Source of the DNA: an uncultured bacterium
Lineage (GTDB): Bacteria > Verrucomicrobiota > Kiritimatiellia > RFP12 > UBA1067
Length of the DNA: 51,395 bases
NCBI GenBank assembly: GCA_902775595.1
Contig: CACYNF010000017.1
Location: 1-51,395 of the forward strand
Direction: 5' to 3'
This document shows positions 1-51,395 of the stretch, piece after piece. How positions within the stretch are numbered: the first letter of the stretch is position 1; each line of letters begins with the position of its first letter. The translations under genes were made by a program, and so were the position numbers. The notes beneath the pieces are model-generated. The model searched no databases and was not told where the DNA came from. It was given only the letters and a program-made list of their open reading frames with translations.

Positions 1-48
1 AAACCGCCAAGTTACTTACAGAGTGTCTTTTCTATTTGACAAACTGGG

Positions 49-118
49 GGGACAGGAGTCAGGGGGGAGGGGGGGGAGGAGTCAGGGGTTAGGGGGCAGG
101 AGTCAGGAGTCGTAACCG
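49..118. repeat. Degenerate GGAGTCAGG-type purine-rich repeat
   Basis: A G-rich stretch repeats the motif GGAGTCAGG with variable G runs between copies (several copies between 52 and 118, and another at about 199-209). No reading frame with protein-like character crosses it, and with the neighbouring repeats it makes positions 1-295 gene-free. Simple slippage-type expansion of a dispersed repeat is the likely origin. Confidence 0.6.
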
Positions 119-120
119 CC

Positions 121-180
121 CCTTGTGGGTGGGCGCGACCCTTGGGGAAGCGACCGAGCCGAGCGGAGCGAGTGCCGAGG
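121..180. repeat. Dispersed repeat family D, copy 1
   Basis: A 60-bp unit (starts CCTTGTGGGTGGGCGCGACC, ends GAGCGAGTGCCGAG) recurs almost unchanged at 40283-40342 inside mnmG, 40 kb away. Read on the minus strand in one frame it encodes a peptide with SALAPLG, VAS and VAPTHK blocks, the same peptide block that is translated inside MnmG. Here it lies outside any convincing gene. Confidence 0.8.
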
Positions 181-210
181 GGGCAGGGGGCAGGGGGCAG
201 GAGTCAGGTA

Positions 211-270
211 TTTTGGGGACAGACCCCGCGATAGCCAATAAAATCAAGGGTTCGAAGGGCCCGTCCCCGA
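211..270. repeat. Dispersed repeat family C, copy 1
   Basis: A 60-bp unit beginning TTTTGGGGACAGACCCC, followed by a conserved core GATAGCCAATAAAATCAAG and GGGTTCGAA, ending GGCCCGTCCCC. Nearly identical copies are at 894-953 and 12755-12816; the last has perfect terminal inverted repeats. The termini recall REP/IS200-type repeat ends (RAYT-associated elements). This copy lies just past the stop codon of the 296-847 gene. Confidence 0.85.
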
Positions 271-295
271 GTTTCACCGCGCACCCAACCATCCT

Positions 296-847
296 CTATC
301 TCCCCGGTGCGTTGGTGGACGCGTTGAGTATCGCGGCGTCAAGCTGAACGGCGATATCCGAAGCAGAAATGGCATTTGTGTAGGATGTTGCTTCCGCAAA
401 GACGGTATTGCGAGCGAATGCAACATAGCCGAAACCATTTGTAGTGAACTTGCAGTAACACCTGTCGCCGGCAAGACCATTTGTAACCGAAGGCAATGGA
501 GCCACCGCAAAACCAGAAAGTCTCCTCATGATTTCTGACTGAGCAATAATCACATTCGTCGAAGCCCGCACACAGACTTCTACCAAAAGACTGTTGCTGG
601 CGTCGGAGAACACCAGTAGTCTCTTTTCTCGCGTCCCATCATTACCAACATATCTAGCCGTCGCGCATAGGCCATTTGTCGGCAAGTCGATTGCCAAAAT
701 GTCGACATTCGTGACAATCGTTGAGTAATCTGCGCTTGTAGTTCCAACCCACGAATCGTAGTCATAATACGCCATTGTACTATCAAGGATCACATCCCCG
801 AAGCAGGCAGATGTAAAAACGGCAAACAAACTTATAAGGCACTTCAT
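296..847 (-). CDS. Small exported protein of unknown function
   Basis: Predicted 183-residue protein. The start at 847 was chosen over an upstream codon at 883 because an AGGAGG ribosome site lies about 8 nt before it and the protein then begins with a typical signal peptide (MKCLISLFAVFTSACFG). The rest is polar and rich in Asn, Thr and Ala, with no domain I recognise. It is the last gene of the minus-strand run of exported proteins but is separated from the upstream gene (ending at 1000) by a family C repeat, and another direct copy of that repeat lies just beyond its stop codon, so the gene is bracketed by direct repeats. Function unknown; export is the only firm inference. Confidence 0.7.
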   Translation of the reverse strand: MKCLISLFAVFTSACFGDVILDSTMAYYDYDSWVGTTSADYSTIVTNVDILAIDLPTNGLCATARYVGNDGTREKRLLVFSDASNSLLVEVCVRASTNVIIAQSEIMRRLSGFAVAPLPSVTNGLAGDRCYCKFTTNGFGYVAFARNTVFAEATSYTNAISASDIAVQLDAAILNASTNAPGR

Positions 848-893
848 TTTAAAGACCTCCTTAATCTTGTACCAACAGCGCACAGCTAGATAC

Positions 894-953
894 TTTGGGG
901 ACAGACCCCGCGATAGCCAATAAAATCAAGGGTTCGAAGGGCCCGTCCCCAGA
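894..953. repeat. Dispersed repeat family C, copy 2
   Basis: Same 60-bp unit and same orientation as 211-270, with only trivial differences at the ends. It sits between the exported-protein genes at 296-847 and 1000-1911. The left arm (TTTGGGGACAGACCCC) and the right arm (GGCCCGTCCCC) pair imperfectly, unlike the perfect arms of the copy at 12755-12816. Confidence 0.85.
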
Positions 954-999
954 TTTTCTCTTTTTCATGTTTTACTTAGGTGTTTTTAGTCCTCTATCG

Positions 1000-1911
1000 C
1001 TACCATTGCGGAGTCCCCGTGAAGTTCGGAACGGTGAAGTCGTTTTCCGTCAGGGCGTCGAGCTGCGCCTTTACCTCGAGAAGATACTTCCGCTCGTAGA
1101 ACGACGTATCAGCGCGCTCAAGCTTGTTCGACACGTATTCCGCGCGCTCGTGGCTGTTCTTGTACCCAGGAACCGCCACCGCCGCGAGCGTGTCGACGTG
1201 GGGAATCCAATACCGACCTTGCCATGTAAGCGGATTGAACGTCGCAGCGGCGTTCTCAACGACGCTGCTCGTCGCACTGTCGCAGCCGTTGGTGTAGACC
1301 GGAATGTAGCCATAAATAGCGGCTGGAACAATACCCCTTGCCCAGTGAGAGCTGTTAGTGTACGCCGCACACAAATACCGAATGCACTCGTCTGTCATGC
1401 CAAGTGCCGCCATTATTGACTCAAACGCATCCGACTTGTACATTGCGTTTGTTTCTGCTTCGGATGCACCTATCACCTCCATTATGGGGATATTGTTCGT
1501 CGAGGCAAGTGCGTTCTCGCAAAGAAAAAACATATTGTCCACAATCCCCTCGTCGCATTCCCATGCCAGTGTCCACTTGTTTGTAGACGCCAACTGCGCG
1601 ACGCAGCGACGCTGAAGGCAGATGGGAAACGCCTCGCATATCTCGTCATCGGTATACAATGCGCCCTGCGGCAGATGCATGCGGAAACGCCCGAGGCAGC
1701 CCTCGCGTGTCGTCAGGGCATACGCCCAGTCGGTGTAGTTCGTAGGAACTTTTGACGGGTCCGTCCAAACGCCCATGCCACCGGACGGCCCCTCCCTGAA
1801 CGTCGCCTCGAACGCCGCGTCGAGAGTTGCAATGTCCTCCTCGGTAAGGGCATGCAGCGCAGGGCACTGTACCAACAGCGCCACGCCAAACAGTATATAC
1901 TTTGTAGTCAT
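1000..1911 (-). CDS. Exported protein of unknown function
   Basis: 303 residues with an N-terminal signal peptide (MTTKYILFGVALLVQCPALHA, cleavage probably near residue 21) followed by an acidic LTEED segment. The gene just upstream (1916-2683) has a closely similar signal peptide and the same ITEED motif after it, so the two share a leader or are distant relatives. The mature part has many Cys, Trp and Thr-Asn motifs typical of secreted proteins of this window; no domain is recognised. A GGAG ribosome site lies before the ATG, and the gap to the upstream stop is only 4 nt, so it is in the operon that begins near 9.8 kb. Confidence 0.75.
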   Translation of the reverse strand: MTTKYILFGVALLVQCPALHALTEEDIATLDAAFEATFREGPSGGMGVWTDPSKVPTNYTDWAYALTTREGCLGRFRMHLPQGALYTDDEICEAFPICLQRRCVAQLASTNKWTLAWECDEGIVDNMFFLCENALASTNNIPIMEVIGASEAETNAMYKSDAFESIMAALGMTDECIRYLCAAYTNSSHWARGIVPAAIYGYIPVYTNGCDSATSSVVENAAATFNPLTWQGRYWIPHVDTLAAVAVPGYKNSHERAEYVSNKLERADTSFYERKYLLEVKAQLDALTENDFTVPNFTGTPQW

Positions 1912-1915
1912 TCGA

Positions 1916-2683
1916 TCACTCCGGAAGGTTTTCCTCTGGATATGCGACCAGTTCGTTTATGGCATTGGTGACATAATCAATTTGATATGCGCTGACTCCA
2001 AGCGAATTAACAGACCTTAGAACACTCAGTCGGCGATGACTGTTAGAATATGACGGGTCAAAGTCCATAAGCGCACTGTCCAACACACTCACGTATCGGC
2101 TTGCCGTCGGAGCATAGCTCATGACGCAGGATAATGTGTTCGTCCATGTAGCATCACCGGCGTGATGTAGCTTCACAAATCCAAGCACATCTTTGCATAC
2201 AGCCGTGCGTACCTCAAAATCCATATTTGTACAAGACAAAAGTTCATCTACAACCGCTATCGCGTTGCTAGTCGCACCTTCGATCCGGAAGATTGAGTTT
2301 ATCGCCCTCACCGCATATGCCTCGTTCGTCGTCTGGCTGACGAGAAACGGCACATGTTCAGCCGAGCCGTACGTGCCAAGAAGGCCTATCATCGCACGTG
2401 CCATTCTGACGTTGTTTGTGTGGGCAAGTTCGCACACGATACGCGCAAATCTATTGGTGTCGTTTCCGCACTGCACGGAAAGCGCGTGATTTCTCATTCT
2501 GTTGATCTTACTCGAGTTGTCGATCACACAACACGACATTGACAGCGTGCGCCGCACATCTTCGTCCTGATAGACGACTTCATCGCCAGCAACTGCATTG
2601 TCCTCCTCGGTAATGGCACGCAGCGCAAGGCACTGTGTCAGCAGCGCAGCAACGACCCCCAATAGTTTTATCTTGCGGTTCAT
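1916..2683 (-). CDS. Exported HEAT/ARM-like repeat protein
   Basis: 255 residues. A signal peptide (about residues 1-23) is followed by an ITEED motif shared with the next gene. Residues about 75-190 show repeated helical segments with small and hydrophobic residues at regular spacing (for example MARAMIGLLGTYG, EAYAVRAINSIFRI, VRTAVCKDVLGFV), the pattern of HEAT or ARM repeats; such folds usually bind other proteins or peptides. The ATG overlaps the stop of the upstream gene as ATGA, so translation is probably coupled. Function unknown; a scaffold or binding role in the cell envelope is inference only. Confidence 0.7.
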   Translation of the reverse strand: MNRKIKLLGVVAALLTQCLALRAITEEDNAVAGDEVVYQDEDVRRTLSMSCCVIDNSSKINRMRNHALSVQCGNDTNRFARIVCELAHTNNVRMARAMIGLLGTYGSAEHVPFLVSQTTNEAYAVRAINSIFRIEGATSNAIAVVDELLSCTNMDFEVRTAVCKDVLGFVKLHHAGDATWTNTLSCVMSYAPTASRYVSVLDSALMDFDPSYSNSHRRLSVLRSVNSLGVSAYQIDYVTNAINELVAYPEENLPE

Positions 2684-3702
2684 TTCAGGTTGCCTTTCCC
2701 CGGTGGTTCGCAGTAGCGAATGAAATGCCGCGACTGCTTGGCGATCTCCTCGTCTTCGAGATTCGTGTCGTTGGGCGTGGGGTTAAACACATATGAAATG
2801 CTCAATGTTGCCTGTCCTCGACTGGCTGGACTAATTCGGAAGTCATTTATCCTTGCATAGTTCGCTTGTTTCAGTTCCCCGGACTCATCAAGCACGCAGC
2901 GAGTGCGGATTACAAATGACGAATTAGGGCGAAACGGTATTTTTGTCGCCGACAAATTCGGCGGCTTCCCATTTCTATTGACTATGCGAACATTTGTCTC
3001 CGTATATGCAGAAGTGATTTCTGCCTCATACGGATATGGAAATTCGCTGCCAGAAACATTGTCAACATAATAACCGCCGCAAGGAACACCTCTCACCCGC
3101 ATTTCCCCTAGACAAAAACAACTCTTCCATGGTGGTAGTCCATCCCATTCGACATATATCTCAATGTCAGAAGTGTCCCCTTCCCCAAATGGCTGGACAA
3201 ATGACTTTTTCTCCATATCAAATCCAACCCAAGAATTTGTCGAGGGGATTTTAAAGAATGTTCCGCATGACACCAGATTCTTAGGATTGTGTATCTTCCG
3301 AAGTTCCACGGCCTCCTCTGCCCCGTACGGTTGCCATTTTCCGTCCTTAACGTCATGCTCTGCATTCATGGGAACATACGACAATTCCTTTTGGGAACCA
3401 TAATATCCTTCTTTCCCGACGAGAAACCTTACCTTGTTTCCATTTGTCTTACCTATGGCGACACATACGCCATTTGCATCAGTCTTCCCATAGACCGAGT
3501 GCGGACTTGGCAACATGTCAAAAACTACCGCCACGCTCGCATTTGAAACAGGCTGTCCAAGGTCATCGTGGACTTTCAGGCAGATTTTTGCTTCTGCACC
3601 ATACGCCATTGCGTGCTCTACCTCAGGTTTAATCCGCCCCGCGAACAAGGAGCCCGGGATCACAACAGCAACAGTCAACAATGTTTTTAACTTGCGATTC
3701 AT
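2680..3702 (-). CDS. Exported paralogue with carboxypeptidase-regulatory/CnaB-like domain (copy 1)
   Basis: 340 residues from the ATG at 3702; this start overlaps the upstream stop (ATGA), gives a signal peptide (MNRKLKTLLTVAVVIPGSLFAG), and is preferred over an upstream in-frame codon. Residues about 25-110 are nearly identical to the next gene: a beta-sandwich like the regulatory-domain/CnaB family (motifs ICLKVHDDLGQPVSNA, SVYGKTDANGVC, VGKEGYYGSQ). The middle is divergent. The last ~35 residues (motif NPTPNDTNLEDEEIAKQSRH, ending GKGNLK) are again nearly identical to the next gene. One of three tandem paralogues; the mosaic of identical ends and divergent middle suggests gene conversion or diversifying selection. 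Function unknown. Confidence 0.75.
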   Translation of the reverse strand: MNRKLKTLLTVAVVIPGSLFAGRIKPEVEHAMAYGAEAKICLKVHDDLGQPVSNASVAVVFDMLPSPHSVYGKTDANGVCVAIGKTNGNKVRFLVGKEGYYGSQKELSYVPMNAEHDVKDGKWQPYGAEEAVELRKIHNPKNLVSCGTFFKIPSTNSWVGFDMEKKSFVQPFGEGDTSDIEIYVEWDGLPPWKSCFCLGEMRVRGVPCGGYYVDNVSGSEFPYPYEAEITSAYTETNVRIVNRNGKPPNLSATKIPFRPNSSFVIRTRCVLDESGELKQANYARINDFRISPASRGQATLSISYVFNPTPNDTNLEDEEIAKQSRHFIRYCEPPGKGNLK

Positions 3703-4730
3703 TTCAGATTGCCTTTCCCCGGCGGCTCGCAGTGACGAATGAAATGCCGCGACTGCTTGGCGATCTCCTCGTCTTCGAGGTTCGTGTCGTTGGGCGAGGG
3801 ATTGAAAGCACCTGTAACGCAAATACATGCGATACCACCTTTGTCACAGCCGAACGCAATATTATTGATAACTGAATAATGTGCAGACACAAGGTTGCCT
3901 TCAGCATCCACTTTGCATCGACTGCGAACAACCCAACACTTGTTCTTGTCAAAAACCTTTCGTTCATATCGTCGCCCATATGCATCAGGATCAATTATAA
4001 CACGTTCATAGAAATCGGCAGCTTGCTGGTATGTAGCATCAGGCAATGCAGAATATGGCCCTTTGAATTCACTAACTGCGTTGACCGCGCATTGATAATA
4101 GCCGGAATACTTATCGGCAAATCTAATCTTCTTTCCCATCCCAGTATAATCGGGCAACCATTTCCCATCCCAGTCGAAGAATATTTCAAAATCCACTATT
4201 TCCCCTTTTCCATGCGGTTGAACGAAATCGCGTTTCTCTAAATCAAACCCTACCCAAGCGTTAATGGCCTTTGTACTGTTGAATTCGCGCATATATGCGA
4301 CTGCCAAATGAGCAGGGTTGCGTATCTTCCGTAATTCAATGTTCTCTATAGCACCGTATGGCTGCCATTTCCCGTCCTTGACGTCATGCTCCTCATTCAT
4401 GGGAACATACGACAATTCCTTTTGGGAACCATAGTATCCTTCTTTCCCGACGAGAAACCTAATCTTGTTCCCATTTGTCTTCCCTTCGGCGACACAGATG
4501 CCATTCGAGTCGGTCTTCCCATAGACCGAGTGTGGCCTTGGCAACATGTCAAAAACGACTGCCACACTCGCATTTGTAACCGGCTGCCCCACGTCATCGC
4601 AGACTTTCAAGCAAATCTTTGCCTCCGCGCCATACGCCATGGCGTGTTCAACTTCGGGCGCAAGTTTTCGCGCGAACACGGCAGATGGCAGTACCAACAG
4701 CAGAAAAACAAAAGCGCTCTTTGTTTTCAT
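3699..4730 (-). CDS. Exported paralogue with carboxypeptidase-regulatory/CnaB-like domain (copy 2)
   Basis: 343 residues with signal peptide (MKTKSAFVFLLLVLPSAVFA). The N-terminal beta-sandwich (about 22-110) and the C-terminal tail (NPSPNDTNLEDEEIAKQ to GKGNLK) match the next gene almost exactly, while the central part (about 130-290) matches the upstream paralogue at 4804-5760 better (for example WNG/DGKWLPDYTGMG and KCWVVRSRCK motifs). It is therefore intermediate between its two neighbours. Its stop overlaps the next start as ATGA, and the codons for KGNLK supply the purine-rich ribosome site for the following gene. Role unknown; surface or periplasmic location is inferred. Confidence 0.75.
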   Translation of the reverse strand: MKTKSAFVFLLLVLPSAVFARKLAPEVEHAMAYGAEAKICLKVCDDVGQPVTNASVAVVFDMLPRPHSVYGKTDSNGICVAEGKTNGNKIRFLVGKEGYYGSQKELSYVPMNEEHDVKDGKWQPYGAIENIELRKIRNPAHLAVAYMREFNSTKAINAWVGFDLEKRDFVQPHGKGEIVDFEIFFDWDGKWLPDYTGMGKKIRFADKYSGYYQCAVNAVSEFKGPYSALPDATYQQAADFYERVIIDPDAYGRRYERKVFDKNKCWVVRSRCKVDAEGNLVSAHYSVINNIAFGCDKGGIACICVTGAFNPSPNDTNLEDEEIAKQSRHFIRHCEPPGKGNLK

Positions 4731-4771
4731 TTCAGATTTCCTTTCTCCACCGCCTTGTCTTAGAATTTACC
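4727..4771 (-). pseudogene. Decayed C-terminal tail of a paralogue
   Basis: Between the stop of the 4804-5760 gene and the next ATG, one frame reads GKF-stop-DKAVEKGNLK-stop. The intact version, KFYDKAVEKGNLK, is the C-terminus of the large protein at 5757-9773. A Tyr codon has become TAA and the upstream gene now stops earlier in another frame. The remnant still ends in the AAATGA junction that starts the next gene, so it may be kept as a ribosome-binding leader. Confidence 0.6.
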
Positions 4772-4803
4772 AAGGGGCAAGCATACGTCACCCAGGCCGC
4801 CAG

Positions 4804-5760
4804 TCATCGTTGCAGCTTCGGCTCCAGATTCGTGTCGTTGGGCGTGGGATTGAAAGCACCAATCACTCGGAATCCGGCGGTTCCATTCGCATTGCCTGAG
4901 TAACCAACTCGATGCACAACCGAGTAATTTGCCTTGATTAGACTTCCATTCTTGTCGATCTTGCATCTGCTTCTGACAACCCAACATTTGTTCAGATCAA
5001 AGCGATGGCGTTTTGTTTGTCGTCCATTCGTCAAGTCTTCGAAAAATCTCGCTTCCTGCAAAAACTCATTTTCAGGATTTGCAGCATACGGCCCCCTAAA
5101 ATCACTCGCAGAATTCACATCACAGCTATAATATCCAGAATGAAGCTCTGAAAAGCGCAAACGAACACCCATACCGGTGTAGTCTGGGAGCCACTTACCG
5201 TTCCACTCAATCAAAACTTCGAAATCCGCCACAATGCCGGCGCCAAAAGGAGAAACGAAGTCACGTTTTTCCAAGTCATACCCAATCCATTCATTAAGCC
5301 TCTGTGTATGCACAAACTGGCCACCAACTGAAGGTAATACCGGATTTACGATCCGTCTCAAAATAAGCTTCTCCGCAGCTCCGTAAGGCTGCCACTTGCC
5401 GTCCTTCACGTCGCGCTCCTCGCCCATCTTGGCATAGCAGTACACCACGTGGGAACCATAGTATCCATCTTTTGCGACGAAAACCTCAATCTCGTCGCCG
5501 CAGGTCTTCCCCTCCAAAACAAACACGCCGTTTGTGTCGGTCGTTCCATTGATCCAGGTTCCCAGCGGACGGAAGTTCATGCCGAGGTACGCCTTTATCT
5601 TGGCGTCCGGCACAGGCGTCCCGTCATCATCCTGGATGTGCAACTCTATCTTCGTCTGCGCACCCTTTGTCAACGCTTGAAATACAGCATCAGACACTTT
5701 CGCTACTGCAGCGTGAGACCCCAACACGCACACTACAGCGATTGAAACAATATACTTCAT
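4804..5760 (-). CDS. Exported paralogue with carboxypeptidase-regulatory/CnaB-like domain (copy 3, shortened tail)
   Basis: 318 residues with signal peptide (MKYIVSIAVVCVLGSHAAVA). The beta-sandwich (about 25-115: IELHIQDDDGTPVPDAKI, DTNGVFVLEGKT, AKDGYYGS) is the most divergent of the three paralogues; the middle matches the 3699-4730 copy (GKWLPDYTGMG, KCWVVRSRCKID). At the C-terminus the shared NPTPNDTNLE motif is followed at once by PKLQR and a stop, where the other copies continue for ~25 residues. The missing part survives out of frame as the remnant at 4727-4771, so this copy has lost its tail by frameshift and nonsense mutation. Start overlaps the stop of the large upstream gene (ATGA). 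Confidence 0.75.
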   Translation of the reverse strand: MKYIVSIAVVCVLGSHAAVAKVSDAVFQALTKGAQTKIELHIQDDDGTPVPDAKIKAYLGMNFRPLGTWINGTTDTNGVFVLEGKTCGDEIEVFVAKDGYYGSHVVYCYAKMGEERDVKDGKWQPYGAAEKLILRRIVNPVLPSVGGQFVHTQRLNEWIGYDLEKRDFVSPFGAGIVADFEVLIEWNGKWLPDYTGMGVRLRFSELHSGYYSCDVNSASDFRGPYAANPENEFLQEARFFEDLTNGRQTKRHRFDLNKCWVVRSRCKIDKNGSLIKANYSVVHRVGYSGNANGTAGFRVIGAFNPTPNDTNLEPKLQR

Positions 5761-8700
5761 TTTAGGTTTCCTTTCTCCACCGCTTTGTCGTAAAACTTGA
5801 AATTATAGAAATACGCTACATCTTTCATATCCGAATGACACCAACGATTGGGGTAACTTGAATGACTCGGCCAGCCATTTGGTTTCAAAACGCCAGCTTC
5901 ACTATTCTCATTGACATCAATCATCACCTCTTCCATTGCATCTCCACCAAACGCGATTGCTCCGGCCGCAGGCATAAGCGCGGGAATTCCCTGCGCAAGG
6001 TTGGCATCGATTACCAGACGCGGAATGACACTGTTCATCATGCTGGTCGGGCTTGGATTGAAAACCGGATCGGCGCGCAACTGAGCCTCAGTGAGGCCGT
6101 TTGCGGCGGAGGCATTGTACTTAATCTCAGGAACCAAAGTCCAGACTCCAGGCACGACATGATAAATCTTCTGCAGCTCCCACCCAGCCCAGTCTGTGCC
6201 CGCAAGTCCACCACGCCCCTTGAACATCTCCTGCTTGTGCCAGCAATGGTTGACAACATCCCCGTCCCATACTCCGCTTCCTAGCCATACATTGTTGTTC
6301 TGAACCAACATAAGCGCCTCGTCGCCGGTCGAGTAGAAGTTTACCGCATACTGCGCGACGTTCGAAAAGCGCCCCGGCCAGCCGAGCTTACGCCTGTCGT
6401 CGTTCGGAAACGCCGCGAATAGCGCATGCCAGTTCGACGCCCATGTCCTTGGATGGTAATCCGACCACTGGGGATGGATGAGTTGTGGACAGACTTGCGA
6501 ACGCGTCGTCTCGAACGCCTCCGATGGCACGGCCGAATTGCACATGAGGTAGCTCGACGGAACAAGCCCGTAGTCCTGTATCATCGACGAGCAGACCATG
6601 TTGCCGAGTGAATGCGCCATTAGGACCTTCGTGCCGGGAAGCTGCGCCAGCTGCGGCGCAAGCACGCTCGCCGTGAAGAACGCATTCGAGGCATCCTCCT
6701 GGTAATTCAACGGAGTTCCGATGTTGCTCCGCCACGACACCGCGGTGAACTGCGCCGTCATGCCGGTCTGCCACATGCGCTTGAACACCTCCGACGCCCA
6801 TGCGCGCGAGTTCGCCTGCGACACATTCGCGCCGTGGAGGAACACAAGGTTCGTGCCGGACGTCTCCAGGTCCGGTCTGTTCAGGGGATCGCCGGCGGAC
6901 GGAATCCATGTCACGGTCTCGCCCGACAAGCCTCGCGTGTTCAGATGCCGGTACATTTCCTCGACGCTGGAAATACGGATGTTCGCCGCGCTATCCACGG
7001 CCTTTTGCGCGTCGTCGTCTTCACCAATCCATCCCTCGACGACGAGATCGGCGCCGGCGGCCGACCCCTCGATCAGGAACACGCCGCAGTTCTGCGAAAG
7101 CTGCATGGCGTCGTGCATCGCATCCGGCATCTGAGCACCGGTGGTGACGCTAGCCACAGTCGCCGAAAGAAGCTGCTGATATGGGCCCATTCCGAATCCG
7201 TTGCCCATGTCCTCTCGATGAAAAGCACCCGCATAGACCCTCGAAATTCTCGACCACACGACTTTCGCGCAGCCGGACCGCACCTTCCATCTAATCTTGT
7301 CCCTGACGTTCTGTGGCGTACCTGGCGGAAACACCGCCCTCGTGTCGATCCAGACAGGCGTAAAGTCAATGAAGTCACCGTGCCCGTTTACGTGGTCGTC
7401 GGCATAGTTCGGGCCGGAGCCGGGGATGTCATTCGCCGAGTCGTTGCGATCTCCGGAATCATTGTCGTCGTTGACCCAGAAGCGGAAGGTCTTCGTGCCC
7501 GCCCGTGCGATTGCAGCCTCGGCGTCGGTAATCGCACCGTCGCGGTCATAGTCGAAGACGAGGACCGGATCACCGAGCACATAGAGCGTCGCAGAAAGGC
7601 CGCCAGCGACATTGCCCGGCCTGGGATTGCCGTAGTAGTCGTAAGTACTCTCATGGACATGCTCAGTCAATAGCCCGGCGGCGTTCTCCGCTATCCAACC
7701 ATTGCCAACGACAACTTCGTTGCCGGGGCGCCGAGTGGCCGAGTAGTCCTGATAGCTTTGAGTCTGCGGCAACCCGTCGATCTTCGCCTGCCAGCAGTAC
7801 CAAGGCGCATACTTGTCATTGTGCCCGTCGCAGTTGAGCCACCGCATCGTGAGGCGATAAGCATTGCCCTTTCGCATCTTTAGGGTTGTAGCATTAGCAG
7901 CGCTGGGCGCCCCCATGCTGATTTTCCGGACGCGCATGTCGTCAGGGCCAAGACCCTCGATCTTCATTTCCCATGCCGCGTAGTCGCCGTAGATGTTGAA
8001 CTCGAGTTCCCTGAACTGCAGGGCTTCGGGCGGAAGACCGCCGTCTGCGCCGTCGTTTGGATCGGATTCCTGGCCAACCTCCGCCGCATCCGACACGCCG
8101 TCGTTGTCTGTGTCACCATCGGTGTCCGAAGGGTCCGTTCCGTTTAGGTATTCGCCAAGGTTCGAAAGCCCGTCTTCGTCAAAGTCGCCGGTAGCCCCGT
8201 TCGTACCGTCAGCAGAACGCGGATCAAGACCATTAGAATGCTCCCAGTCGTCCGGCAGTCCGTCTCGGTCGGTGTCGATGTAATGTGGCGACGTTCCAAT
8301 TGCCAGCTCCGCCCCGTCCGTGAGCCCGTCGCCGTCGGTGTCGGAGCTGGCGGGATCCGTGTCGGTGCCAAGCCGCACAATTACCGTCTTGCCGCCCTCC
8401 ACGAAGCCGGGGACCTTGTACGCGATGCGGTAAAGCCGACGCCCAAGCATCGACTGGACTCCAATTCCCGCGTTCCGCCCGTCGACCGCATCGCCGACGT
8501 TGTACCGGTACAGCATGAGCAGCTCGTCTGGGCGATGAGTGCGCACGACCACTTGGAACGAAACGGTATTCGTCTCGGCGCCGTCGCCTTCTCGCCCCAT
8601 ATTCTCATAGCTAATGCACACCGCCTGGCTGCCAGCGAACGCAACCATGCCGACTTTCACCGACGACACGGGAGCATTAGTCCTGAAGAAGAGCCCATCA

Positions 8701-9773
8701 TCCGACATCGGCGCGGCCACGACCGCCTGAGGCTCGATCAGGGACGAGAAGTCTAACGCCCCCACATCCATCCCTGGGTTGTCGTACCCGGCGCGGTTGA
8801 AGAACACGGCGCCTTTTGACGAAACCATCACATTGGACACCGTCGTGCCCTGCATGGTGAGCGGCACCGGAAGCTCCCAGCACGCGCATCCGCAGTGGCC
8901 GGTCGACAACGCATAAGCGATGTCGTCAAAGTCGCCATAGGCCGTATCTATCCACAACGGACCGACCACGACAGTCGTCCGGCCGAGCTCTTCTCCGTCG
9001 CCGAGTCCGTCGCCGTCCGTGTCGGCGGCGATGGGAGACGAGCCCATTGCAATCTCCTCGCCGTCCGGAAGCCCGTCGCCGTCCGTGTCGGAGCTGGCTG
9101 GATCCGTCTTGTATGCGAAGCGCTCGTCAGAGTCGGAAAGGCCGTCGCCGTCTGTGTCGGTAGCGTCGCCGACGGAGACGAACGCCTGCGCGTTTCCGTT
9201 CGTGCCAGAGACACATTCGTCGGCTATCGCGACAAATGCGTTGCTTACGCACTGCGACACGTCAAGCGTGAAGACCTTCGCAAGTCCAAGGAGATTTGTC
9301 CCGGCATAGACGTATACCAAGTCGTCGACGGGACGACGGCCGAATGGCCACGCGACGACGACCGAAGTCTCGTTGCTTCCGCGCGAAACCGCCGCGGCCA
9401 TTAGGTTCGTGGCAATGGGCATCGCGCCGAAGCCCTCGCTCTCGCCGACGTCGCAGGCGTCGGGAAGCCGCGTCGATGCGCCAGACCTCGTCGGCTTCTC
9501 GCCCGGAGACTGGCTGTCCTGGCTGTCCGCCTCGCAAAGAACCGCCGCGGGAGAGTGGGGGTCACCGCCGCTTCTTGCCGGCTTGTCGGCGGCTATGTAG
9601 CACATCCACATGCACACGACGGTGAAAGTGAGAACCTTCGCAAGTCCATGCCTTGCCGTCTCGCACGAGACAAGCTTTATCGTGCCGATTACTGCAAGCG
9701 CAAGCAAAAGGATTCCGGCAATCGTCAGAATCCAACACGCCTCAGACATGCCGAATAGCGTCTCGGCAATCAT
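5757..9773 (-). CDS. Large surface protein: TM segments, TSP type-3 repeats, alpha/beta-hydrolase domain
   Basis: 1338 residues. Two hydrophobic segments near the N-terminus (about 13-32 and 46-62) suggest membrane anchoring. Thrombospondin type-3-like calcium motifs (DTDGDGLSD and variants) occur at about 205-262 and 470-575, around a beta-rich domain (about 270-460). An EF-hand-like DYDRDGAITDAE lies near 741-752. Residues from about 970 form an alpha/beta-hydrolase: NLVFLHG (oxyanion loop) and nucleophile elbow AHSLGN with Ser near 1055; the acid and His are not assigned with certainty. A lipase or esterase acting at the cell surface is likely, substrate unknown. An extended -10 box lies at 9806-9814 and GAGGAG near 9790; spacing to the ATG is long, so the start could be the Met at residue 9. 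It heads the operon running to 1000. Confidence 0.75.
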   Translation of the reverse strand: MIAETLFGMSEACWILTIAGILLLALAVIGTIKLVSCETARHGLAKVLTFTVVCMWMCYIAADKPARSGGDPHSPAAVLCEADSQDSQSPGEKPTRSGASTRLPDACDVGESEGFGAMPIATNLMAAAVSRGSNETSVVVAWPFGRRPVDDLVYVYAGTNLLGLAKVFTLDVSQCVSNAFVAIADECVSGTNGNAQAFVSVGDATDTDGDGLSDSDERFAYKTDPASSDTDGDGLPDGEEIAMGSSPIAADTDGDGLGDGEELGRTTVVVGPLWIDTAYGDFDDIAYALSTGHCGCACWELPVPLTMQGTTVSNVMVSSKGAVFFNRAGYDNPGMDVGALDFSSLIEPQAVVAAPMSDDGLFFRTNAPVSSVKVGMVAFAGSQAVCISYENMGREGDGAETNTVSFQVVVRTHRPDELLMLYRYNVGDAVDGRNAGIGVQSMLGRRLYRIAYKVPGFVEGGKTVIVRLGTDTDPASSDTDGDGLTDGAELAIGTSPHYIDTDRDGLPDDWEHSNGLDPRSADGTNGATGDFDEDGLSNLGEYLNGTDPSDTDGDTDNDGVSDAAEVGQESDPNDGADGGLPPEALQFRELEFNIYGDYAAWEMKIEGLGPDDMRVRKISMGAPSAANATTLKMRKGNAYRLTMRWLNCDGHNDKYAPWYCWQAKIDGLPQTQSYQDYSATRRPGNEVVVGNGWIAENAAGLLTEHVHESTYDYYGNPRPGNVAGGLSATLYVLGDPVLVFDYDRDGAITDAEAAIARAGTKTFRFWVNDDNDSGDRNDSANDIPGSGPNYADDHVNGHGDFIDFTPVWIDTRAVFPPGTPQNVRDKIRWKVRSGCAKVVWSRISRVYAGAFHREDMGNGFGMGPYQQLLSATVASVTTGAQMPDAMHDAMQLSQNCGVFLIEGSAAGADLVVEGWIGEDDDAQKAVDSAANIRISSVEEMYRHLNTRGLSGETVTWIPSAGDPLNRPDLETSGTNLVFLHGANVSQANSRAWASEVFKRMWQTGMTAQFTAVSWRSNIGTPLNYQEDASNAFFTASVLAPQLAQLPGTKVLMAHSLGNMVCSSMIQDYGLVPSSYLMCNSAVPSEAFETTRSQVCPQLIHPQWSDYHPRTWASNWHALFAAFPNDDRRKLGWPGRFSNVAQYAVNFYSTGDEALMLVQNNNVWLGSGVWDGDVVNHCWHKQEMFKGRGGLAGTDWAGWELQKIYHVVPGVWTLVPEIKYNASAANGLTEAQLRADPVFNPSPTSMMNSVIPRLVIDANLAQGIPALMPAAGAIAFGGDAMEEVMIDVNENSEAGVLKPNGWPSHSSYPNRWCHSDMKDVAYFYNFKFYDKAVEKGNLK

Positions 9774-9805
9774 AATGCTGGTGTTTCGCTCCTCCTCACA
9801 CAGGT

Positions 9806-9814
9806 ATTATATCA
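9806..9814 (-). promoter_or_regulatory. Extended -10 promoter for the surface-hydrolase operon
   Basis: TGATATAAT on the minus strand (perfect TATAAT with the TGn extension), 33 nt before the ATG at 9773. No recognisable -35 box lies 16-18 nt upstream. A GAGGAG ribosome site lies between it and the start codon. Confidence 0.6.
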
Positions 9815-9826
9815 CAATCCCGCCGA

Positions 9827-11242
9827 CTAAAGCGGGAGCGCGATCCTGACCGTCGTTCCACGGCCAATCTCGCTCGAAATCGCAATCTTCCCGCCAAGCT
9901 CCGCCGTGCGGCGCTCCATGCCGGAAAGCCCGTAGTGGCCTTCCTTACGCGCCGCGGCCGTGTCAAACCCAGAGCCGTCGTCCGCAACCGTCATCGCAAG
10001 CCCCTTCTCGCCGAACACGATCCTTACCTTGACATGCTTCGCGTGTCCGCGGTCAATCGCGTTCCCGACTGCCTCCTGCAGAATAAGCAGAATCGTACCC
10101 GCGAAATTGTGCGCGATCTTGCGCTCTTCTCCCTCGCTCGCGATTTCGACGATCCCCTCCCATTGCGGGAGACGCCGCGCCACGAACTGTATAAGCTCGA
10201 TAAGCGACTCCGGCCCCTCGCTCTCCTCGTTCATCGCCCAGAGCGTCGACCGAAGGCCCGATTGTGTGTGCTTCAGGGCGTCGTTCACCTTCTCAAGCTG
10301 CGCCCGCGATTCGTCGGCTCCCTCGGGCAGATAGTTCATCGCCGCCTTGAGCCGGAACGTCGCGCCGGCGAGGTACTGCTGGAAACCGTCGTGGAGATCA
10401 GCGGCGAGCCGCAGCCTTTCGCGGCGCGCGGCGTCGGCCTCGATCTTGACGCGCTCGCGCTGGCGCACGGATTCCGCGAGTTCCTGCGTGCGGCGCGCGA
10501 CCATCCGCCGCAGCGTCAGCGTCCAGACGGCGAGCGCCGCGGAAAGGACGCACACCCACATCAGTATGAAGAGAAGACGGCCGACAGTCCAGAACGGCGC
10601 ACGGCGAATGACCTCGACAGCGTCGGGCGTCGGTGGAATCAGTTCGACGTTTTCTATGCGGCCGAAGATCCCCTCTTCGTAGTTCTCGATGGACGTCCAC
10701 GTGAGAACGCCCTTCACGCGCACGGTCGCGCCCTGCACGAGATTTGCGGGAAGCGCCTCTTCGAGCGCCCACGGTATCTCGACCTGGAGATTCGAGTCGC
10801 CTTCGCCCACGAGCAGCTGTGTCGTCGTCTGGCGACGGTTGATGTCGCGCAGCAGCCCCTCGGTCACGACAACTCCGCCGTATAGGTCGGTGTTGCCAAA
10901 CGGCATGAGCCGCGAGAAGAGATCTGCGATTCCAGTTTCCAGGGGCGGCGGAATGGCGGCCATGGCATGGCCTTCGACGGTGATCGCCGCGTCGGCGATG
11001 CGGCGCTTCGTCGTCATTTCGCGCTCGCCCTCGACATGGACAAGATCGCCGATCTTCACCGCAGGCGCGCCCTTCTCGCCCTGCACGCGCCAATGCGAGC
11101 CAGCCGCGTCGTCGATGAAGAAGAACGACAGGTCATTGCGCTCGAAAGTCACGACGCCCGTAAGATTGGTCGTCGCGGCATGCGCAGCCACCGCGACAAA
11201 CGCGGTAAAAGCAACAAGAATTATTCTCTTCATATTTTTCAT
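9827..11242 (-). CDS. Membrane sensor histidine kinase (HisKA_3/NarL-type) with OB-like sensory region
   Basis: 471 residues from the ATG at 11242, chosen because AGAAGGG lies ~9 nt upstream and a signal peptide follows directly (MKNMKRIILVAFTAFVAVAAHA). Residues about 25-90 and 120-200 resemble OB-fold sensory domains (GVVTFERND..FFIDD; VRVKGVLTW). One membrane segment at about 220-242 is followed by a coiled stretch and the HisKA_3 phosphoacceptor box LAADLHDGFQQ (His near 284). The ATPase domain shows EAVGNAIDRG (N box), DDGSGFD (G1) and GLSGMERR (G2). This is the NarX/DesK-type class that phosphorylates a LuxR-type regulator, but no response regulator gene is adjacent, so it is an orphan here. 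Ligand unknown. Confidence 0.85.
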   Translation of the reverse strand: MKNMKRIILVAFTAFVAVAAHAATTNLTGVVTFERNDLSFFFIDDAAGSHWRVQGEKGAPAVKIGDLVHVEGEREMTTKRRIADAAITVEGHAMAAIPPPLETGIADLFSRLMPFGNTDLYGGVVVTEGLLRDINRRQTTTQLLVGEGDSNLQVEIPWALEEALPANLVQGATVRVKGVLTWTSIENYEEGIFGRIENVELIPPTPDAVEVIRRAPFWTVGRLLFILMWVCVLSAALAVWTLTLRRMVARRTQELAESVRQRERVKIEADAARRERLRLAADLHDGFQQYLAGATFRLKAAMNYLPEGADESRAQLEKVNDALKHTQSGLRSTLWAMNEESEGPESLIELIQFVARRLPQWEGIVEIASEGEERKIAHNFAGTILLILQEAVGNAIDRGHAKHVKVRIVFGEKGLAMTVADDGSGFDTAAARKEGHYGLSGMERRTAELGGKIAISSEIGRGTTVRIALPL

Positions 11243-11301
11243 ATGGTCAGACCCTTCTGACAAAGTACGAGTGACACAGTAACGGTGGCAGGGGGGGGGC
11301 G

Positions 11302-12627
11302 TCACATGTCTCCTATTGACAGAAGGCCTGTTTTGTAACGGAGATTGCGCTTGTCGGGGTTCTTGGCAAAGAATGCCTCGACTTTTTCGGCAAGACGGGT
11401 CGCGTCGAATCGCGAAGCGTCAATCTTTACCTCGTAGAACGCAAGCGTTTCGGCAATCTCGTCTTCGCTAACGATATCAATCTCATTTTCGCCTTTCCTG
11501 TCCCACCACGAGCCGATTCGCGTGCAGCCCTTGTCCTCGACAATCTTCGCCGCGAAATAGCGCTCCAGCGCATAGCCGCTGAAACCGCCAAAGTCCCTTT
11601 CGGCAATGTCCCGCATCCGGTCTCTACGGCCAAGCTCGTTTAGGTAGCTCAACTTATGCACGAATCGAAACCAGAATCGGAAGAAACAGTCGTCAACCTG
11701 GAAGTGGGCGTTCTTCGACGTCGGCTTCCCGAAGATTGGCTGTTTCTTTTCGACAATGGAATACTGGCCCTCCAGCTTGGCGAGAAATCCTCCGACTTCG
11801 GTGCCAAGAAGGTTTTTCAACTCCGCAGAAGTCGTCTGCCCCGCGGAAATCGCCGCAAGCAGCGTAAAATACGTCCCATAGTCAGAACCGAATTCGTCGG
11901 CAAGAATCGTCCTGCCCTCTGGAATGTATGCCGATAGCGGTGAGAATATCTCCTCAAGCATCTCCGCCTTGGTGAATGCGTGCGCCGACATCATCATGTC
12001 GACATATCGCGCAACGCCTCCGCTAACCGTCCAAAGTGCAAGCAAATCGCTGTTCGTGTAGTCTGGCTTGTAGCAGCGGAATATCTCCTTTAGAAGCGAG
12101 GGGCCAAAGGGCTTGAGCATCAAAGTTCCGGTGTTGCGTCCGTACAGCGGCTGCGAATCGTCGATGAATATCTTGTTCATGAGGCGATTTACGCTGCCGT
12201 TGACGACAAGATTCAACTTCGTTTTGCTGTGGTATTCGTCCCAGATGTGCTGTATGTCGCCGTAAACGCCTGGGTTCGTGCGGTCAAACTCCTGGAATTC
12301 GTCGATGACAAGAGTGTAGGGGCGCCGCTCGGCCTCTTTCATCAATTCTCGGAAGAGTTCGCCAAATCTTGTGCATGTTCCGTGTATTCCAAGATGCAGA
12401 ACCCTCTCCGCCTCTTCCTGAAGCTGGGCGCAAAGCGTGACTTCTGGCTGCCGCGTGATGGGCAAATTCAAGTATGGTGTCTTGCCATCGTCAAATGCCT
12501 CGCGGGAAAGTTCAGTCTTTCCCACTCGTCTCCGGCCAGTCAAGACCGTAAAACGCGATCTCTCTTGAGAAAGTTCGCGCACCTTTCTAAGTTCTTTCAA
12601 TTCGATTTCACGCCCAAAGAATCTCAT
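11302..12627 (-). CDS. DUF234-type AAA ATPase with C-terminal nuclease-like domain
   Basis: 441 residues. Walker A is TGRRRVGKT (about 30-38) and Walker B YTLVIDEFQEF (near 105-115), the signature of the archaeal-type ATPase family. A winged-helix stretch follows, and the C-terminal part carries the DUF234 PD-(D/E)XK-like motif (GENEIDIV then AFYEVKID), so a nuclease fold is likely although activity is unproven. Related genes are often patchily distributed and thought to belong to mobile or defence-linked gene pools. Monocistronic by position; the upstream region has paired CCGTTTCGTT repeats and a -10-like box that suggest its own control. Confidence 0.8.
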   Translation of the reverse strand: MRFFGREIELKELRKVRELSQERSRFTVLTGRRRVGKTELSREAFDDGKTPYLNLPITRQPEVTLCAQLQEEAERVLHLGIHGTCTRFGELFRELMKEAERRPYTLVIDEFQEFDRTNPGVYGDIQHIWDEYHSKTKLNLVVNGSVNRLMNKIFIDDSQPLYGRNTGTLMLKPFGPSLLKEIFRCYKPDYTNSDLLALWTVSGGVARYVDMMMSAHAFTKAEMLEEIFSPLSAYIPEGRTILADEFGSDYGTYFTLLAAISAGQTTSAELKNLLGTEVGGFLAKLEGQYSIVEKKQPIFGKPTSKNAHFQVDDCFFRFWFRFVHKLSYLNELGRRDRMRDIAERDFGGFSGYALERYFAAKIVEDKGCTRIGSWWDRKGENEIDIVSEDEIAETLAFYEVKIDASRFDATRLAEKVEAFFAKNPDKRNLRYKTGLLSIGDM

Positions 12628-12662
12628 AAAGCAACTCCTTCGCCACCCTCGTTACGAAATGT

Positions 12663-12704
12663 CCGTTTCGTTAACGGCCGTTTCGTTTGCAAATAGTATC
12701 ATAT
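12663..12704 (-). promoter_or_regulatory. Promoter and direct-repeat operator of the DUF234 ATPase
   Basis: On the minus strand an extended -10-like TGATACTAT (12694-12702) is followed by two direct copies of AACGAAACGG (complements of 12679-12688 and 12663-12672), 16 bp apart and centred just after the predicted start site. Two direct repeats on one helix face at about one and a half turns would suit a dimeric repressor. The regulator is unknown. Confidence 0.4.
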
Positions 12705-12754
12705 TTTGTCTCTACCCGTCAATAGGGATTTTAGACCCCCGCCCTTGCACCCGC

Positions 12755-12816
12755 TTTTGGGGACAGACCCCACGATAGCCAATAAAATCAAGGGTTCGAA
12801 AGGGTCTGTCCCCAAA
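12755..12816. repeat. Dispersed repeat family C, copy 3 (perfect terminal inverted repeats)
   Basis: A 62-bp element with arms TTTGGGGACAGACCC and GGGTCTGTCCCCAAA, which pair perfectly, around the same core (GATAGCCAATAAAATCAAG, GGGTTCGAA) as the copies at 211 and 894. It lies between the ABC ATPase gene (ending at 12852) and the promoter of the DUF234 ATPase. As transcribed RNA it could fold as a hairpin and end transcription, but no T run follows it. Confidence 0.85.
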
Positions 12817-12851
12817 TCCGGAGTTTCTTCTCCCGGAAAGGAGACTCGGAT

Positions 12852-13817
12852 TCACTTCCCGAGATACGCCTCTTCGAGAGAGCGGCCCGGCGTGACGGCA
12901 ATGACGCCAAAGGGAACGAGCCGCGGCAAAAGCGCCGCGTTCACGGTCTCCACCGCAAGCCCCTCTCCAAACTCGGCGACAAGCGTCTTCTCACTTGGCA
13001 GGGGCGCGCTTGGTAGGGACGGCACTCCGTGCCGTCCGCGGGCGTCTTGGAAAGACGCCCCTACCGAGAACCTCACTCCCGGGCATTCTTGCTCAATCGC
13101 TGCGAGGTCGCTCGGCAACTCCTTTAGCGCGTAGACGATCCGTCCGCTGTCGGACGTGATCGCGCGCAGCGTCTCCATCCGCTCCACTTTTCCGTCCGCG
13201 ACAAAAGCGACGTGCGTGCAAAGCTTTTCGATGTCGTCGAGCTGGTGCGAAGAGACGACGAGCGTCGTTTTGCCCCTGAGCGAAAGAAGGAACGAGCGAA
13301 GACGCTCGGCCTCGACCGGGTCGAGCCCGCTCAGCGGCTCGTCGAGCATCACGACTTCCGGGTGGCCGAGAAACGCCTGCGCCACCATGACGCGCTTTCG
13401 CATTCCGTGCGAGAGCGAGCGAATGGACGCGTTCGCCTTGTCCGCCAGGTTCATGACTTCGATGAGCTCGTCTGCCGACTTCGCGGCATCCTTCCTTGTC
13501 ATCCCCTGAAGCCGCGCATATCCAATGAGCAAAGACCTGACACGCCCTTCGTTCGGGAGATCGGAGTCCTGCGGCAGTATCGTGAACCGCCCGCCGTGGC
13601 GCCGCGCGTCGAACGGACCTCTGCCGAGGATGCTCACTTCTCCGGCGTCGGGAATAACGAAGCCGGCGACCGTCATCATCCATGTCGTCTTGCCCGCGCC
13701 GTTTCGCCCGACGAGTCCCGTGATGGACCCCGAGGGAACGGCGAGCGTGAAGCCGTTGAGCGCCGCGTGGCGGCCATACTTCTTTACGAGAGCGCGGGTG
13801 ATTATCGCTTCGTTCAT
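12852..13817 (-). CDS. ABC transporter ATP-binding protein (with in-frame repeat peptide)
   Basis: 321 residues from the ATG at 13817, which has GGAGG just upstream and overlaps the permease stop. Walker A GRNGAGKT (about 37-44), signature LSHGMRKR, Walker B VVMLDEPLSGLDP and the switch His in SSHQLDD are all present, so it is a complete ABC-2-type exporter ATPase. The C-terminal extension contains a foreign peptide VGASFQDARGRHGVPSLPS encoded by a palindromic element (13011-13066); the same peptide pattern occurs in the lactonase at 17612-18805. The insertion lies outside the nucleotide-binding core and leaves the frame open to EEAYLGK. Paired with the permease at 13814-14710; substrate unknown. 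Confidence 0.9.
   Translation of the reverse strand: MNEAIITRALVKKYGRHAALNGFTLAVPSGSITGLVGRNGAGKTTWMMTVAGFVIPDAGEVSILGRGPFDARRHGGRFTILPQDSDLPNEGRVRSLLIGYARLQGMTRKDAAKSADELIEVMNLADKANASIRSLSHGMRKRVMVAQAFLGHPEVVMLDEPLSGLDPVEAERLRSFLLSLRGKTTLVVSSHQLDDIEKLCTHVAFVADGKVERMETLRAITSDSGRIVYALKELPSDLAAIEQECPGVRFSVGASFQDARGRHGVPSLPSAPLPSEKTLVAEFGEGLAVETVNAALLPRLVPFGVIAVTPGRSLEEAYLGK
13011..13066. repeat. Palindromic family A element, in frame in the ABC ATPase gene
   Basis: Outer arms GGTAGGG and CCCTACC enclose two hairpins: GACGGCAC-TCC-GTGCCGTC and GGCGTCTT-GG-AAAGACGCC, giving a three-way-junction fold. Other full copies: 16051, 17163, 17981, 18345, 21763. Here it is translated on the minus strand without breaking the frame. 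Confidence 0.9.
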
Positions 13818-14710
13818 CGGACATCCCTCCTCGCAAAGACGGCATGGCCGACTGAAAGATAGAGAAGCCCGAGCATCACAAGCCAGGTTGCGCTCGCCGC
13901 AACAGGCAGAAAAGACGAGCGCCAGAGCGCGGCGTCCACCGAAGACGGGAAGAGGCGAACGAGCACGAGCAGCTTTCCGCCGAGCCAGGCGGAGCCAAAG
14001 CCCTTCAGGATCGCCGGCACGACGGAAAAGGCGATCATGAGGAGTATCGCCACGGCATCGGCCTTCGCGCCAGACTTGAATAGATGCGAGACTCCAAGCG
14101 CGAGGCCAAGCCACGCGAGCGAGAGGAACCACGCCTTCACGGACCAGACGATCATCGCGGGAAGGAGCGCAGGAATGTCCGCGCCCGAGAGCCGGAACGC
14201 CGCGACTATCCACGCCGCGACCGCTCCTATGAGAAGTCCAACGAGCATCAGCAGCGCAATCCCAAGATACTTGCCGAGCGTCCACTCAAGCCGCGTCACG
14301 CGAAGCAGCATGTACTTCGCCGCGCCCGACTTCACTTCCTCCGCGACGCGCCTCGTCGCGACAAGCACCGTCAAAAGCGGCACCGCGAGAAAGACGATCC
14401 ACGCGTAGATGAGCTCGGCAGGATGCTTGCCCACGATGTCGTCGTAGACGAGAGAGTCGCCGACCACGCTTCGTACGAGCTGCTGGAACGGCTTGGACTT
14501 CCAAAGCGCCGCGGAGACGACGCCGCTCTTGCCCTCGACCTTCTCGACCTGGAGGATCTCGGCGAGCCGGTCTTCCATCTTGCCGAGCGCCGTTATCGCT
14601 CCGCTCATCCCGAGCAGGGACCAGGCGAGATATAGCGCGACCAGCACGATGGCGCGGCGCGTGCGCACTGCGGCGGCGAGCTCGAACAGCGCAACGCGGA
14701 TGATTCTCAT
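13814..14710 (-). CDS. ABC-2 family permease
   Basis: 298 residues from the ATG at 14710, which overlaps the upstream stop (ATGA) and is preferred over in-frame codons further upstream that lie within the upstream gene. Several hydrophobic segments are visible: AIVLVALYLAWSLLGMSGA near 20-38, LIYAWIVFLAVPLLTVLVA, LGIALLMLVGLLIGAVAAW, LSLAWLGLALGVSHL, AVAILLMIAFSVVPAI and a last helix at SATWLVMLGLLYLSVGHAV. A soluble domain after helix 1 is a common feature of ABC-2 exporters of the gliding/copper-export type. It is the partner of the ATPase encoded directly downstream. Substrate unknown. Confidence 0.85.
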   Translation of the reverse strand: MRIIRVALFELAAAVRTRRAIVLVALYLAWSLLGMSGAITALGKMEDRLAEILQVEKVEGKSGVVSAALWKSKPFQQLVRSVVGDSLVYDDIVGKHPAELIYAWIVFLAVPLLTVLVATRRVAEEVKSGAAKYMLLRVTRLEWTLGKYLGIALLMLVGLLIGAVAAWIVAAFRLSGADIPALLPAMIVWSVKAWFLSLAWLGLALGVSHLFKSGAKADAVAILLMIAFSVVPAILKGFGSAWLGGKLLVLVRLFPSSVDAALWRSSFLPVAASATWLVMLGLLYLSVGHAVFARRDVR

Positions 14711-15450
14711 TTCCCGGACCTTTCCCCGAAGTCCTCGAGCTTGTCCTGCACGGCGATAAGCGGTTCGCCGACAGACGGGTCGATGAAGTCGGTGAGCTGG
14801 AGACGCGAGACTTCGCCGCGATGGTCTTCGTCGACACAAGTGCCGATCGCGTCATACGCCTCGGCGAGCGACGTCGCGATATCGCCCATAAGACGAATGC
14901 CGAGCTCTGGCGTCATCGCCTCTGCGGACGCGACGCGATCGGCGACGATCTGAATCGACTCGCGCAGCTTCGCGTTCATGTCCTCGATTGCGTCGTTGAA
15001 CGATTCGGCGCCCTTGTCGTCGAGTCCAAGCTTCTCGATCGCCGAAGCGCGCGCGATCTCGATGCGCGTGCGCCAAAGCTCGGCCGCTTCGTCGATGCGC
15101 GCGCGCAGATCTTCTGGCGCGACGCGCCTGCGTTTTTCTGGTAGGGGCGCGTCTCCGACGCGACCGCCGGCTGATTCGCCTGGTAGGGGCGCCTCTCCGA
15201 GGCGACCGGCGACGTCGGTCGTGTTCGTCGTAGGTTCCGTGTCCTTCACGCGGCGCGGGCGCTTTGCGACTTCGGGAATGTTGACGAGTTCGGTAAAGGA
15301 GCCAAAGGCGTTCTTCGGTTTCGCCTTTGTCTTTTCCTCCTTTTCGCGCACATCGCGCGAGCGAAGTTCCTCGGCCGGGCCATAGTAACCGACAAGCCCG
15401 CCTGCGATAAACACAAGCGGCAACCAAACTATCACAGGTATCTTTTTCAT
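14707..15450 (-). CDS. Membrane-anchored protein of unknown function, with two half repeat peptides
   Basis: 247 residues: an N-terminal membrane anchor (IVWLPLVFIAGGLVGYYG), a basic/acidic linker, then a helical C-terminal domain (about 130-247; repeated Ala, Glu and Arg, for example IDEAAELWRTRIEIARASAIEKL) resembling a coiled, periplasmic accessory module. The linker around residues 80-105 holds two tandem peptides, LGEAPLPGESAGG and VGDAPLPEKRRR, which are the translation of two left halves of the family A palindromic element. It is the first gene of the ABC operon: its stop overlaps the permease start. An adaptor or sensor role for the ABC exporter is only suggested by position. Confidence 0.7.
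   Translation of the reverse strand: MKKIPVIVWLPLVFIAGGLVGYYGPAEELRSRDVREKEEKTKAKPKNAFGSFTELVNIPEVAKRPRRVKDTEPTTNTTDVAGRLGEAPLPGESAGGRVGDAPLPEKRRRVAPEDLRARIDEAAELWRTRIEIARASAIEKLGLDDKGAESFNDAIEDMNAKLRESIQIVADRVASAEAMTPELGIRLMGDIATSLAEAYDAIGTCVDEDHRGEVSRLQLTDFIDPSVGEPLIAVQDKLEDFGERSGK
15139..15206. repeat. Two tandem half-copies of family A, in frame
   Basis: TGGTAGGGGCGCGTC-TCC-GACGCGACC (15139-15165) and TGGTAGGGGCGCCTC-TCC-GAGGCGACC (15181-15206): each is the left arm plus first hairpin of the family A element, without second hairpin and right arm. Both are translated within the 14707-15450 gene. Confidence 0.8.
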
Positions 15451-15561
15451 GCTTTATTTTCCTCTCCGCGCCTCTGCGTTAAAAACTTCCGTTTCACTTT
15501 GGCCGTGTAGAACATGTAGAGTGTGTAGATGTTTCTACATGTTCTGCATGTTCTACATGGT
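15451..15561. repeat. Intergenic repeats of families E and F
   Basis: No gene. It holds a CGCCTCTGCGTTAAAAAC block (family E, the widespread AACGCAGAG-type repeat) at about 15468-15486 and a family F block at 15505-15561 made of GTAGAACATGTAGA and TCTACATGTTCTGCATG words, which can fold back on itself. A second family F block lies at 20307-20368. Confidence 0.7.
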
Positions 15562-17379
15562 TCATTGCTTCCGCTCCAGGAATCTTCCCGTTCTATCGGC
15601 GGAGAACTTTCCGTCAGCATACGACACCGCGCCGTTCACCACGACGGCCTTCACTCCGCTCGAGAACTGATGCGGCTCGACGTACGTCGCCTTCGACGCA
15701 AACTCGCCTTCCTTCCAGATCGCGAGATCGGCAAACGCACCCTTCTCGATTACGCCGCGATGCGCGATGCCGAAGCGACGCGCGGGAACGGATGTCATGC
15801 GCGCAATCGCCTCTTCGCGCGAAACGCCGAGCGCCATGACGCGGCGGTAGAACTCGGGCATCGTGCCGTATGCGCGAGGATGCGGATGGTCCGCGCCGAG
15901 CGGTCCCCACGGCGCACGAAGAGACGCGTCGCTCCCAGGAACAATCCACGGACGAGAAAGAATTTTGTCGAGGTTGTCTTCGCTCATCCCAAAGAAGAAC
16001 GCGCCAGTCTTGCAGCCGTCAAGCTCTAGGATGCGGCAGATGAGCTCTCCTGGTAGGGACGCGTCTCTGACGCGTCCGCGGTCGCCTCGTATCCCCCGAG
16101 CGAAGCGAGCCGCGTCAGCGGTCGCTAGAGGGGTGAGAGGCGCCCCTACCAAATGCGGCCCCACAATGTCGCCCATCGCGCATTGTGAACACAAAATTTC
16201 AGCAACTGTCTTGCCGCTGAGTGGCTTTGTCGCCTCGTGCCACGTGCCCCCGATCATCACCGTGTCCGACGCGTTGATCTCGGCGACAATCTTCGCCCTC
16301 GTCGCGGGATCTGCGAGACGCGCCATCTCCGCGGGCGCGGCGCCTTCCTGCGCCCAGTCGGGAAGGACAATGTCGAGATCTGTTCCCGCCGCGCAGAACG
16401 GATAGCGGTCGCTCCCGAGAAGAAGCCCGTCGCCAATCGCGTTCTCGATTTTTTCAAGCACTGCGTCGATCTTGTGCCAATTGCGCTTGCCGCTCGTCTT
16501 GAGGTGCGAGATCTCGGCGCGGATTCCCGTCGCCTTCACGAGGTCGATCACTTCGTCAATCGCCTCGAGAATCCTGTCGCCCTCCGAGCGCATGTGCGTC
16601 GCATAGAATCCGCCGCGCTCCGCTGCGACCTTTGCAAGCGCGACGACTTCTTCGGGCGTCGAGTATTTCCCCGGCTGGTAGATGAGCCCCGTCGTGAGGC
16701 CCCAGCCGCCGGCGTCGAGGGACTCGGCGAGAAGTCGCTGCATCTCCTTTAGCTCGTCCGGCGTCGCCGCGCGTCCGGCATAGCCGACGACGGATGAGCG
16801 GAGAGTGTTGTGGCCGACAAACTGAATCGTGTTTATCGCGGGCTTCGCCGCTTCGAGTACTGTGCGGTACTCAGCGAGCGAGCGCCACGTCAGACGCTCG
16901 CCGAGAAGCGCCGCCCAGTCGCTGGAGAGACGCGCTTCGCCGTAGCGCGGCGCAACCGAGCCGCCGCACTGGCCGTTGATTTCGGTCGTCACGCCCTGTG
17001 AGATTTTCGACGGCGCGTCTGGCTCGAGGACGAGGTATGCGTCGGAGTGCGCGTGGGCGTCGATGAAGCCGGGGCTTACGATGCAGCCGGACGCGTCGAT
17101 GGTCGCAGCTTTGCTATTTCGAACAGTGGGGTCTGACCCCATGGTTGCCGTAGGGCAACTCGTGGTAGGGACGGCACTCACCCCTCTAGCGACCGCTGAC
17201 GCGGCTCGCTTCGCTCGGGGGATACGTGCCGTCCGCGGACGCGTTGGAAACGCGTCCCTACCATGTGACGCCGTAGGAATGACATCTACGATCCTGTCGC
17301 CGTCAATGACAACGTCGCCATGGAACCCTGGCTTCCCCGAGCCATCAACAACCAAACCATTCTGTATTATCAGCGTCAT
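15562..17379 (-). CDS. N-acyl-D-amino-acid deacylase-like amidohydrolase with two in-frame repeat insertions
   Basis: 605 residues; relatives of the D-aminoacylase/dihydroorotase-like amidohydrolase superfamily are usually ~480-530. The family would remove acyl groups from N-acyl-D-amino acids. Seen: N-terminal beta-sandwich start (IIQNGLVVDGSGKPG), the metal-binding SPGFIDAHAHSD, GVTTEINGQCGGS, an internal H-x-R region ATHMRSEGD, and the C-terminal AFADLAIW. The excess length comes from two foreign blocks: about residues 39-72 (17163-17263) and about 410-443 (16051-16151), each encoded by a family A palindrome with a 48-bp family B element inside it. Both keep the frame. The first lies in the N-terminal beta domain, the second in a loop of the barrel. 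Whether the enzyme is active is untested. Confidence 0.85.
   Translation of the reverse strand: MTLIIQNGLVVDGSGKPGFHGDVVIDGDRIVDVIPTASHGRDAFPTRPRTARIPRAKRAASAVARGVSAVPTTSCPTATMGSDPTVRNSKAATIDASGCIVSPGFIDAHAHSDAYLVLEPDAPSKISQGVTTEINGQCGGSVAPRYGEARLSSDWAALLGERLTWRSLAEYRTVLEAAKPAINTIQFVGHNTLRSSVVGYAGRAATPDELKEMQRLLAESLDAGGWGLTTGLIYQPGKYSTPEEVVALAKVAAERGGFYATHMRSEGDRILEAIDEVIDLVKATGIRAEISHLKTSGKRNWHKIDAVLEKIENAIGDGLLLGSDRYPFCAAGTDLDIVLPDWAQEGAAPAEMARLADPATRAKIVAEINASDTVMIGGTWHEATKPLSGKTVAEILCSQCAMGDIVGPHLVGAPLTPLATADAARFARGIRGDRGRVRDASLPGELICRILELDGCKTGAFFFGMSEDNLDKILSRPWIVPGSDASLRAPWGPLGADHPHPRAYGTMPEFYRRVMALGVSREEAIARMTSVPARRFGIAHRGVIEKGAFADLAIWKEGEFASKATYVEPHQFSSGVKAVVVNGAVSYADGKFSADRTGRFLERKQ
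16051..16151. repeat. Family A element with nested family B copy, in frame in the amidohydrolase gene
   Basis: TGGTAGGG ... CCCTACCA outer arms; hairpin 1 is GACGCGTC-TCT-GACGCGTC; the second hairpin (GGTCGCCTC/GAGGCGCC) has a 48-bp family B element (16089-16136) in its loop. The product peptide includes LTPLATADAARFARGIRG. Confidence 0.85.
16089..16136. repeat. Family B 48-bp repeat nested in family A hairpin 2
   Basis: Unit GTATCCCCCGAGCGAAGCG ... CGGTCGCTAGAGGGGTGA, exactly 16 codons long. Copies at 17178-17225 (opposite orientation relative to the gene) and about 40352-40399 in mnmG. Open in both frames in which it is used. Confidence 0.8.
17163..17263. repeat. Family A element with nested family B copy, in frame near the amidohydrolase N-terminus
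   Basis: Outer arms TGGTAGGG and CCCTACCA; hairpin 1 GGCAC/GTGCC carries family B (17178-17225) in its loop; hairpin 2 is GGACGCGTT-GG-AAACGCGTCC. It encodes the RIPRAKRAASAVARGVS peptide of the protein. Confidence 0.85.
17178..17225. repeat. Family B 48-bp repeat nested in family A hairpin 1
   Basis: Reverse orientation of the 16089-16136 copy and essentially identical to it. Its ends fall exactly in the 3-nt loop position of the GGCAC/GTGCC hairpin. Confidence 0.8.
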
Positions 17380-17611
17380 TATAATTTATTCGTCTGGGGT
17401 ATTGATTTTTAACGCAGAGTCGCAGAGACGCAGAGTAGTATTGTAGCTCTTTGAAGTTTTCTCCGTATCTATCTTTCTCTGCGCACTTTGCGTCTCTCGG
17501 CACTCGCTTCGCTCGGCTTGGCTCGCTACGAATCGCGAGCCCCGCTTGCGCGGCGGTTACGCGTCTCTGCGTTAAAATATTTCGTGGTTATCCACATTTC
17601 CCTATTAACTC
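17380..17611. repeat. Gene-free spacer with family E fragments
   Basis: Contains TAACGCAGAGTCGCAGAG (about 17410-17428), a reverse-oriented CGTCTCTGCGTTAAAAT (about 17560-17577) and, between them, a GC-rich CTCGCTTCGCTCGGCTTGGC stretch related to families B and D. No reading frame with protein character and no tRNA were seen. Confidence 0.6.
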
Positions 17612-18805
17612 TCACTCTTCGAACTTGAAACACAGCGGGCGCCAGCAGGGAATCGGCTCGCCGACTGGCTTAAGCTCGCACTTCTCGCGGTCGAAGGCGT
17701 ATACCTGAATCTCGTTCGACATCTTGTGGCCGACGACCATGAACTTCTCGCCCGGCATCAGCTCAAAGTCTCGCGGGAACTTGCCCGTCAGCTTCGCGAC
17801 ATTCTTCATCGTGAGCGTGCCGTCTTCGTTCACGGCGAAGAACGCGATCGAGTCGTGCCCGCGGTTTGACGCCATCAGTATCTTCCCGTCCGCCGTCGAC
17901 TTTATTGCCGCGGCCTTCGTCTCGGTCTCCTTAAGCGCACATCCCTCTGGCAGCATCGACCACTTGCCGATGCGAGTGAATGGTAGGGACGGCTCTCCGA
18001 GCCGTCCGCGGGCGTCTTGGAAAGACGCCCCTACCAAATTTGGCGTCCCCTTGGCTACCGCATAGCTCGTAACCGTCGACGACAGCTCATTCACCACAAA
18101 GAGGAACTTCCCGTCATTCGAGAAAATCGCGTGGCGCGGGCCGTCGCCAGGATCGGCCTTCAGCGTGACAACTGGCTTATCAAGTCCACCCGGCTTCTTG
18201 TAGTCGTAGAAGTTCACCCTGTCGCAGCCAAGGTCGCACACACCCATAAGCTTACCGTCGGGCGTGTAGAACGTCTGGTGCGCGAACGCCTTTTGCTGGC
18301 GGTCCTTGCGCGGACCAACCGCATCGTTAGGCAGCGCGGCGCTCTGGTAGGGGCGTGTTTCCAACACGCCCGCGGACGCCTGGGGATAGGCGTCCCTACC
18401 AAATGTAGCACCCCGCTCGTCCAACGCCATCACTCCGTAAATCCCCGACCAGTAAACCGCAACCGACATGACGCTCTCGTCTGGCGAAAGCGCGACGTGG
18501 CACGGCGTCTCGCACGGAAGTTCGGCGAGCTTCGTCATCTTGCCGATGCGGTGATTCTCGACGTCGAACTTGACAATCGCGCCGTGCGACTTGTTGTCGA
18601 CCTTCTCCGCGACGACGGAGTAGAGAGTCTTGCCGTCCTTGGAGAGCTGGAAGTACGTCGTTCCCTCGCAGCCGTTCACCGACTGGACGATTTTCGCCGC
18701 CCCAGTCTCTGTGTCGCACTCGAGAACCTTTAGCGCGTCCTTGTCGGGCGAGCCCGTGTTGCATCCGACGATGCAGTAGACTGTGGCGGCGATCATTGTG
18801 TTCAT
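17612..18805 (-). CDS. Lactonase-type seven-bladed beta-propeller with two in-frame repeat peptides
   Basis: 397 residues. Repeated blade motifs (FQLSKDGKTLYSV, VALSPDESVMSVA, AIFSNDGKFLFVVNE, KSTADGKILMASNRGHDS, FELMPGEKFMVVGHK) mark the lactonase/6-phosphogluconolactonase-like propeller family, which in known members hydrolyses sugar lactones such as 6-phosphogluconolactone. Two inserts interrupt the blades: GATFGRDAYPQASAGVLE (18345-18401) and LVGASFQDARGRLGEPSLP (17981-18036), both from family A elements, both in frame. The start overlaps the upstream SGNH-hydrolase stop... in fact the ATG at 18805 overlaps the TGA of the 18802-20271 gene; the Met at residue 4 is an alternative. Substrate unproven. 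Confidence 0.85.
   Translation of the reverse strand: MNTMIAATVYCIVGCNTGSPDKDALKVLECDTETGAAKIVQSVNGCEGTTYFQLSKDGKTLYSVVAEKVDNKSHGAIVKFDVENHRIGKMTKLAELPCETPCHVALSPDESVMSVAVYWSGIYGVMALDERGATFGRDAYPQASAGVLETRPYQSAALPNDAVGPRKDRQQKAFAHQTFYTPDGKLMGVCDLGCDRVNFYDYKKPGGLDKPVVTLKADPGDGPRHAIFSNDGKFLFVVNELSSTVTSYAVAKGTPNLVGASFQDARGRLGEPSLPFTRIGKWSMLPEGCALKETETKAAAIKSTADGKILMASNRGHDSIAFFAVNEDGTLTMKNVAKLTGKFPRDFELMPGEKFMVVGHKMSNEIQVYAFDREKCELKPVGEPIPCWRPLCFKFEE
17981..18036. repeat. Family A element, in frame in the lactonase gene (copy 1)
   Basis: 56 bp: TGGTAGGG, hairpin GACGGCTC-TCC-GAGCCGTC, CCGCG, hairpin GGCGTCTT-GG-AAAGACGCC, CCTACCA. The second hairpin is identical to that of the ABC ATPase copy at 13011. 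Confidence 0.9.
18345..18401. repeat. Family A element, in frame in the lactonase gene (copy 2)
   Basis: 57 bp: TGGTAGGG, hairpin GCGTGTTT-CC-AACACGC, CGCG, hairpin GACGCC-TGGGGATA-GGCGTC, CCTACCA. It is read in the opposite orientation to the 17981 copy relative to the hairpin order, giving a different peptide. Confidence 0.85.
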
Positions 18806-20271
18806 TTCCCGCAGACCTTCTTGAAGTACGGGAGCACGGATGGCAGCCAGACCTCGGCGTAGCCCTGCGCATTCGGGTGGCAGTGGTCGGGCATGAGCGC
18901 GATGTTGTCGCCCTTCTCGTCGAGGAACTTAGAGTTGAAGTCGACCCAGACGACCTTCTTCCCGTCCGCGAAGCCCTTTATGATCGCATTGGCCTTCTCG
19001 TTGTTGATGCGCTTTGCATCCGCGTCGTTCGCGCCAAACGGGAAGATCGGGAGAAGCAGTGTCGTCGCCTCTGGCTGCTTGCGGGCAATGAGGTCGAGTA
19101 TCCTGCGTATTCCGTCTGCAATTGCCTCCGGCTTGTCGTTCCTGTGCCATGTGTTGTTCGTGCCGATCATGAGCATGACGCACTTCGCCTTGTAGCCGTC
19201 GAGCTCGCCGCCGTACTCGCCGCGCCAGATCAGATGCTGCGTCTGGTCGCCGGAGTAGCCGATGTCGAGGACGGAGTACGTCTTGCGGAGCTCGTCGAGC
19301 GACGCCTTGCCGTTGCTCTCCCAGTTGTGGGTGATGGAGTCGCCGAAGAAGACGAGATCGATTTCGCCGCCGCATTCGGAGATCTGGTTGCGCTTAGCGA
19401 GAAGCCGGTCGAGCCACCAGTCCTGCGCACCATAGCCCTCGTTGCGGATGCGCGACGCCGGAAACACGCTGAGCTGCTGATCCATGCGGTAGACTCTGTC
19501 GTTGATGTGTGACGCATAGCGGTTCGCCGGCGCGGGAAGCTTGCCGTCGGAAAGCGCGAAGTCGATGTACGGCTTGACGGCGGAGTACCAGATTTCGTAG
19601 CCGAGGGCGTTGGGGTGGAGACGATCGGGGAAGACGTCGGGCGAGAGCTTGCCGTCGGCCGTGAGGAACTGGTCGTTGAAGTCGCACCAAAAGATCGTCT
19701 TGCCGTCGCAGAACTTCTGCACCTCCCTGTTCACGATTTCATTGCGGATGCGCTGCGGATCGTCGGCCGTCGCGCCGCGCGGAAAGATCGCCGTCAGGAC
19801 TATCGTCGCCTTCGGCTGCTTCGCGCGGATTGTCTTCAGTATCTCGCGGATGCCGAGAATCGTATCGCCCGGCGGCTCCTTTTCGATCGGGAAGTGTCCG
19901 GTGTTGTTCGTGCCGATCATGAGGAGGACGCACTTCGCCTCGTAGCCGTCGAGCTCGCCGCCCTCGTTGAGGCGCCAGAGGACGTGCTCCGTGCGGTCGG
20001 CGGAGACGCCGAGGTCGAGCATCTTCATGTCGCCTTCGGAGAAGTACTTCCCGAGCTGCGCCTTGCCGTGCGATTCCCAGAAGTGCGTGATCGAGTCGCC
20101 GATGAATACGACCTTCGCGCCGCCGTTCGTCACGACCTCCATCTTTTCGGCGTGGCGTTTCCTCTGCCATGCGTTCTCCTTGCCGTAGTCGTCGTGCGAG
20201 ACGGCGCGGATCGTCGCGAACGCGGACGCGGCGCAAAGCGCCGCCGCAATAGTCACTATTGTTTTTTTCAT
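18802..20271 (-). CDS. Tandem double SGNH/GDSL hydrolase, exported
   Basis: 489 residues from the ATG at 20271; an adjacent ATG at 20274 is possible, but the GGAGG at 20276-20280 would then be too close. Signal peptide (KKTIVTIAAALCAASAFA). Two copies of one SGNH domain follow: the first has FIGDSITHFW, LMIGTNN, and DRLHPNALGY; the second FFGDSITHNW, LMIGTNN and DHCHPNAQGY. Each has the nucleophile Ser (GDS), the Asn of block III and the Asp-x-x-His pair, so both halves look catalytically complete. The family (platelet-activating-factor acetylhydrolase-like) removes acetyl or acyl groups, often from polysaccharides. With the amidohydrolase and propeller downstream it may act in carbohydrate or cell-wall breakdown. 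Confidence 0.85.
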   Translation of the reverse strand: MKKTIVTIAAALCAASAFATIRAVSHDDYGKENAWQRKRHAEKMEVVTNGGAKVVFIGDSITHFWESHGKAQLGKYFSEGDMKMLDLGVSADRTEHVLWRLNEGGELDGYEAKCVLLMIGTNNTGHFPIEKEPPGDTILGIREILKTIRAKQPKATIVLTAIFPRGATADDPQRIRNEIVNREVQKFCDGKTIFWCDFNDQFLTADGKLSPDVFPDRLHPNALGYEIWYSAVKPYIDFALSDGKLPAPANRYASHINDRVYRMDQQLSVFPASRIRNEGYGAQDWWLDRLLAKRNQISECGGEIDLVFFGDSITHNWESNGKASLDELRKTYSVLDIGYSGDQTQHLIWRGEYGGELDGYKAKCVMLMIGTNNTWHRNDKPEAIADGIRRILDLIARKQPEATTLLLPIFPFGANDADAKRINNEKANAIIKGFADGKKVVWVDFNSKFLDEKGDNIALMPDHCHPNAQGYAEVWLPSVLPYFKKVCGK

Positions 20272-20281
20272 CATGCCTCCA

Positions 20282-20368
20282 TTTCCTTTATCCTTGAATG
20301 TTTTGGCCATGTAGAACATGTAGATCGTGTAGATACTCTTCTTGCATGTTTCTACACGTTCTACACGG
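20282..20368. repeat. Family F repeat block
   Basis: Between the SGNH gene start and the UPF0210 gene stop. Holds CATGTAGAACATGTAGATC and TCTACACGTTCTACACGG words in inverted arrangement, related to the block at 15505-15561. No gene. Confidence 0.65.
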
Positions 20369-21730
20369 CTAATTTTTGAACGAATGAATCGGAGCAGGTA
20401 TTCTTCCCTTGCGGGCGATCATCCTCTCGCACGAGAACTTCGAGACTTTCATCACCGGCGCGTGGCCGAGAAGCCCGCCGAACTCCACCGAGTCGCCGAC
20501 CTTCTTCCCCGCGACGGGAATGATCCTCACTGCGGTCGTCTTCTGGTTAACCATGCCGATCGCGGCTTCGTCGGCGATTATCCCAGAGATCGTCGAGGCG
20601 GAAGTCGAGCCAGGGACGGCGATCATGTCGAGGCCGACGGAGCATACGCACGTCATCGCCTCGAGCTTCTCGATGGTCAGGGCGCCGGCGTTCACCGCGT
20701 CGATCATCCCCTGGTCTTCGGAGACGGGAATGAAAGCGCCCGAAAGCCCGCCGACGTAAGAGCTCGCCATCACGCCGCCCTTCTTCACCTGGTCGTTGAG
20801 GAGCGCGAGCGCGGCAGTCGTGCCGGGGGCTCCCGGATGGTCAAGGCCGATCTCCCTCAGGATGTCCGCGACCGAGTCGCCGATCGCCGGCGTCGGCGCG
20901 AGAGAGAGGTCGATGATCCCGAAGGGAACGCCGAGGCGCTTCGACGCCTCCTGGGCGACGAGCTGGCCGACGCGCGTGATCTTGAACGCCGTCTTCTTTA
21001 TCGTCTCGCAGAGAGTCTCGAAGCCGACTCCGCGGCAAGTGTGCCGCAGGACGTGGTTGACGACGCCTGGTCCCGAGACGCCGACGTTGATGACTGCGTC
21101 CGCCTCGCTCACGCCGTGGAACGCGCCGGCCATGAAGGGATTGTCGTCAGGAGCGTTGCAGAGGACGACGAGCTTGGCGCAGCCGATCGAGCTCTTCGTC
21201 TTAGCTGCCGTCTCCTTCACGATCTCGCCCATGAGCCGCACGGCGTCCATGTCGATGCCGGTCTTCGTCGAGCCGACGTTGACGGAGGAGCAGACGCGCT
21301 CGGTCGCGGCCATGGCCTCGGGGATGGAGCGGATGAGAAGCTCGTCGGCGGGAGTCATTCCCTTCGAGACGATCGCCGAGTAGCCGCCGATGAAGTTGAT
21401 GCCGAGTTTCTTCGCCGCGCGGTCGAGGGTCTTCGCAATCCTGACGAAGTCGGACGGCTTCTTGCAGCACGCGGAGCCGACGATCGCGGCGGGCGTTATC
21501 GAGACGCGCTTGTTGACGACGGGGATGCCGAACTCGCGGCCGATGTCGTCGCCTGTCTTCACGAGGTCTTTCGCGAGGCGCGTGATCTTCGCGTAGATCT
21601 TGTCGCACGTCTTCTTGACCGACGCGTCGGCGCAGTCAAGGAGCGAGATGCCCATCGTGATCGTCCGGACGTCGAGGTTCTCCTCGAGAATCATCCGGTT
21701 TGTTTCAAGAACTTCAGAGATATTGATCAT
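20369..21730 (-). CDS. UPF0210 (DUF711) family protein
   Basis: 453 residues, the usual family length. The start [14 protein letters not shown] and the motifs [40 protein letters not shown] and [15 protein letters not shown] are typical of UPF0210 proteins, whose fold is related to pyruvate-formate-lyase-like enzymes but whose reaction is not established. In many bacteria it follows a small ACT-domain gene (UPF0237), exactly as here (21837-22109), which suggests that the ACT protein senses a small ligand for it. A family A palindrome separates the two genes. Cytoplasmic; no signal peptide. Confidence 0.9.
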
Positions 21731-21762
21731 CTTAATTTCGTATTCCTGGTTTCAATTTTTCT

Positions 21763-21818
21763 TGGTAGGGGCGCGCCTCCGTCGCGCCCGCGGACGCGTT
21801 GGAAACGCGTCCCTACCA
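21763..21818. repeat. Family A element, intergenic copy
   Basis: TGGTAGGG, hairpin GCGCGCC-TCC-GTCGCGC, CCGC, hairpin GGACGCGTT-GG-AAACGCGTCC, CTACCA, between the UPF0237 and UPF0210 genes. The only full copy of the family outside a gene in this window. Confidence 0.9.
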
Positions 21819-21836
21819 AATTTAACCATTCCTTTC

Positions 21837-22109
21837 TTACACTCGGTGCATCTTCTCGAATATCTCGCTCTTCTGGCAGCGGATCCTCATGCCCATGCCG
21901 GTGCCGAGCTTCGCGAGCTCCGCGCCGAGCTTGTCGAATGTCTTCTTGTACTTCGCCGCGTCGACGATCATCATCATGTTGAAGAAACCGCCGGTGACGG
22001 TCTGGCTGATGTCGAGGATGTTGATGTTTTCCTTGGCGAGGTAGGTGCAGGTTTTCGCGAGAATGCCGACGGCGTCCTTACCGACGACGGTAATGATAAT
22101 CTTTTTCAT
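21837..22109 (-). CDS. ACT-domain protein, UPF0237 family
   Basis: 90 residues, the full family length: a single ACT domain (KKIIITVVGKDAVGILAKT, then a second helix and strand) with the conserved GMRIRCQ near the C-terminus. ACT domains bind amino acids or other small molecules. It is encoded directly upstream of UPF0210, its usual partner. The region between its promoter (-10 at 22188) and the ATG holds two direct copies of a GTGAxxxxACGGCCAC word and an AGGAGG that is too far from the ATG to be its ribosome site. Confidence 0.9.
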   Translation of the reverse strand: MKKIIITVVGKDAVGILAKTCTYLAKENINILDISQTVTGGFFNMMMIVDAAKYKKTFDKLGAELAKLGTGMGMRIRCQKSEIFEKMHRV

Positions 22110-22187
22110 GGTGATTTCACGGCCACTTCATTGTGATGAAACGGCCACCTTTGAATGCTTTTCCGATGTATAGCCTCCTTGGGGCAT

Positions 22188-22196
22188 ATTATACCA
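22188..22196 (-). promoter_or_regulatory. Extended -10 promoter for UPF0237-UPF0210
   Basis: TGGTATAAT on the minus strand, about 80 nt before the ATG at 22109; no -35 box is recognisable. It predicts a 5' leader of about 70 nt. Confidence 0.65.
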
Positions 22197-22226
22197 AAAA
22201 CGCGCCTGGGCGGCGGCATCTTGTCG

Positions 22227-22494
22227 GACTCACTACCGCTCCGCGTCCGTTCGTCCGACTAACGTGAAGCCCCTCTCAAAGAGCGATACAATGACGCCGA
22301 GAATCAAGGCGCGAAGAGGCGAGGGGGGATGAGGGGAGGGGGGGGGACGAGGGGTGGGCGAGGCGAAGGAGAAGGTGGTGGTGCGGTGGGCAGAAGAGGA
22401 ATGCCGAGAAGAGGCGAGGGGGGATGGATAAACGGACGCGTGTTGATTGATGTTGGCGTGGGACGGACGAACGGACGCGGAGCGGGAGTAAGTC
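22227..22494. repeat. Long inverted repeat flanking low-complexity DNA
   Basis: Two 33-nt arms (22227-22259 and 22462-22494) pair with about 30 of 33 positions; shared core CCGCTCCGCGTCCGTTCGTCC. The 200 bp between them are purine-rich with repeated GAAGAGGCGAGGGGGGATG words (near 22313 and 22410). No credible gene in 22200-22700. It looks like a small non-autonomous element or its remains. Confidence 0.7.
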
Positions 22495-22708
22495 CGTCAT
22501 GCGACCGCTACATCAAACTAATCCTAAATCGGCAGCTGAAGTTGCACTCGTTATTTATATCTCGCGCAGAGGCGCTGAGACGCTGAATTTTTTGTGACTC
22601 ATTGGATGATTTTCTATGTTCTGGTTATTCACCATTTGGGTAAAGCGACTTGACGTATCAAAGCCGAACTCGCGGACAAGGGCCAAGTTAGGGGCCGAAC
22701 TTGCTGAA

Positions 22709-23584
22709 TCAAAGCCGGATGTATCGCGAAAGCTTTTCCTCGAGAACGGACTCTATGTCCTCAAGGTCGCGCCAGTCAAGAGAAATGAGCTTCTTCCCGG
22801 CCCTCTGATACAAAAACTTCTTCTCGCTCTTTCTCGCGAGATAGTCCTGCTCCTGCATCCCCCAGTATTCAATGTAGAGGTCAAACTCCGGCAAATAGAA
22901 ATCTGGCCTAATCGACACGTCGCCGGCGATCCTGTACCGCTCGTCGTACACATACTCGATCCTCTTGCGCGACAGCCAGTCGCCGATCCTCTTCTCCCCG
23001 CGCGACTGCACGGCCACATCATCCGCCGTCCTAAGCCTTTTCGCCGATGCGACGTCCGCCTCGAAATTCCTCTCCTCGAGAATCCTCTCGTCAAGACAAT
23101 GACGGCAGTAGGGCTTCCCGTACCTATCTATCCCCGCCGCCGACTCCTCCTTCGTGACCGGCCGTCTGCACCGTGCACACCAGTGCTTCCTGCGCGACTC
23201 GGCTTCCCTGATCACCATCTCCGCCGCCGCCGCGCAGTCGTTCGCCGCCGCACGCACGTAATCGGCATGCGTCGCATTGCGCGCTATGTCCTTGATGTCC
23301 GCAACCATCTGGTCCGTCATCCCGACGCACATCTCAAGCGCCCTGAGCTCGTATTGAAGAACCTGTTCCCGCGTCTCCCTCGTCGCGGCCATGTAAAGTG
23401 GAATGCAGAACGCCTTCCTCAGGTCGCCGGAAATCGACATCAGCTTCCGAGCGGCGCTCGCGGCGGCGCGCCTGACCGCCGGCGACGGATTCGAAAGCAG
23501 CGAGACGATCTCGGTCCAGGCGGAAGTCCTGCCTTCGCTGCCGATTTCAACGGCCCTCTTCCGCTCTGCCTCGCCGACCGCCAT
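22709..23584 (-). CDS. HEAT-like/zinc-binding protein with PD-(D/E)XK-type nuclease domain
   Basis: 291 residues. N-terminal helical part (about 20-130) resembles HEAT repeats (NPSPAVRRAAASAARKL). A four-Cys module follows (CARCRRPV ... CRHC, about 143-170). The C-terminal 100 residues (SRGEKRIGDWL, RIEYVYDERY, IRPDFYLPEFDLYIEYWGM, then Lys in SEKKFLY) match the restriction-like domain found at the N-terminus of some helicase-IV-type and DUF559-like proteins, with candidate catalytic Glu, Asp (PDF), Glu (EYW) and Lys. DNA end or damage processing is plausible but unproven. It is 3 nt downstream of an HTH/zinc-ribbon gene, so the two are probably co-expressed. Confidence 0.65.
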   Translation of the reverse strand: MAVGEAERKRAVEIGSEGRTSAWTEIVSLLSNPSPAVRRAAASAARKLMSISGDLRKAFCIPLYMAATRETREQVLQYELRALEMCVGMTDQMVADIKDIARNATHADYVRAAANDCAAAAEMVIREAESRRKHWCARCRRPVTKEESAAGIDRYGKPYCRHCLDERILEERNFEADVASAKRLRTADDVAVQSRGEKRIGDWLSRKRIEYVYDERYRIAGDVSIRPDFYLPEFDLYIEYWGMQEQDYLARKSEKKFLYQRAGKKLISLDWRDLEDIESVLEEKLSRYIRL

Positions 23585-23587
23585 CGG

Positions 23588-24076
23588 CTATTTCGCGGCA
23601 ACGACGTATGGCTGGCCGCAGAGGGAGCAGATCGCGCCTGCATGGACCGCGGCGCCGCAGCTCGGACACCTGCGCTCAAGCAGCTCCCCGCACATCGCGC
23701 AGTACTTCCCGCCGACGGGATCGGCCGCCTCGCGGTCGGGAAGGAACAGCCGTACCTCCTCGACAAAGTACTCCTTGTTCGTCGGGCAGCTCGGATTCGG
23801 GCAGAAGCCGCGAGAGTCGAGCTTAAAGTTCAAAGCCGAAAGTTGACGGTTGCCTTCGCCGACCGCCTTTGAATTCTGGCTGCCGACGCTAAGGTTAAAC
23901 TTCTTGGCCAGCTTCTCGATAACAGCGTCGCTGAGCTTCGTCCCGTCGCCCTGCTCGAACATGGAAAGAGCCGACTGCTTGCAGCCGATTTCGGCCGCAA
24001 GCGCACTTTGCGTGAGCCCCGCCTCGCGCCGGGCGGACTTCACGTTTCTGCAGAACTCTGTATCAAGATTTTTCAC
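23588..24076 (-). CDS. XRE-family HTH protein fused to zinc ribbons
   Basis: 162 residues if it starts at the GTG at 24076; an ATG at 24187 inside miaA is an alternative and no clear ribosome site favours either. Residues about 5-60 form a Cro/C1-type helix-turn-helix (FCRNVKSARREAGLTQSALA, IGCKQSALSMFEQG). After a linker come three Cys pairs (CPNPSC; CAMCGEL; CPSCGAA; CSLCGQ), typical zinc ribbons. It probably binds DNA and may recruit or sense a partner through the zinc ribbons. Encoded just upstream of the nuclease-like gene at 22709-23584, which shares the Cys-rich theme. Confidence 0.7.
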   Translation of the reverse strand: MKNLDTEFCRNVKSARREAGLTQSALAAEIGCKQSALSMFEQGDGTKLSDAVIEKLAKKFNLSVGSQNSKAVGEGNRQLSALNFKLDSRGFCPNPSCPTNKEYFVEEVRLFLPDREAADPVGGKYCAMCGELLERRCPSCGAAVHAGAICSLCGQPYVVAAK

Positions 24077-24131
24077 CGAGGAGATATTATGGACTTTATT
24101 TCCGCGTCTATCAAGGGGGCAGATGTCAACA

Positions 24132-24818
24132 TCATGCGAACGAGACGCTCCACGGACCGCGTTCGCGCCAGCATTCGCGGACCGCATCTACCGTCGGCTC
24201 GACGTATATCGGCGTCGCCTGGTGACGGAACCACGTGTCCTGGCGCTTCGCAAGCTGGCACGTGCGCGTCAGGATCTTCGCGCGGTCGTCGCCCTCGCGG
24301 TAGCCGATCGCAAGCGAGGCCGTGCGCGACCACGACGGATACTCCGCCCTGAGGCGCCGCTTCTCATCCTCGAGTCCCGCCATGAACATCCCGTCAAGCC
24401 GCGCGGCGATGCGCGCGCGCACGACTGCGCGGTCGATCCTGATCACGGGATACTCCGGCGGCGGTTTCTCCCACCTGCGGTCGAGCCCGCGGAGAAGCGC
24501 GGAGAAGTAGAGCCCCGTTCCGCCGACGATCACGATCGGGACCTCCCGCGGCACATGCGCCGCCCATTCCGCGGACGCCCTGAGCCACGCGCCCGACGAG
24601 AACTCCTCGGCCGGCGTCACAACGTCAACTCCGCCCATGTGGAACTCCTCGCGCTCCGCGGGCGAGGGCTTCGCGGTTCCGATGTCCATGCCGCGGTAGA
24701 CGAGCATCGAGTCCGCGCTCAGTATCCACGCGCCCATCTCGCGCGCGAGCGCGGCGGCGATGTCGCTCTTCCCGCTCGCGGTCGGTCCCGCTAGGATGTA
24801 CGCTTCCCGAACGAGCAT
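24132..24818 (-). CDS. miaA: tRNA dimethylallyltransferase MiaA, short form
   Basis: 228 residues from the ATG at 24818. Seen: P-loop GPTASGKS (11-18), the substrate motif SADSMLVYRGMDIGTAKP, VGGTGLYF, IGYREG, and the tRNA-binding QLAKRQDTWFR. MiaA adds a dimethylallyl group to N6 of A37 in tRNAs that read UNN codons. Typical MiaA proteins are ~300 residues; here GLYFSALLRGL is followed almost at once by the late helix RARIAARLDGMF, so the ~70-80-residue insertion domain that clasps the anticodon loop (normally with DPxxAxRI and RALEV motifs) is missing. The catalytic core looks intact, so activity is likely but perhaps with altered tRNA choice. Overlaps lspA by 28 nt. Confidence 0.9.
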   Translation of the reverse strand: MLVREAYILAGPTASGKSDIAAALAREMGAWILSADSMLVYRGMDIGTAKPSPAEREEFHMGGVDVVTPAEEFSSGAWLRASAEWAAHVPREVPIVIVGGTGLYFSALLRGLDRRWEKPPPEYPVIRIDRAVVRARIAARLDGMFMAGLEDEKRRLRAEYPSWSRTASLAIGYREGDDRAKILTRTCQLAKRQDTWFRHQATPIYVEPTVDAVRECWRERGPWSVSFA

Positions 24819-25255
24819 AGGATCAGGAGCCCCGCCGCGACGGTGATGAATGTGTCGGCGAGGTTGAAGCACGGAAAGTGGTACGCGGCCTTCCAGTGGA
24901 AGTCGAAGAAGTCGATGACGAAGCCGCGGAACATCCTGTCGACGAGGTTGCCCACGATCCCGGCGTAGAGCAGAACCTCCGCGACTGCCGCCGCGCGGCC
25001 GCCGGAGAAGACGACCTTGCGCTTCCACACGAGAAACGCGAGCGCGACCGCCGCGAACGCGGCGAGCGGCCAGACCTGCCCCTGGAACATCCCCCACGCA
25101 CATCCCCTGTTCTCGACGTAGGCGAGGTCGAAGAACCCCGGGATCACCGTGAACGGATCGGACGACTTGAGAAGACCAGACGCAAGCTCCTTCGTCACCG
25201 CGTCCGCAAGGACCAGGTGGATGACGACGGCGAAGACGACAAGAAGACGCCTCAT
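24791..25255 (-). CDS. lspA: Lipoprotein signal peptidase II
   Basis: 154 residues, the normal length. Four membrane segments are visible (residues 1-17, about 58-75, 83-100 and 128-148). Family motifs: YVENRGCAWGMF, GIVGNLVDRMF, VIDFFDF and the catalytic-Asp region FNLADTFI. The enzyme cuts the signal peptide of prolipoproteins after lipid addition in the inner membrane; the pal product at 33490-34050 is a likely client. The ATG overlaps the upstream stop as TGATG. The gene order dksA-lspA is common in bacteria. Confidence 0.95.
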   Translation of the reverse strand: MRRLLVVFAVVIHLVLADAVTKELASGLLKSSDPFTVIPGFFDLAYVENRGCAWGMFQGQVWPLAAFAAVALAFLVWKRKVVFSGGRAAAVAEVLLYAGIVGNLVDRMFRGFVIDFFDFHWKAAYHFPCFNLADTFITVAAGLLILCSFGKRTS

Positions 25256-26043
25256 CAGCTGCGGCTGCGCTCCATCTCGCTCTGGCACTCCATGCACGTC
25301 AGGACGAACGGCTGGTTGAGGAGACGGGGCTTGCGTATCAGCTGCCCGCAGACGGTGCATACTCCGTACGTCCCGTCGTCGATGCGGTGAAGCGCCTCTT
25401 CGATCTGCTGGATCGTGCGGTTGATGTTGCCCATCTGCCCGAGCGCCTGGAGGCGCAGCGTCTGGTTCGTGCCGTCGCCGCCGTCTGACTCATGGTCGTC
25501 GGACTCGTTGAAGCCGGTCGCCTTTATCGCGTCGACGCCCGAGAGCGCCGCGGCGCGGGCCTCGATGAGGCGCTTGCGGAAATCCTTGAGATCCGCCGCG
25601 GGGAACTTCACGGTGGACTTGCCCTGCGCGCGCGTCGTCGGACGGCGCGAAAGCTTTATCCCGTTGTCCGTGCGGTCCTGCTCAGCCTTCGCCGCCGAGC
25701 GCTTCATTTCCTCCGCGATCGACAGCGCAAACTCCACGGCCTTCGCCGTATCGATCGCCTCGACCTCGGGAGCTACCGGCTTCTCGGCGACGACGGGACG
25801 GCGCGTGATGCGCGGAGGAACGCGCTTGATCTCGGCCTTTGGCTTCTTCGCCGCAACCTTCTTCGCTGCCGGCTTCTTCGCCGCAACCTTCTTCGCCGCG
25901 GGCTTCTTGGCTACGGGCTTCTTCGCCGCAACCTTCTTCGCCGCCGGCTTCTTTGCCACGGGCTTCTTCGCCGCCGGCTTCTTTGCCGCCGGCTTCTTTG
26001 CCGCAGGTTTCTTGGCCTTCGAATTCTTGATGCTGACTCCCAT
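25255..26043 (-). CDS. DksA/TraR-type zinc-finger protein with histone-H1-like Lys/Ala/Pro tail
   Basis: 262 residues. Residues about 10-67 are a run of KKPAA/KKVAA pentapeptide repeats of the kind found in histone H1-like DNA-binding tails. The C-terminal ~110 residues are a DksA/TraR-like module: a helical hairpin (DLKDFRKRLIEARAAALSGV ... IEEALHRIDDGTYG) and the four-Cys zinc finger CTVCGQLI ... CMEC. DksA-type proteins enter the RNA polymerase secondary channel and adjust promoter activity with ppGpp. The tail would tether such a factor to DNA or RNA. AGGAGG lies before the ATG and an extended -10 box at 26089-26097. It is followed by lspA and miaA. Confidence 0.85.
   Translation of the reverse strand: MGVSIKNSKAKKPAAKKPAAKKPAAKKPVAKKPAAKKVAAKKPVAKKPAAKKVAAKKPAAKKVAAKKPKAEIKRVPPRITRRPVVAEKPVAPEVEAIDTAKAVEFALSIAEEMKRSAAKAEQDRTDNGIKLSRRPTTRAQGKSTVKFPAADLKDFRKRLIEARAAALSGVDAIKATGFNESDDHESDGGDGTNQTLRLQALGQMGNINRTIQQIEEALHRIDDGTYGVCTVCGQLIRKPRLLNQPFVLTCMECQSEMERSRS
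25843..26016. repeat. Tandem pentacodon repeat coding for KKPAA
   Basis: 15-nt units (GCCGCCGGCTTCTTT and variants on the plus strand), about eleven copies. Third positions vary little, so recent expansion and contraction by slippage or unequal exchange is likely; the copy number may differ between strains. Confidence 0.85.
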
Positions 26044-26088
26044 GAAATTGCCTCCTCTCTAAATATTCTTCTGCTTGACGACTCTCTT

Positions 26089-26097
26089 ATTTTATCA
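26089..26097 (-). promoter_or_regulatory. Extended -10 promoter for the dksA-like gene
   Basis: TGATAAAAT on the minus strand at the very 3' end of the greA-like gene, 45 nt before the ATG at 26043; the same 9-mer precedes dnaN at 37391-37399. GAGGAGG follows as ribosome site. Confidence 0.5.
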
Positions 26098-28173
26098 TAT
26101 CTGGACGCCGGGCGGAAGCTTCATCCACTCGCGGACTTCGTCGGACAGCGGAAGTATCTCGACGATCCTGGCGAATTTCACCTCGCCCTCGGCGCCGGGA
26201 AGTTCGAACTGGTCGCCGACTTTCTTGCCGAGCATGTTCTGCGCGAGGCGCGTCTTCGACGCGAGGATGCCCTTGTCGACATCGTTGTCCCATTCACCGA
26301 GAACGGTGTAGGTCTTGCGCCCCTCGGCGCCTTCGAACACGACGGTGACGCCGGGCATCACCTCGTCGGTCGTCGCGTCGGAGAAGTCGCCGGGCTTCAC
26401 CGACTCGAGCTCGGCCTGCATGACCGTCTGCTTCTGCATCAGCACGCGCTGCTCGTCCTTTGCGTACTGGTACTCCGCGTTCTCCGAGAGGTCGCCGTAG
26501 CTCTTCGCGAACTCGATGCGCTTCACGTTCGCGGGCATGTCCTCGTTGATGAGCTTCAGGTACTCCTGCTTCCTGAGGCCGTAGCTCCTGAGCGACGTGA
26601 CGCGCGCGTATTCCTTCTTCTTCTCGGTCTTGACGAGGTGGCTCTCCAGGGACGGAAGGATGTGCGTCATCCTGACGACGGTCGCGTGGTGCGTCGAGGG
26701 ATCCCATGCGATGGACGCCTGGAAGCGCTCGAAGAACAGCACCTGCTCCGCGGGCGAGAGAAGCTTGAACATCTTCTCGAGCCACGCCTTGTCCCCGAAG
26801 AGGCGGCGGACGATGTTCTGCATCTTGAGCGTCTCGCCGCCGCGGCGTCCCTCGCCGAGCGCGATCGCGTGGGTGAGGATCGTGGCGACAGGCGGAAGCT
26901 CGGGCCACAGGCTGTAGGACTTGAGAACCCTGATGTTCTTGCCGTCGACCGGAACGTCGGCGTACTCGAACTTGCCGAACTGCTCGATCTTGCCGACGAC
27001 GAGCGTGACGAGAGTCGCAGGCGCCTGGGTTTCCTTCAGGTAGCCGCCGAGCGCGGCGCGGCACGCGGCATCTGAGCCGAAGCGAGAGACGATTTCGGCG
27101 ACGGCCGTGAAGCAGAGGTCCGGAATCGCGGCGTAGAGCTTCGCCTTTGCCTCGTCGGAATCGGCGAGGAACGAGACCATCGCGCCGACCTCGCGGGCGG
27201 GAAGAGACGCCGCCGCGGAGATGTAGCGCCTGCGCTCCCAGAGGTACGCGCGCATCTCCGCCGCCGTCGGGCGCTGGAAGCCAAGCTCGAGGACGAGGGA
27301 GGCGAGGCGCGCGTAAAGCGCGTCGTCGACGTTGCGCGCCGCGGTCACCGCGAACTCGAGGCGGTCGGCGATCTTCGCCTTCGCGTCGTCAGACGCCGCC
27401 TTGAAGCGGCCCTGCGCGACGTATTCGCGCACTGCGGCGAGGATGAGCTTGGGGTCGGTCTCGTGCGAGAACGCTGTGAGCCAGCCGTCGCCATAGTCCT
27501 CGACGGACGCCTTGAGGCGGATCGGATCGGCGCGCTTCGCGGGAATCTCGACGAGCTTGTCCTGGTGAAGCGCCTTCCTCGCCTCCTCCCAGAACTTCTT
27601 CCAGTTGACGGCCTTCACGAAGCCGTTCTGCACGCAGACGTCCTCGAGGCGGACTATCGTCATGTCGCCGTAGCTCTTGAGGACCTCCTTCACGAAATCG
27701 CCAGGACGCTCCTTGAGCAGCTTCTCGAACGCCGCGGGGTCGGCTTCGCGCAGGACGAGGATGTGTCCCTCTGGCGCGAGCTCGAGCATGTCGCACGCCG
27801 CCGCGTAGGTGAACTGGTGGCCCTTCTTTGTCGGGAAGTCGACTGTTATGCGCTTGTAGAAGTAGTCGAGGCGCTTGACCTTGCCGAGGCCCCACGCCTT
27901 GCCGAGCACGAGCGCGCCCGGCTGGAAGCCGACGAGCTTCTCGAGCCTGACGAGCGACTCGTCGAGCGGACACTCCCCGAAGCCGACGCCGTCCAGAAAA
28001 GAAAGAAGAAGACGATCTTTCGTCGTCTTCTTCAATGCGTCCCGTATCCCCGCCACGCGGATGATCTTGTCAAGTTCAACCCTGTTCTCGCGCACGAGCC
28101 GAAAAGCCCCTTCGAAGTCCTGCTTCTCCGCGCACTCGTTCAGCTGGTTCACCAACGCTTCAGTATCGGCCAT
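26095..28173 (-). CDS. greA: GreA/GreB-type transcript cleavage factor with very long N-terminal extension
   Basis: 692 residues against ~160 for an ordinary GreA. The last ~160 residues carry the Gre fold: coiled-coil start KKQEYLKLINEDMPAN, the acidic tip motif YGDLSENAEYQYAKDEQ with the Asp and Glu needed for Mg2+ binding, and the FKBP-like C-terminal part (VTVVFEGAEGRKTYTVLGEW). Gre factors rescue backtracked RNA polymerase by stimulating transcript cleavage. The ~530-residue N-terminal part is helical, without recognised motifs; a comparable long form exists in Chlamydiae and spirochaetes. Its role is unknown. AGGAG precedes the ATG and TGATATAAT lies at 28203-28211. Confidence 0.85.
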   Translation of the reverse strand: MADTEALVNQLNECAEKQDFEGAFRLVRENRVELDKIIRVAGIRDALKKTTKDRLLLSFLDGVGFGECPLDESLVRLEKLVGFQPGALVLGKAWGLGKVKRLDYFYKRITVDFPTKKGHQFTYAAACDMLELAPEGHILVLREADPAAFEKLLKERPGDFVKEVLKSYGDMTIVRLEDVCVQNGFVKAVNWKKFWEEARKALHQDKLVEIPAKRADPIRLKASVEDYGDGWLTAFSHETDPKLILAAVREYVAQGRFKAASDDAKAKIADRLEFAVTAARNVDDALYARLASLVLELGFQRPTAAEMRAYLWERRRYISAAASLPAREVGAMVSFLADSDEAKAKLYAAIPDLCFTAVAEIVSRFGSDAACRAALGGYLKETQAPATLVTLVVGKIEQFGKFEYADVPVDGKNIRVLKSYSLWPELPPVATILTHAIALGEGRRGGETLKMQNIVRRLFGDKAWLEKMFKLLSPAEQVLFFERFQASIAWDPSTHHATVVRMTHILPSLESHLVKTEKKKEYARVTSLRSYGLRKQEYLKLINEDMPANVKRIEFAKSYGDLSENAEYQYAKDEQRVLMQKQTVMQAELESVKPGDFSDATTDEVMPGVTVVFEGAEGRKTYTVLGEWDNDVDKGILASKTRLAQNMLGKKVGDQFELPGAEGEVKFARIVEILPLSDEVREWMKLPPGVQI

Positions 28174-28202
28174 TTGCCTCTCCTTTCGAAAAATAGGCGC
28201 AT

Positions 28203-28211
28203 ATTATATCA
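28203..28211 (-). promoter_or_regulatory. Extended -10 promoter for the long greA
   Basis: TGATATAAT on the minus strand, 30 nt before the ATG at 28173, overlapping the 3' end of the acetyltransferase gene. No -35 box seen. Confidence 0.6.
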
Positions 28212-28706
28212 TAAATTCCGCTCGCGCACCTGACGAATCATGGCTTTCTCGGGGCACGTGAACGGGTCGGCGTGCTTCGTGCAGTTCATGCACCCCGTGT
28301 AGAGCTTGTGCATGATCTTCGTCTTCGGCACCTCGGCGAAGCCGAGCGACGCGAAGAATTCAGGCGCGAACGTCAGGACCACGAGCTCGCGCGGCGAAAA
28401 CGCCGCGGCGCGCTTCGCGACGGTCTCGACGAGCGCGCGCCCGATGCCGCGCCGCCTGAAGACCGTCTTCACGGCGACGGAGACGATCTCGACCGTCGCC
28501 GACTCGGGGGCGCCGATCTCGGGGTGTATCTGGTAGGCCGCGCAGCCGGCCATCTCTCCGTCCGCCTCGGCGATGGCGAACCTGTCGATCGACTCGACGA
28601 TGTTCGCGAGCGACCGCGGCACGAGGTTGTCGGCGTTCCTTCCGATGAGCGCGTAGATCCTCTCCGCGTCCGCGAGCTCCGCCTGCCTTATGGAAAAACC
28701 TTCCAT
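28209..28706 (-). CDS. GNAT N-acetyltransferase, short ArgA-like
   Basis: 165 residues from the ATG at 28706 (a TTG at 28724 is an alternative; neither has a strong ribosome site). The acetyl-CoA loop RRRGIGRALVETV, the preceding VEIVSVAVKT strand and the C-terminal FFASLGFAEV are typical GNAT features. The domain most resembles the short N-acetylglutamate-synthase-like acetyltransferases that start arginine synthesis. The C-terminal CMNCTKHADPFTCPE cluster of Cys is unusual and may bind metal. It follows the GH3 gene by 43 nt. Confidence 0.8.
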   Translation of the reverse strand: MEGFSIRQAELADAERIYALIGRNADNLVPRSLANIVESIDRFAIAEADGEMAGCAAYQIHPEIGAPESATVEIVSVAVKTVFRRRGIGRALVETVAKRAAAFSPRELVVLTFAPEFFASLGFAEVPKTKIMHKLYTGCMNCTKHADPFTCPEKAMIRQVRERNL

Positions 28707-28749
28707 TGATCTTATCAAGTCCAAGCTGGTGTTATGTTCTGGTCAAGCC

Positions 28750-31005
28750 TCAAAGAGACGGGAATGTGCGGCTCCCGCCTTCGACGACGACAGTCGCCCT
28801 GCCGCGGATGTCGCGCGAAGAGGTGCCGACCAGTATCTCGTAGCGGCCGGGATCGGTCGTGAACTGGTGGGTAAGCTCGTCGAAGTAGGCGAAATCATGC
28901 GCCGAGAGGAAAATCTCCACCGTCTCGCTCTCGCCCGGCGCGAGAAGCTTCGTCTTCGCAAAGCCGCGCAGATCCTTGACGCAGCGCTCGACCTTCGCGT
29001 CGGGATAGGAAACGTAGAGCTGCACGACTTCGCGTCCGGCGACCTTGCCGGTGTTGGTCACCTTCGCGCGGACTGCCCAGTTGAGCCCGGAAGACTTGGC
29101 CTCCACGCCGGAGACGCTGAACGTCGTGTAGCTGAGCCCGTGTCCGAACGGGAACATCGGCTCGATGTTCTTCCTGTCGAACCAGCGGTAGCCGACGTAG
29201 AAGCGCTCGTTGTATACGACTTCCTTCTCGTTGTAGGTCCCCATCTGCGCGACGCCGGTGTCCTCGTAGCGCTTCGGCCACGTGTGGCAGAGCCTGCCCG
29301 AGGGATTGACCGCGCCGAACACGGCGCGGGCGAGCGCGTTGCCCTCCTCCATGCCGAGGTACGAGCTCATGAGGATCGTCGGCGCCGCGTCGGTCCACGT
29401 ATAGCCGACGGGCGTGCCGGCGCGGGATATGACGACCGTGTTCCTGGCGTTCCACGAGAGGACTGCGGCGATCGACTCGTCCTCGCCAGGATCGGCGAGC
29501 ATGTTCTTGCGGTCGCGGCCCTCCGACTCCATGTTGCCGTCGTAGCCGAGCTCCGTGCCGGTGAAGACGATCGTCGCGTCCGCCGCGAGCGCGAGCGCCC
29601 TGAGCTCGTCGAGTCCCGGGGCATCGGGCTTCGCGGCCTCCCCGCTCTTCTCGACATGTCCGCCCGCGCGCTCGACGCCGCTCAGGTCAACCGCGAGGTC
29701 GCTGTCGTCGGTGGCCTTGACCGATGCCTTCGGAATCGGCCTGTGTACGATCTCGACGTCTTTGCCGAGGATGTTCCGGAGCCCCTGGATGAACGAGACT
29801 TCGTACGGAACGTTGCCCTCGCCCGAGCAGCCCTTCCCGCACTGCGGGTTGTCCGCGTTCTTCCCGAGGACGAGAACCTTCCTCAGCGACTTCGCGTCGA
29901 GGGGCAGGACGCCTTTGTCGTTCTTCGCGAGGACGATCGACTCCTCGCCGATCTTCAGCGCCGCCTCCTGGTGCCTCTTCGTGTTGCGCTCTCCCGCCCT
30001 GCGGGGCGCGCCCGTGAGAAAGCCCGTCTTCGCCATCACGTAGAGGACGTGGAGCGCCATCTCGTCGACGGTCGCTTCGGAGACCTTGCCGGCCTTGACT
30101 GCGTCGACGATCGGGAGCGTGTTCTTCTTCGGGTTGAAATGGTGTGTGATCTGGTCGCCGCGGTCCATCTCTATTCCGCCGCCGTTGTCGGCCGAGAACT
30201 CGTTCGAGTGCTGCCCGCCCCAGTCGGTCTCTATGAGGCCCTTGAAGCCCCAGCGGTCGCGCAGGACGCCCGTCTGGAGATACTTGTTCTCGGAGGCCCA
30301 GAGGCCGTCGATCTTGTTGTACGAGGTCATCACGCAGAGTACGCCAGCCGACTGCACCGCCGCGCGGAACGCGGGGAGGTAGATTTCGTGGAGCGTCCTC
30401 AGGTCGCAGTGGGTGTCTACCGCGTTGCGGTTCCATTCCTGGTTGTTGAGGCAGAAGTGCTTGACGGTCGCGGCGACGTCATAGCTCTGCACGCCCCTGA
30501 TCATCGGCACGCACATCTTCGCGGCAAGACACGGGTCCTCGCCGAGATACTCCCAGTTGCGGCCGTTGAGAGGCGTGCGCGCTATGTTTACGCCGGGCCC
30601 GAGCAGCTCGTCTACGCCGCGGTCGCGCATCTCCGCGCCGAGCACCTCGCCGTGCAGCCGGGCCATCTCGGGATCCCACGTCTGCGCGAGGGCGGAGAGC
30701 GATGGGAGCTTCGTGTTCTCGCTGCGCGGCTTCGTGTAGTCCCAGCTCCAGCGGTCCATCGTCGGGCGGACGGTGGACGAGTTGTCGCTCATCGTCCATT
30801 CCTTCATTATGCCGACGCGCGGAATCGCGGACAGCGTCATCGTGCCGGAGCCCCCGGTCAGGAGCGCCTTCTCCTCGAGCGTCATTTTCGAAAGCGTGTC
30901 GCGCGCGGCAGCGAGCGCAGCATCGTCGTCGAGCATTGCGAAGCAGGAAATCGCGGCGGTCGCCGCGGCCACGAGCGTGGCCAACCTCATGTCGGCAGTT
31001 TTCAT
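28750..31005 (-). CDS. Exported glycoside hydrolase family 3 beta-glycosidase
   Basis: 751 residues. A signal peptide (RLATLVAAATAAISCFA) is followed by the GH3 barrel (MTLEEKALLTGGSG, GPGVNIARTPLNGRNWEYLGEDP, KHFCLNNQE) with the nucleophile Asp in IETDWGGQHS, then the alpha/beta sandwich (VLVLGKNAD, GYDGNMESEGRDR) and a C-terminal fibronectin-III-like domain (VRAKVTNTGKVAGREVVQLYV). GH3 enzymes release glucose or xylose from beta-linked oligosaccharides. Export suggests periplasmic or surface plant- or host-glycan degradation. The ATG lies only 8 nt after a perfect extended -10 box, so the mRNA may be leaderless. Confidence 0.93.
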   Translation of the reverse strand: MKTADMRLATLVAAATAAISCFAMLDDDAALAAARDTLSKMTLEEKALLTGGSGTMTLSAIPRVGIMKEWTMSDNSSTVRPTMDRWSWDYTKPRSENTKLPSLSALAQTWDPEMARLHGEVLGAEMRDRGVDELLGPGVNIARTPLNGRNWEYLGEDPCLAAKMCVPMIRGVQSYDVAATVKHFCLNNQEWNRNAVDTHCDLRTLHEIYLPAFRAAVQSAGVLCVMTSYNKIDGLWASENKYLQTGVLRDRWGFKGLIETDWGGQHSNEFSADNGGGIEMDRGDQITHHFNPKKNTLPIVDAVKAGKVSEATVDEMALHVLYVMAKTGFLTGAPRRAGERNTKRHQEAALKIGEESIVLAKNDKGVLPLDAKSLRKVLVLGKNADNPQCGKGCSGEGNVPYEVSFIQGLRNILGKDVEIVHRPIPKASVKATDDSDLAVDLSGVERAGGHVEKSGEAAKPDAPGLDELRALALAADATIVFTGTELGYDGNMESEGRDRKNMLADPGEDESIAAVLSWNARNTVVISRAGTPVGYTWTDAAPTILMSSYLGMEEGNALARAVFGAVNPSGRLCHTWPKRYEDTGVAQMGTYNEKEVVYNERFYVGYRWFDRKNIEPMFPFGHGLSYTTFSVSGVEAKSSGLNWAVRAKVTNTGKVAGREVVQLYVSYPDAKVERCVKDLRGFAKTKLLAPGESETVEIFLSAHDFAYFDELTHQFTTDPGRYEILVGTSSRDIRGRATVVVEGGSRTFPSL

Positions 31006-31013
31006 ATCGGCTA

Positions 31014-31022
31014 ATTATACCA
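31014..31022 (-). promoter_or_regulatory. Extended -10 promoter of the GH3 gene (leaderless start)
   Basis: TGGTATAAT on the minus strand, its last base 8 nt from the ATG at 31005. With the usual 6-7 nt to the start site, transcription would begin at or within 2 nt of the ATG. No Shine-Dalgarno sequence fits in between. Confidence 0.6.
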
Positions 31023-31075
31023 AAATCCCACCGCGTTGTGCGCCGGCGAGCGCAGGCGGGGGAAGGCGGAAAGAC

Positions 31076-32386
31076 TCAGCCGACGACGAGCTCCTCGCTC
31101 GGGAAGCGGACGTGCCTCTTCGACTCGCGGTCGCCGATCATCAAGACGACGGTAAGCGCGCCGAGTCGGCCGATGAACATCGCGACCATGATGACGACGC
31201 GGCCGGCGGACGAAAGCGACGCCGTGGTATCGCCGACGGAAAGGCCCGTCGTCGTCACGGCCGAGACGGCCTCGAAGAAGAGCGCGTCGGAGGAGATGCC
31301 GCTCTGCGCCTCGGTGACGAAGAGCGCGCCCGTCACGATGACGGCGAACATCACTATCGCCATGAGGATCACGAGCGACTCGCGCACGATCTCGGTTGGG
31401 ATGAGCCGACTGTCCATCACCGTCTCGGTCTCGCCGCGGCACATCGCGGTCGCGGTGTAGAGTATCACCGCGAGCGTCGTCACCTTCATGCCCGCCGCCG
31501 CGGAACCGGGCGCGCCGCCGATGAACATGAGGCACTCGTATATGAGCCGCGTCAGCGGATGCAGCGACTCCGTCGGGATGACGCAGAAGCCGCAAGTCCT
31601 CGGCGTGACGGCCTGGTAGAAGCCGACGACCGCCCTGTCCGTAAGGCTCATGTCCCTGAGCGAGAGGTTCCACTCCACGGCGAGGAACGCGAGGAAGGTG
31701 ATCGCGAGGAGATAGACGGTGAAGCGCAGGACAACGCGCGTGTGGAGCGAGAGCCGGCCGCGCGCGCCGGAGATGCGGTGGATGAACTTGAACGTGCAGA
31801 GGTTGTAGATGACGAGAAAGCCGATTCCGCCGAGGATCGTCTCTACTCCCATCACGACAACGGGCCAGCCGCGCGGGAAAGACGCGAGCGAATCGGACTC
31901 GAGGCCGAAGCCCGCGTTGCAGTAGCTCATGATGGAGTAGAACAGCGCCTCGTACCAGCTGCCTAAGTGCAGGTAGAGAACCGCCGCGAAAAGGCCCTCG
32001 ATCACGAGCATCGAGCAGACGACCCAGCAGATCAGCCCCCTCAGGCCCTGTATCTGCTCGACGCCGTACGCGTTCATCAGCGAGAACTCCCGGGCGAGCG
32101 AGAGCCGGCGGCCTATCGCGATGAGGAAGAAGGTGCCGCAGGTCATGAGCCCGAGGCACCCGAGCTCGACGAGAACCATCAGGACGACCTGCCCGGCGGT
32201 CGAGAACTCGCGCCCCACGTCGACGACTGTGAGGCCCGTCACGCACACGGCGGAGAACGCGGTGAAGAGCGACGACATGAAATCGCCGCGCAAGCCGTCT
32301 GCGCGGCAGAACGGCATCATGAGCACCACGGCGCCGACCGCTATCAGGGCGAGGAAGCCGAGCGCGAAAGACGTGCGGCTTTTCAT
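31076..32386 (-). CDS. trkH: TrkH-type potassium uptake channel subunit
   Basis: 436 residues from the ATG at 32386, which overlaps the tatC stop (ATGA). The four pore loops of the KtrB/TrkH family are visible as SAVCVTGLTV, SYCNAGFG, TPRTCGFC and SAVTTTGLSVGD, each with the conserved Gly of the K+ filter, between pairs of membrane helices. It imports K+ in concert with an NAD- or ATP-binding TrkA/KtrA ring; no trkA gene is in the window. Length is close to the KtrB subtype. The link to the tat genes is only positional. Confidence 0.92.
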   Translation of the reverse strand: MKSRTSFALGFLALIAVGAVVLMMPFCRADGLRGDFMSSLFTAFSAVCVTGLTVVDVGREFSTAGQVVLMVLVELGCLGLMTCGTFFLIAIGRRLSLAREFSLMNAYGVEQIQGLRGLICWVVCSMLVIEGLFAAVLYLHLGSWYEALFYSIMSYCNAGFGLESDSLASFPRGWPVVVMGVETILGGIGFLVIYNLCTFKFIHRISGARGRLSLHTRVVLRFTVYLLAITFLAFLAVEWNLSLRDMSLTDRAVVGFYQAVTPRTCGFCVIPTESLHPLTRLIYECLMFIGGAPGSAAAGMKVTTLAVILYTATAMCRGETETVMDSRLIPTEIVRESLVILMAIVMFAVIVTGALFVTEAQSGISSDALFFEAVSAVTTTGLSVGDTTASLSSAGRVVIMVAMFIGRLGALTVVLMIGDRESKRHVRFPSEELVVG

Positions 32387-33141
32387 TTCCCGAAAGTCCC
32401 CTTCTCCTTTAGCCACACCATCCAGACGGACAGCTCGTACAGAAGGCAGAGGGGAACGGCCATGAATATCTGGCTCATCGGATCCGGAGGCGTCAGGACC
32501 ATCGAGACCACGAACGCCATCACTATCGCGACGCGGCGCTTGTCGCGGAGGCCCTTCGAGGAGACGAGGCCGAACCAGCCGAGGACGAAGATTATGAGCG
32601 GCAGCTGGAAGACGAGGCCGAAGGCGATGATCGTCTTGAGGACAATGGAGATGTAGCCCTCGAGCCGTATTATCGTGGAGGGAATGCCGCACCACTCGTT
32701 GATCGCGCGGAACGCCTTGACGACCATCGGGAGCGTCTTCGCATACGCTACGCCTATGCCGACGAGGAAGAAGCCCGTTCCCACGACGAGTATCGACATG
32801 AGCACGACCTTCTCGCGGTTGGTGAGCGCGGGGAATACGAAGCGGAGTATCGCGTAGACGATGAAGGGGAACGCGAGGGCAGTCCCGCCCCAGCCGGCGA
32901 TCGAGATTATCGTCGAGACGCCGGTCGTGAGATCGAGCCCCTGGAGCAGTTCCTCGCTCTCGCCAGCGGGGCTCTTGAGCCACTCGAGGATCCACGGCGT
33001 GCAGCAACCGGCGACCACGGCGCATATCGCCCACGCGACGGCGCCGAACACGAGCATGTCCCTGAGCGCGAGCAGGTGCTCGAGAAGCGGGCGCGGCGGA
33101 TCGTTCCTCGCGTCGGGGTCGCTTAGCAGGGAGATCGCCAT
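32383..33141 (-). CDS. tatC: Sec-independent protein translocase TatC
   Basis: 252 residues with six membrane helices. N-terminal PLLEHLLALRDML matches the family's HLxELRxRL motif, with the charged pair; the loop Pro-rich FPALTNREK and FQLPLIIFVLGWFGLV are also typical. TatC is the receptor for twin-arginine signal peptides in the inner membrane. It follows the tatA/B-like gene with a TAATG overlap. Confidence 0.93.
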   Translation of the reverse strand: MAISLLSDPDARNDPPRPLLEHLLALRDMLVFGAVAWAICAVVAGCCTPWILEWLKSPAGESEELLQGLDLTTGVSTIISIAGWGGTALAFPFIVYAILRFVFPALTNREKVVLMSILVVGTGFFLVGIGVAYAKTLPMVVKAFRAINEWCGIPSTIIRLEGYISIVLKTIIAFGLVFQLPLIIFVLGWFGLVSSKGLRDKRRVAIVMAFVVSMVLTPPDPMSQIFMAVPLCLLYELSVWMVWLKEKGTFGK

Positions 33142-33479
33142 TACGAGCCCTCCACGGACGGCGGCATGCCGGGGTTCTGCGCGGAAGGCGCAGGCGTCTC
33201 ATCGCCGGGCGCTGCGCTCTGCATGGGCTCGGCTGTCCCGACCGTGAACGCGTCGGACGCCGAGTTCTCGACTTCGCGCGCGGCCTTCGTGAACTCGGAG
33301 TCCATGTCGAGGAGCTGGCGCTTGAAGTTTTCGGCGGCGCGGCGGAACTTCGAATAGTACTGCCCGACGGTGCGGGCCGCCGAGGGAAGCCTCTTCGGGC
33401 CGACTACAATAAGAACGACGGCGAGCAGCACAAACCACTCGCCGAAGCCGATGCTGTCGAATATTACCGCCAGCGTCAT
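33141..33479 (-). CDS. TatA/TatB family translocase subunit
   Basis: 112 residues: short N-terminal membrane helix (FGEWFVLLAVVLIVVGPKRLP) with the Gly-Pro hinge, then an amphipathic helix and an acidic, Pro-rich tail. The length and the KFRRAAENFKRQL helix suit either TatA or TatB; the position directly before tatC favours a TatB-like role. Overlaps the tatC start by one nucleotide. Confidence 0.88.
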   Translation of the reverse strand: MTLAVIFDSIGFGEWFVLLAVVLIVVGPKRLPSAARTVGQYYSKFRRAAENFKRQLLDMDSEFTKAAREVENSASDAFTVGTAEPMQSAAPGDETPAPSAQNPGMPPSVEGS

Positions 33480-33489
33480 CTGCGGAAAA

Positions 33490-34050
33490 TCACTTCTGGT
33501 AGATCACGAACTCACCGCGGCGGTTCCTCGCCCAGGCGGACTCGTCGCTGCCGACAACCGCCGGCTTCTCCTCGCCGAAGCTGCGCGTCTGGATGCGCGA
33601 GGCATCGACGCCGCTCTGGACGAGATAGTTGCGGATGATGCTCGCGCGGTTCTCGCCGAGGGCCATGTTGTATTCGTTCGAGCCGCGCTCGTCGCAGTTG
33701 CCCTCGACTACGACAACGCGGTCAGCGTGGGAGCCGAGGTGCTGCGCGACCTCGTCGATCTTGCCGATCTCGCCCTGGGGAACGACGGTCGAGTCAAAGC
33801 CGAAGTAGACGGGAGCGAAATCGACGTCGGTGCAGCGCGTGCAGTACTCCTCGAAAGGACGCTCGCCAACTCCGGCGCCGTCAAGCGACCCCTCCTGGCC
33901 ATCGTCAATCGTCGTGGCGATGTCGGAACCATTTGCGCCGGCGAGACCCGAACCGCCTTTGGCCCCGGAGCGGGACTTGTCATACTTGCAGCCCGAGACC
34001 GCGAAGGAAAGGGCAACTGCCGCGACAACCATCAACGTAGAAATTTTCAT
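33490..34050 (-). CDS. pal: Peptidoglycan-associated lipoprotein Pal (OmpA family)
   Basis: 186 residues. Lipoprotein signal peptide with lipobox VSGC (Cys at about 20), a low-complexity Gly/Ser linker, then an OmpA-C domain (VYFGFDSTVV, VEGNCDERGSNEYNMALGENRA, GVDASRIQTRSFGEEKP) with the Asp and Arg that bind diaminopimelate of peptidoglycan. Pal joins the outer membrane to the wall as part of the Tol-Pal system. This implies a Gram-negative envelope. It is followed by tat genes; no tol genes are in the window. Confidence 0.93.
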   Translation of the reverse strand: MKISTLMVVAAVALSFAVSGCKYDKSRSGAKGGSGLAGANGSDIATTIDDGQEGSLDGAGVGERPFEEYCTRCTDVDFAPVYFGFDSTVVPQGEIGKIDEVAQHLGSHADRVVVVEGNCDERGSNEYNMALGENRASIIRNYLVQSGVDASRIQTRSFGEEKPAVVGSDESAWARNRRGEFVIYQK

Positions 34051-34081
34051 TTACATGCTCCTTTTGTATGAAGTTGTGTGA

Positions 34082-34090
34082 ATGATATCA
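34082..34090 (-). promoter_or_regulatory. Extended -10-like box upstream of pal
   Basis: TGATATCAT on the minus strand, 32 nt before the ATG at 34050, with AGGAG between. One mismatch to TGnTATAAT. The upstream TATCAACA inverted repeat (34168-34228) lies ~80 bp away and could influence it. Confidence 0.4.
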
Positions 34091-34167
34091 AATTCCTTTT
34101 CGGAAATCAAGTGGGACATGATCATTTGGCGTTTTTATTGACTGCAGTGTAGACCGCCTCCCTCGCT

Positions 34168-34228
34168 CTATCAACACTATCAACAAAAATATAAACACTG
34201 TTCATAATATTGTTGATATTGTTGATAG
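34168..34228. promoter_or_regulatory. Inverted pair of double TATCAACA boxes (candidate DnaA-box cluster or operator)
   Basis: Left arm CTATCAACACTATCAACA (34168-34185) and right arm TGTTGATATTGTTGATAG (34211-34228) pair at 17 of 18 positions; each holds two TATCAACA words 9 nt apart. Related words continue to 34271. The surrounding 34100-34251 is AT-rich and gene-free. The same 8-mer makes up the palindrome at 39100-39122 before dnaA. Confidence 0.6.
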
Positions 34229-34251
34229 ATTATCAATTCCTTTTATTGATA

Positions 34252-34920
34252 TCAATAGTTCCTGTTGATTATTTCGGCCGGCAGCAGATATTCTTCGCCA
34301 TTCTTGTGGGAAATGCCCATCTTTTCAAGCTGCTCTATGACGAGGCCGGAAACAATGCTGCCGTTCTCCGCAAAAAGCTTTTCAAGAGCCGCGCGCTTCT
34401 TCGCGAGCGTTCCCTCTGGCTCGTTCGCCGCGAGAACCCCCTCGAGCACCTGTGCGCGCCTCAGGCGCCCCTCGGCCTCGGCCTTGTCACGCGCCTCGCG
34501 CACGACTTCGATGACATGGTCGCGCGTCTCGCCGACGAAACGGTCGGGGACGTCGATGTCGCGGTCCAGGAGGGAAACCTTGTTCGAAAGTCCGTTGTCG
34601 GCGTTGATGGCAAGCACGTCGCCTACCTTCTCAAGCGCTGACTTCTGCTCGGACATCTGCCTCTTCACGGCCTCCGCGTGTTCGGCAAGCGCGGCGGCCT
34701 CTTTCTTCAGCTCGGCGATGTTCCTTCTCAGCTCGGCGTTCTCGGCACGGAGAGCCGCTATCGTCTCCGCCTGCTCTGCCTTGTCGGCGGCAAGCGACTC
34801 CACGACGGCCTTCTGCACGTCTATGCTGTCCGCGGCGTCCTCTTCGGAAGTCTCCTCCGCAATCTCCTCATTCGCAGGCGCCTTCGGCGCTTCGTCGTCA
34901 AGAAATTCTTCGAAGTTCAT
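34252..34920 (-). CDS. Acidic coiled-coil protein of unknown function
   Basis: 222 residues, soluble, very acidic at the N-terminus (residues 1-35). Residues about 35-105 form a long heptad coiled coil (ETIAALRAENAELRRNIAEL, KKEAAALAEHAEAVKRQM). The rest is helical with an Arg/Lys- and Glu-rich pattern and ends in EYLLPAEIINRNY. I do not recognise a family. It overlaps the methyltransferase gene stop-to-start (ATGA), so both are co-translated. The position near the origin could suit a chromosome or cell-cycle role, but this is only a guess. Confidence 0.65.
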   Translation of the reverse strand: MNFEEFLDDEAPKAPANEEIAEETSEEDAADSIDVQKAVVESLAADKAEQAETIAALRAENAELRRNIAELKKEAAALAEHAEAVKRQMSEQKSALEKVGDVLAINADNGLSNKVSLLDRDIDVPDRFVGETRDHVIEVVREARDKAEAEGRLRRAQVLEGVLAANEPEGTLAKKRAALEKLFAENGSIVSGLVIEQLEKMGISHKNGEEYLLPAEIINRNY

Positions 34921-36161
34921 ATTGCATTCTGTCCTTTGAGTTCACAGCCGGGATACACGAACAGCCGGCAGTCTATCGGTCCGTTGAAGAACGGCACCCT
35001 TGTCTTGTAGTAGAGGTTCACGAGGCGCGCGAGGTCGGGGTTGCCGGTGATGAGGCCGCCCGTGTAGCCGCCGCACTTCTCGTTCATGAAGCTCCCGATG
35101 CGCTCGTACACCGGAGCGAGCTCCTCGAACGTTCCGAGACGTATGCCGTATTCCGGGTTGAAGAACACGACTCCGCGCGGAGACGCGTCGGACTCGGGAA
35201 CAGGCGTGTCGCCGAAGTCGCACGCCTTAAAGGTTATGTACTGCGAGACGCCGGCGGCAATCGCGTTTGTATGGGCGTTGTCAACGGCCTCGGGAGATAT
35301 GTCGGTCGCGATGATCGGCGGAAGTCCCTCTTTCTTCTCCGCCGCAACCGCCTCCATCACAAGCTCCTTCCATATCTGCTCGGGACTCGCGCCGACGTGC
35401 TGGCGCGGCGCGATCTTCGGTGCGCTCTCCCCGGGGATGATGCTTCTGTAGCCCTTCACCGACTGGAAGGCGAAGTGACCCTTGAGGGAACCGGGAGCCC
35501 TGTTCATCGCGATCATCGCCGCTTCGATTGCGGGTGTACCGGAGCCGCACATAGGCGAGACGAACGGAGTCTTTCCGTCCCACCTGAGCGCCATGATGCA
35601 CGCCGCCGCGAGCGTCTCCTGCATCGGCGCGGAACCAGGTATCTTCCTGTATCCGCGCTTTGAAAGCGGCTCGCCGGAAGTGTCGAGGTATATTATGACC
35701 TCGTCCCTCTCCCAGTAGACGAAAACCGCGGCGCCATTGTTCTCTCCGCCGGAGTCTGGCCGGCGCTGGCACTTTTCGCGCATGCGGTCGGCTATCGCGT
35801 CTTTGGTGTAGAGGGACGGAATGCGCGTGTCGCGTATCGTGAAGTTGTGGACGATCGACGACACGGAGAAATATCCGTCGGCCTCTATCAGGTTCTCCCA
35901 GTCAATCGATCTCGCGGCTTCGTAGAGGTCCTTTATGTTGTAGCACGTCGTCCTCAGCAGCGGCACGAGAACGCGGTGCGCGGTGCGGAGACGGAGATTC
36001 AACTTCATTACGTCCCTCATCGACCCGCGCACGACGACGGTGTTTTCGGTGACTTCGATCGGGTGATATCCCATGTCTATCACCTCTATCTCGGTCCAGC
36101 GCGAAAGCTCCTTTGCGCACGATATGATGATCGGATAGTTCTTGTCGGTCCACAGCTTCAT
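34917..36161 (-). CDS. RlmL-type THUMP-domain rRNA guanine-N2 methyltransferase
   Basis: 414 residues. N-terminal ferredoxin-like/THUMP region (about 1-165), then a class I methyltransferase: motif I SPMCGSGTPAIEAAM, motif II-III region IIATDISPEAVDNA, motif IV FFNPEYGIRLG. Family members (RlmL/YcbY N-terminal half, Trm14-like) methylate N2 of a guanosine in 23S rRNA or tRNA using S-adenosylmethionine. Motif IV usually reads NPPYG; here the second Pro is Glu, a notable change next to the substrate base. It lies between dnaN and a coiled-coil gene; the link to replication genes is positional only. Confidence 0.82.
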   Translation of the reverse strand: MKLWTDKNYPIIISCAKELSRWTEIEVIDMGYHPIEVTENTVVVRGSMRDVMKLNLRLRTAHRVLVPLLRTTCYNIKDLYEAARSIDWENLIEADGYFSVSSIVHNFTIRDTRIPSLYTKDAIADRMREKCQRRPDSGGENNGAAVFVYWERDEVIIYLDTSGEPLSKRGYRKIPGSAPMQETLAAACIMALRWDGKTPFVSPMCGSGTPAIEAAMIAMNRAPGSLKGHFAFQSVKGYRSIIPGESAPKIAPRQHVGASPEQIWKELVMEAVAAEKKEGLPPIIATDISPEAVDNAHTNAIAAGVSQYITFKACDFGDTPVPESDASPRGVVFFNPEYGIRLGTFEELAPVYERIGSFMNEKCGGYTGGLITGNPDLARLVNLYYKTRVPFFNGPIDCRLFVYPGCELKGQNAI

Positions 36162-36250
36162 AGTCTACCCTGCAGTTGGTAGTTGGTAGTAATGCTAATT
36201 TCTAATTTCGCGCGGGGCTCGTGTGACGGTCTTGCATCTGACTTTCAACT

Positions 36251-37345
36251 TCAGTTGATCCTCAGCGGCATGAGCACGTAGAGGAACGGTATGCTGCACC
36301 TGATGACTGCGGGGCTGTGTCCGTTGTTGAGTCCTATAGTAACCTCGTCGTCGTCGATCGCCTTGAGAGGATCCATGACATAGGTGGGGTTGAACATGAT
36401 CTCTATCTTCTCGCCGGCGTACTTGATCGGCACCTCGTCCTTCGCTTCGCCGATGTCGGAGGCAGCCGAAGTTACGGTGAGGCAGTTTGCCTCGAATATG
36501 AGCTTAGTTGAATGGGCTTCGTCCATCGTCATGACGCTCGCGCGGTCGAGGGCGTTCAGGAGAAGCTGGCGGTCTATCGAAATCTGCTCGGCGCACTCCT
36601 TCGGTATGACCTGGCGGTAGTTCGGATAGGTGTCGTCCATCAGCTTCGAATAGATCTGGACGCTCGCGACGGTGAAGCATATCTGGCTCTTCTTTACCAT
36701 TATCGACACGTCGCCCTCCGACGAAAGCGAACGCTGGAGCTCCGCCACCGCCTTCGATGGAAGTACAATGTCCTTCTCAGCAGCCTTCGGAAACTCAAGT
36801 TCGCTTTCGACAAGCGCGAGGCGACGTCCGTCGGTCGCAACCATCGTGAGCTTCTCGTCCTTGAAGCTCATGAGCACGCCCTTAAGCGTGCGGCGAGTGT
36901 CGTCCTGCGACGCCGCGTACGCAGTCTTCCTGAGCATCTCCCTTATCGTCGCCTGGGGTACGGTGTATATATACGCCTCGCCGTCCTCGGGAATCGAAGG
37001 AAATTCGGAGCCGGGCATTCCCTGCAGCCTGAAGCGCGCGCTGCCCGCCTTGATCGTCGCCCTCTCCTGCGCGTCGCATTCGACCGTTATCTCACCTTCG
37101 GCCGCCTTCGTAATCGAAGTGAAAAGGAGCTTCACTGGAAGCGTTGTAACTCCCTCTTCCGTAACCTCGCACTCTACTTCGGACTTTATCGATATGTCGA
37201 GGTCGGTGGTGGTGAGCTTGATGGAATTTTCCCTTCCCTCTATCATCACGTTCTGCAGAATGGGAAGCGATCCCTTTCCCGCCACGATGTTCTGCACGCT
37301 CTTGAGACCTTCAATGAACTTTGACCTTAGAACCTTGAATTTCAT
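36251..37345 (-). CDS. dnaN: DNA polymerase III beta sliding clamp
   Basis: 364 residues, the normal length, with three clamp domains. Typical motifs: KGSLPILQNVMIEG, SARFRLQGMPGSEFP, TAYAASQDDTRRTLKGVLMS, TDGRRLAL, and the C-terminal VIRCSIPFLYVLMPLRIN. The C-terminal LYVLMPLR corresponds to the conserved YVVMPMR end that lines the protein-binding pocket. It encircles DNA and holds polymerase III and other factors. Follows dnaA in the usual order on the same strand; a promoter-like TGATAAAAT lies at 37391-37399. Confidence 0.97.
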   Translation of the reverse strand: MKFKVLRSKFIEGLKSVQNIVAGKGSLPILQNVMIEGRENSIKLTTTDLDISIKSEVECEVTEEGVTTLPVKLLFTSITKAAEGEITVECDAQERATIKAGSARFRLQGMPGSEFPSIPEDGEAYIYTVPQATIREMLRKTAYAASQDDTRRTLKGVLMSFKDEKLTMVATDGRRLALVESELEFPKAAEKDIVLPSKAVAELQRSLSSEGDVSIMVKKSQICFTVASVQIYSKLMDDTYPNYRQVIPKECAEQISIDRQLLLNALDRASVMTMDEAHSTKLIFEANCLTVTSAASDIGEAKDEVPIKYAGEKIEIMFNPTYVMDPLKAIDDDEVTIGLNNGHSPAVIRCSIPFLYVLMPLRIN

Positions 37346-37390
37346 TTTTTTTCCTTTCTGTGCAAAGGACCTGTTGCCTTCACACCGGAG

Positions 37391-37399
37391 ATTTTATCA
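37391..37399 (-). promoter_or_regulatory. Extended -10-like box upstream of dnaN
   Basis: TGATAAAAT on the minus strand, 46 nt before the ATG at 37345; the identical 9-mer precedes the dksA-like gene. A purine-rich GAAAGGAAAAAAA ribosome-site region precedes the ATG. Confidence 0.5.
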
Positions 37400-37443
37400 T
37401 ATTAATGTTGGTTTTAAAATAGACAGACTTACATTCCTAGGTT

Positions 37444-37584
37444 TGTTGACAATGTAGACAACACTGTTTCGCCCTTGTAAAACATGTGTCCGGCTGCACT
37501 TTTGAATGTTGACATTCGATAGACATTGGTTTGACTTCTTGTGACATCTGTTTGTTCTGTCGATATGTTTTGAGGTTGTCTACA
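37444..37584. promoter_or_regulatory. DnaA-box-like words in the dnaA-dnaN spacer
   Basis: TGTTGACAA (37444-37452) and TGTAGACAA (37453-37461) stand side by side, TGTTGACAT is at 37507-37515 and the reverse form TTGTCTACA at 37576-37584. These are one or two changes from the TGTTGATAA/TTATCAACA boxes at 39100-39122. The spacer 37346-37600 holds no gene. Either a DnaA autoregulatory region or part of a split origin. Confidence 0.45.
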
Positions 37585-37600
37585 CGATGACTACCCTTTT

Positions 37601-39010
37601 TCAACCGACCATGTCCTTCATTGAACATCCGAGATCGGCAAGTATTTCCTCAAGCGATTCCTTCAGTTCCGGCTCGACGTCGAGACGCTTCGATATGTTC
37701 TTTACGCCGTGGATGATCGTGGCATGGCTCTTGTCGAACTTCTTCGCTATCTCCGGCAGGCTCCTCGTGGTGAATTTCCTCGAGATGTACATTGCAAGCT
37801 GCCTTGGAGTGACTATGGACTGCGTGCGCTCAGGGGAAAGTATCTGTGAAAGAGTTACTCCGTACTTTTTGCAGATGCAGTTCTGCACTTCCTCGATCGT
37901 TAGCTTTTTCCTACTCTTCTCCTTTTCGATGAAGTCCTTCAGGATGTAGGAGAGGGTGTCGTCAGTAAGCTGCATGGAGTTGTCTCTGTTTGCAAAGAGA
38001 TTGACCTTGCCGAGGGCTCCCTCCATTGCGCGCACATGGCTCTTTATGTTGGAGGCAATGAACTTGAGGGTTGAGTCAGACACTTCCGGAACCATTCCCT
38101 CCGACTTCCTCTTGAGAATGGCGAGGCGCGTCTCGTAGCCGGGCGATTCGATTTCCTGGAGCATGCCTCCCTCGAATCTCGATATGAGGCGCTCCTCTAT
38201 TCCCGGCAGGTTCTTAGGAGCGACATCTGATGTGATGACTATCTGCTTGTCGGCGTTTGTAAGGGCGTTGAACGTGTTGAAGAACTCCTCCTGGAAGTTC
38301 TTCATGTTCATGGTGATGAACTGGATATCGTCGATGAGAAGGACGTCTATCTTCCTGTACCTGTCGCGGAACGTCTGCAGGCTGTTCTGCGTCATTGCGT
38401 TGATGTATTCGTTGAGGAAGGCCTCGGCAGTCAGGTAGCATACGGCCGCCATCGGGTTTCTGCGCTTGACCTCGTTGCCTATCGCCTGCATGATGTGCGT
38501 CTTGCCGAGACCTGTGCCTCCGTGGATGAACAAAGGGTTCAGCGCCTTCTGCCCAGGATTGCTGGCGACGCCCTTTGCGGCTGCGAGCACATAGCTGTTC
38601 GACGGACCCTCCACGAACTCCTCGAAGGTATAGTACTCCTTGAGAGGCATCGTCGAGATGAATGTCTGGATGCGGCCGGTCTTGGTCTTCTCCACCACCG
38701 TGTTGGGCTTAGGTACGATTATGGCCGGCTTCGCGTTCTCGTCGAACGAGAACTCGAGCTTCACGTCTGCTCCCGCAAGGAGAAAGCTCTTCTTCAAAAA
38801 CTCCGAATACTCGCTTTCGAGTATGTCGGCAGCCATCTTGTTGAGTGCGAGGATTCTAAACGTGTTGCCTTCGTGGACAACTGTCTGAATCATCGAAAAA
38901 TGTCTTTCGGCCCGGCTGCGCTTTGTCTCGTCCTGCATCATTGTGATGCAGATCTCCCGCGCACGGTCCCACAGCCCTTTCGAGACTATGTCTATCGTTT
39001 CGTTGCTCAT
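37601..39010 (-). CDS. dnaA: Chromosomal replication initiator DnaA
   Basis: 469 residues with all four domains: helical domain I (about 1-85), a linker, the AAA+ core (NPLFIHGGTGLGKTHIMQAI Walker A; VLLIDDIQFI Walker B; ISRFEGGM, sensor 2 region IKSHVRAMEGAL) and the DNA-binding domain IV with the signature TPRQLAMYISRKFTTRSLPEI and DKSHATIIHGVKNI. It opens oriC by binding DnaA boxes. The ATG at 39010 lacks a strong ribosome site. Upstream lie an extended -10-like TGCTATATT and a palindromic pair of TTATCAACA boxes, suggesting autoregulation. Confidence 0.98.
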   Translation of the reverse strand: MSNETIDIVSKGLWDRAREICITMMQDETKRSRAERHFSMIQTVVHEGNTFRILALNKMAADILESEYSEFLKKSFLLAGADVKLEFSFDENAKPAIIVPKPNTVVEKTKTGRIQTFISTMPLKEYYTFEEFVEGPSNSYVLAAAKGVASNPGQKALNPLFIHGGTGLGKTHIMQAIGNEVKRRNPMAAVCYLTAEAFLNEYINAMTQNSLQTFRDRYRKIDVLLIDDIQFITMNMKNFQEEFFNTFNALTNADKQIVITSDVAPKNLPGIEERLISRFEGGMLQEIESPGYETRLAILKRKSEGMVPEVSDSTLKFIASNIKSHVRAMEGALGKVNLFANRDNSMQLTDDTLSYILKDFIEKEKSRKKLTIEEVQNCICKKYGVTLSQILSPERTQSIVTPRQLAMYISRKFTTRSLPEIAKKFDKSHATIIHGVKNISKRLDVEPELKESLEEILADLGCSMKDMVG

Positions 39011-39041
39011 TTTAAAACTGATTTTTCAAAGTGTCGAGAGC

Positions 39042-39050
39042 AATATAGCA
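39042..39050 (-). promoter_or_regulatory. Extended -10-like box of dnaA
   Basis: TGCTATATT on the minus strand, 32 nt before the ATG at 39010. The paired DnaA-box-like words lie 50-72 bp upstream of it, a position suited to autoregulation. Confidence 0.5.
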
Positions 39051-39099
39051 TAAACACCGCCAATGCGTCATTCGAAAAAAATCTTCTTATGTCTACCAC

Positions 39100-39122
39100 T
39101 TATCAACAGCAGTTGTTGATAA
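39100..39122. promoter_or_regulatory. Convergent pair of DnaA-box-like sites
   Basis: TTATCAACA (39100-39108) and TGTTGATAA (39114-39122) form a perfect 9-bp inverted repeat with a 5-nt spacer, between mnmG and dnaA. The word differs from the E. coli consensus TTATCCACA at one position. Same word at 41364-41372; TATCAACA at 34169-34227. Confidence 0.65.
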
Positions 39123-39125
39123 CAC

Positions 39126-41237
39126 TCAATGTCTTCCTCGCTTTATTATTACGGCCAGTACCGCGACATCTGCAGGATTGACGCCAGAAATCTTGGCTGC
39201 CTGTGCCAGTGTCTCTGGTTTCCACCGCTTCAGCTTCTCACGGCTCTCAAATCTCACTGCCGTGCACTTGTCATAATCAAGCCACTTGGGTATTTTGATA
39301 GCTTCATCAATCTTTGCTTTTTCAGCTGCTTTTCGCTCCTGTTCGATGTATGGAGCATATTGTCGCATAATCTCTCTTTCGCGTTTTATCTCATCCTCTG
39401 AAAACCATTTTTCTATGCCCTCTCCATAATTTAGTGTTTGTTGTTCATCGCTTTTCTCATTTAGATAGTCCCATACAATTTTTACCGCAGCCAAATAGTC
39501 TTCGCTTTGTATTCCTACCCTCTTTGCTGGCTCCAGTAGTCTAAACCTTGCATTGTCCTGTCGCAGAATCAACCGCCGCTCTGCTCTGCTCGTGAACATT
39601 CTATACGGCTCGTCAGTGCCCTTCGTAACGAGATCGTCAATAAGCACGCCGATATAGGCATCCTGTCTACTAAGGACAAGCGGCTCTTCGCCTTTCACCT
39701 TTAGCGCGGCGTTAATTCCGGCGATAATCCCCTGCGCGGCTGCTTCTTCATAGCCGGTTGTGCCGTTTATCTGACCTGCAAAGTATAGACAGTCAATTCG
39801 CTTTGATTCAAGCGTGTGCTTCAGTTCCCGGGAATCTATTCCGTCATATTCTATGGCATATGCATAAGCGAGAAATTCCGCCTTTTCAAGACCAGGTACC
39901 GATCTCACCATTTTTTCCTGTACATCACGCGGAAGACTGCATGAAAGTCCATTTGGATAGATGATTTCTCCTTTTAGGTCTTCTGGCTCCAGCATTACAT
40001 GATGCTGCTTTGCATCCGCAAACCTGACGATTTTATCCTCAATTGATGGGCAATATCGCACGCCTGTGCCCCTTATTGCACCACCGTATAGGGCTGATAC
40101 ACCCAGATTTTCCCGTATGATCCTGTGTGTTTCTTCCGTTGTATGCGTCATCCAGCAGGGAAACTCTGGTAATTGTTCCACGTGGAACATTTCTTTATTT
40201 TCAGATTTTAACGCAGAGTCGCGTAGCCGCACCCCCCCTGTTAGGACATCCGCTTTGCGGACGACCTGCGGTCGGGGGATATCCTTGTGGGTGGGCGCGA
40301 CCCATTGGGAAGCGACCAAGCCGAGCGGAGCGAGTGCCGAGAGTCGCAGAGGTATCACCCGAGCGAAGCGAGCCGCGCAAGCGGTCGCTAGAGGTGTGCG
40401 CAAAGGATGTTGGGATGTATAGTTGGGATAAGAAAATGTTCCACGTGGAACACTATTTAGATTGATCTCTGCGTCCTCAGCGTCTTTGCGTCTCTGCGTT
40501 AATAAGAAAGAATCTTCATAATGTTCCACGTGGAACATTGGGCGGGGATTCTCGCCATCCTGTCTCTTGCATACGGAGAAGTTGCAGCTTGATGCCTTTA
40601 GGCGAGGTGGAGTGCCGGTTTTCAGGCGGATGAGGGTGAATCCAAGCTTTTCGAGACATTCGGAAAGCAAATTGACGGCTGGACGGCCATCTCCGCCTGA
40701 TTCCTGGCACTCTTTTCCAATCCAAATCCTGCCTCTTAAAGTTGTCCCAGCAGTCAAGACGACGGTTTTAGCCACTATTGAGCCATGATGCTCTGTAATG
40801 ATTCCAGTGGCCTTGATATTGCCGCCATCAGAAGCTCCAGGGCCGCTTGTGGTGATCCCTATGGCAGCATCTTCAAGAACGGTCAGGTTTGCTTGGCTAT
40901 TGATTACTTGCTGCATCCGTAGGGAGTATTCGGCTTTTGCACACTGTGTTCGTGTTGCCTGGACAGCCGGACCGCGGCTTGAATTCAATGTCTTAGATTG
41001 AAGGGCAGTTGCATCGGCGTTTTTCCCCATCTCTCCACCAAGGGCATCAAGTTCGTAGACGAGGTGGCTCTTTGCAAGCCCTCCGATCGAGGGGTTGCAT
41101 GGCATCATGGCTATGCGGTCTTTCCTGGCCGTGACGAGAAGGGTATTGAGCCCCATGCGGGCTGACGCAAGGGCTGCTTCGGCCCCGGCATGACCACCGC
41201 CAACGACAATAACATCACTGTTGAACGATCCATTCAT
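39126..41237 (-). CDS. mnmG: tRNA uridine modification enzyme MnmG (GidA) with ~120-residue in-frame insertion
   Basis: 703 residues against ~620-630 in the family. The FAD-binding [19 protein letters not shown], the [19 protein letters not shown] motif, the TGTPPR block and the C-terminal helical domain that contacts MnmE are present. With MnmE it adds the aminomethyl-type group at C5 of wobble U34. Residues about 234-355 are foreign: they begin and end with MFHVEH/MFHVEQ (parS-like sites read in frame) and hold [10 protein letters not shown] (family E), [19 protein letters not shown] (family D) and [14 protein letters not shown] (family B). The insert sits in the FAD-domain insertion between the KTGTPPR region and [15 protein letters not shown], a natural loop. 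The frame is open throughout, so a functional enzyme with a long loop is likely. Confidence 0.95.
40174..40189. promoter_or_regulatory. parS-like site 1 (inside mnmG)
   Basis: TGTTCCACGTGGAACA, a perfect 16-bp palindrome that fits the ParB-binding consensus TGTTnCACGTGnAACA. Translated as part of MFHVEQ in MnmG. Confidence 0.85.
40283..40342. repeat. Dispersed repeat family D, copy 2, in frame in mnmG
   Basis: Almost identical to 121-180. In MnmG it encodes [19 protein letters not shown]; the same frame is open in the copy at the left end of the window. Confidence 0.85.
40352..40399. repeat. Family B 48-bp repeat in frame in mnmG
   Basis: GTATCACCCGAGCGAAGCG ... GCGGTCGCTAGAGGTG, the same unit as at 16089-16136 and 17178-17225, a few bases changed. 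Encodes [14 protein letters not shown] in the same frame as the 16089 copy. Confidence 0.8.
40437..40452. promoter_or_regulatory. parS-like site 2 (inside mnmG)
   Basis: TGTTCCACGTGGAACA, identical to sites 1 and 3, read in a different codon phase as SVPRGTF in MnmG. Confidence 0.85.
40467..40502. repeat. Family E repeat in frame in mnmG
   Basis: Complement of TTAACGCAGAGACGCAAAG followed by ACGCTGAGGACGCAGAG, the widespread AACGCAGAG-type intergenic repeat, here translated as [12 protein letters not shown]. Shorter pieces occur at 40206, 15468, 17410, 17560 and 22560. Confidence 0.8.
40522..40537. promoter_or_regulatory. parS-like site 3 (inside mnmG)
   Basis: TGTTCCACGTGGAACA, identical to sites 1 and 2, translated as MFHVEH at the upstream edge of the MnmG insertion. 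Confidence 0.85.
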
Positions 41238-41450
41238 AGACAGAGAAGATTATATCAATTATCAACTATATTGTGAACATTTTTTTATTATTGTTTATGC
41301 GACAAAGAAAAATACGATAAATTGCCTTTTTATGCCGAAATTGTAATAAAAATTGAAATAAAATGTTGATAACATAGTTGTCAAGGGAAATATATTAACA
41401 GTTATCTAAAACTTATTAACATTTTTTTACAGTACTGCCAGTCCAGACAT
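41238..41450. other. AT-rich candidate oriC / DNA-unwinding region
   Basis: The only long AT-rich stretch of the window, between divergent mnmG and mnmE. It holds TTATCAACT (41259-41267), TGTTGATAA (41364-41372), TTATTAACA (41413-41421), an ATATTAACA (41392-41400) and runs of T and A. An origin next to mnmG is known in many bacteria. No gene is present. GC-skew analysis or marker-frequency data would decide. Confidence 0.55.
41249..41257 (-). promoter_or_regulatory. Extended -10 promoter of mnmG
   Basis: TGATATAAT on the minus strand, 11 nt before the ATG at 41237, predicting a 5' leader of only ~5 nt and no room for a ribosome site. Confidence 0.55.
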
Positions 41451-41537
41451 ACGGCGCGATTTCGATGCAGTATTTTAGATTAAAAAGCGCATTTGAAGTC
41501 AAGGCGGGCACTCCGTGGCGCGGGGAGGCGTTTCTGG

Positions 41538-42031
41538 CACCGTTCGCGCCCGTCAGACGCCATGCGGCAGCGTAGCAAAGGCGCTCACTTCGGATTCCGC
41601 AGCCCACAAAGCCCGCCTCTATGCGGAGTGCACATCCGGGCTGCTACATCAGATGCCCGAAACGCCTCCCTGCGCCACTTCGTGCCTGTGCCCGTCCGTG
41701 CTCTGTAAGCAGCTCGTGGAACGTGGCGCGCACAGACTTCGACCGCTTCGTCTTGAACAGATACCGCACGTCTGCGCATGTGCGGCCTGTTTTGTGCTAT
41801 GCTTTCCCATGTCGTTCGTTCTTCCTTTCTTTTTGGTCGCTGAAAGTATAGCACGAACGACGTTTCTTTTGCCCGAAAGGGGCGACGCGGCGGAGGCGGG
41901 ATGCCGCCGCGGGCATCTGATGAAGCGGCCCGGAAGCGCGGCATGCCAGGCGGCGGACATTGTGGGCCGCGGAATCCGAAGTGAGCGCCATTGCATGACT
42001 GCCGCCATGCGGCCTATAGGCGCGAACGGTG
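41538..42031. repeat. Large imperfect inverted repeat between mnmG and mnmE
   Basis: Arms 41538-41659 and 41910-42031 pair in three blocks: 41538-41550 with 42019-42031 (13 of 13), 41580-41617 with 41952-41989 (35 of 38), and 41639-41659 with 41910-41930 (19 of 21). The inner 250 bp contain a further pair GTCGTTCGT (41811) / ACGAACGAC (41853). No recognised gene. A mobile-element remnant, a structured RNA, or an origin-linked structure are all possible. Confidence 0.75.
41649..41810 (-). CDS. Possible 53-residue ORF inside the large inverted repeat
   Basis: An ATG at 41810 (MGKHSTKQAAHAQTCGICSR) has AAAGGAAG about 10 nt upstream and an extended -10-like TGCTATACT at 41845-41853. The product is basic and Cys-containing, with no recognised family, and other frames of the same stretch are also open. 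Could be a real small gene or chance within a structured repeat. Confidence 0.2.
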   Translation of the reverse strand: MGKHSTKQAAHAQTCGICSRRSGRSLCAPRSTSCLQSTDGHRHEVAQGGVSGI

Positions 42032-42166
42032 ACTGCGGCGGACATCCCGACGAAGCCGCGCTTCCCAAAGGTGGTGAAACAGCAAACGCGGCAGAACCGT
42101 TAAATCGTTCGGTGCACTCCAAACTACCAAAAATTCTATGCAGGCAAAGCGTCGGCGACACGCAAA

Positions 42167-42175
42167 TGGTATAAT
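42167..42175 (+). promoter_or_regulatory. Extended -10 promoter of mnmE (leaderless start)
   Basis: TGGTATAAT ends 8 nt before the ATG at 42184, as in the GH3 gene. Transcription would start at about 42182, leaving no 5' leader. Confidence 0.6.
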
Positions 42176-42183
42176 ATCGCCAT

Positions 42184-43668
42184 ATGCCGTTTTCGAGCCG
42201 AGACACAATCGCCGCTACAGCAACCGCTCCGGGGAGGGGTGGTGTTGCCATAATCCGCATCAGCGGATCCGAGGCCTTCTCAATCGCCGAGCGGCTGTCG
42301 GGCCGAGTGCCACGCGCGGGGCGGATATCCTTCGATCAATACAGAATCGACGGTCGGCTTCTCGACGAAGGCGTCACGCTCGCGTTCAGGGGACCGCATT
42401 CATATACGGGCGAGGATGTTGTGGAACTCCAGTGCCATGGCGGTTCCGTTGTGCCGCGCCGCGTCCTTGAAGCCTGCCTTGCCTCGGGCGCACGCCTTGC
42501 GCGGCGCGGCGAATTCACCGAGCGCGCGTTTCTCAACGGCCGGCTCACCTACGAGGAGGCGGAGTCGGTTCTCGATCTCGTCGACGCGAAGACCGACCGC
42601 GGCGCAGACGCCGCACTGCGTGGGCTTGCCGGCGAAAGGAGGCGCGAGATTCGCGGCATATACGACGCGCTTGTCGATCTTTCGTCCACGGCAGAGCATG
42701 CGCTTGACGTGAGCGAAGAGGAGCTTCCCGACGGGTTCTGCGCCGCTCTCTTAGCCAAGGCAGAATCGATCGCGGCCCGGCTGGACGAGGCGATCCGCCG
42801 CGCGAAAGAGGGGAAAATGCTGCGGGAGGGCGCGCTTGTGGTGATCTCGGGACCGCCTAACGCGGGCAAGAGCTCTCTCATGAACGCGCTTCTCGGCGAA
42901 GCGAGGACCATAGTCTCGGAAACGCCCGGAACTACGCGCGACTCGATCGAGGAGTGGCTTGACATCGGCGGCTGGCCCGTCCGTCTTGTCGACACGGCGG
43001 GGCTTCGCGAGACGGAAGACGCCGTCGAAGGCGAGGGCGTCGCGCGCGCGCGCGACCTTATAGAGAAGGCCGACATCGTTCTGAACCTGGCTCCCGCCGA
43101 CGGCGATTCGGCTGGCTGGACGCGTGGAACAGCCGGGACGTGCGGGACGGCCGTCGTCATCGAAGTCCTTTCCAAATGCGACCTGACAGTAAACTCCGAA
43201 GATTATGGCTCCCGTCACCACTCCGCAGTTTCACACTCGGCAATCGCTGTTCACGAGAATCCCGACAGAGGTGGTTTTGCAGCGCGAAGCAGTGGAGCGG
43301 CGTCGGGAACAACAACCTCCGGAGTTGTTCCTGTCAGCGCCAAGACAGGCGAGGGGCTTGACGCGCTCCGCGGCGCAATTGCCGCGGAACTCGAGCGCAA
43401 GGCCGCCGAACCAGGCGAGGCGGAAGGCGGGCTCGGCTGCGACGCGGCGGCGCTGATCGAGGCCCGTTCGCTCCTCTCCCTTACTCCCTCACTCCCCCAC
43501 TCCCCCACTCCTCCACTACCTCACTCCCCCACTCCCCCACTCCCCGACCTCGTCCTTTTCGCAAACTGCGTCCGCGCGGCTTCCGCGCGTCTCGGCGAAG
43601 CCGTGGGCGCCACCTATTCAGCCGATCTTCTCGATGCGCTCTTCTCGAGATTCTGCGTCGGAAAGTGA
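42184..43668 (+). CDS. mnmE: tRNA modification GTPase MnmE (TrmE) with two in-frame insertions
   Basis: 494 residues against ~450. N-terminal formyl-tetrahydrofolate-binding domain (DTIAATATAPGRGGVAIIRISG), helical domain, and G domain: G1 SGPPNAGKSS (Lys ~229), G2 TPGTTRD, G3 DTAGLR, G4 read as SKCD (usual NKxD, so Asn is Ser), G5 VPVSAKTGEG. The C-terminal FCVGK carries the catalytic Cys of the family's FCIGK. With MnmG it modifies wobble U34. Insert 1 (about residues 334-379) separates G4 and G5; insert 2 (about 433-454) is a Pro-Leu-Thr-Ser run (PHSPTPPLPHSPTPPLP) coded by a CTCCCCCACT tandem repeat. Both keep the frame. Start is an ATG 8 nt after the -10 box, with no ribosome site. Confidence 0.95.
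   Translation: MPFSSRDTIAATATAPGRGGVAIIRISGSEAFSIAERLSGRVPRAGRISFDQYRIDGRLLDEGVTLAFRGPHSYTGEDVVELQCHGGSVVPRRVLEACLASGARLARRGEFTERAFLNGRLTYEEAESVLDLVDAKTDRGADAALRGLAGERRREIRGIYDALVDLSSTAEHALDVSEEELPDGFCAALLAKAESIAARLDEAIRRAKEGKMLREGALVVISGPPNAGKSSLMNALLGEARTIVSETPGTTRDSIEEWLDIGGWPVRLVDTAGLRETEDAVEGEGVARARDLIEKADIVLNLAPADGDSAGWTRGTAGTCGTAVVIEVLSKCDLTVNSEDYGSRHHSAVSHSAIAVHENPDRGGFAARSSGAASGTTTSGVVPVSAKTGEGLDALRGAIAAELERKAAEPGEAEGGLGCDAAALIEARSLLSLTPSLPHSPTPPLPHSPTPPLPDLVLFANCVRAASARLGEAVGATYSADLLDALFSRFCVGK
43306..43331. repeat. Small palindrome within MnmE insert 1
   Basis: GGAACAAC (43306-43313) and GTTGTTCC (43324-43331) pair perfectly around a short loop just before the G5 motif, marking the downstream end of the G4-G5 insertion. 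Confidence 0.5.
43481..43545. repeat. CTCCCCCACT tandem repeat in frame in mnmE
   Basis: About six degenerate 10-bp units, coding for the Pro-rich run TPSLPHSPTPPLPHSP. It lies between the G domain and the C-terminal helical domain of MnmE. The 10-nt period cannot change copy number by one without a frameshift, so only triple changes are tolerated. Confidence 0.85.
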
Positions 43669-43676
43669 CTTGACAT

Positions 43677-43705
43677 TTGCCATGTGGCGAGATAGATGGT
43701 ATAAT
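43677..43705 (+). promoter_or_regulatory. Sigma70-type promoter of the gspF-pseudopilin operon
   Basis: -35-like TTGCCA (43677-43682), 17-bp spacer, extended -10 TGGTATAAT (43697-43705). It is the best full-length promoter in the window. GAGGAAGG at 43719-43726 is the ribosome site for the ATG at 43737. Confidence 0.65.
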
Positions 43706-43736
43706 CTACACAAACTTGAGGAAGGTCTATTCCGAC

Positions 43737-45059
43737 ATGGCGACATTTCAGTATATAGCTAAGGATGCGTCGGGCAACGAGACGCGTGGGCAGATCGAGG
43801 CCGGCGACCGCAATTCCGCTATTGCGGCAGTTCGTGCACAGGGTCTTTTCCCGACGGCGCTCGGCGAGGTGAAGCGCGCGGCGTCCACGACCGCGGCGGC
43901 TCCCAAGAAGGCGTCCAGGAGGGGCGGCCCGCCCGCGCCGGCGGCGAAGAAGGGCGGCGCGCTCAACATGGAGCTAAACATCAAGCTCCCGAGCTGGATG
44001 CGCGGCAAGATAAAGACCAAGGTTCTTACGCAGTTCACGCGCCAGCTCGCGACGCTCGTGAACGCCGGGCTTCCCCTCATGCGCGGCATTGAGGTCCTTA
44101 AGCGACAGATGAAGGACGCGCAGATGAAGGAGGCGCTCGACGGCATCGGCGAGAACATCGCGGCCGGCGGCACGTTCTCCGAGTCTCTGACGGCATATCC
44201 GAAGATCTTCGACAACCTCTACGTCAACATGGTGAAGGCCGGCGAAGCGGGCGGCGTGCTTGAAGTCGTGCTCGGCCGTCTCGCGGAGTTCGCCGAGAAG
44301 AGCGAGAAGATCAAGAACAAGGTGAAGGGCGCGATGATCTACCCGATCGTCGTCCTCGTCGCGGCTATCGGCATCACGGCGTTCCTTCTCGTGGCCGTCA
44401 TCCCGAAGTTCAAGCAGGTGTTCGCCGACATGCTGGGCGGCGCAGAGCTCCCCGCGATCACGCAGTTCGTCATCGACGCGTCCGAGTGGGTGCAGCACAA
44501 CTACATCACGATCGCGGTCGGCGTCGTGGTTCTTGTCGTCCTCAAGAAGATCATAGGCAAGACCGAGAAGGGCGCCACGATGTTCGACTGGCTGTCGCTC
44601 AGGATGCCCGTCACGGGAACTCTCGTCCAGCGCACCGCCGTCTCGCGCGTCACGCGCACGCTCGGCACGCTCCTCTCCTCGGGCGTCCCGATCCTCCAGT
44701 CGCTCATGATCGTCCGCGACACTACCGGCAACCGCATCGTCTCCAACGCGCTCCAGAGCGTCCACGACGCGGTGAAGGAGGGCGAGGGCATGACCGCGCC
44801 GCTCGCGCAGTGCTGGGTGTTCCCGCCGATGGTCGTCTCGATGGTCGAGGTCGGCGAGGAGACGGGCGCTCTCGCGGAAATGCTTACCCGAATCGCGAAC
44901 ACCTACGACGACGAAGTCGACAATGCGGTCGCCGGCATGACGGCCGCGATCGAGCCGGCGCTCATCATCGTGCTCGCGGTCGTCGTCGGTACGATCGTCG
45001 TCGCGATGTTCCTGCCGATGATCAAGATCATCCAGTCCGTCTCGGGAGGTGGCGCCTGA
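43737..45059 (+). CDS. gspF: Type II secretion/type IV pilus inner-membrane protein GspF/PilC
   Basis: 440 residues from the ATG at 43737, which has GAGGAAGG ~10 nt upstream. Two repeated GspF domains are visible (FTRQLATLVNAGLPLMRGIE, and VSRVTRTLGTLLSSGVPILQ) with three membrane segments (about 206-228, 250-270, 400-425). The first ~60 residues (MATFQYIAKDASGNETRG) are the usual cytoplasmic start, followed by an unusual Ala/Pro/Lys-rich linker (about 65-95). GspF is the platform on which pseudopilins are assembled. No ATPase (gspE) or secretin gene is in the window, so these must be elsewhere. The stop overlaps the next start (TGATG). Confidence 0.93.
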   Translation: MATFQYIAKDASGNETRGQIEAGDRNSAIAAVRAQGLFPTALGEVKRAASTTAAAPKKASRRGGPPAPAAKKGGALNMELNIKLPSWMRGKIKTKVLTQFTRQLATLVNAGLPLMRGIEVLKRQMKDAQMKEALDGIGENIAAGGTFSESLTAYPKIFDNLYVNMVKAGEAGGVLEVVLGRLAEFAEKSEKIKNKVKGAMIYPIVVLVAAIGITAFLLVAVIPKFKQVFADMLGGAELPAITQFVIDASEWVQHNYITIAVGVVVLVVLKKIIGKTEKGATMFDWLSLRMPVTGTLVQRTAVSRVTRTLGTLLSSGVPILQSLMIVRDTTGNRIVSNALQSVHDAVKEGEGMTAPLAQCWVFPPMVVSMVEVGEETGALAEMLTRIANTYDDEVDNAVAGMTAAIEPALIIVLAVVVGTIVVAMFLPMIKIIQSVSGGGA

Positions 45060-46174
45060 TGAAGCGTGGCTTTACTCTCATTGAGCTAATGATCGTCACC
45101 GTGGTCTTGGTGACGCTGATGGCGATTGTATTCCGGCTCGCCGGCATTACTGGTCCCCAGGAGGCTCGTGCGAAGACGATAAAACGCATGCAGTGCATAG
45201 AAAACTGCCTTTCGGGCTATTATGCGGCATTCGGCAGCTATCCGCCGGTTAAGCTCCACGGAAGCCGCAACATCTACCTCAAGGTTGACAACTGGGGTAT
45301 TCAGGAAGAGGATGGACAGACGGTTTCCTCCCTCAACTGGGCAAGCGTGGAGGCAGCCTGTCGCTCACAGCCTGTTGGCGCGAGATATCCTTTTTCCTCT
45401 TCCGACGATGTTCAGGAGATGGTTCGCATGGTGGCTGAGGAGCTGAAGCGCAGAAGTACATCCGGCGATAAGGAATACAAGGCATATCAGGACAACGTGG
45501 CGGTGTTGGGTAATGGTTTCGATGCCCTTGCACGTCCAAGCGGCGAAATCGACAATCCCGAGGCGACGGACTGGCGCGAGGTGCAGATATTCCAATTTGG
45601 GCTCCTAAGCTACATCCTTCCCCGCTATCTGTTCATGACGCTCGGCAATTCCGATCTCTATAGTGGCGAGTATGCGCAGTGGAACTCCGACAACATGGAG
45701 CAGAAACAGTGCCACGGCGACGGCCGTACCACTTATACATGGGATCAGATCCGCAACGATGTTCTTGGCGGCCATTCTGCCTACGTGACAATGATTCCGT
45801 CGCAGGCGGTGTGCGCCCGCTGGATTCCGAATCTGGAGGGCATCGTCAACTGTGGTAAGACCTTTTTCGGTGTCAACACGAAGGATCCGTACAGCTATAG
45901 TCCTGTCAACATCGACAATCCGCGCCCAGAGGTGTTCTGTCCCACGAAGAATCCATCGAACCAGTATGTTCTCGACGGAATGACCGTGAAGGACGGGTGG
46001 GGCCGAGACTTCTACTACTATTCGCCGCCACCGTACCAGTCCTACAGGCTTTGGAGCGCTGGCGCCGATGGAAAGACCTTCCCGCCCTGGGTGGAGTTGT
46101 CGTCCCTTCAGGGCAATGACCGCGTTACGGCGGGGCATTGGATGGCGGATGACATAACAAGCATGAGCAACTGA
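45059..46174 (+). CDS. Large pseudopilin 1 (GspG-like N-terminus)
   Basis: 371 residues. Prepilin signal MKRG^FTLIELMIVTVVLVTL with Gly at -1 and Glu at +5, cleaved by a prepilin peptidase. The mature part is far longer than GspG (~140), with a large domain rich in aromatic residues and a Cys-containing centre (KQCHGDGRTTY; AVCARWIP; VFCPTKNP). The C-terminal MTVKDGWGRDFYYYSPPPYQ is similar to the calcium-binding loop region of GspG. It is the first of the pilin genes, so it may be the tip or the main subunit. Starts within the gspF stop. Confidence 0.8.
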   Translation: MKRGFTLIELMIVTVVLVTLMAIVFRLAGITGPQEARAKTIKRMQCIENCLSGYYAAFGSYPPVKLHGSRNIYLKVDNWGIQEEDGQTVSSLNWASVEAACRSQPVGARYPFSSSDDVQEMVRMVAEELKRRSTSGDKEYKAYQDNVAVLGNGFDALARPSGEIDNPEATDWREVQIFQFGLLSYILPRYLFMTLGNSDLYSGEYAQWNSDNMEQKQCHGDGRTTYTWDQIRNDVLGGHSAYVTMIPSQAVCARWIPNLEGIVNCGKTFFGVNTKDPYSYSPVNIDNPRPEVFCPTKNPSNQYVLDGMTVKDGWGRDFYYYSPPPYQSYRLWSAGADGKTFPPWVELSSLQGNDRVTAGHWMADDITSMSN

Positions 46175-46175
46175 T

Positions 46176-46793
46176 ATGAAAAAGGGATTTACGCTCGTAG
46201 AGATGCTGGTGGTTATCGGCATAATTGCGGTTCTTGCGGCCGCCGCAATCGGCGGCTTCGCCGGTGCTACGAAGAAGGCCCAGATTGCCAGAGGCCGCGA
46301 ACTCGTTTCCAACGTGGCGACGGCTCTTTCGACGATATATCAGGAATCCGGGCGCTGGCCGCAGTCGCTTGTCGATGCCAACGGCGGCGATGAGTACCGG
46401 CTCGGCAAGGTCGCCGGTGCGGTGCTTGCAAGGAAAGGCGTCCTTTCGCTTTCCTGCCAGAAGAATCGCGAAACGGGCGCGTATGAGCTGACGGGCGTCG
46501 ACAAATTTGGAGTGGTCGATCCATGGGCTCAGCAGACGATGAGGAAAGACGCAAATGCGGGCATCGGGACAAAGGTCGCCTCCGGAGGAACCGTCGGCGA
46601 CCACATTATCCGTTTTGCCATCGATGTAGAGGGAGAGGGGCTTGTGAAGGCCACCGTGTGCGGTCAGTCCATCACCGTCAGGGCGCAGGCGATAGCATGG
46701 AGCTGCGGTCCCGATGGCAAATTTGACGGCCTCGACAAAATGGGTCGCAGCGACGACATATTCAGCTTCCGCGAAGGGCAAATCGTCAAATGA
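46176..46793 (+). CDS. Pseudopilin 2
   Basis: 205 residues. MKKG^FTLVEMLVVIGIIAVLAAAAIGG is a standard class III prepilin leader and transmembrane helix (Glu+5 present). The mature domain includes a conserved-looking VVDPWAQQTM loop similar to the GspG calcium-loop motif DPWG. Starts 1 nt after the previous stop; overlaps the next gene by ATGA. Confidence 0.85.
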   Translation: MKKGFTLVEMLVVIGIIAVLAAAAIGGFAGATKKAQIARGRELVSNVATALSTIYQESGRWPQSLVDANGGDEYRLGKVAGAVLARKGVLSLSCQKNRETGAYELTGVDKFGVVDPWAQQTMRKDANAGIGTKVASGGTVGDHIIRFAIDVEGEGLVKATVCGQSITVRAQAIAWSCGPDGKFDGLDKMGRSDDIFSFREGQIVK

Positions 46794-47311
46794 AGCGGGC
46801 GTTCACACTGATAGAGCTCATGCTGGTGATCGCCGTCTTGGCGATACTCATAACCATTGTGGCCACGGCCGCCTCAGGCGCGATAAAGTCGGCACGCGAA
46901 AGGAGGCGCGACACGATGGCGGCCGTTCTTCGCGAGGGCATCGCGACATATTACGCGCGCAACGGCAAGTGGCCCGGGGGAATCGAGTCAAAGGCGGACA
47001 ACGGTGACAACCACACTTTTACCGGTGGCGAGGCAGATTCCATATTTCGGATTGTGGTCAAGGGGTCGGTTGGGCGCAGGAACCCCTATCTTGATCCGCA
47101 TGCGCTTTTTGTGGCTCCCAGTGGGGTCTCGGACGGCAAGTCGTACGGTGCCCCGTTCATGGAGGTGCGCAAGAAGAATCCGCCGCCGCATCTGCGCCGC
47201 CTCAATGTCGAGTCTATGTCTTTCGGGTATCAGGATCCGTCATCTGGACGCTTCCGCAGATACTCTATATACTACAACGCCGCCTCTGATTCTGTGGAGG
47301 TGAAATGGTGA
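46790..47311 (+). CDS. Pseudopilin 3
   Basis: 173 residues. MKRA^FTLIELMLVIAVLAILITIV with Ala at -1. The segment AVLREGIATYYARNGKWPGG is typical of GspG-like minor pilins; the C-terminal half is polar and beta-rich. Ends overlapping the next gene (shared TGATG region). Confidence 0.85.
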   Translation: MKRAFTLIELMLVIAVLAILITIVATAASGAIKSARERRRDTMAAVLREGIATYYARNGKWPGGIESKADNGDNHTFTGGEADSIFRIVVKGSVGRRNPYLDPHALFVAPSGVSDGKSYGAPFMEVRKKNPPPHLRRLNVESMSFGYQDPSSGRFRRYSIYYNAASDSVEVKW

Positions 47312-48144
47312 TGAAGTCGAGAAAGGCGTTTACGCTGCTTGAGCTCATGGTCGTCGTCGCGATCATGGCGGCGATGGCGACGCTGTCCGTGAACGGCTAC
47401 CGGGCGCTGACGAAGGGCATGCGCGACCGTAGCGCCCTTGTCGCTGTCCAGACGTTGGTGGATGCGGCGCGGCAGCGGGCCGAGATAGACCGTAAGCCTG
47501 TGTTCATATACCTGTATGACGAACTTCTGCAGGAGGCTAATGAGTCTGCCGGCGCCGATCTTGTCGGACGGGGCGTCGCCATAGCGGTCCGTCCCATAGG
47601 CCGCATCACTGCGGTTGACGGCAACTATCTCTGCGACGAATTCGGCGACTTGGACCAGATCTACGCGGAGGAGAACCAGCAGACCTCCGACGCCGGAGCA
47701 GCAAATCAGGACAAGACGTCCATGAGGTTATATCGGCTCGCCGACGGTGCGTATGTGGATGTCAAACCGTCTGTCGCGAGTCGGCCGCTGGCGGCAAGTT
47801 ATCTCATGACGGGCGAGACGGACGATGATTCGGTAAATGCGCAGAACGCCGATTCCGGCCAGAAACTCATAAGGTGCTTCGCGTTCGAGAAGACTGGCGG
47901 TGGCGCCGGCTTCAACGTCGGGGATGTCTATGGCGGTGAGTTTGCGTCCGTCGTTTTGCCGCCCGGCTACTATTTCGGCTCTTCGGCTCCTTCGTCCGTG
48001 AGTCGTGTCAAGATCGGAAGTCCGATGGAGATACGCCCCACGACGGGTGCAGCTTCAGGCGCGCAGGGCGTGACCGTCTATTCGATGAAGCCAGGATCCA
48101 AAAAGCTCGAACCCGTCGGTACGACAAAGACTGGAGGAAACTGA
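47305..48144 (+). CDS. Pseudopilin 4 (GspH/FimT-like)
   Basis: 279 residues from the ATG at 47305; the ATG at 47311, which shares bases with the previous stop, is equally plausible. Leader KSRKA^FTLLELMVVVAIMAAMAT followed by the GspH/FimT-type RDRSALVAVQTLVDAARQRA segment and a beta-rich body with SSVSRVKIGSP. GspH-type proteins cap or initiate pseudopili. Confidence 0.8.
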   Translation: MVMKSRKAFTLLELMVVVAIMAAMATLSVNGYRALTKGMRDRSALVAVQTLVDAARQRAEIDRKPVFIYLYDELLQEANESAGADLVGRGVAIAVRPIGRITAVDGNYLCDEFGDLDQIYAEENQQTSDAGAANQDKTSMRLYRLADGAYVDVKPSVASRPLAASYLMTGETDDDSVNAQNADSGQKLIRCFAFEKTGGGAGFNVGDVYGGEFASVVLPPGYYFGSSAPSSVSRVKIGSPMEIRPTTGAASGAQGVTVYSMKPGSKKLEPVGTTKTGGN

Positions 48145-48145
48145 C

Positions 48146-48694
48146 GTGAGGAAGGCGTTTACACTGATGGAGGTCAATCTCGCCGTGATGGTCATGGCGT
48201 TTGGCGTTCTCGGGTTGATATCTCTCTACTCCCTCGGTTACCGCGAAAGCAGCCAGAGCAGAGAGGATGTTGAAGCCGCAGCCCTTGCTGAGCGGAACAT
48301 GAACGCCCTCGCTACGATGCTTTCCTCGACGAACATGTCGTGGACAGCCTGGTCGAGCATCGGCACCCTGCCAGCGGGAGGCGAAAGAAACAGCGGCTGG
48401 ATGGCCTATTTCAATGTGAACAGAAGCGATTACGGCAATCAGGACTCCTCTGGCGCGGACTCCAACCCGAGCGCAAAGGCGCAGGAGGTGTTCGCGACGG
48501 TAAAAGGCAAGTGTTCTGGCTGCGAGGGGACAGATGTCGACTTTTACACCGGGCATCTCAAGTGCGGACTTGTCGTCTATCAGGAAGGGCCTCGTTGTGC
48601 AATTGCATTCAGAGCTTCGCGCCGTGCCGGGTCGCTGATCTACCAACCTCTCTACTACACAGAAGTCTACTTCCAGGGGGATCCAGCCAAATGA
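48146..48694 (+). CDS. Pseudopilin 5 (GspI/PilV-like)
   Basis: 182 residues, GTG start at 48146 after GGAGGAAAC. Leader MRKA^FTLMEVNLAVMVMAFGVLGL has Glu+5 and the GVL that is typical of GspI/PilV. The body contains EAAALAERNMNALATML and several Cys. Overlaps the next gene by ATGA. Confidence 0.8.
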   Translation: MRKAFTLMEVNLAVMVMAFGVLGLISLYSLGYRESSQSREDVEAAALAERNMNALATMLSSTNMSWTAWSSIGTLPAGGERNSGWMAYFNVNRSDYGNQDSSGADSNPSAKAQEVFATVKGKCSGCEGTDVDFYTGHLKCGLVVYQEGPRCAIAFRASRRAGSLIYQPLYYTEVYFQGDPAK

Positions 48695-49161
48695 AAAAGG
48701 GCTTCACGCTTATTGAGCTGCTTGTCGCCTCGCTTCTGCTGGGGCTCCTTGTCTCCATTTTGACGACCATATTCTCGCAGTCCTCGATAGCCTGGTCTAC
48801 TGGTACCGCCGGAGTGGTGGATCTTGACGAGACCCGTCGCGATATGGCTGCGCTGCAGGCATCCGCAGACATGCTCATCGACAAGAACGGGCTGTCTATC
48901 CAGAGCGTGTTCAAGGGCATGACAGGCGCCGATCTCAATAACCGTGCCTATGCAGAGAACGCCGCGTCCACTGTTGCCGGCTCGATAAGAATCGACGATC
49001 CGTCTACATGGAGTGGTATTTCGGTAGGAGGGGCGCAGAGTACGACCGGACAGGGTGCGGTGGGCGACGGGAAAGGGTATGTCGTCGGGGTTACAAGTGC
49101 CGGTCCGGACCGCAAGTTCAACACATGGGACGACATCACGACATGGCCAATGGACGAATGA
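48691..49161 (+). CDS. Pseudopilin 6 (GspJ/PilW-like)
   Basis: 156 residues. MKKG^FTLIELLVASLLLGLLVSILTTIF is a GspJ-type leader (the LLVAS motif is characteristic). A long amphipathic helix follows (DLDETRRDMAALQASADML), and the end is short and Gly-rich. The stop overlaps the next start. Confidence 0.8.
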   Translation: MKKGFTLIELLVASLLLGLLVSILTTIFSQSSIAWSTGTAGVVDLDETRRDMAALQASADMLIDKNGLSIQSVFKGMTGADLNNRAYAENAASTVAGSIRIDDPSTWSGISVGGAQSTTGQGAVGDGKGYVVGVTSAGPDRKFNTWDDITTWPMDE

Positions 49162-49613
49162 ACATGAAAAAGGCTTTCACACTTGTCGAGCTCATAGTCG
49201 TTATCGCCATAATCGCAATACTCATGGCATCGATTGGCGCGAGCGTCCGCAAGGCGCAGCTCCGATCCCGCATCGCCAGGGCCGAGGCGGAGGCGAACGA
49301 AATCACAAACGCGATTCGGGCCTACGAAAACTTCGTCGACACTGGCATCCCCGAGAGAGGCGATGTAGACGCAGACGAATCGTCGCTTGGGTTCATTCTC
49401 GGTGACGGCACCGACCGTGCCGGAAACAAGATTCCGGTTCTCTACAACGCCTCTGTGGTCGCGGGCAAGATTCGCGATCCTTGGGGTACGCCATACCGAG
49501 TGCGCGTGACGGCGATGAGTTCGGAGGATGCCAACGACCAGGTCGCTCGAGGAATGGAAACCGGGGTGTTTCTGCCGAATAGGTACAACAAGATGGCGGA
49601 GGGCGCGCGATGA
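49158..49613 (+). CDS. Pseudopilin 7 (GspG-like)
   Basis: 151 residues from the ATG at 49158 (ATGA overlap; Met at 49164 is the alternative). Leader MKKA^FTLVELIVVIAIIAILMAS, then AEANEITNAIRAYENFVD and KIRDPWGTPYRVRV: the DPWG turn is the GspG calcium-site motif. At ~140 mature residues it is the closest to a normal major pseudopilin in the operon. Confidence 0.85.
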   Translation: MNMKKAFTLVELIVVIAIIAILMASIGASVRKAQLRSRIARAEAEANEITNAIRAYENFVDTGIPERGDVDADESSLGFILGDGTDRAGNKIPVLYNASVVAGKIRDPWGTPYRVRVTAMSSEDANDQVARGMETGVFLPNRYNKMAEGAR

Positions 49614-51250
49614 GGGGCGATGAAATGAAAAAGGGCAGTGCGCTCCTGATAGTGCTCGGCATGGTCGCCTTTATGGTCGTGTCGGCCGTCGGCTTCGCCG
49701 TGTTCATGCGGCACAACCGCATACCGTCGTCCTTCCTTCGCCGCAGCACTGCCGCGCGCGAGCTTGCAAGGGCGGCTCTTGCCTGCGCGATGAGCGACAT
49801 AGAGTCTGCGATAGAGGACAATCCGTATCCCGGACTGGGCAACAACGGAGAGGGGCAGAACCGCTGGATAGGGCGTGGACGTGTTTTCGCCCCCCATGAT
49901 GTTTCCGAGGGCTCGACCGTCTCGACCCTTACGCTTGAGGGCCTTGCCTATCTTCCCCCTCCGATGATCAACGACGTGCGCTACTATTCGCGTCGCACCT
50001 CGACCGCACAGTGGAAGCGCCTCGACTACGATTCCGGGCGTTACGCCTTCTGCGCCGTCAACGTGTCAGATTTCTTTGACCTGAGTAGGGTGTATGCCGA
50101 CCGCCCGCGTGGCAGCGGAGACCAGAACCTCGTGTCGCTTGCCTATCTCTTTGAGGATGGCGGTCACAGGAACTGGGGAGAGATAGACCCCATAGACTTC
50201 CAGGACAAGCTAAACGAGATCATAAGCGAGAAGTCTCTCGTGTCGCTTGCCGACTACAACCTCGCGCTCAAATCCCATGGCTGCGACCTCGCATCGCCTT
50301 TTGTCGAATACATAGAGCAGAACGGGGCGAACGGATTCTACAAAGATGTAAGAACAACCGACAAGACGAATCCAGAATATCTCAGATACGCCCTGCAGCG
50401 CTTTGTAGTCGACGGGTACTCCGAACGCGAGAGGGAAGAGTGGTTCGATGGCCGCGCAGCCGGCGGGAATGCGAACGCTGGCAACCCGTTTAATCTTCAG
50501 GATCTTGACATCTCTAAACGGGAGAACCAGCCGTTTCCGGAGCTTCTTGAGGGCGACAGCGAAACGAAAAACGACTACTCGGCGGGCCGCATCTGCGACA
50601 TTGACACAAATTTCCTGAGCCAGCGGCTTAGGCAGATAAATCCCTGTGAAGCCATCGCACTCTATGACTATCTTGACCGTGACAACATCCCAGCTTCCGT
50701 CGCCGTGCCCACAGTCGAGAGGGTTCCGATGATAGTCGGCGTCGAAATCGACGCAGACAGCGACCTTAAGGTCGAGATTGCGGAGGAAGAGGGGGACAAC
50801 TCGGAACAGACGGCCGATGGCATCAGGACAACGCGAAAGTCGGTCACATATTACCCGAAATTCTCCGGCAACATCGATGTGAACACGGGATATGCATTCC
50901 CCTTCAAGTACCGCAAGGAACTCAATGCAAAGGCTGGCGACTTCAGCGCGGAAGCCGTCGCCTACATGTATGTGATACCAGAAGGCGATGCCGCCGGCGC
51001 AAACCGGACATGCCGCACCGCCATCGGAGGTGTTATGAAGGAGTGGCCCGATTCTGGCAACGGCGGCGTGGCGTTTCGCAACGGATTGCTTGCGATCTCG
51101 TCACGCAAGATGGCCACGAAGCTACCTTCCGCCGTTGATACGCAGGAGGACGCGGTCTCGAAAACCGGGGGCGCGTTCCACGATGTGCAGCTTGAGTTTA
51201 CTGGTTTTGACGGCACGGAAGGCAGCATGAAGAGTGGCGGCTATATTGCG
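49610..51250 (+). CDS. Pseudopilin 8 (GspK/PilX-like), 3' end uncertain
   Basis: About 545 residues up to the junction, and the frame stays open to the window end. N-terminal MKKGSALLIVLGMVAFMVVSA is a GspK-type leader (no Glu+5, hydrophobic GSALLIVLGM), with FMRHNRIP after it. The large body has helical and beta segments; the region YLAYLFEDG...IDPIDFQDKL and LSQRLRQINPCEAI is consistent with GspK-like tip proteins. Near 51246-51262 sequence of unrelated origin begins (a reversed dehydrogenase), so the true C-terminus is not known. ATGA overlap with the previous gene. Confidence 0.75.
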
Positions 51251-51257
51251 AAGTTCT

Positions 51258-51395
51258 TCCTGCGCAAGCGCGAGCAGCAGCGCCATCGTGTGCTCGGCGA
51301 CTTCCTCCGTGCAGTAGTCGGCCACATGCGTGACCGCGATGCCGAGGTCGCGCGCGGCATCAACATTGACGTTGCCATAGCCTGTCGCATGGACG
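51258..51395 (-). CDS. Fragment of a D-2-hydroxyacid dehydrogenase (partial, both ends)
   Basis: The minus strand from the window edge reads GYGNVNVDAARDLGIAVTHV then ADYCTEEVAEHTMALLLALA, a classic match to the D-isomer-specific 2-hydroxyacid dehydrogenase family (region just before the NAD-binding domain). After LALA the expected sequence stops and the GspK-like coding strand begins instead. Only ~45 residues are visible. It is either the start of a genuinely rearranged gene or the result of a chimeric assembly. Confidence 0.65.

What the first reader, a model, noticed from the sequence alone, without database searches (positions are those of the whole stretch)
16051..17263. Family B repeat nested in the hairpin loops of family A
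A 48-bp (16-codon) family B element sits in the loop of hairpin 2 in the copy at 16051 and in the loop of hairpin 1, reversed, in the copy at 17163. A third copy is in mnmG. Loop targeting of cruciform or single-stranded hairpin DNA by a transposase-like enzyme would explain it. The length is a multiple of three and the sequence is open in two frames on one strand or the other, which keeps host proteins intact.
Basis: seen in the sequence. Interest (0 to 1): 0.8.

Follow-up and report, generated by a model that had tools for sequence, protein, structure and literature searches.

The report
Tiny mobile DNA nested in repeats
In gut bacteria of the Kiritimatiellae, a foldable piece of DNA only about 46 bases long moves by itself into other repeats, often inside working genes; it leaves the reading frame intact and duplicates no target bases. 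The two copies noticed here sit at the tips of hairpin repeats because such a tip is one of several places it enters.

Summary
B (core TATCCCCC...GGGGT, 45 bp) sits exactly at a hairpin tip of two A elements in an amidohydrolase gene, and again in mnmG. The "two different loops" are one: A is nearly palindromic, so the 17163 copy is the 16051 architecture inverted. B moves independently of A. Relative G074 has the same A element in the same gene without B, differing by exactly 45 bp with no duplication, and the three A+B composites of this genome have different arms, each identical to an empty A elsewhere. Across the genus I collected 141 B copies. Of 31 distinct-context filled/empty comparisons, nearly all show a clean insertion at C-N-G, one base swapped for B's own A/G, net +45 or +48. 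B folds, with compensatory changes. Of copies with coding flanks, 35/35 have lengths divisible by three and 32 are in frame without a stop. Hairpin-tip targeting as the rule fails: rejoined junctions lie in apical loops no more often than control sites (12/123 versus 10%). B also sits in GGGGAAC tandem repeats and other families. No Y1/RAYT or IS110 gene is linked to B. Most likely B is a trans-mobilised, frame-neutral miniature element, akin to REP/RPE/SDR repeats. The enzyme is unknown.

The parts
16051..16151 (+). A+B composite 1: quasi-palindromic A element (TGGTAGGG-hairpin1-CCGCGG-hairpin2-CCCTACCA) with B in the tip of hairpin 2
   Evidence: orthologue without B in G074
16090..16134 (+). 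B core, 45 bp (TATCCCCCGAGCGAAGCGAGCCGCGTCAGCGGTCGCTAGAGGGGT), inserted G^GA
   Evidence: exact 45-bp difference to the empty orthologous site
17163..17263 (-). A+B composite 2, same architecture as composite 1 when reverse-complemented
17180..17224 (-). B core, identical to that in composite 1
   Evidence: its arms match 100% the empty A at 13011
15562..17379 (-). host gene of both composites, amidohydrolase (Pfam Amidohydro_3), 605 aa, open through both inserts
40353..40397 (+). third B core, inside mnmG
40231..40281 (-). fourth, divergent B core (51 nt), nested in a D element inside mnmG
40283..40341 (-). D element (CTCGGCACTCGC...), a second nested repeat family, with B adjoining
39126..41237 (-). 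mnmG (gidA), 703 aa, open through an insert of about 370 bp made of nested repeats
17497..17560 (+). D element inside a C element (AACGCAGAG...CTCTGCGTT, about 17407-17578)
   Evidence: the C-type frame continues on both sides
13011..13065 (+). empty A element whose hairpin 1 has exactly the arms of composite 2
17981..18036 (+). empty A element
18345..18401 (+). empty A element
21763..21818 (+). empty A element

Best explanation
B is a non-autonomous mobile element of about 46 nt, specific to one genus of gut Kiritimatiellae as far as searched. SHOWN: its ends are precise (A/G-TATC...GGGGT); it enters C-N-G sites without duplicating the target, one target base giving way to B's own purine, so the net gain is 45 or 48 nt; its outer stem and inner hairpin are kept by paired changes; it is nested in several other repeat families; in A elements it always lands at the hairpin tip, which carries CTC-G^GA-G; copies in genes keep the frame and bring no stop codon. 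INFERRED: it is moved in trans by an enzyme acting on B folded as single-stranded DNA (absence of target duplication and small hairpins are what HuH/Y1-type chemistry would leave), and selection in genes keeps the frame-neutral lengths. A hairpin tips are hit because they are a high-copy, tolerated source of the short target, not because every hairpin loop is a target.
For: Orthologous filled/empty site, exactly 45 bp. 31 distinct-context filled/empty comparisons, ungapped apart from B; target base G 18, A 7, T 5, C 1, always followed by G, replaced by G or A (one of the 31 is a tandem B duplication, L188, not a clean case). Three composites in this genome whose arms match three different empty A elements at 100% over 28-31 bp. 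A different 48-nt B subfamily at the same tip position in G074. Covariation in B: outer stem pairs CG, AT, GC at 99-100% paired. Found in 21 of the genomes searched as relatives, all of the same genus, and in none of 23 same-order genomes. Frame: coding-flanked 35/35 divisible by three versus 70/93 otherwise, Fisher p 0.0005; 32/35 in frame, none of these with a stop.
Against: No enzyme is linked: 3 Y1_Tnp genes in this genome and 52 Y1 loci in the genus carry other flanking repeats, and the partial correlation of B with Y1 counts given genome size is only 0.22. IS110 (PF02371) is absent from several B-rich genomes. A one-base replacement is not a known signature of IS200/IS605. At the key site the phylogeny of G000, G030 and G074 is unclear, so exact loss in G074 is not excluded. 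Genomes are draft MAGs. Pair counts include related copies, and the coding call uses a simple codon model trained on this window.
Confidence: 0.7

Rival explanations
1. Hairpin-tip targeting: an enzyme recognises extruded or single-stranded hairpins and inserts B into the loop whatever its sequence.
For: All A+B composites examined (window 2, C64, G074 C34 and C76) and three A+D composites (C14, C51, C5) have the guest within about 2 nt of the tip. The E-type repeats also hold B in an apical loop.
Against: Genus-wide, 12/123 junctions lie in apical loops of >=6 bp versus 10% of control sites. B sits in (GGGGAAC)n, C and F repeats without a hairpin at the junction. In A the tip is also where C-G-G-A occurs, so sequence suffices.
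Confidence: 0.15
2. A-B composites travel as one fixed unit and spread together.
For: The two window composites share an identical B and the same orientation within A and lie 1 kb apart; duplication followed by arm change is possible for this pair.
Against: The same A without B at the orthologous site; arms differ and match different empty A elements; most B copies are outside A.
Confidence: 0.08
3. Template switching during replication copies B between sites: hairpins stall the fork and short matches (GC...GC) guide the strand, without a dedicated transposase.
For: Flanks share short matches (G/C before, GCG after), one base is exchanged rather than duplicated, stems show compensated changes, and one orthologous composite is inverted between two species (60/71 identical inverted, 20/71 direct).
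Against: Ends are the same in about 30 independent contexts, which free template switching would not give; strong genus restriction.
Confidence: 0.2
4. The nesting reflects survival only: B inserts anywhere with C-N-G, and insertions inside existing repeats are kept because those places already tolerate inserts.
For: Host repeats lie in genes at tolerated spots; the same protein sites hold different repeats in different species.
Against: Does not by itself explain precise ends or the one-base swap. It is compatible with the best explanation and may account for much of the nesting.
Confidence: 0.35

Closest known systems
REP elements / REPINs moved by RAYT (TnpA-REP) transposases, GTAG-tagged families (PMC3733652, PMC3116915)
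   Same: Family A has the GTAG tag next to a short-loop hairpin, inverted dimers, stems with alternative complementary residues, and intragenic copies; GTAG repeats are reported from the PVC superphylum, with the most intragenic ones in Opitutus terrae. B shares tiny size, hairpins, high copy number and lack of coding capacity.
   Different: B has no GTAG or CGTC tag, replaces one target base, and is not next to a Y1 gene. Family A was not linked to a RAYT here either.
Insertion sequences that target REP sequences (IS621, ISPpu9, ISPpu10, ISPa11, ISRm22; PMC1525189)
   Same: A mobile DNA inserts specifically into REP palindromes, for ISRm22 at the palindrome axis.
   Different: Those are full insertion sequences with transposase genes; B is 46 nt without a gene, and IS110 genes are missing from several B-rich genomes.
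Rickettsia palindromic elements (RPE), in-frame inserts in genes
   Same: Palindromic, in frame, in unrelated genes, present at some orthologous sites and absent at others.
   Different: RPE-1 is longer and RPE-4/6 are CGTC-tagged (PMC3733652); B lacks the tag and nests mainly inside other repeats.
Small dispersed repeats (SDR) of Nostoc (cited in PMC3116915; details from memory)
   Same: Very small mobile repeats, found inside other repeats, mechanism unknown.
   Different: Different host phylum; SDR details were not read here, so the comparison is a lead only.

Membership tests
REP/REPIN moved by RAYT (tested for B) | GTAG (or CGTC) tetranucleotide at one end beside the stem-loop | tested here: not met
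   B ends are A/G-TATC and GGGGT-G in nearly all of 141 copies
REP/REPIN moved by RAYT (tested for B) | a Y1 transposase gene flanked by the same repeat | tested here: not met
   52 Y1 loci, B only once, about 1.2 kb away, near the chance rate
REP/REPIN moved by RAYT (tested for B) | short palindromic, high copy, paired changes in stems | tested here: met
GTAG-tagged REP dimers (tested for A) | GTAG tag, 6-9 bp stem, short loop, inverted dimer | tested here: met
   GGTAGGG...CCCTACC, stems Watson-Crick in 261 of 270 checked pairs, triloop TCC/GGA
GTAG-tagged REP dimers (tested for A) | association with a RAYT gene | tested here: inconclusive
   RAYTs here carry other repeats; no A dimer beside the seven Y1 loci with a GGTAGGG motif
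Rickettsia palindromic elements | in-frame insertion in unrelated genes, absent from orthologues | tested here: met
Rickettsia palindromic elements | CGTC tag (RPE-4/6) at one end | tested here: not met
   B ends lack it; RPE sequences themselves were not aligned
IS200/IS605-derived miniature element | no target duplication, short sequence-specific target | tested here: met
   C-N-G, no duplication
IS200/IS605-derived miniature element | ends shared with a full copy that encodes TnpA | tested here: not met
   none of 52 Y1 loci has B ends
IS110/IS1111-derived miniature element | IS110-type transposase in the carrying genomes | tested here: not met
   no PF02371 match in G000, G012, G030, G033 although B is common there

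The most novel reading that the evidence does not exclude
B belongs to an undescribed class of mobile DNA of about 46 nt that exchanges one base of a C-N-G site for itself through an unidentified enzyme, is kept frame-neutral by selection, and lives as a parasite of other palindromic repeats, whose hairpins can in addition invert in place.
Probability: 0.35. Interest if true: 0.8.

Novelty: new variant of a known kind. Interest (0 to 1): 0.6.

Why it matters
How very small palindromic elements spread, sometimes in frame inside essential genes, has been open since the Rickettsia elements were described (my own knowledge). Here about 30 filled/empty pairs fix both ends to the base, the target (C-N-G), the one-base exchange and the folded form, which turns the question into a set of testable constraints on the enzyme. 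It also shows nesting of mobile repeats inside REP-like hairpins within working genes, and an in-place inversion of such a hairpin between species.

Tried and rejected
Chance repeat: rejected by E-values and covariation. Fixed A-B unit: rejected by the empty orthologous A and mixed arms. Loop targeting as the rule: rejected by the folding test against control sites; a simpler stem count had shown a weak excess, driven by A- and E-type repeats. RAYT linkage: 52 loci read, negative. Copy-number correlation with Y1: mostly genome size. IS110: absent from B-rich genomes. Presence outside the group: pattern hits in unrelated phyla (Proteobacteria, Streptomyces and others) were not confirmed by the B model; one hit in a Saccharofermentans MAG is probably mis-binned rumen DNA. 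One confirmed copy lies in an IMG/VR contig (L453), not followed. Rfam finds nothing in the window. Literature search for such repeats in Kiritimatiellae: none found in the held library.

Full report
What is there. The window is contig C17 of a 3.15-Mb draft genome. Family A is TGGTAGGG-hairpin-CCGCGG-hairpin-CCCTACCA, almost its own reverse complement. In 15 full-length copies, 30 hairpins, the nine pairs checked are Watson-Crick in 261 of 270 cells, and most positions show two to four pair types. Two A elements in one gene, an amidohydrolase, carry B. Once the minus-strand copy is turned round, B lies in the same loop, in the same orientation, at the same base in both.

B moves on its own. 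Orthologues of the host gene were found in 53 of 58 genomes of the genus. At the 16051 site G000 and G030 have A+B, while G074 has the same A without B; the difference is exactly 45 bp at CTCG^GAG with no duplicated base. At the 17163 site the relatives G030, G074 and G002 have a different repeat (AAGCCGCAAAGA...), and G002 carries a B inside that kind of repeat at the other site. These two stretches of the protein are therefore hot spots for repeat inserts. In this genome the three A+B composites have three different arms, each identical over 28-31 bp to an empty A elsewhere. In G074 another composite holds a clearly different 48-nt B at the same tip position.

The rule of insertion. 141 B copies were collected from the genus. 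Thirty-one distinct contexts could be compared, without gaps, with a homologous site lacking B (one search shows the alignments). All show the same ends, apart from one tandem B duplication (L188) that should be set aside. The target is N followed by G, usually preceded by C; the base N (G 18, A 7, T 5, C 1) is replaced by the purine that B brings, so typically 46 or 49 nt go in and one comes out. Hosts are A, C (AACGCAGAGGCGCAG), D, E (GGGGGCGCCAGAGCCCCC), F (GCGGCAGTTTGCGC), GGGGAAC tandem repeats, and unique DNA.

Is it the hairpin? Flanks were rejoined and folded with DNA energies: 12 of 123 junctions lie in an apical loop with a stem of at least 6 bp, against 148 of 1476 control R-G sites nearby. 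So loops are not a general target. A tips are a recurrent target, and all nested guests found in A are at or within about 2 nt of the tip, including three D elements. But the tip is also where the short motif occurs, so shape and sequence cannot be separated from these data.

Structure and frame. In 103 distinct B cores the outer stem (CCCC/GGGG, with AT and GC replacements) is paired in 99-100% and hairpin 2 in 81-97% of copies. Core lengths are 45 (38 copies) and 48 (70 copies) of 141. Where both flanks score as coding, 35 of 35 cores are divisible by three, 32 are in frame and none of these has a stop; in other places 70 of 93 are divisible by three (Fisher p 0.0005). The coding call is a simple codon model trained on this window, and copies are related, so the p-value is indicative.

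An in-place inversion. The C64 composite of this genome has an orthologue in G074 with conserved flanks and equal length, yet the hairpin is turned round: 60 of 71 bases match inverted and 20 of 71 direct. Both B copies share a hairpin-1 loop variant, so one insertion followed by inversion is more likely than two insertions. Three stem pairs changed on both sides meanwhile. G069 has no element there and G030 a different repeat.

The enzyme. This genome has three Y1_Tnp genes, and the genus many, but the ones read carry their own flanking repeats (GGGGACAGACCCC, GGCCTGAAGGGCCTCGCACCAAG, TTATTGATACAG) and not B. Y1 and B counts correlate (rho 0.62) mainly through genome size (partial 0.22). IS110-type genes are missing from G000, G012, G030 and G033 although B is common there. 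Mobilisation in trans by a single-strand transposase is the mechanism I find most likely for the lack of duplication and the folded ends, but it is inferred and the one-base exchange is unexplained by it.

Place among known things. A fits the description of GTAG-tagged REP dimers reported from the PVC superphylum, including intragenic ones (PMC3733652). Insertion sequences that use REP palindromes as targets are known (PMC1525189). B resembles REP, RPE and SDR repeats in size and behaviour but fails the tag and the transposase linkage tests. I therefore call it a new variant of a known kind, with a real chance that its mechanism is new.

Noticed in passing
40174-40189, 40437-40452, 40522-40537: Three perfect copies of TGTTCCACGTGGAACA, the ParB-binding parS-type palindrome (my own knowledge), inside the repeat-derived insert of mnmG, read as FHVE in two of them; expected by chance 0.01 with up to 2 mismatches.
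   Followed up: partly
G000:C64:11574-11648 and G074:C76:3414-3487: Orthologous A(half)+B composite is inverted between two species, with compensated stem changes.
   Followed up: partly
17497-17560, 121-179, 40283-40341; G000 C14:8329, C51:3972, C5:47508: Family D (TCGGCACTCGC...GGTTAC), another nested repeat; three copies sit at A hairpin tips (CT^CTCC) with different arms.
   Followed up: partly
206-268, 888-950, 12750-12812: Repeats GGGGACAGACCCC...CCGTCCCC resemble the repeats that flank Y1 transposase genes in the genus.
   Followed up: no
G000:C5:47471-48898: Tandem array of A half-elements with a D inside one of them.
   Followed up: no
25813-26047: 15-bp tandem repeat coding region (CTTCTTCGCCGCAAC...), probably a lysine/alanine-rich histone-like tail on the minus strand.
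   Followed up: no
L453 5570-5620: A B copy in an IMG/VR viral contig (E 3e-10); could be a phage or a mis-called host contig.
   Followed up: no
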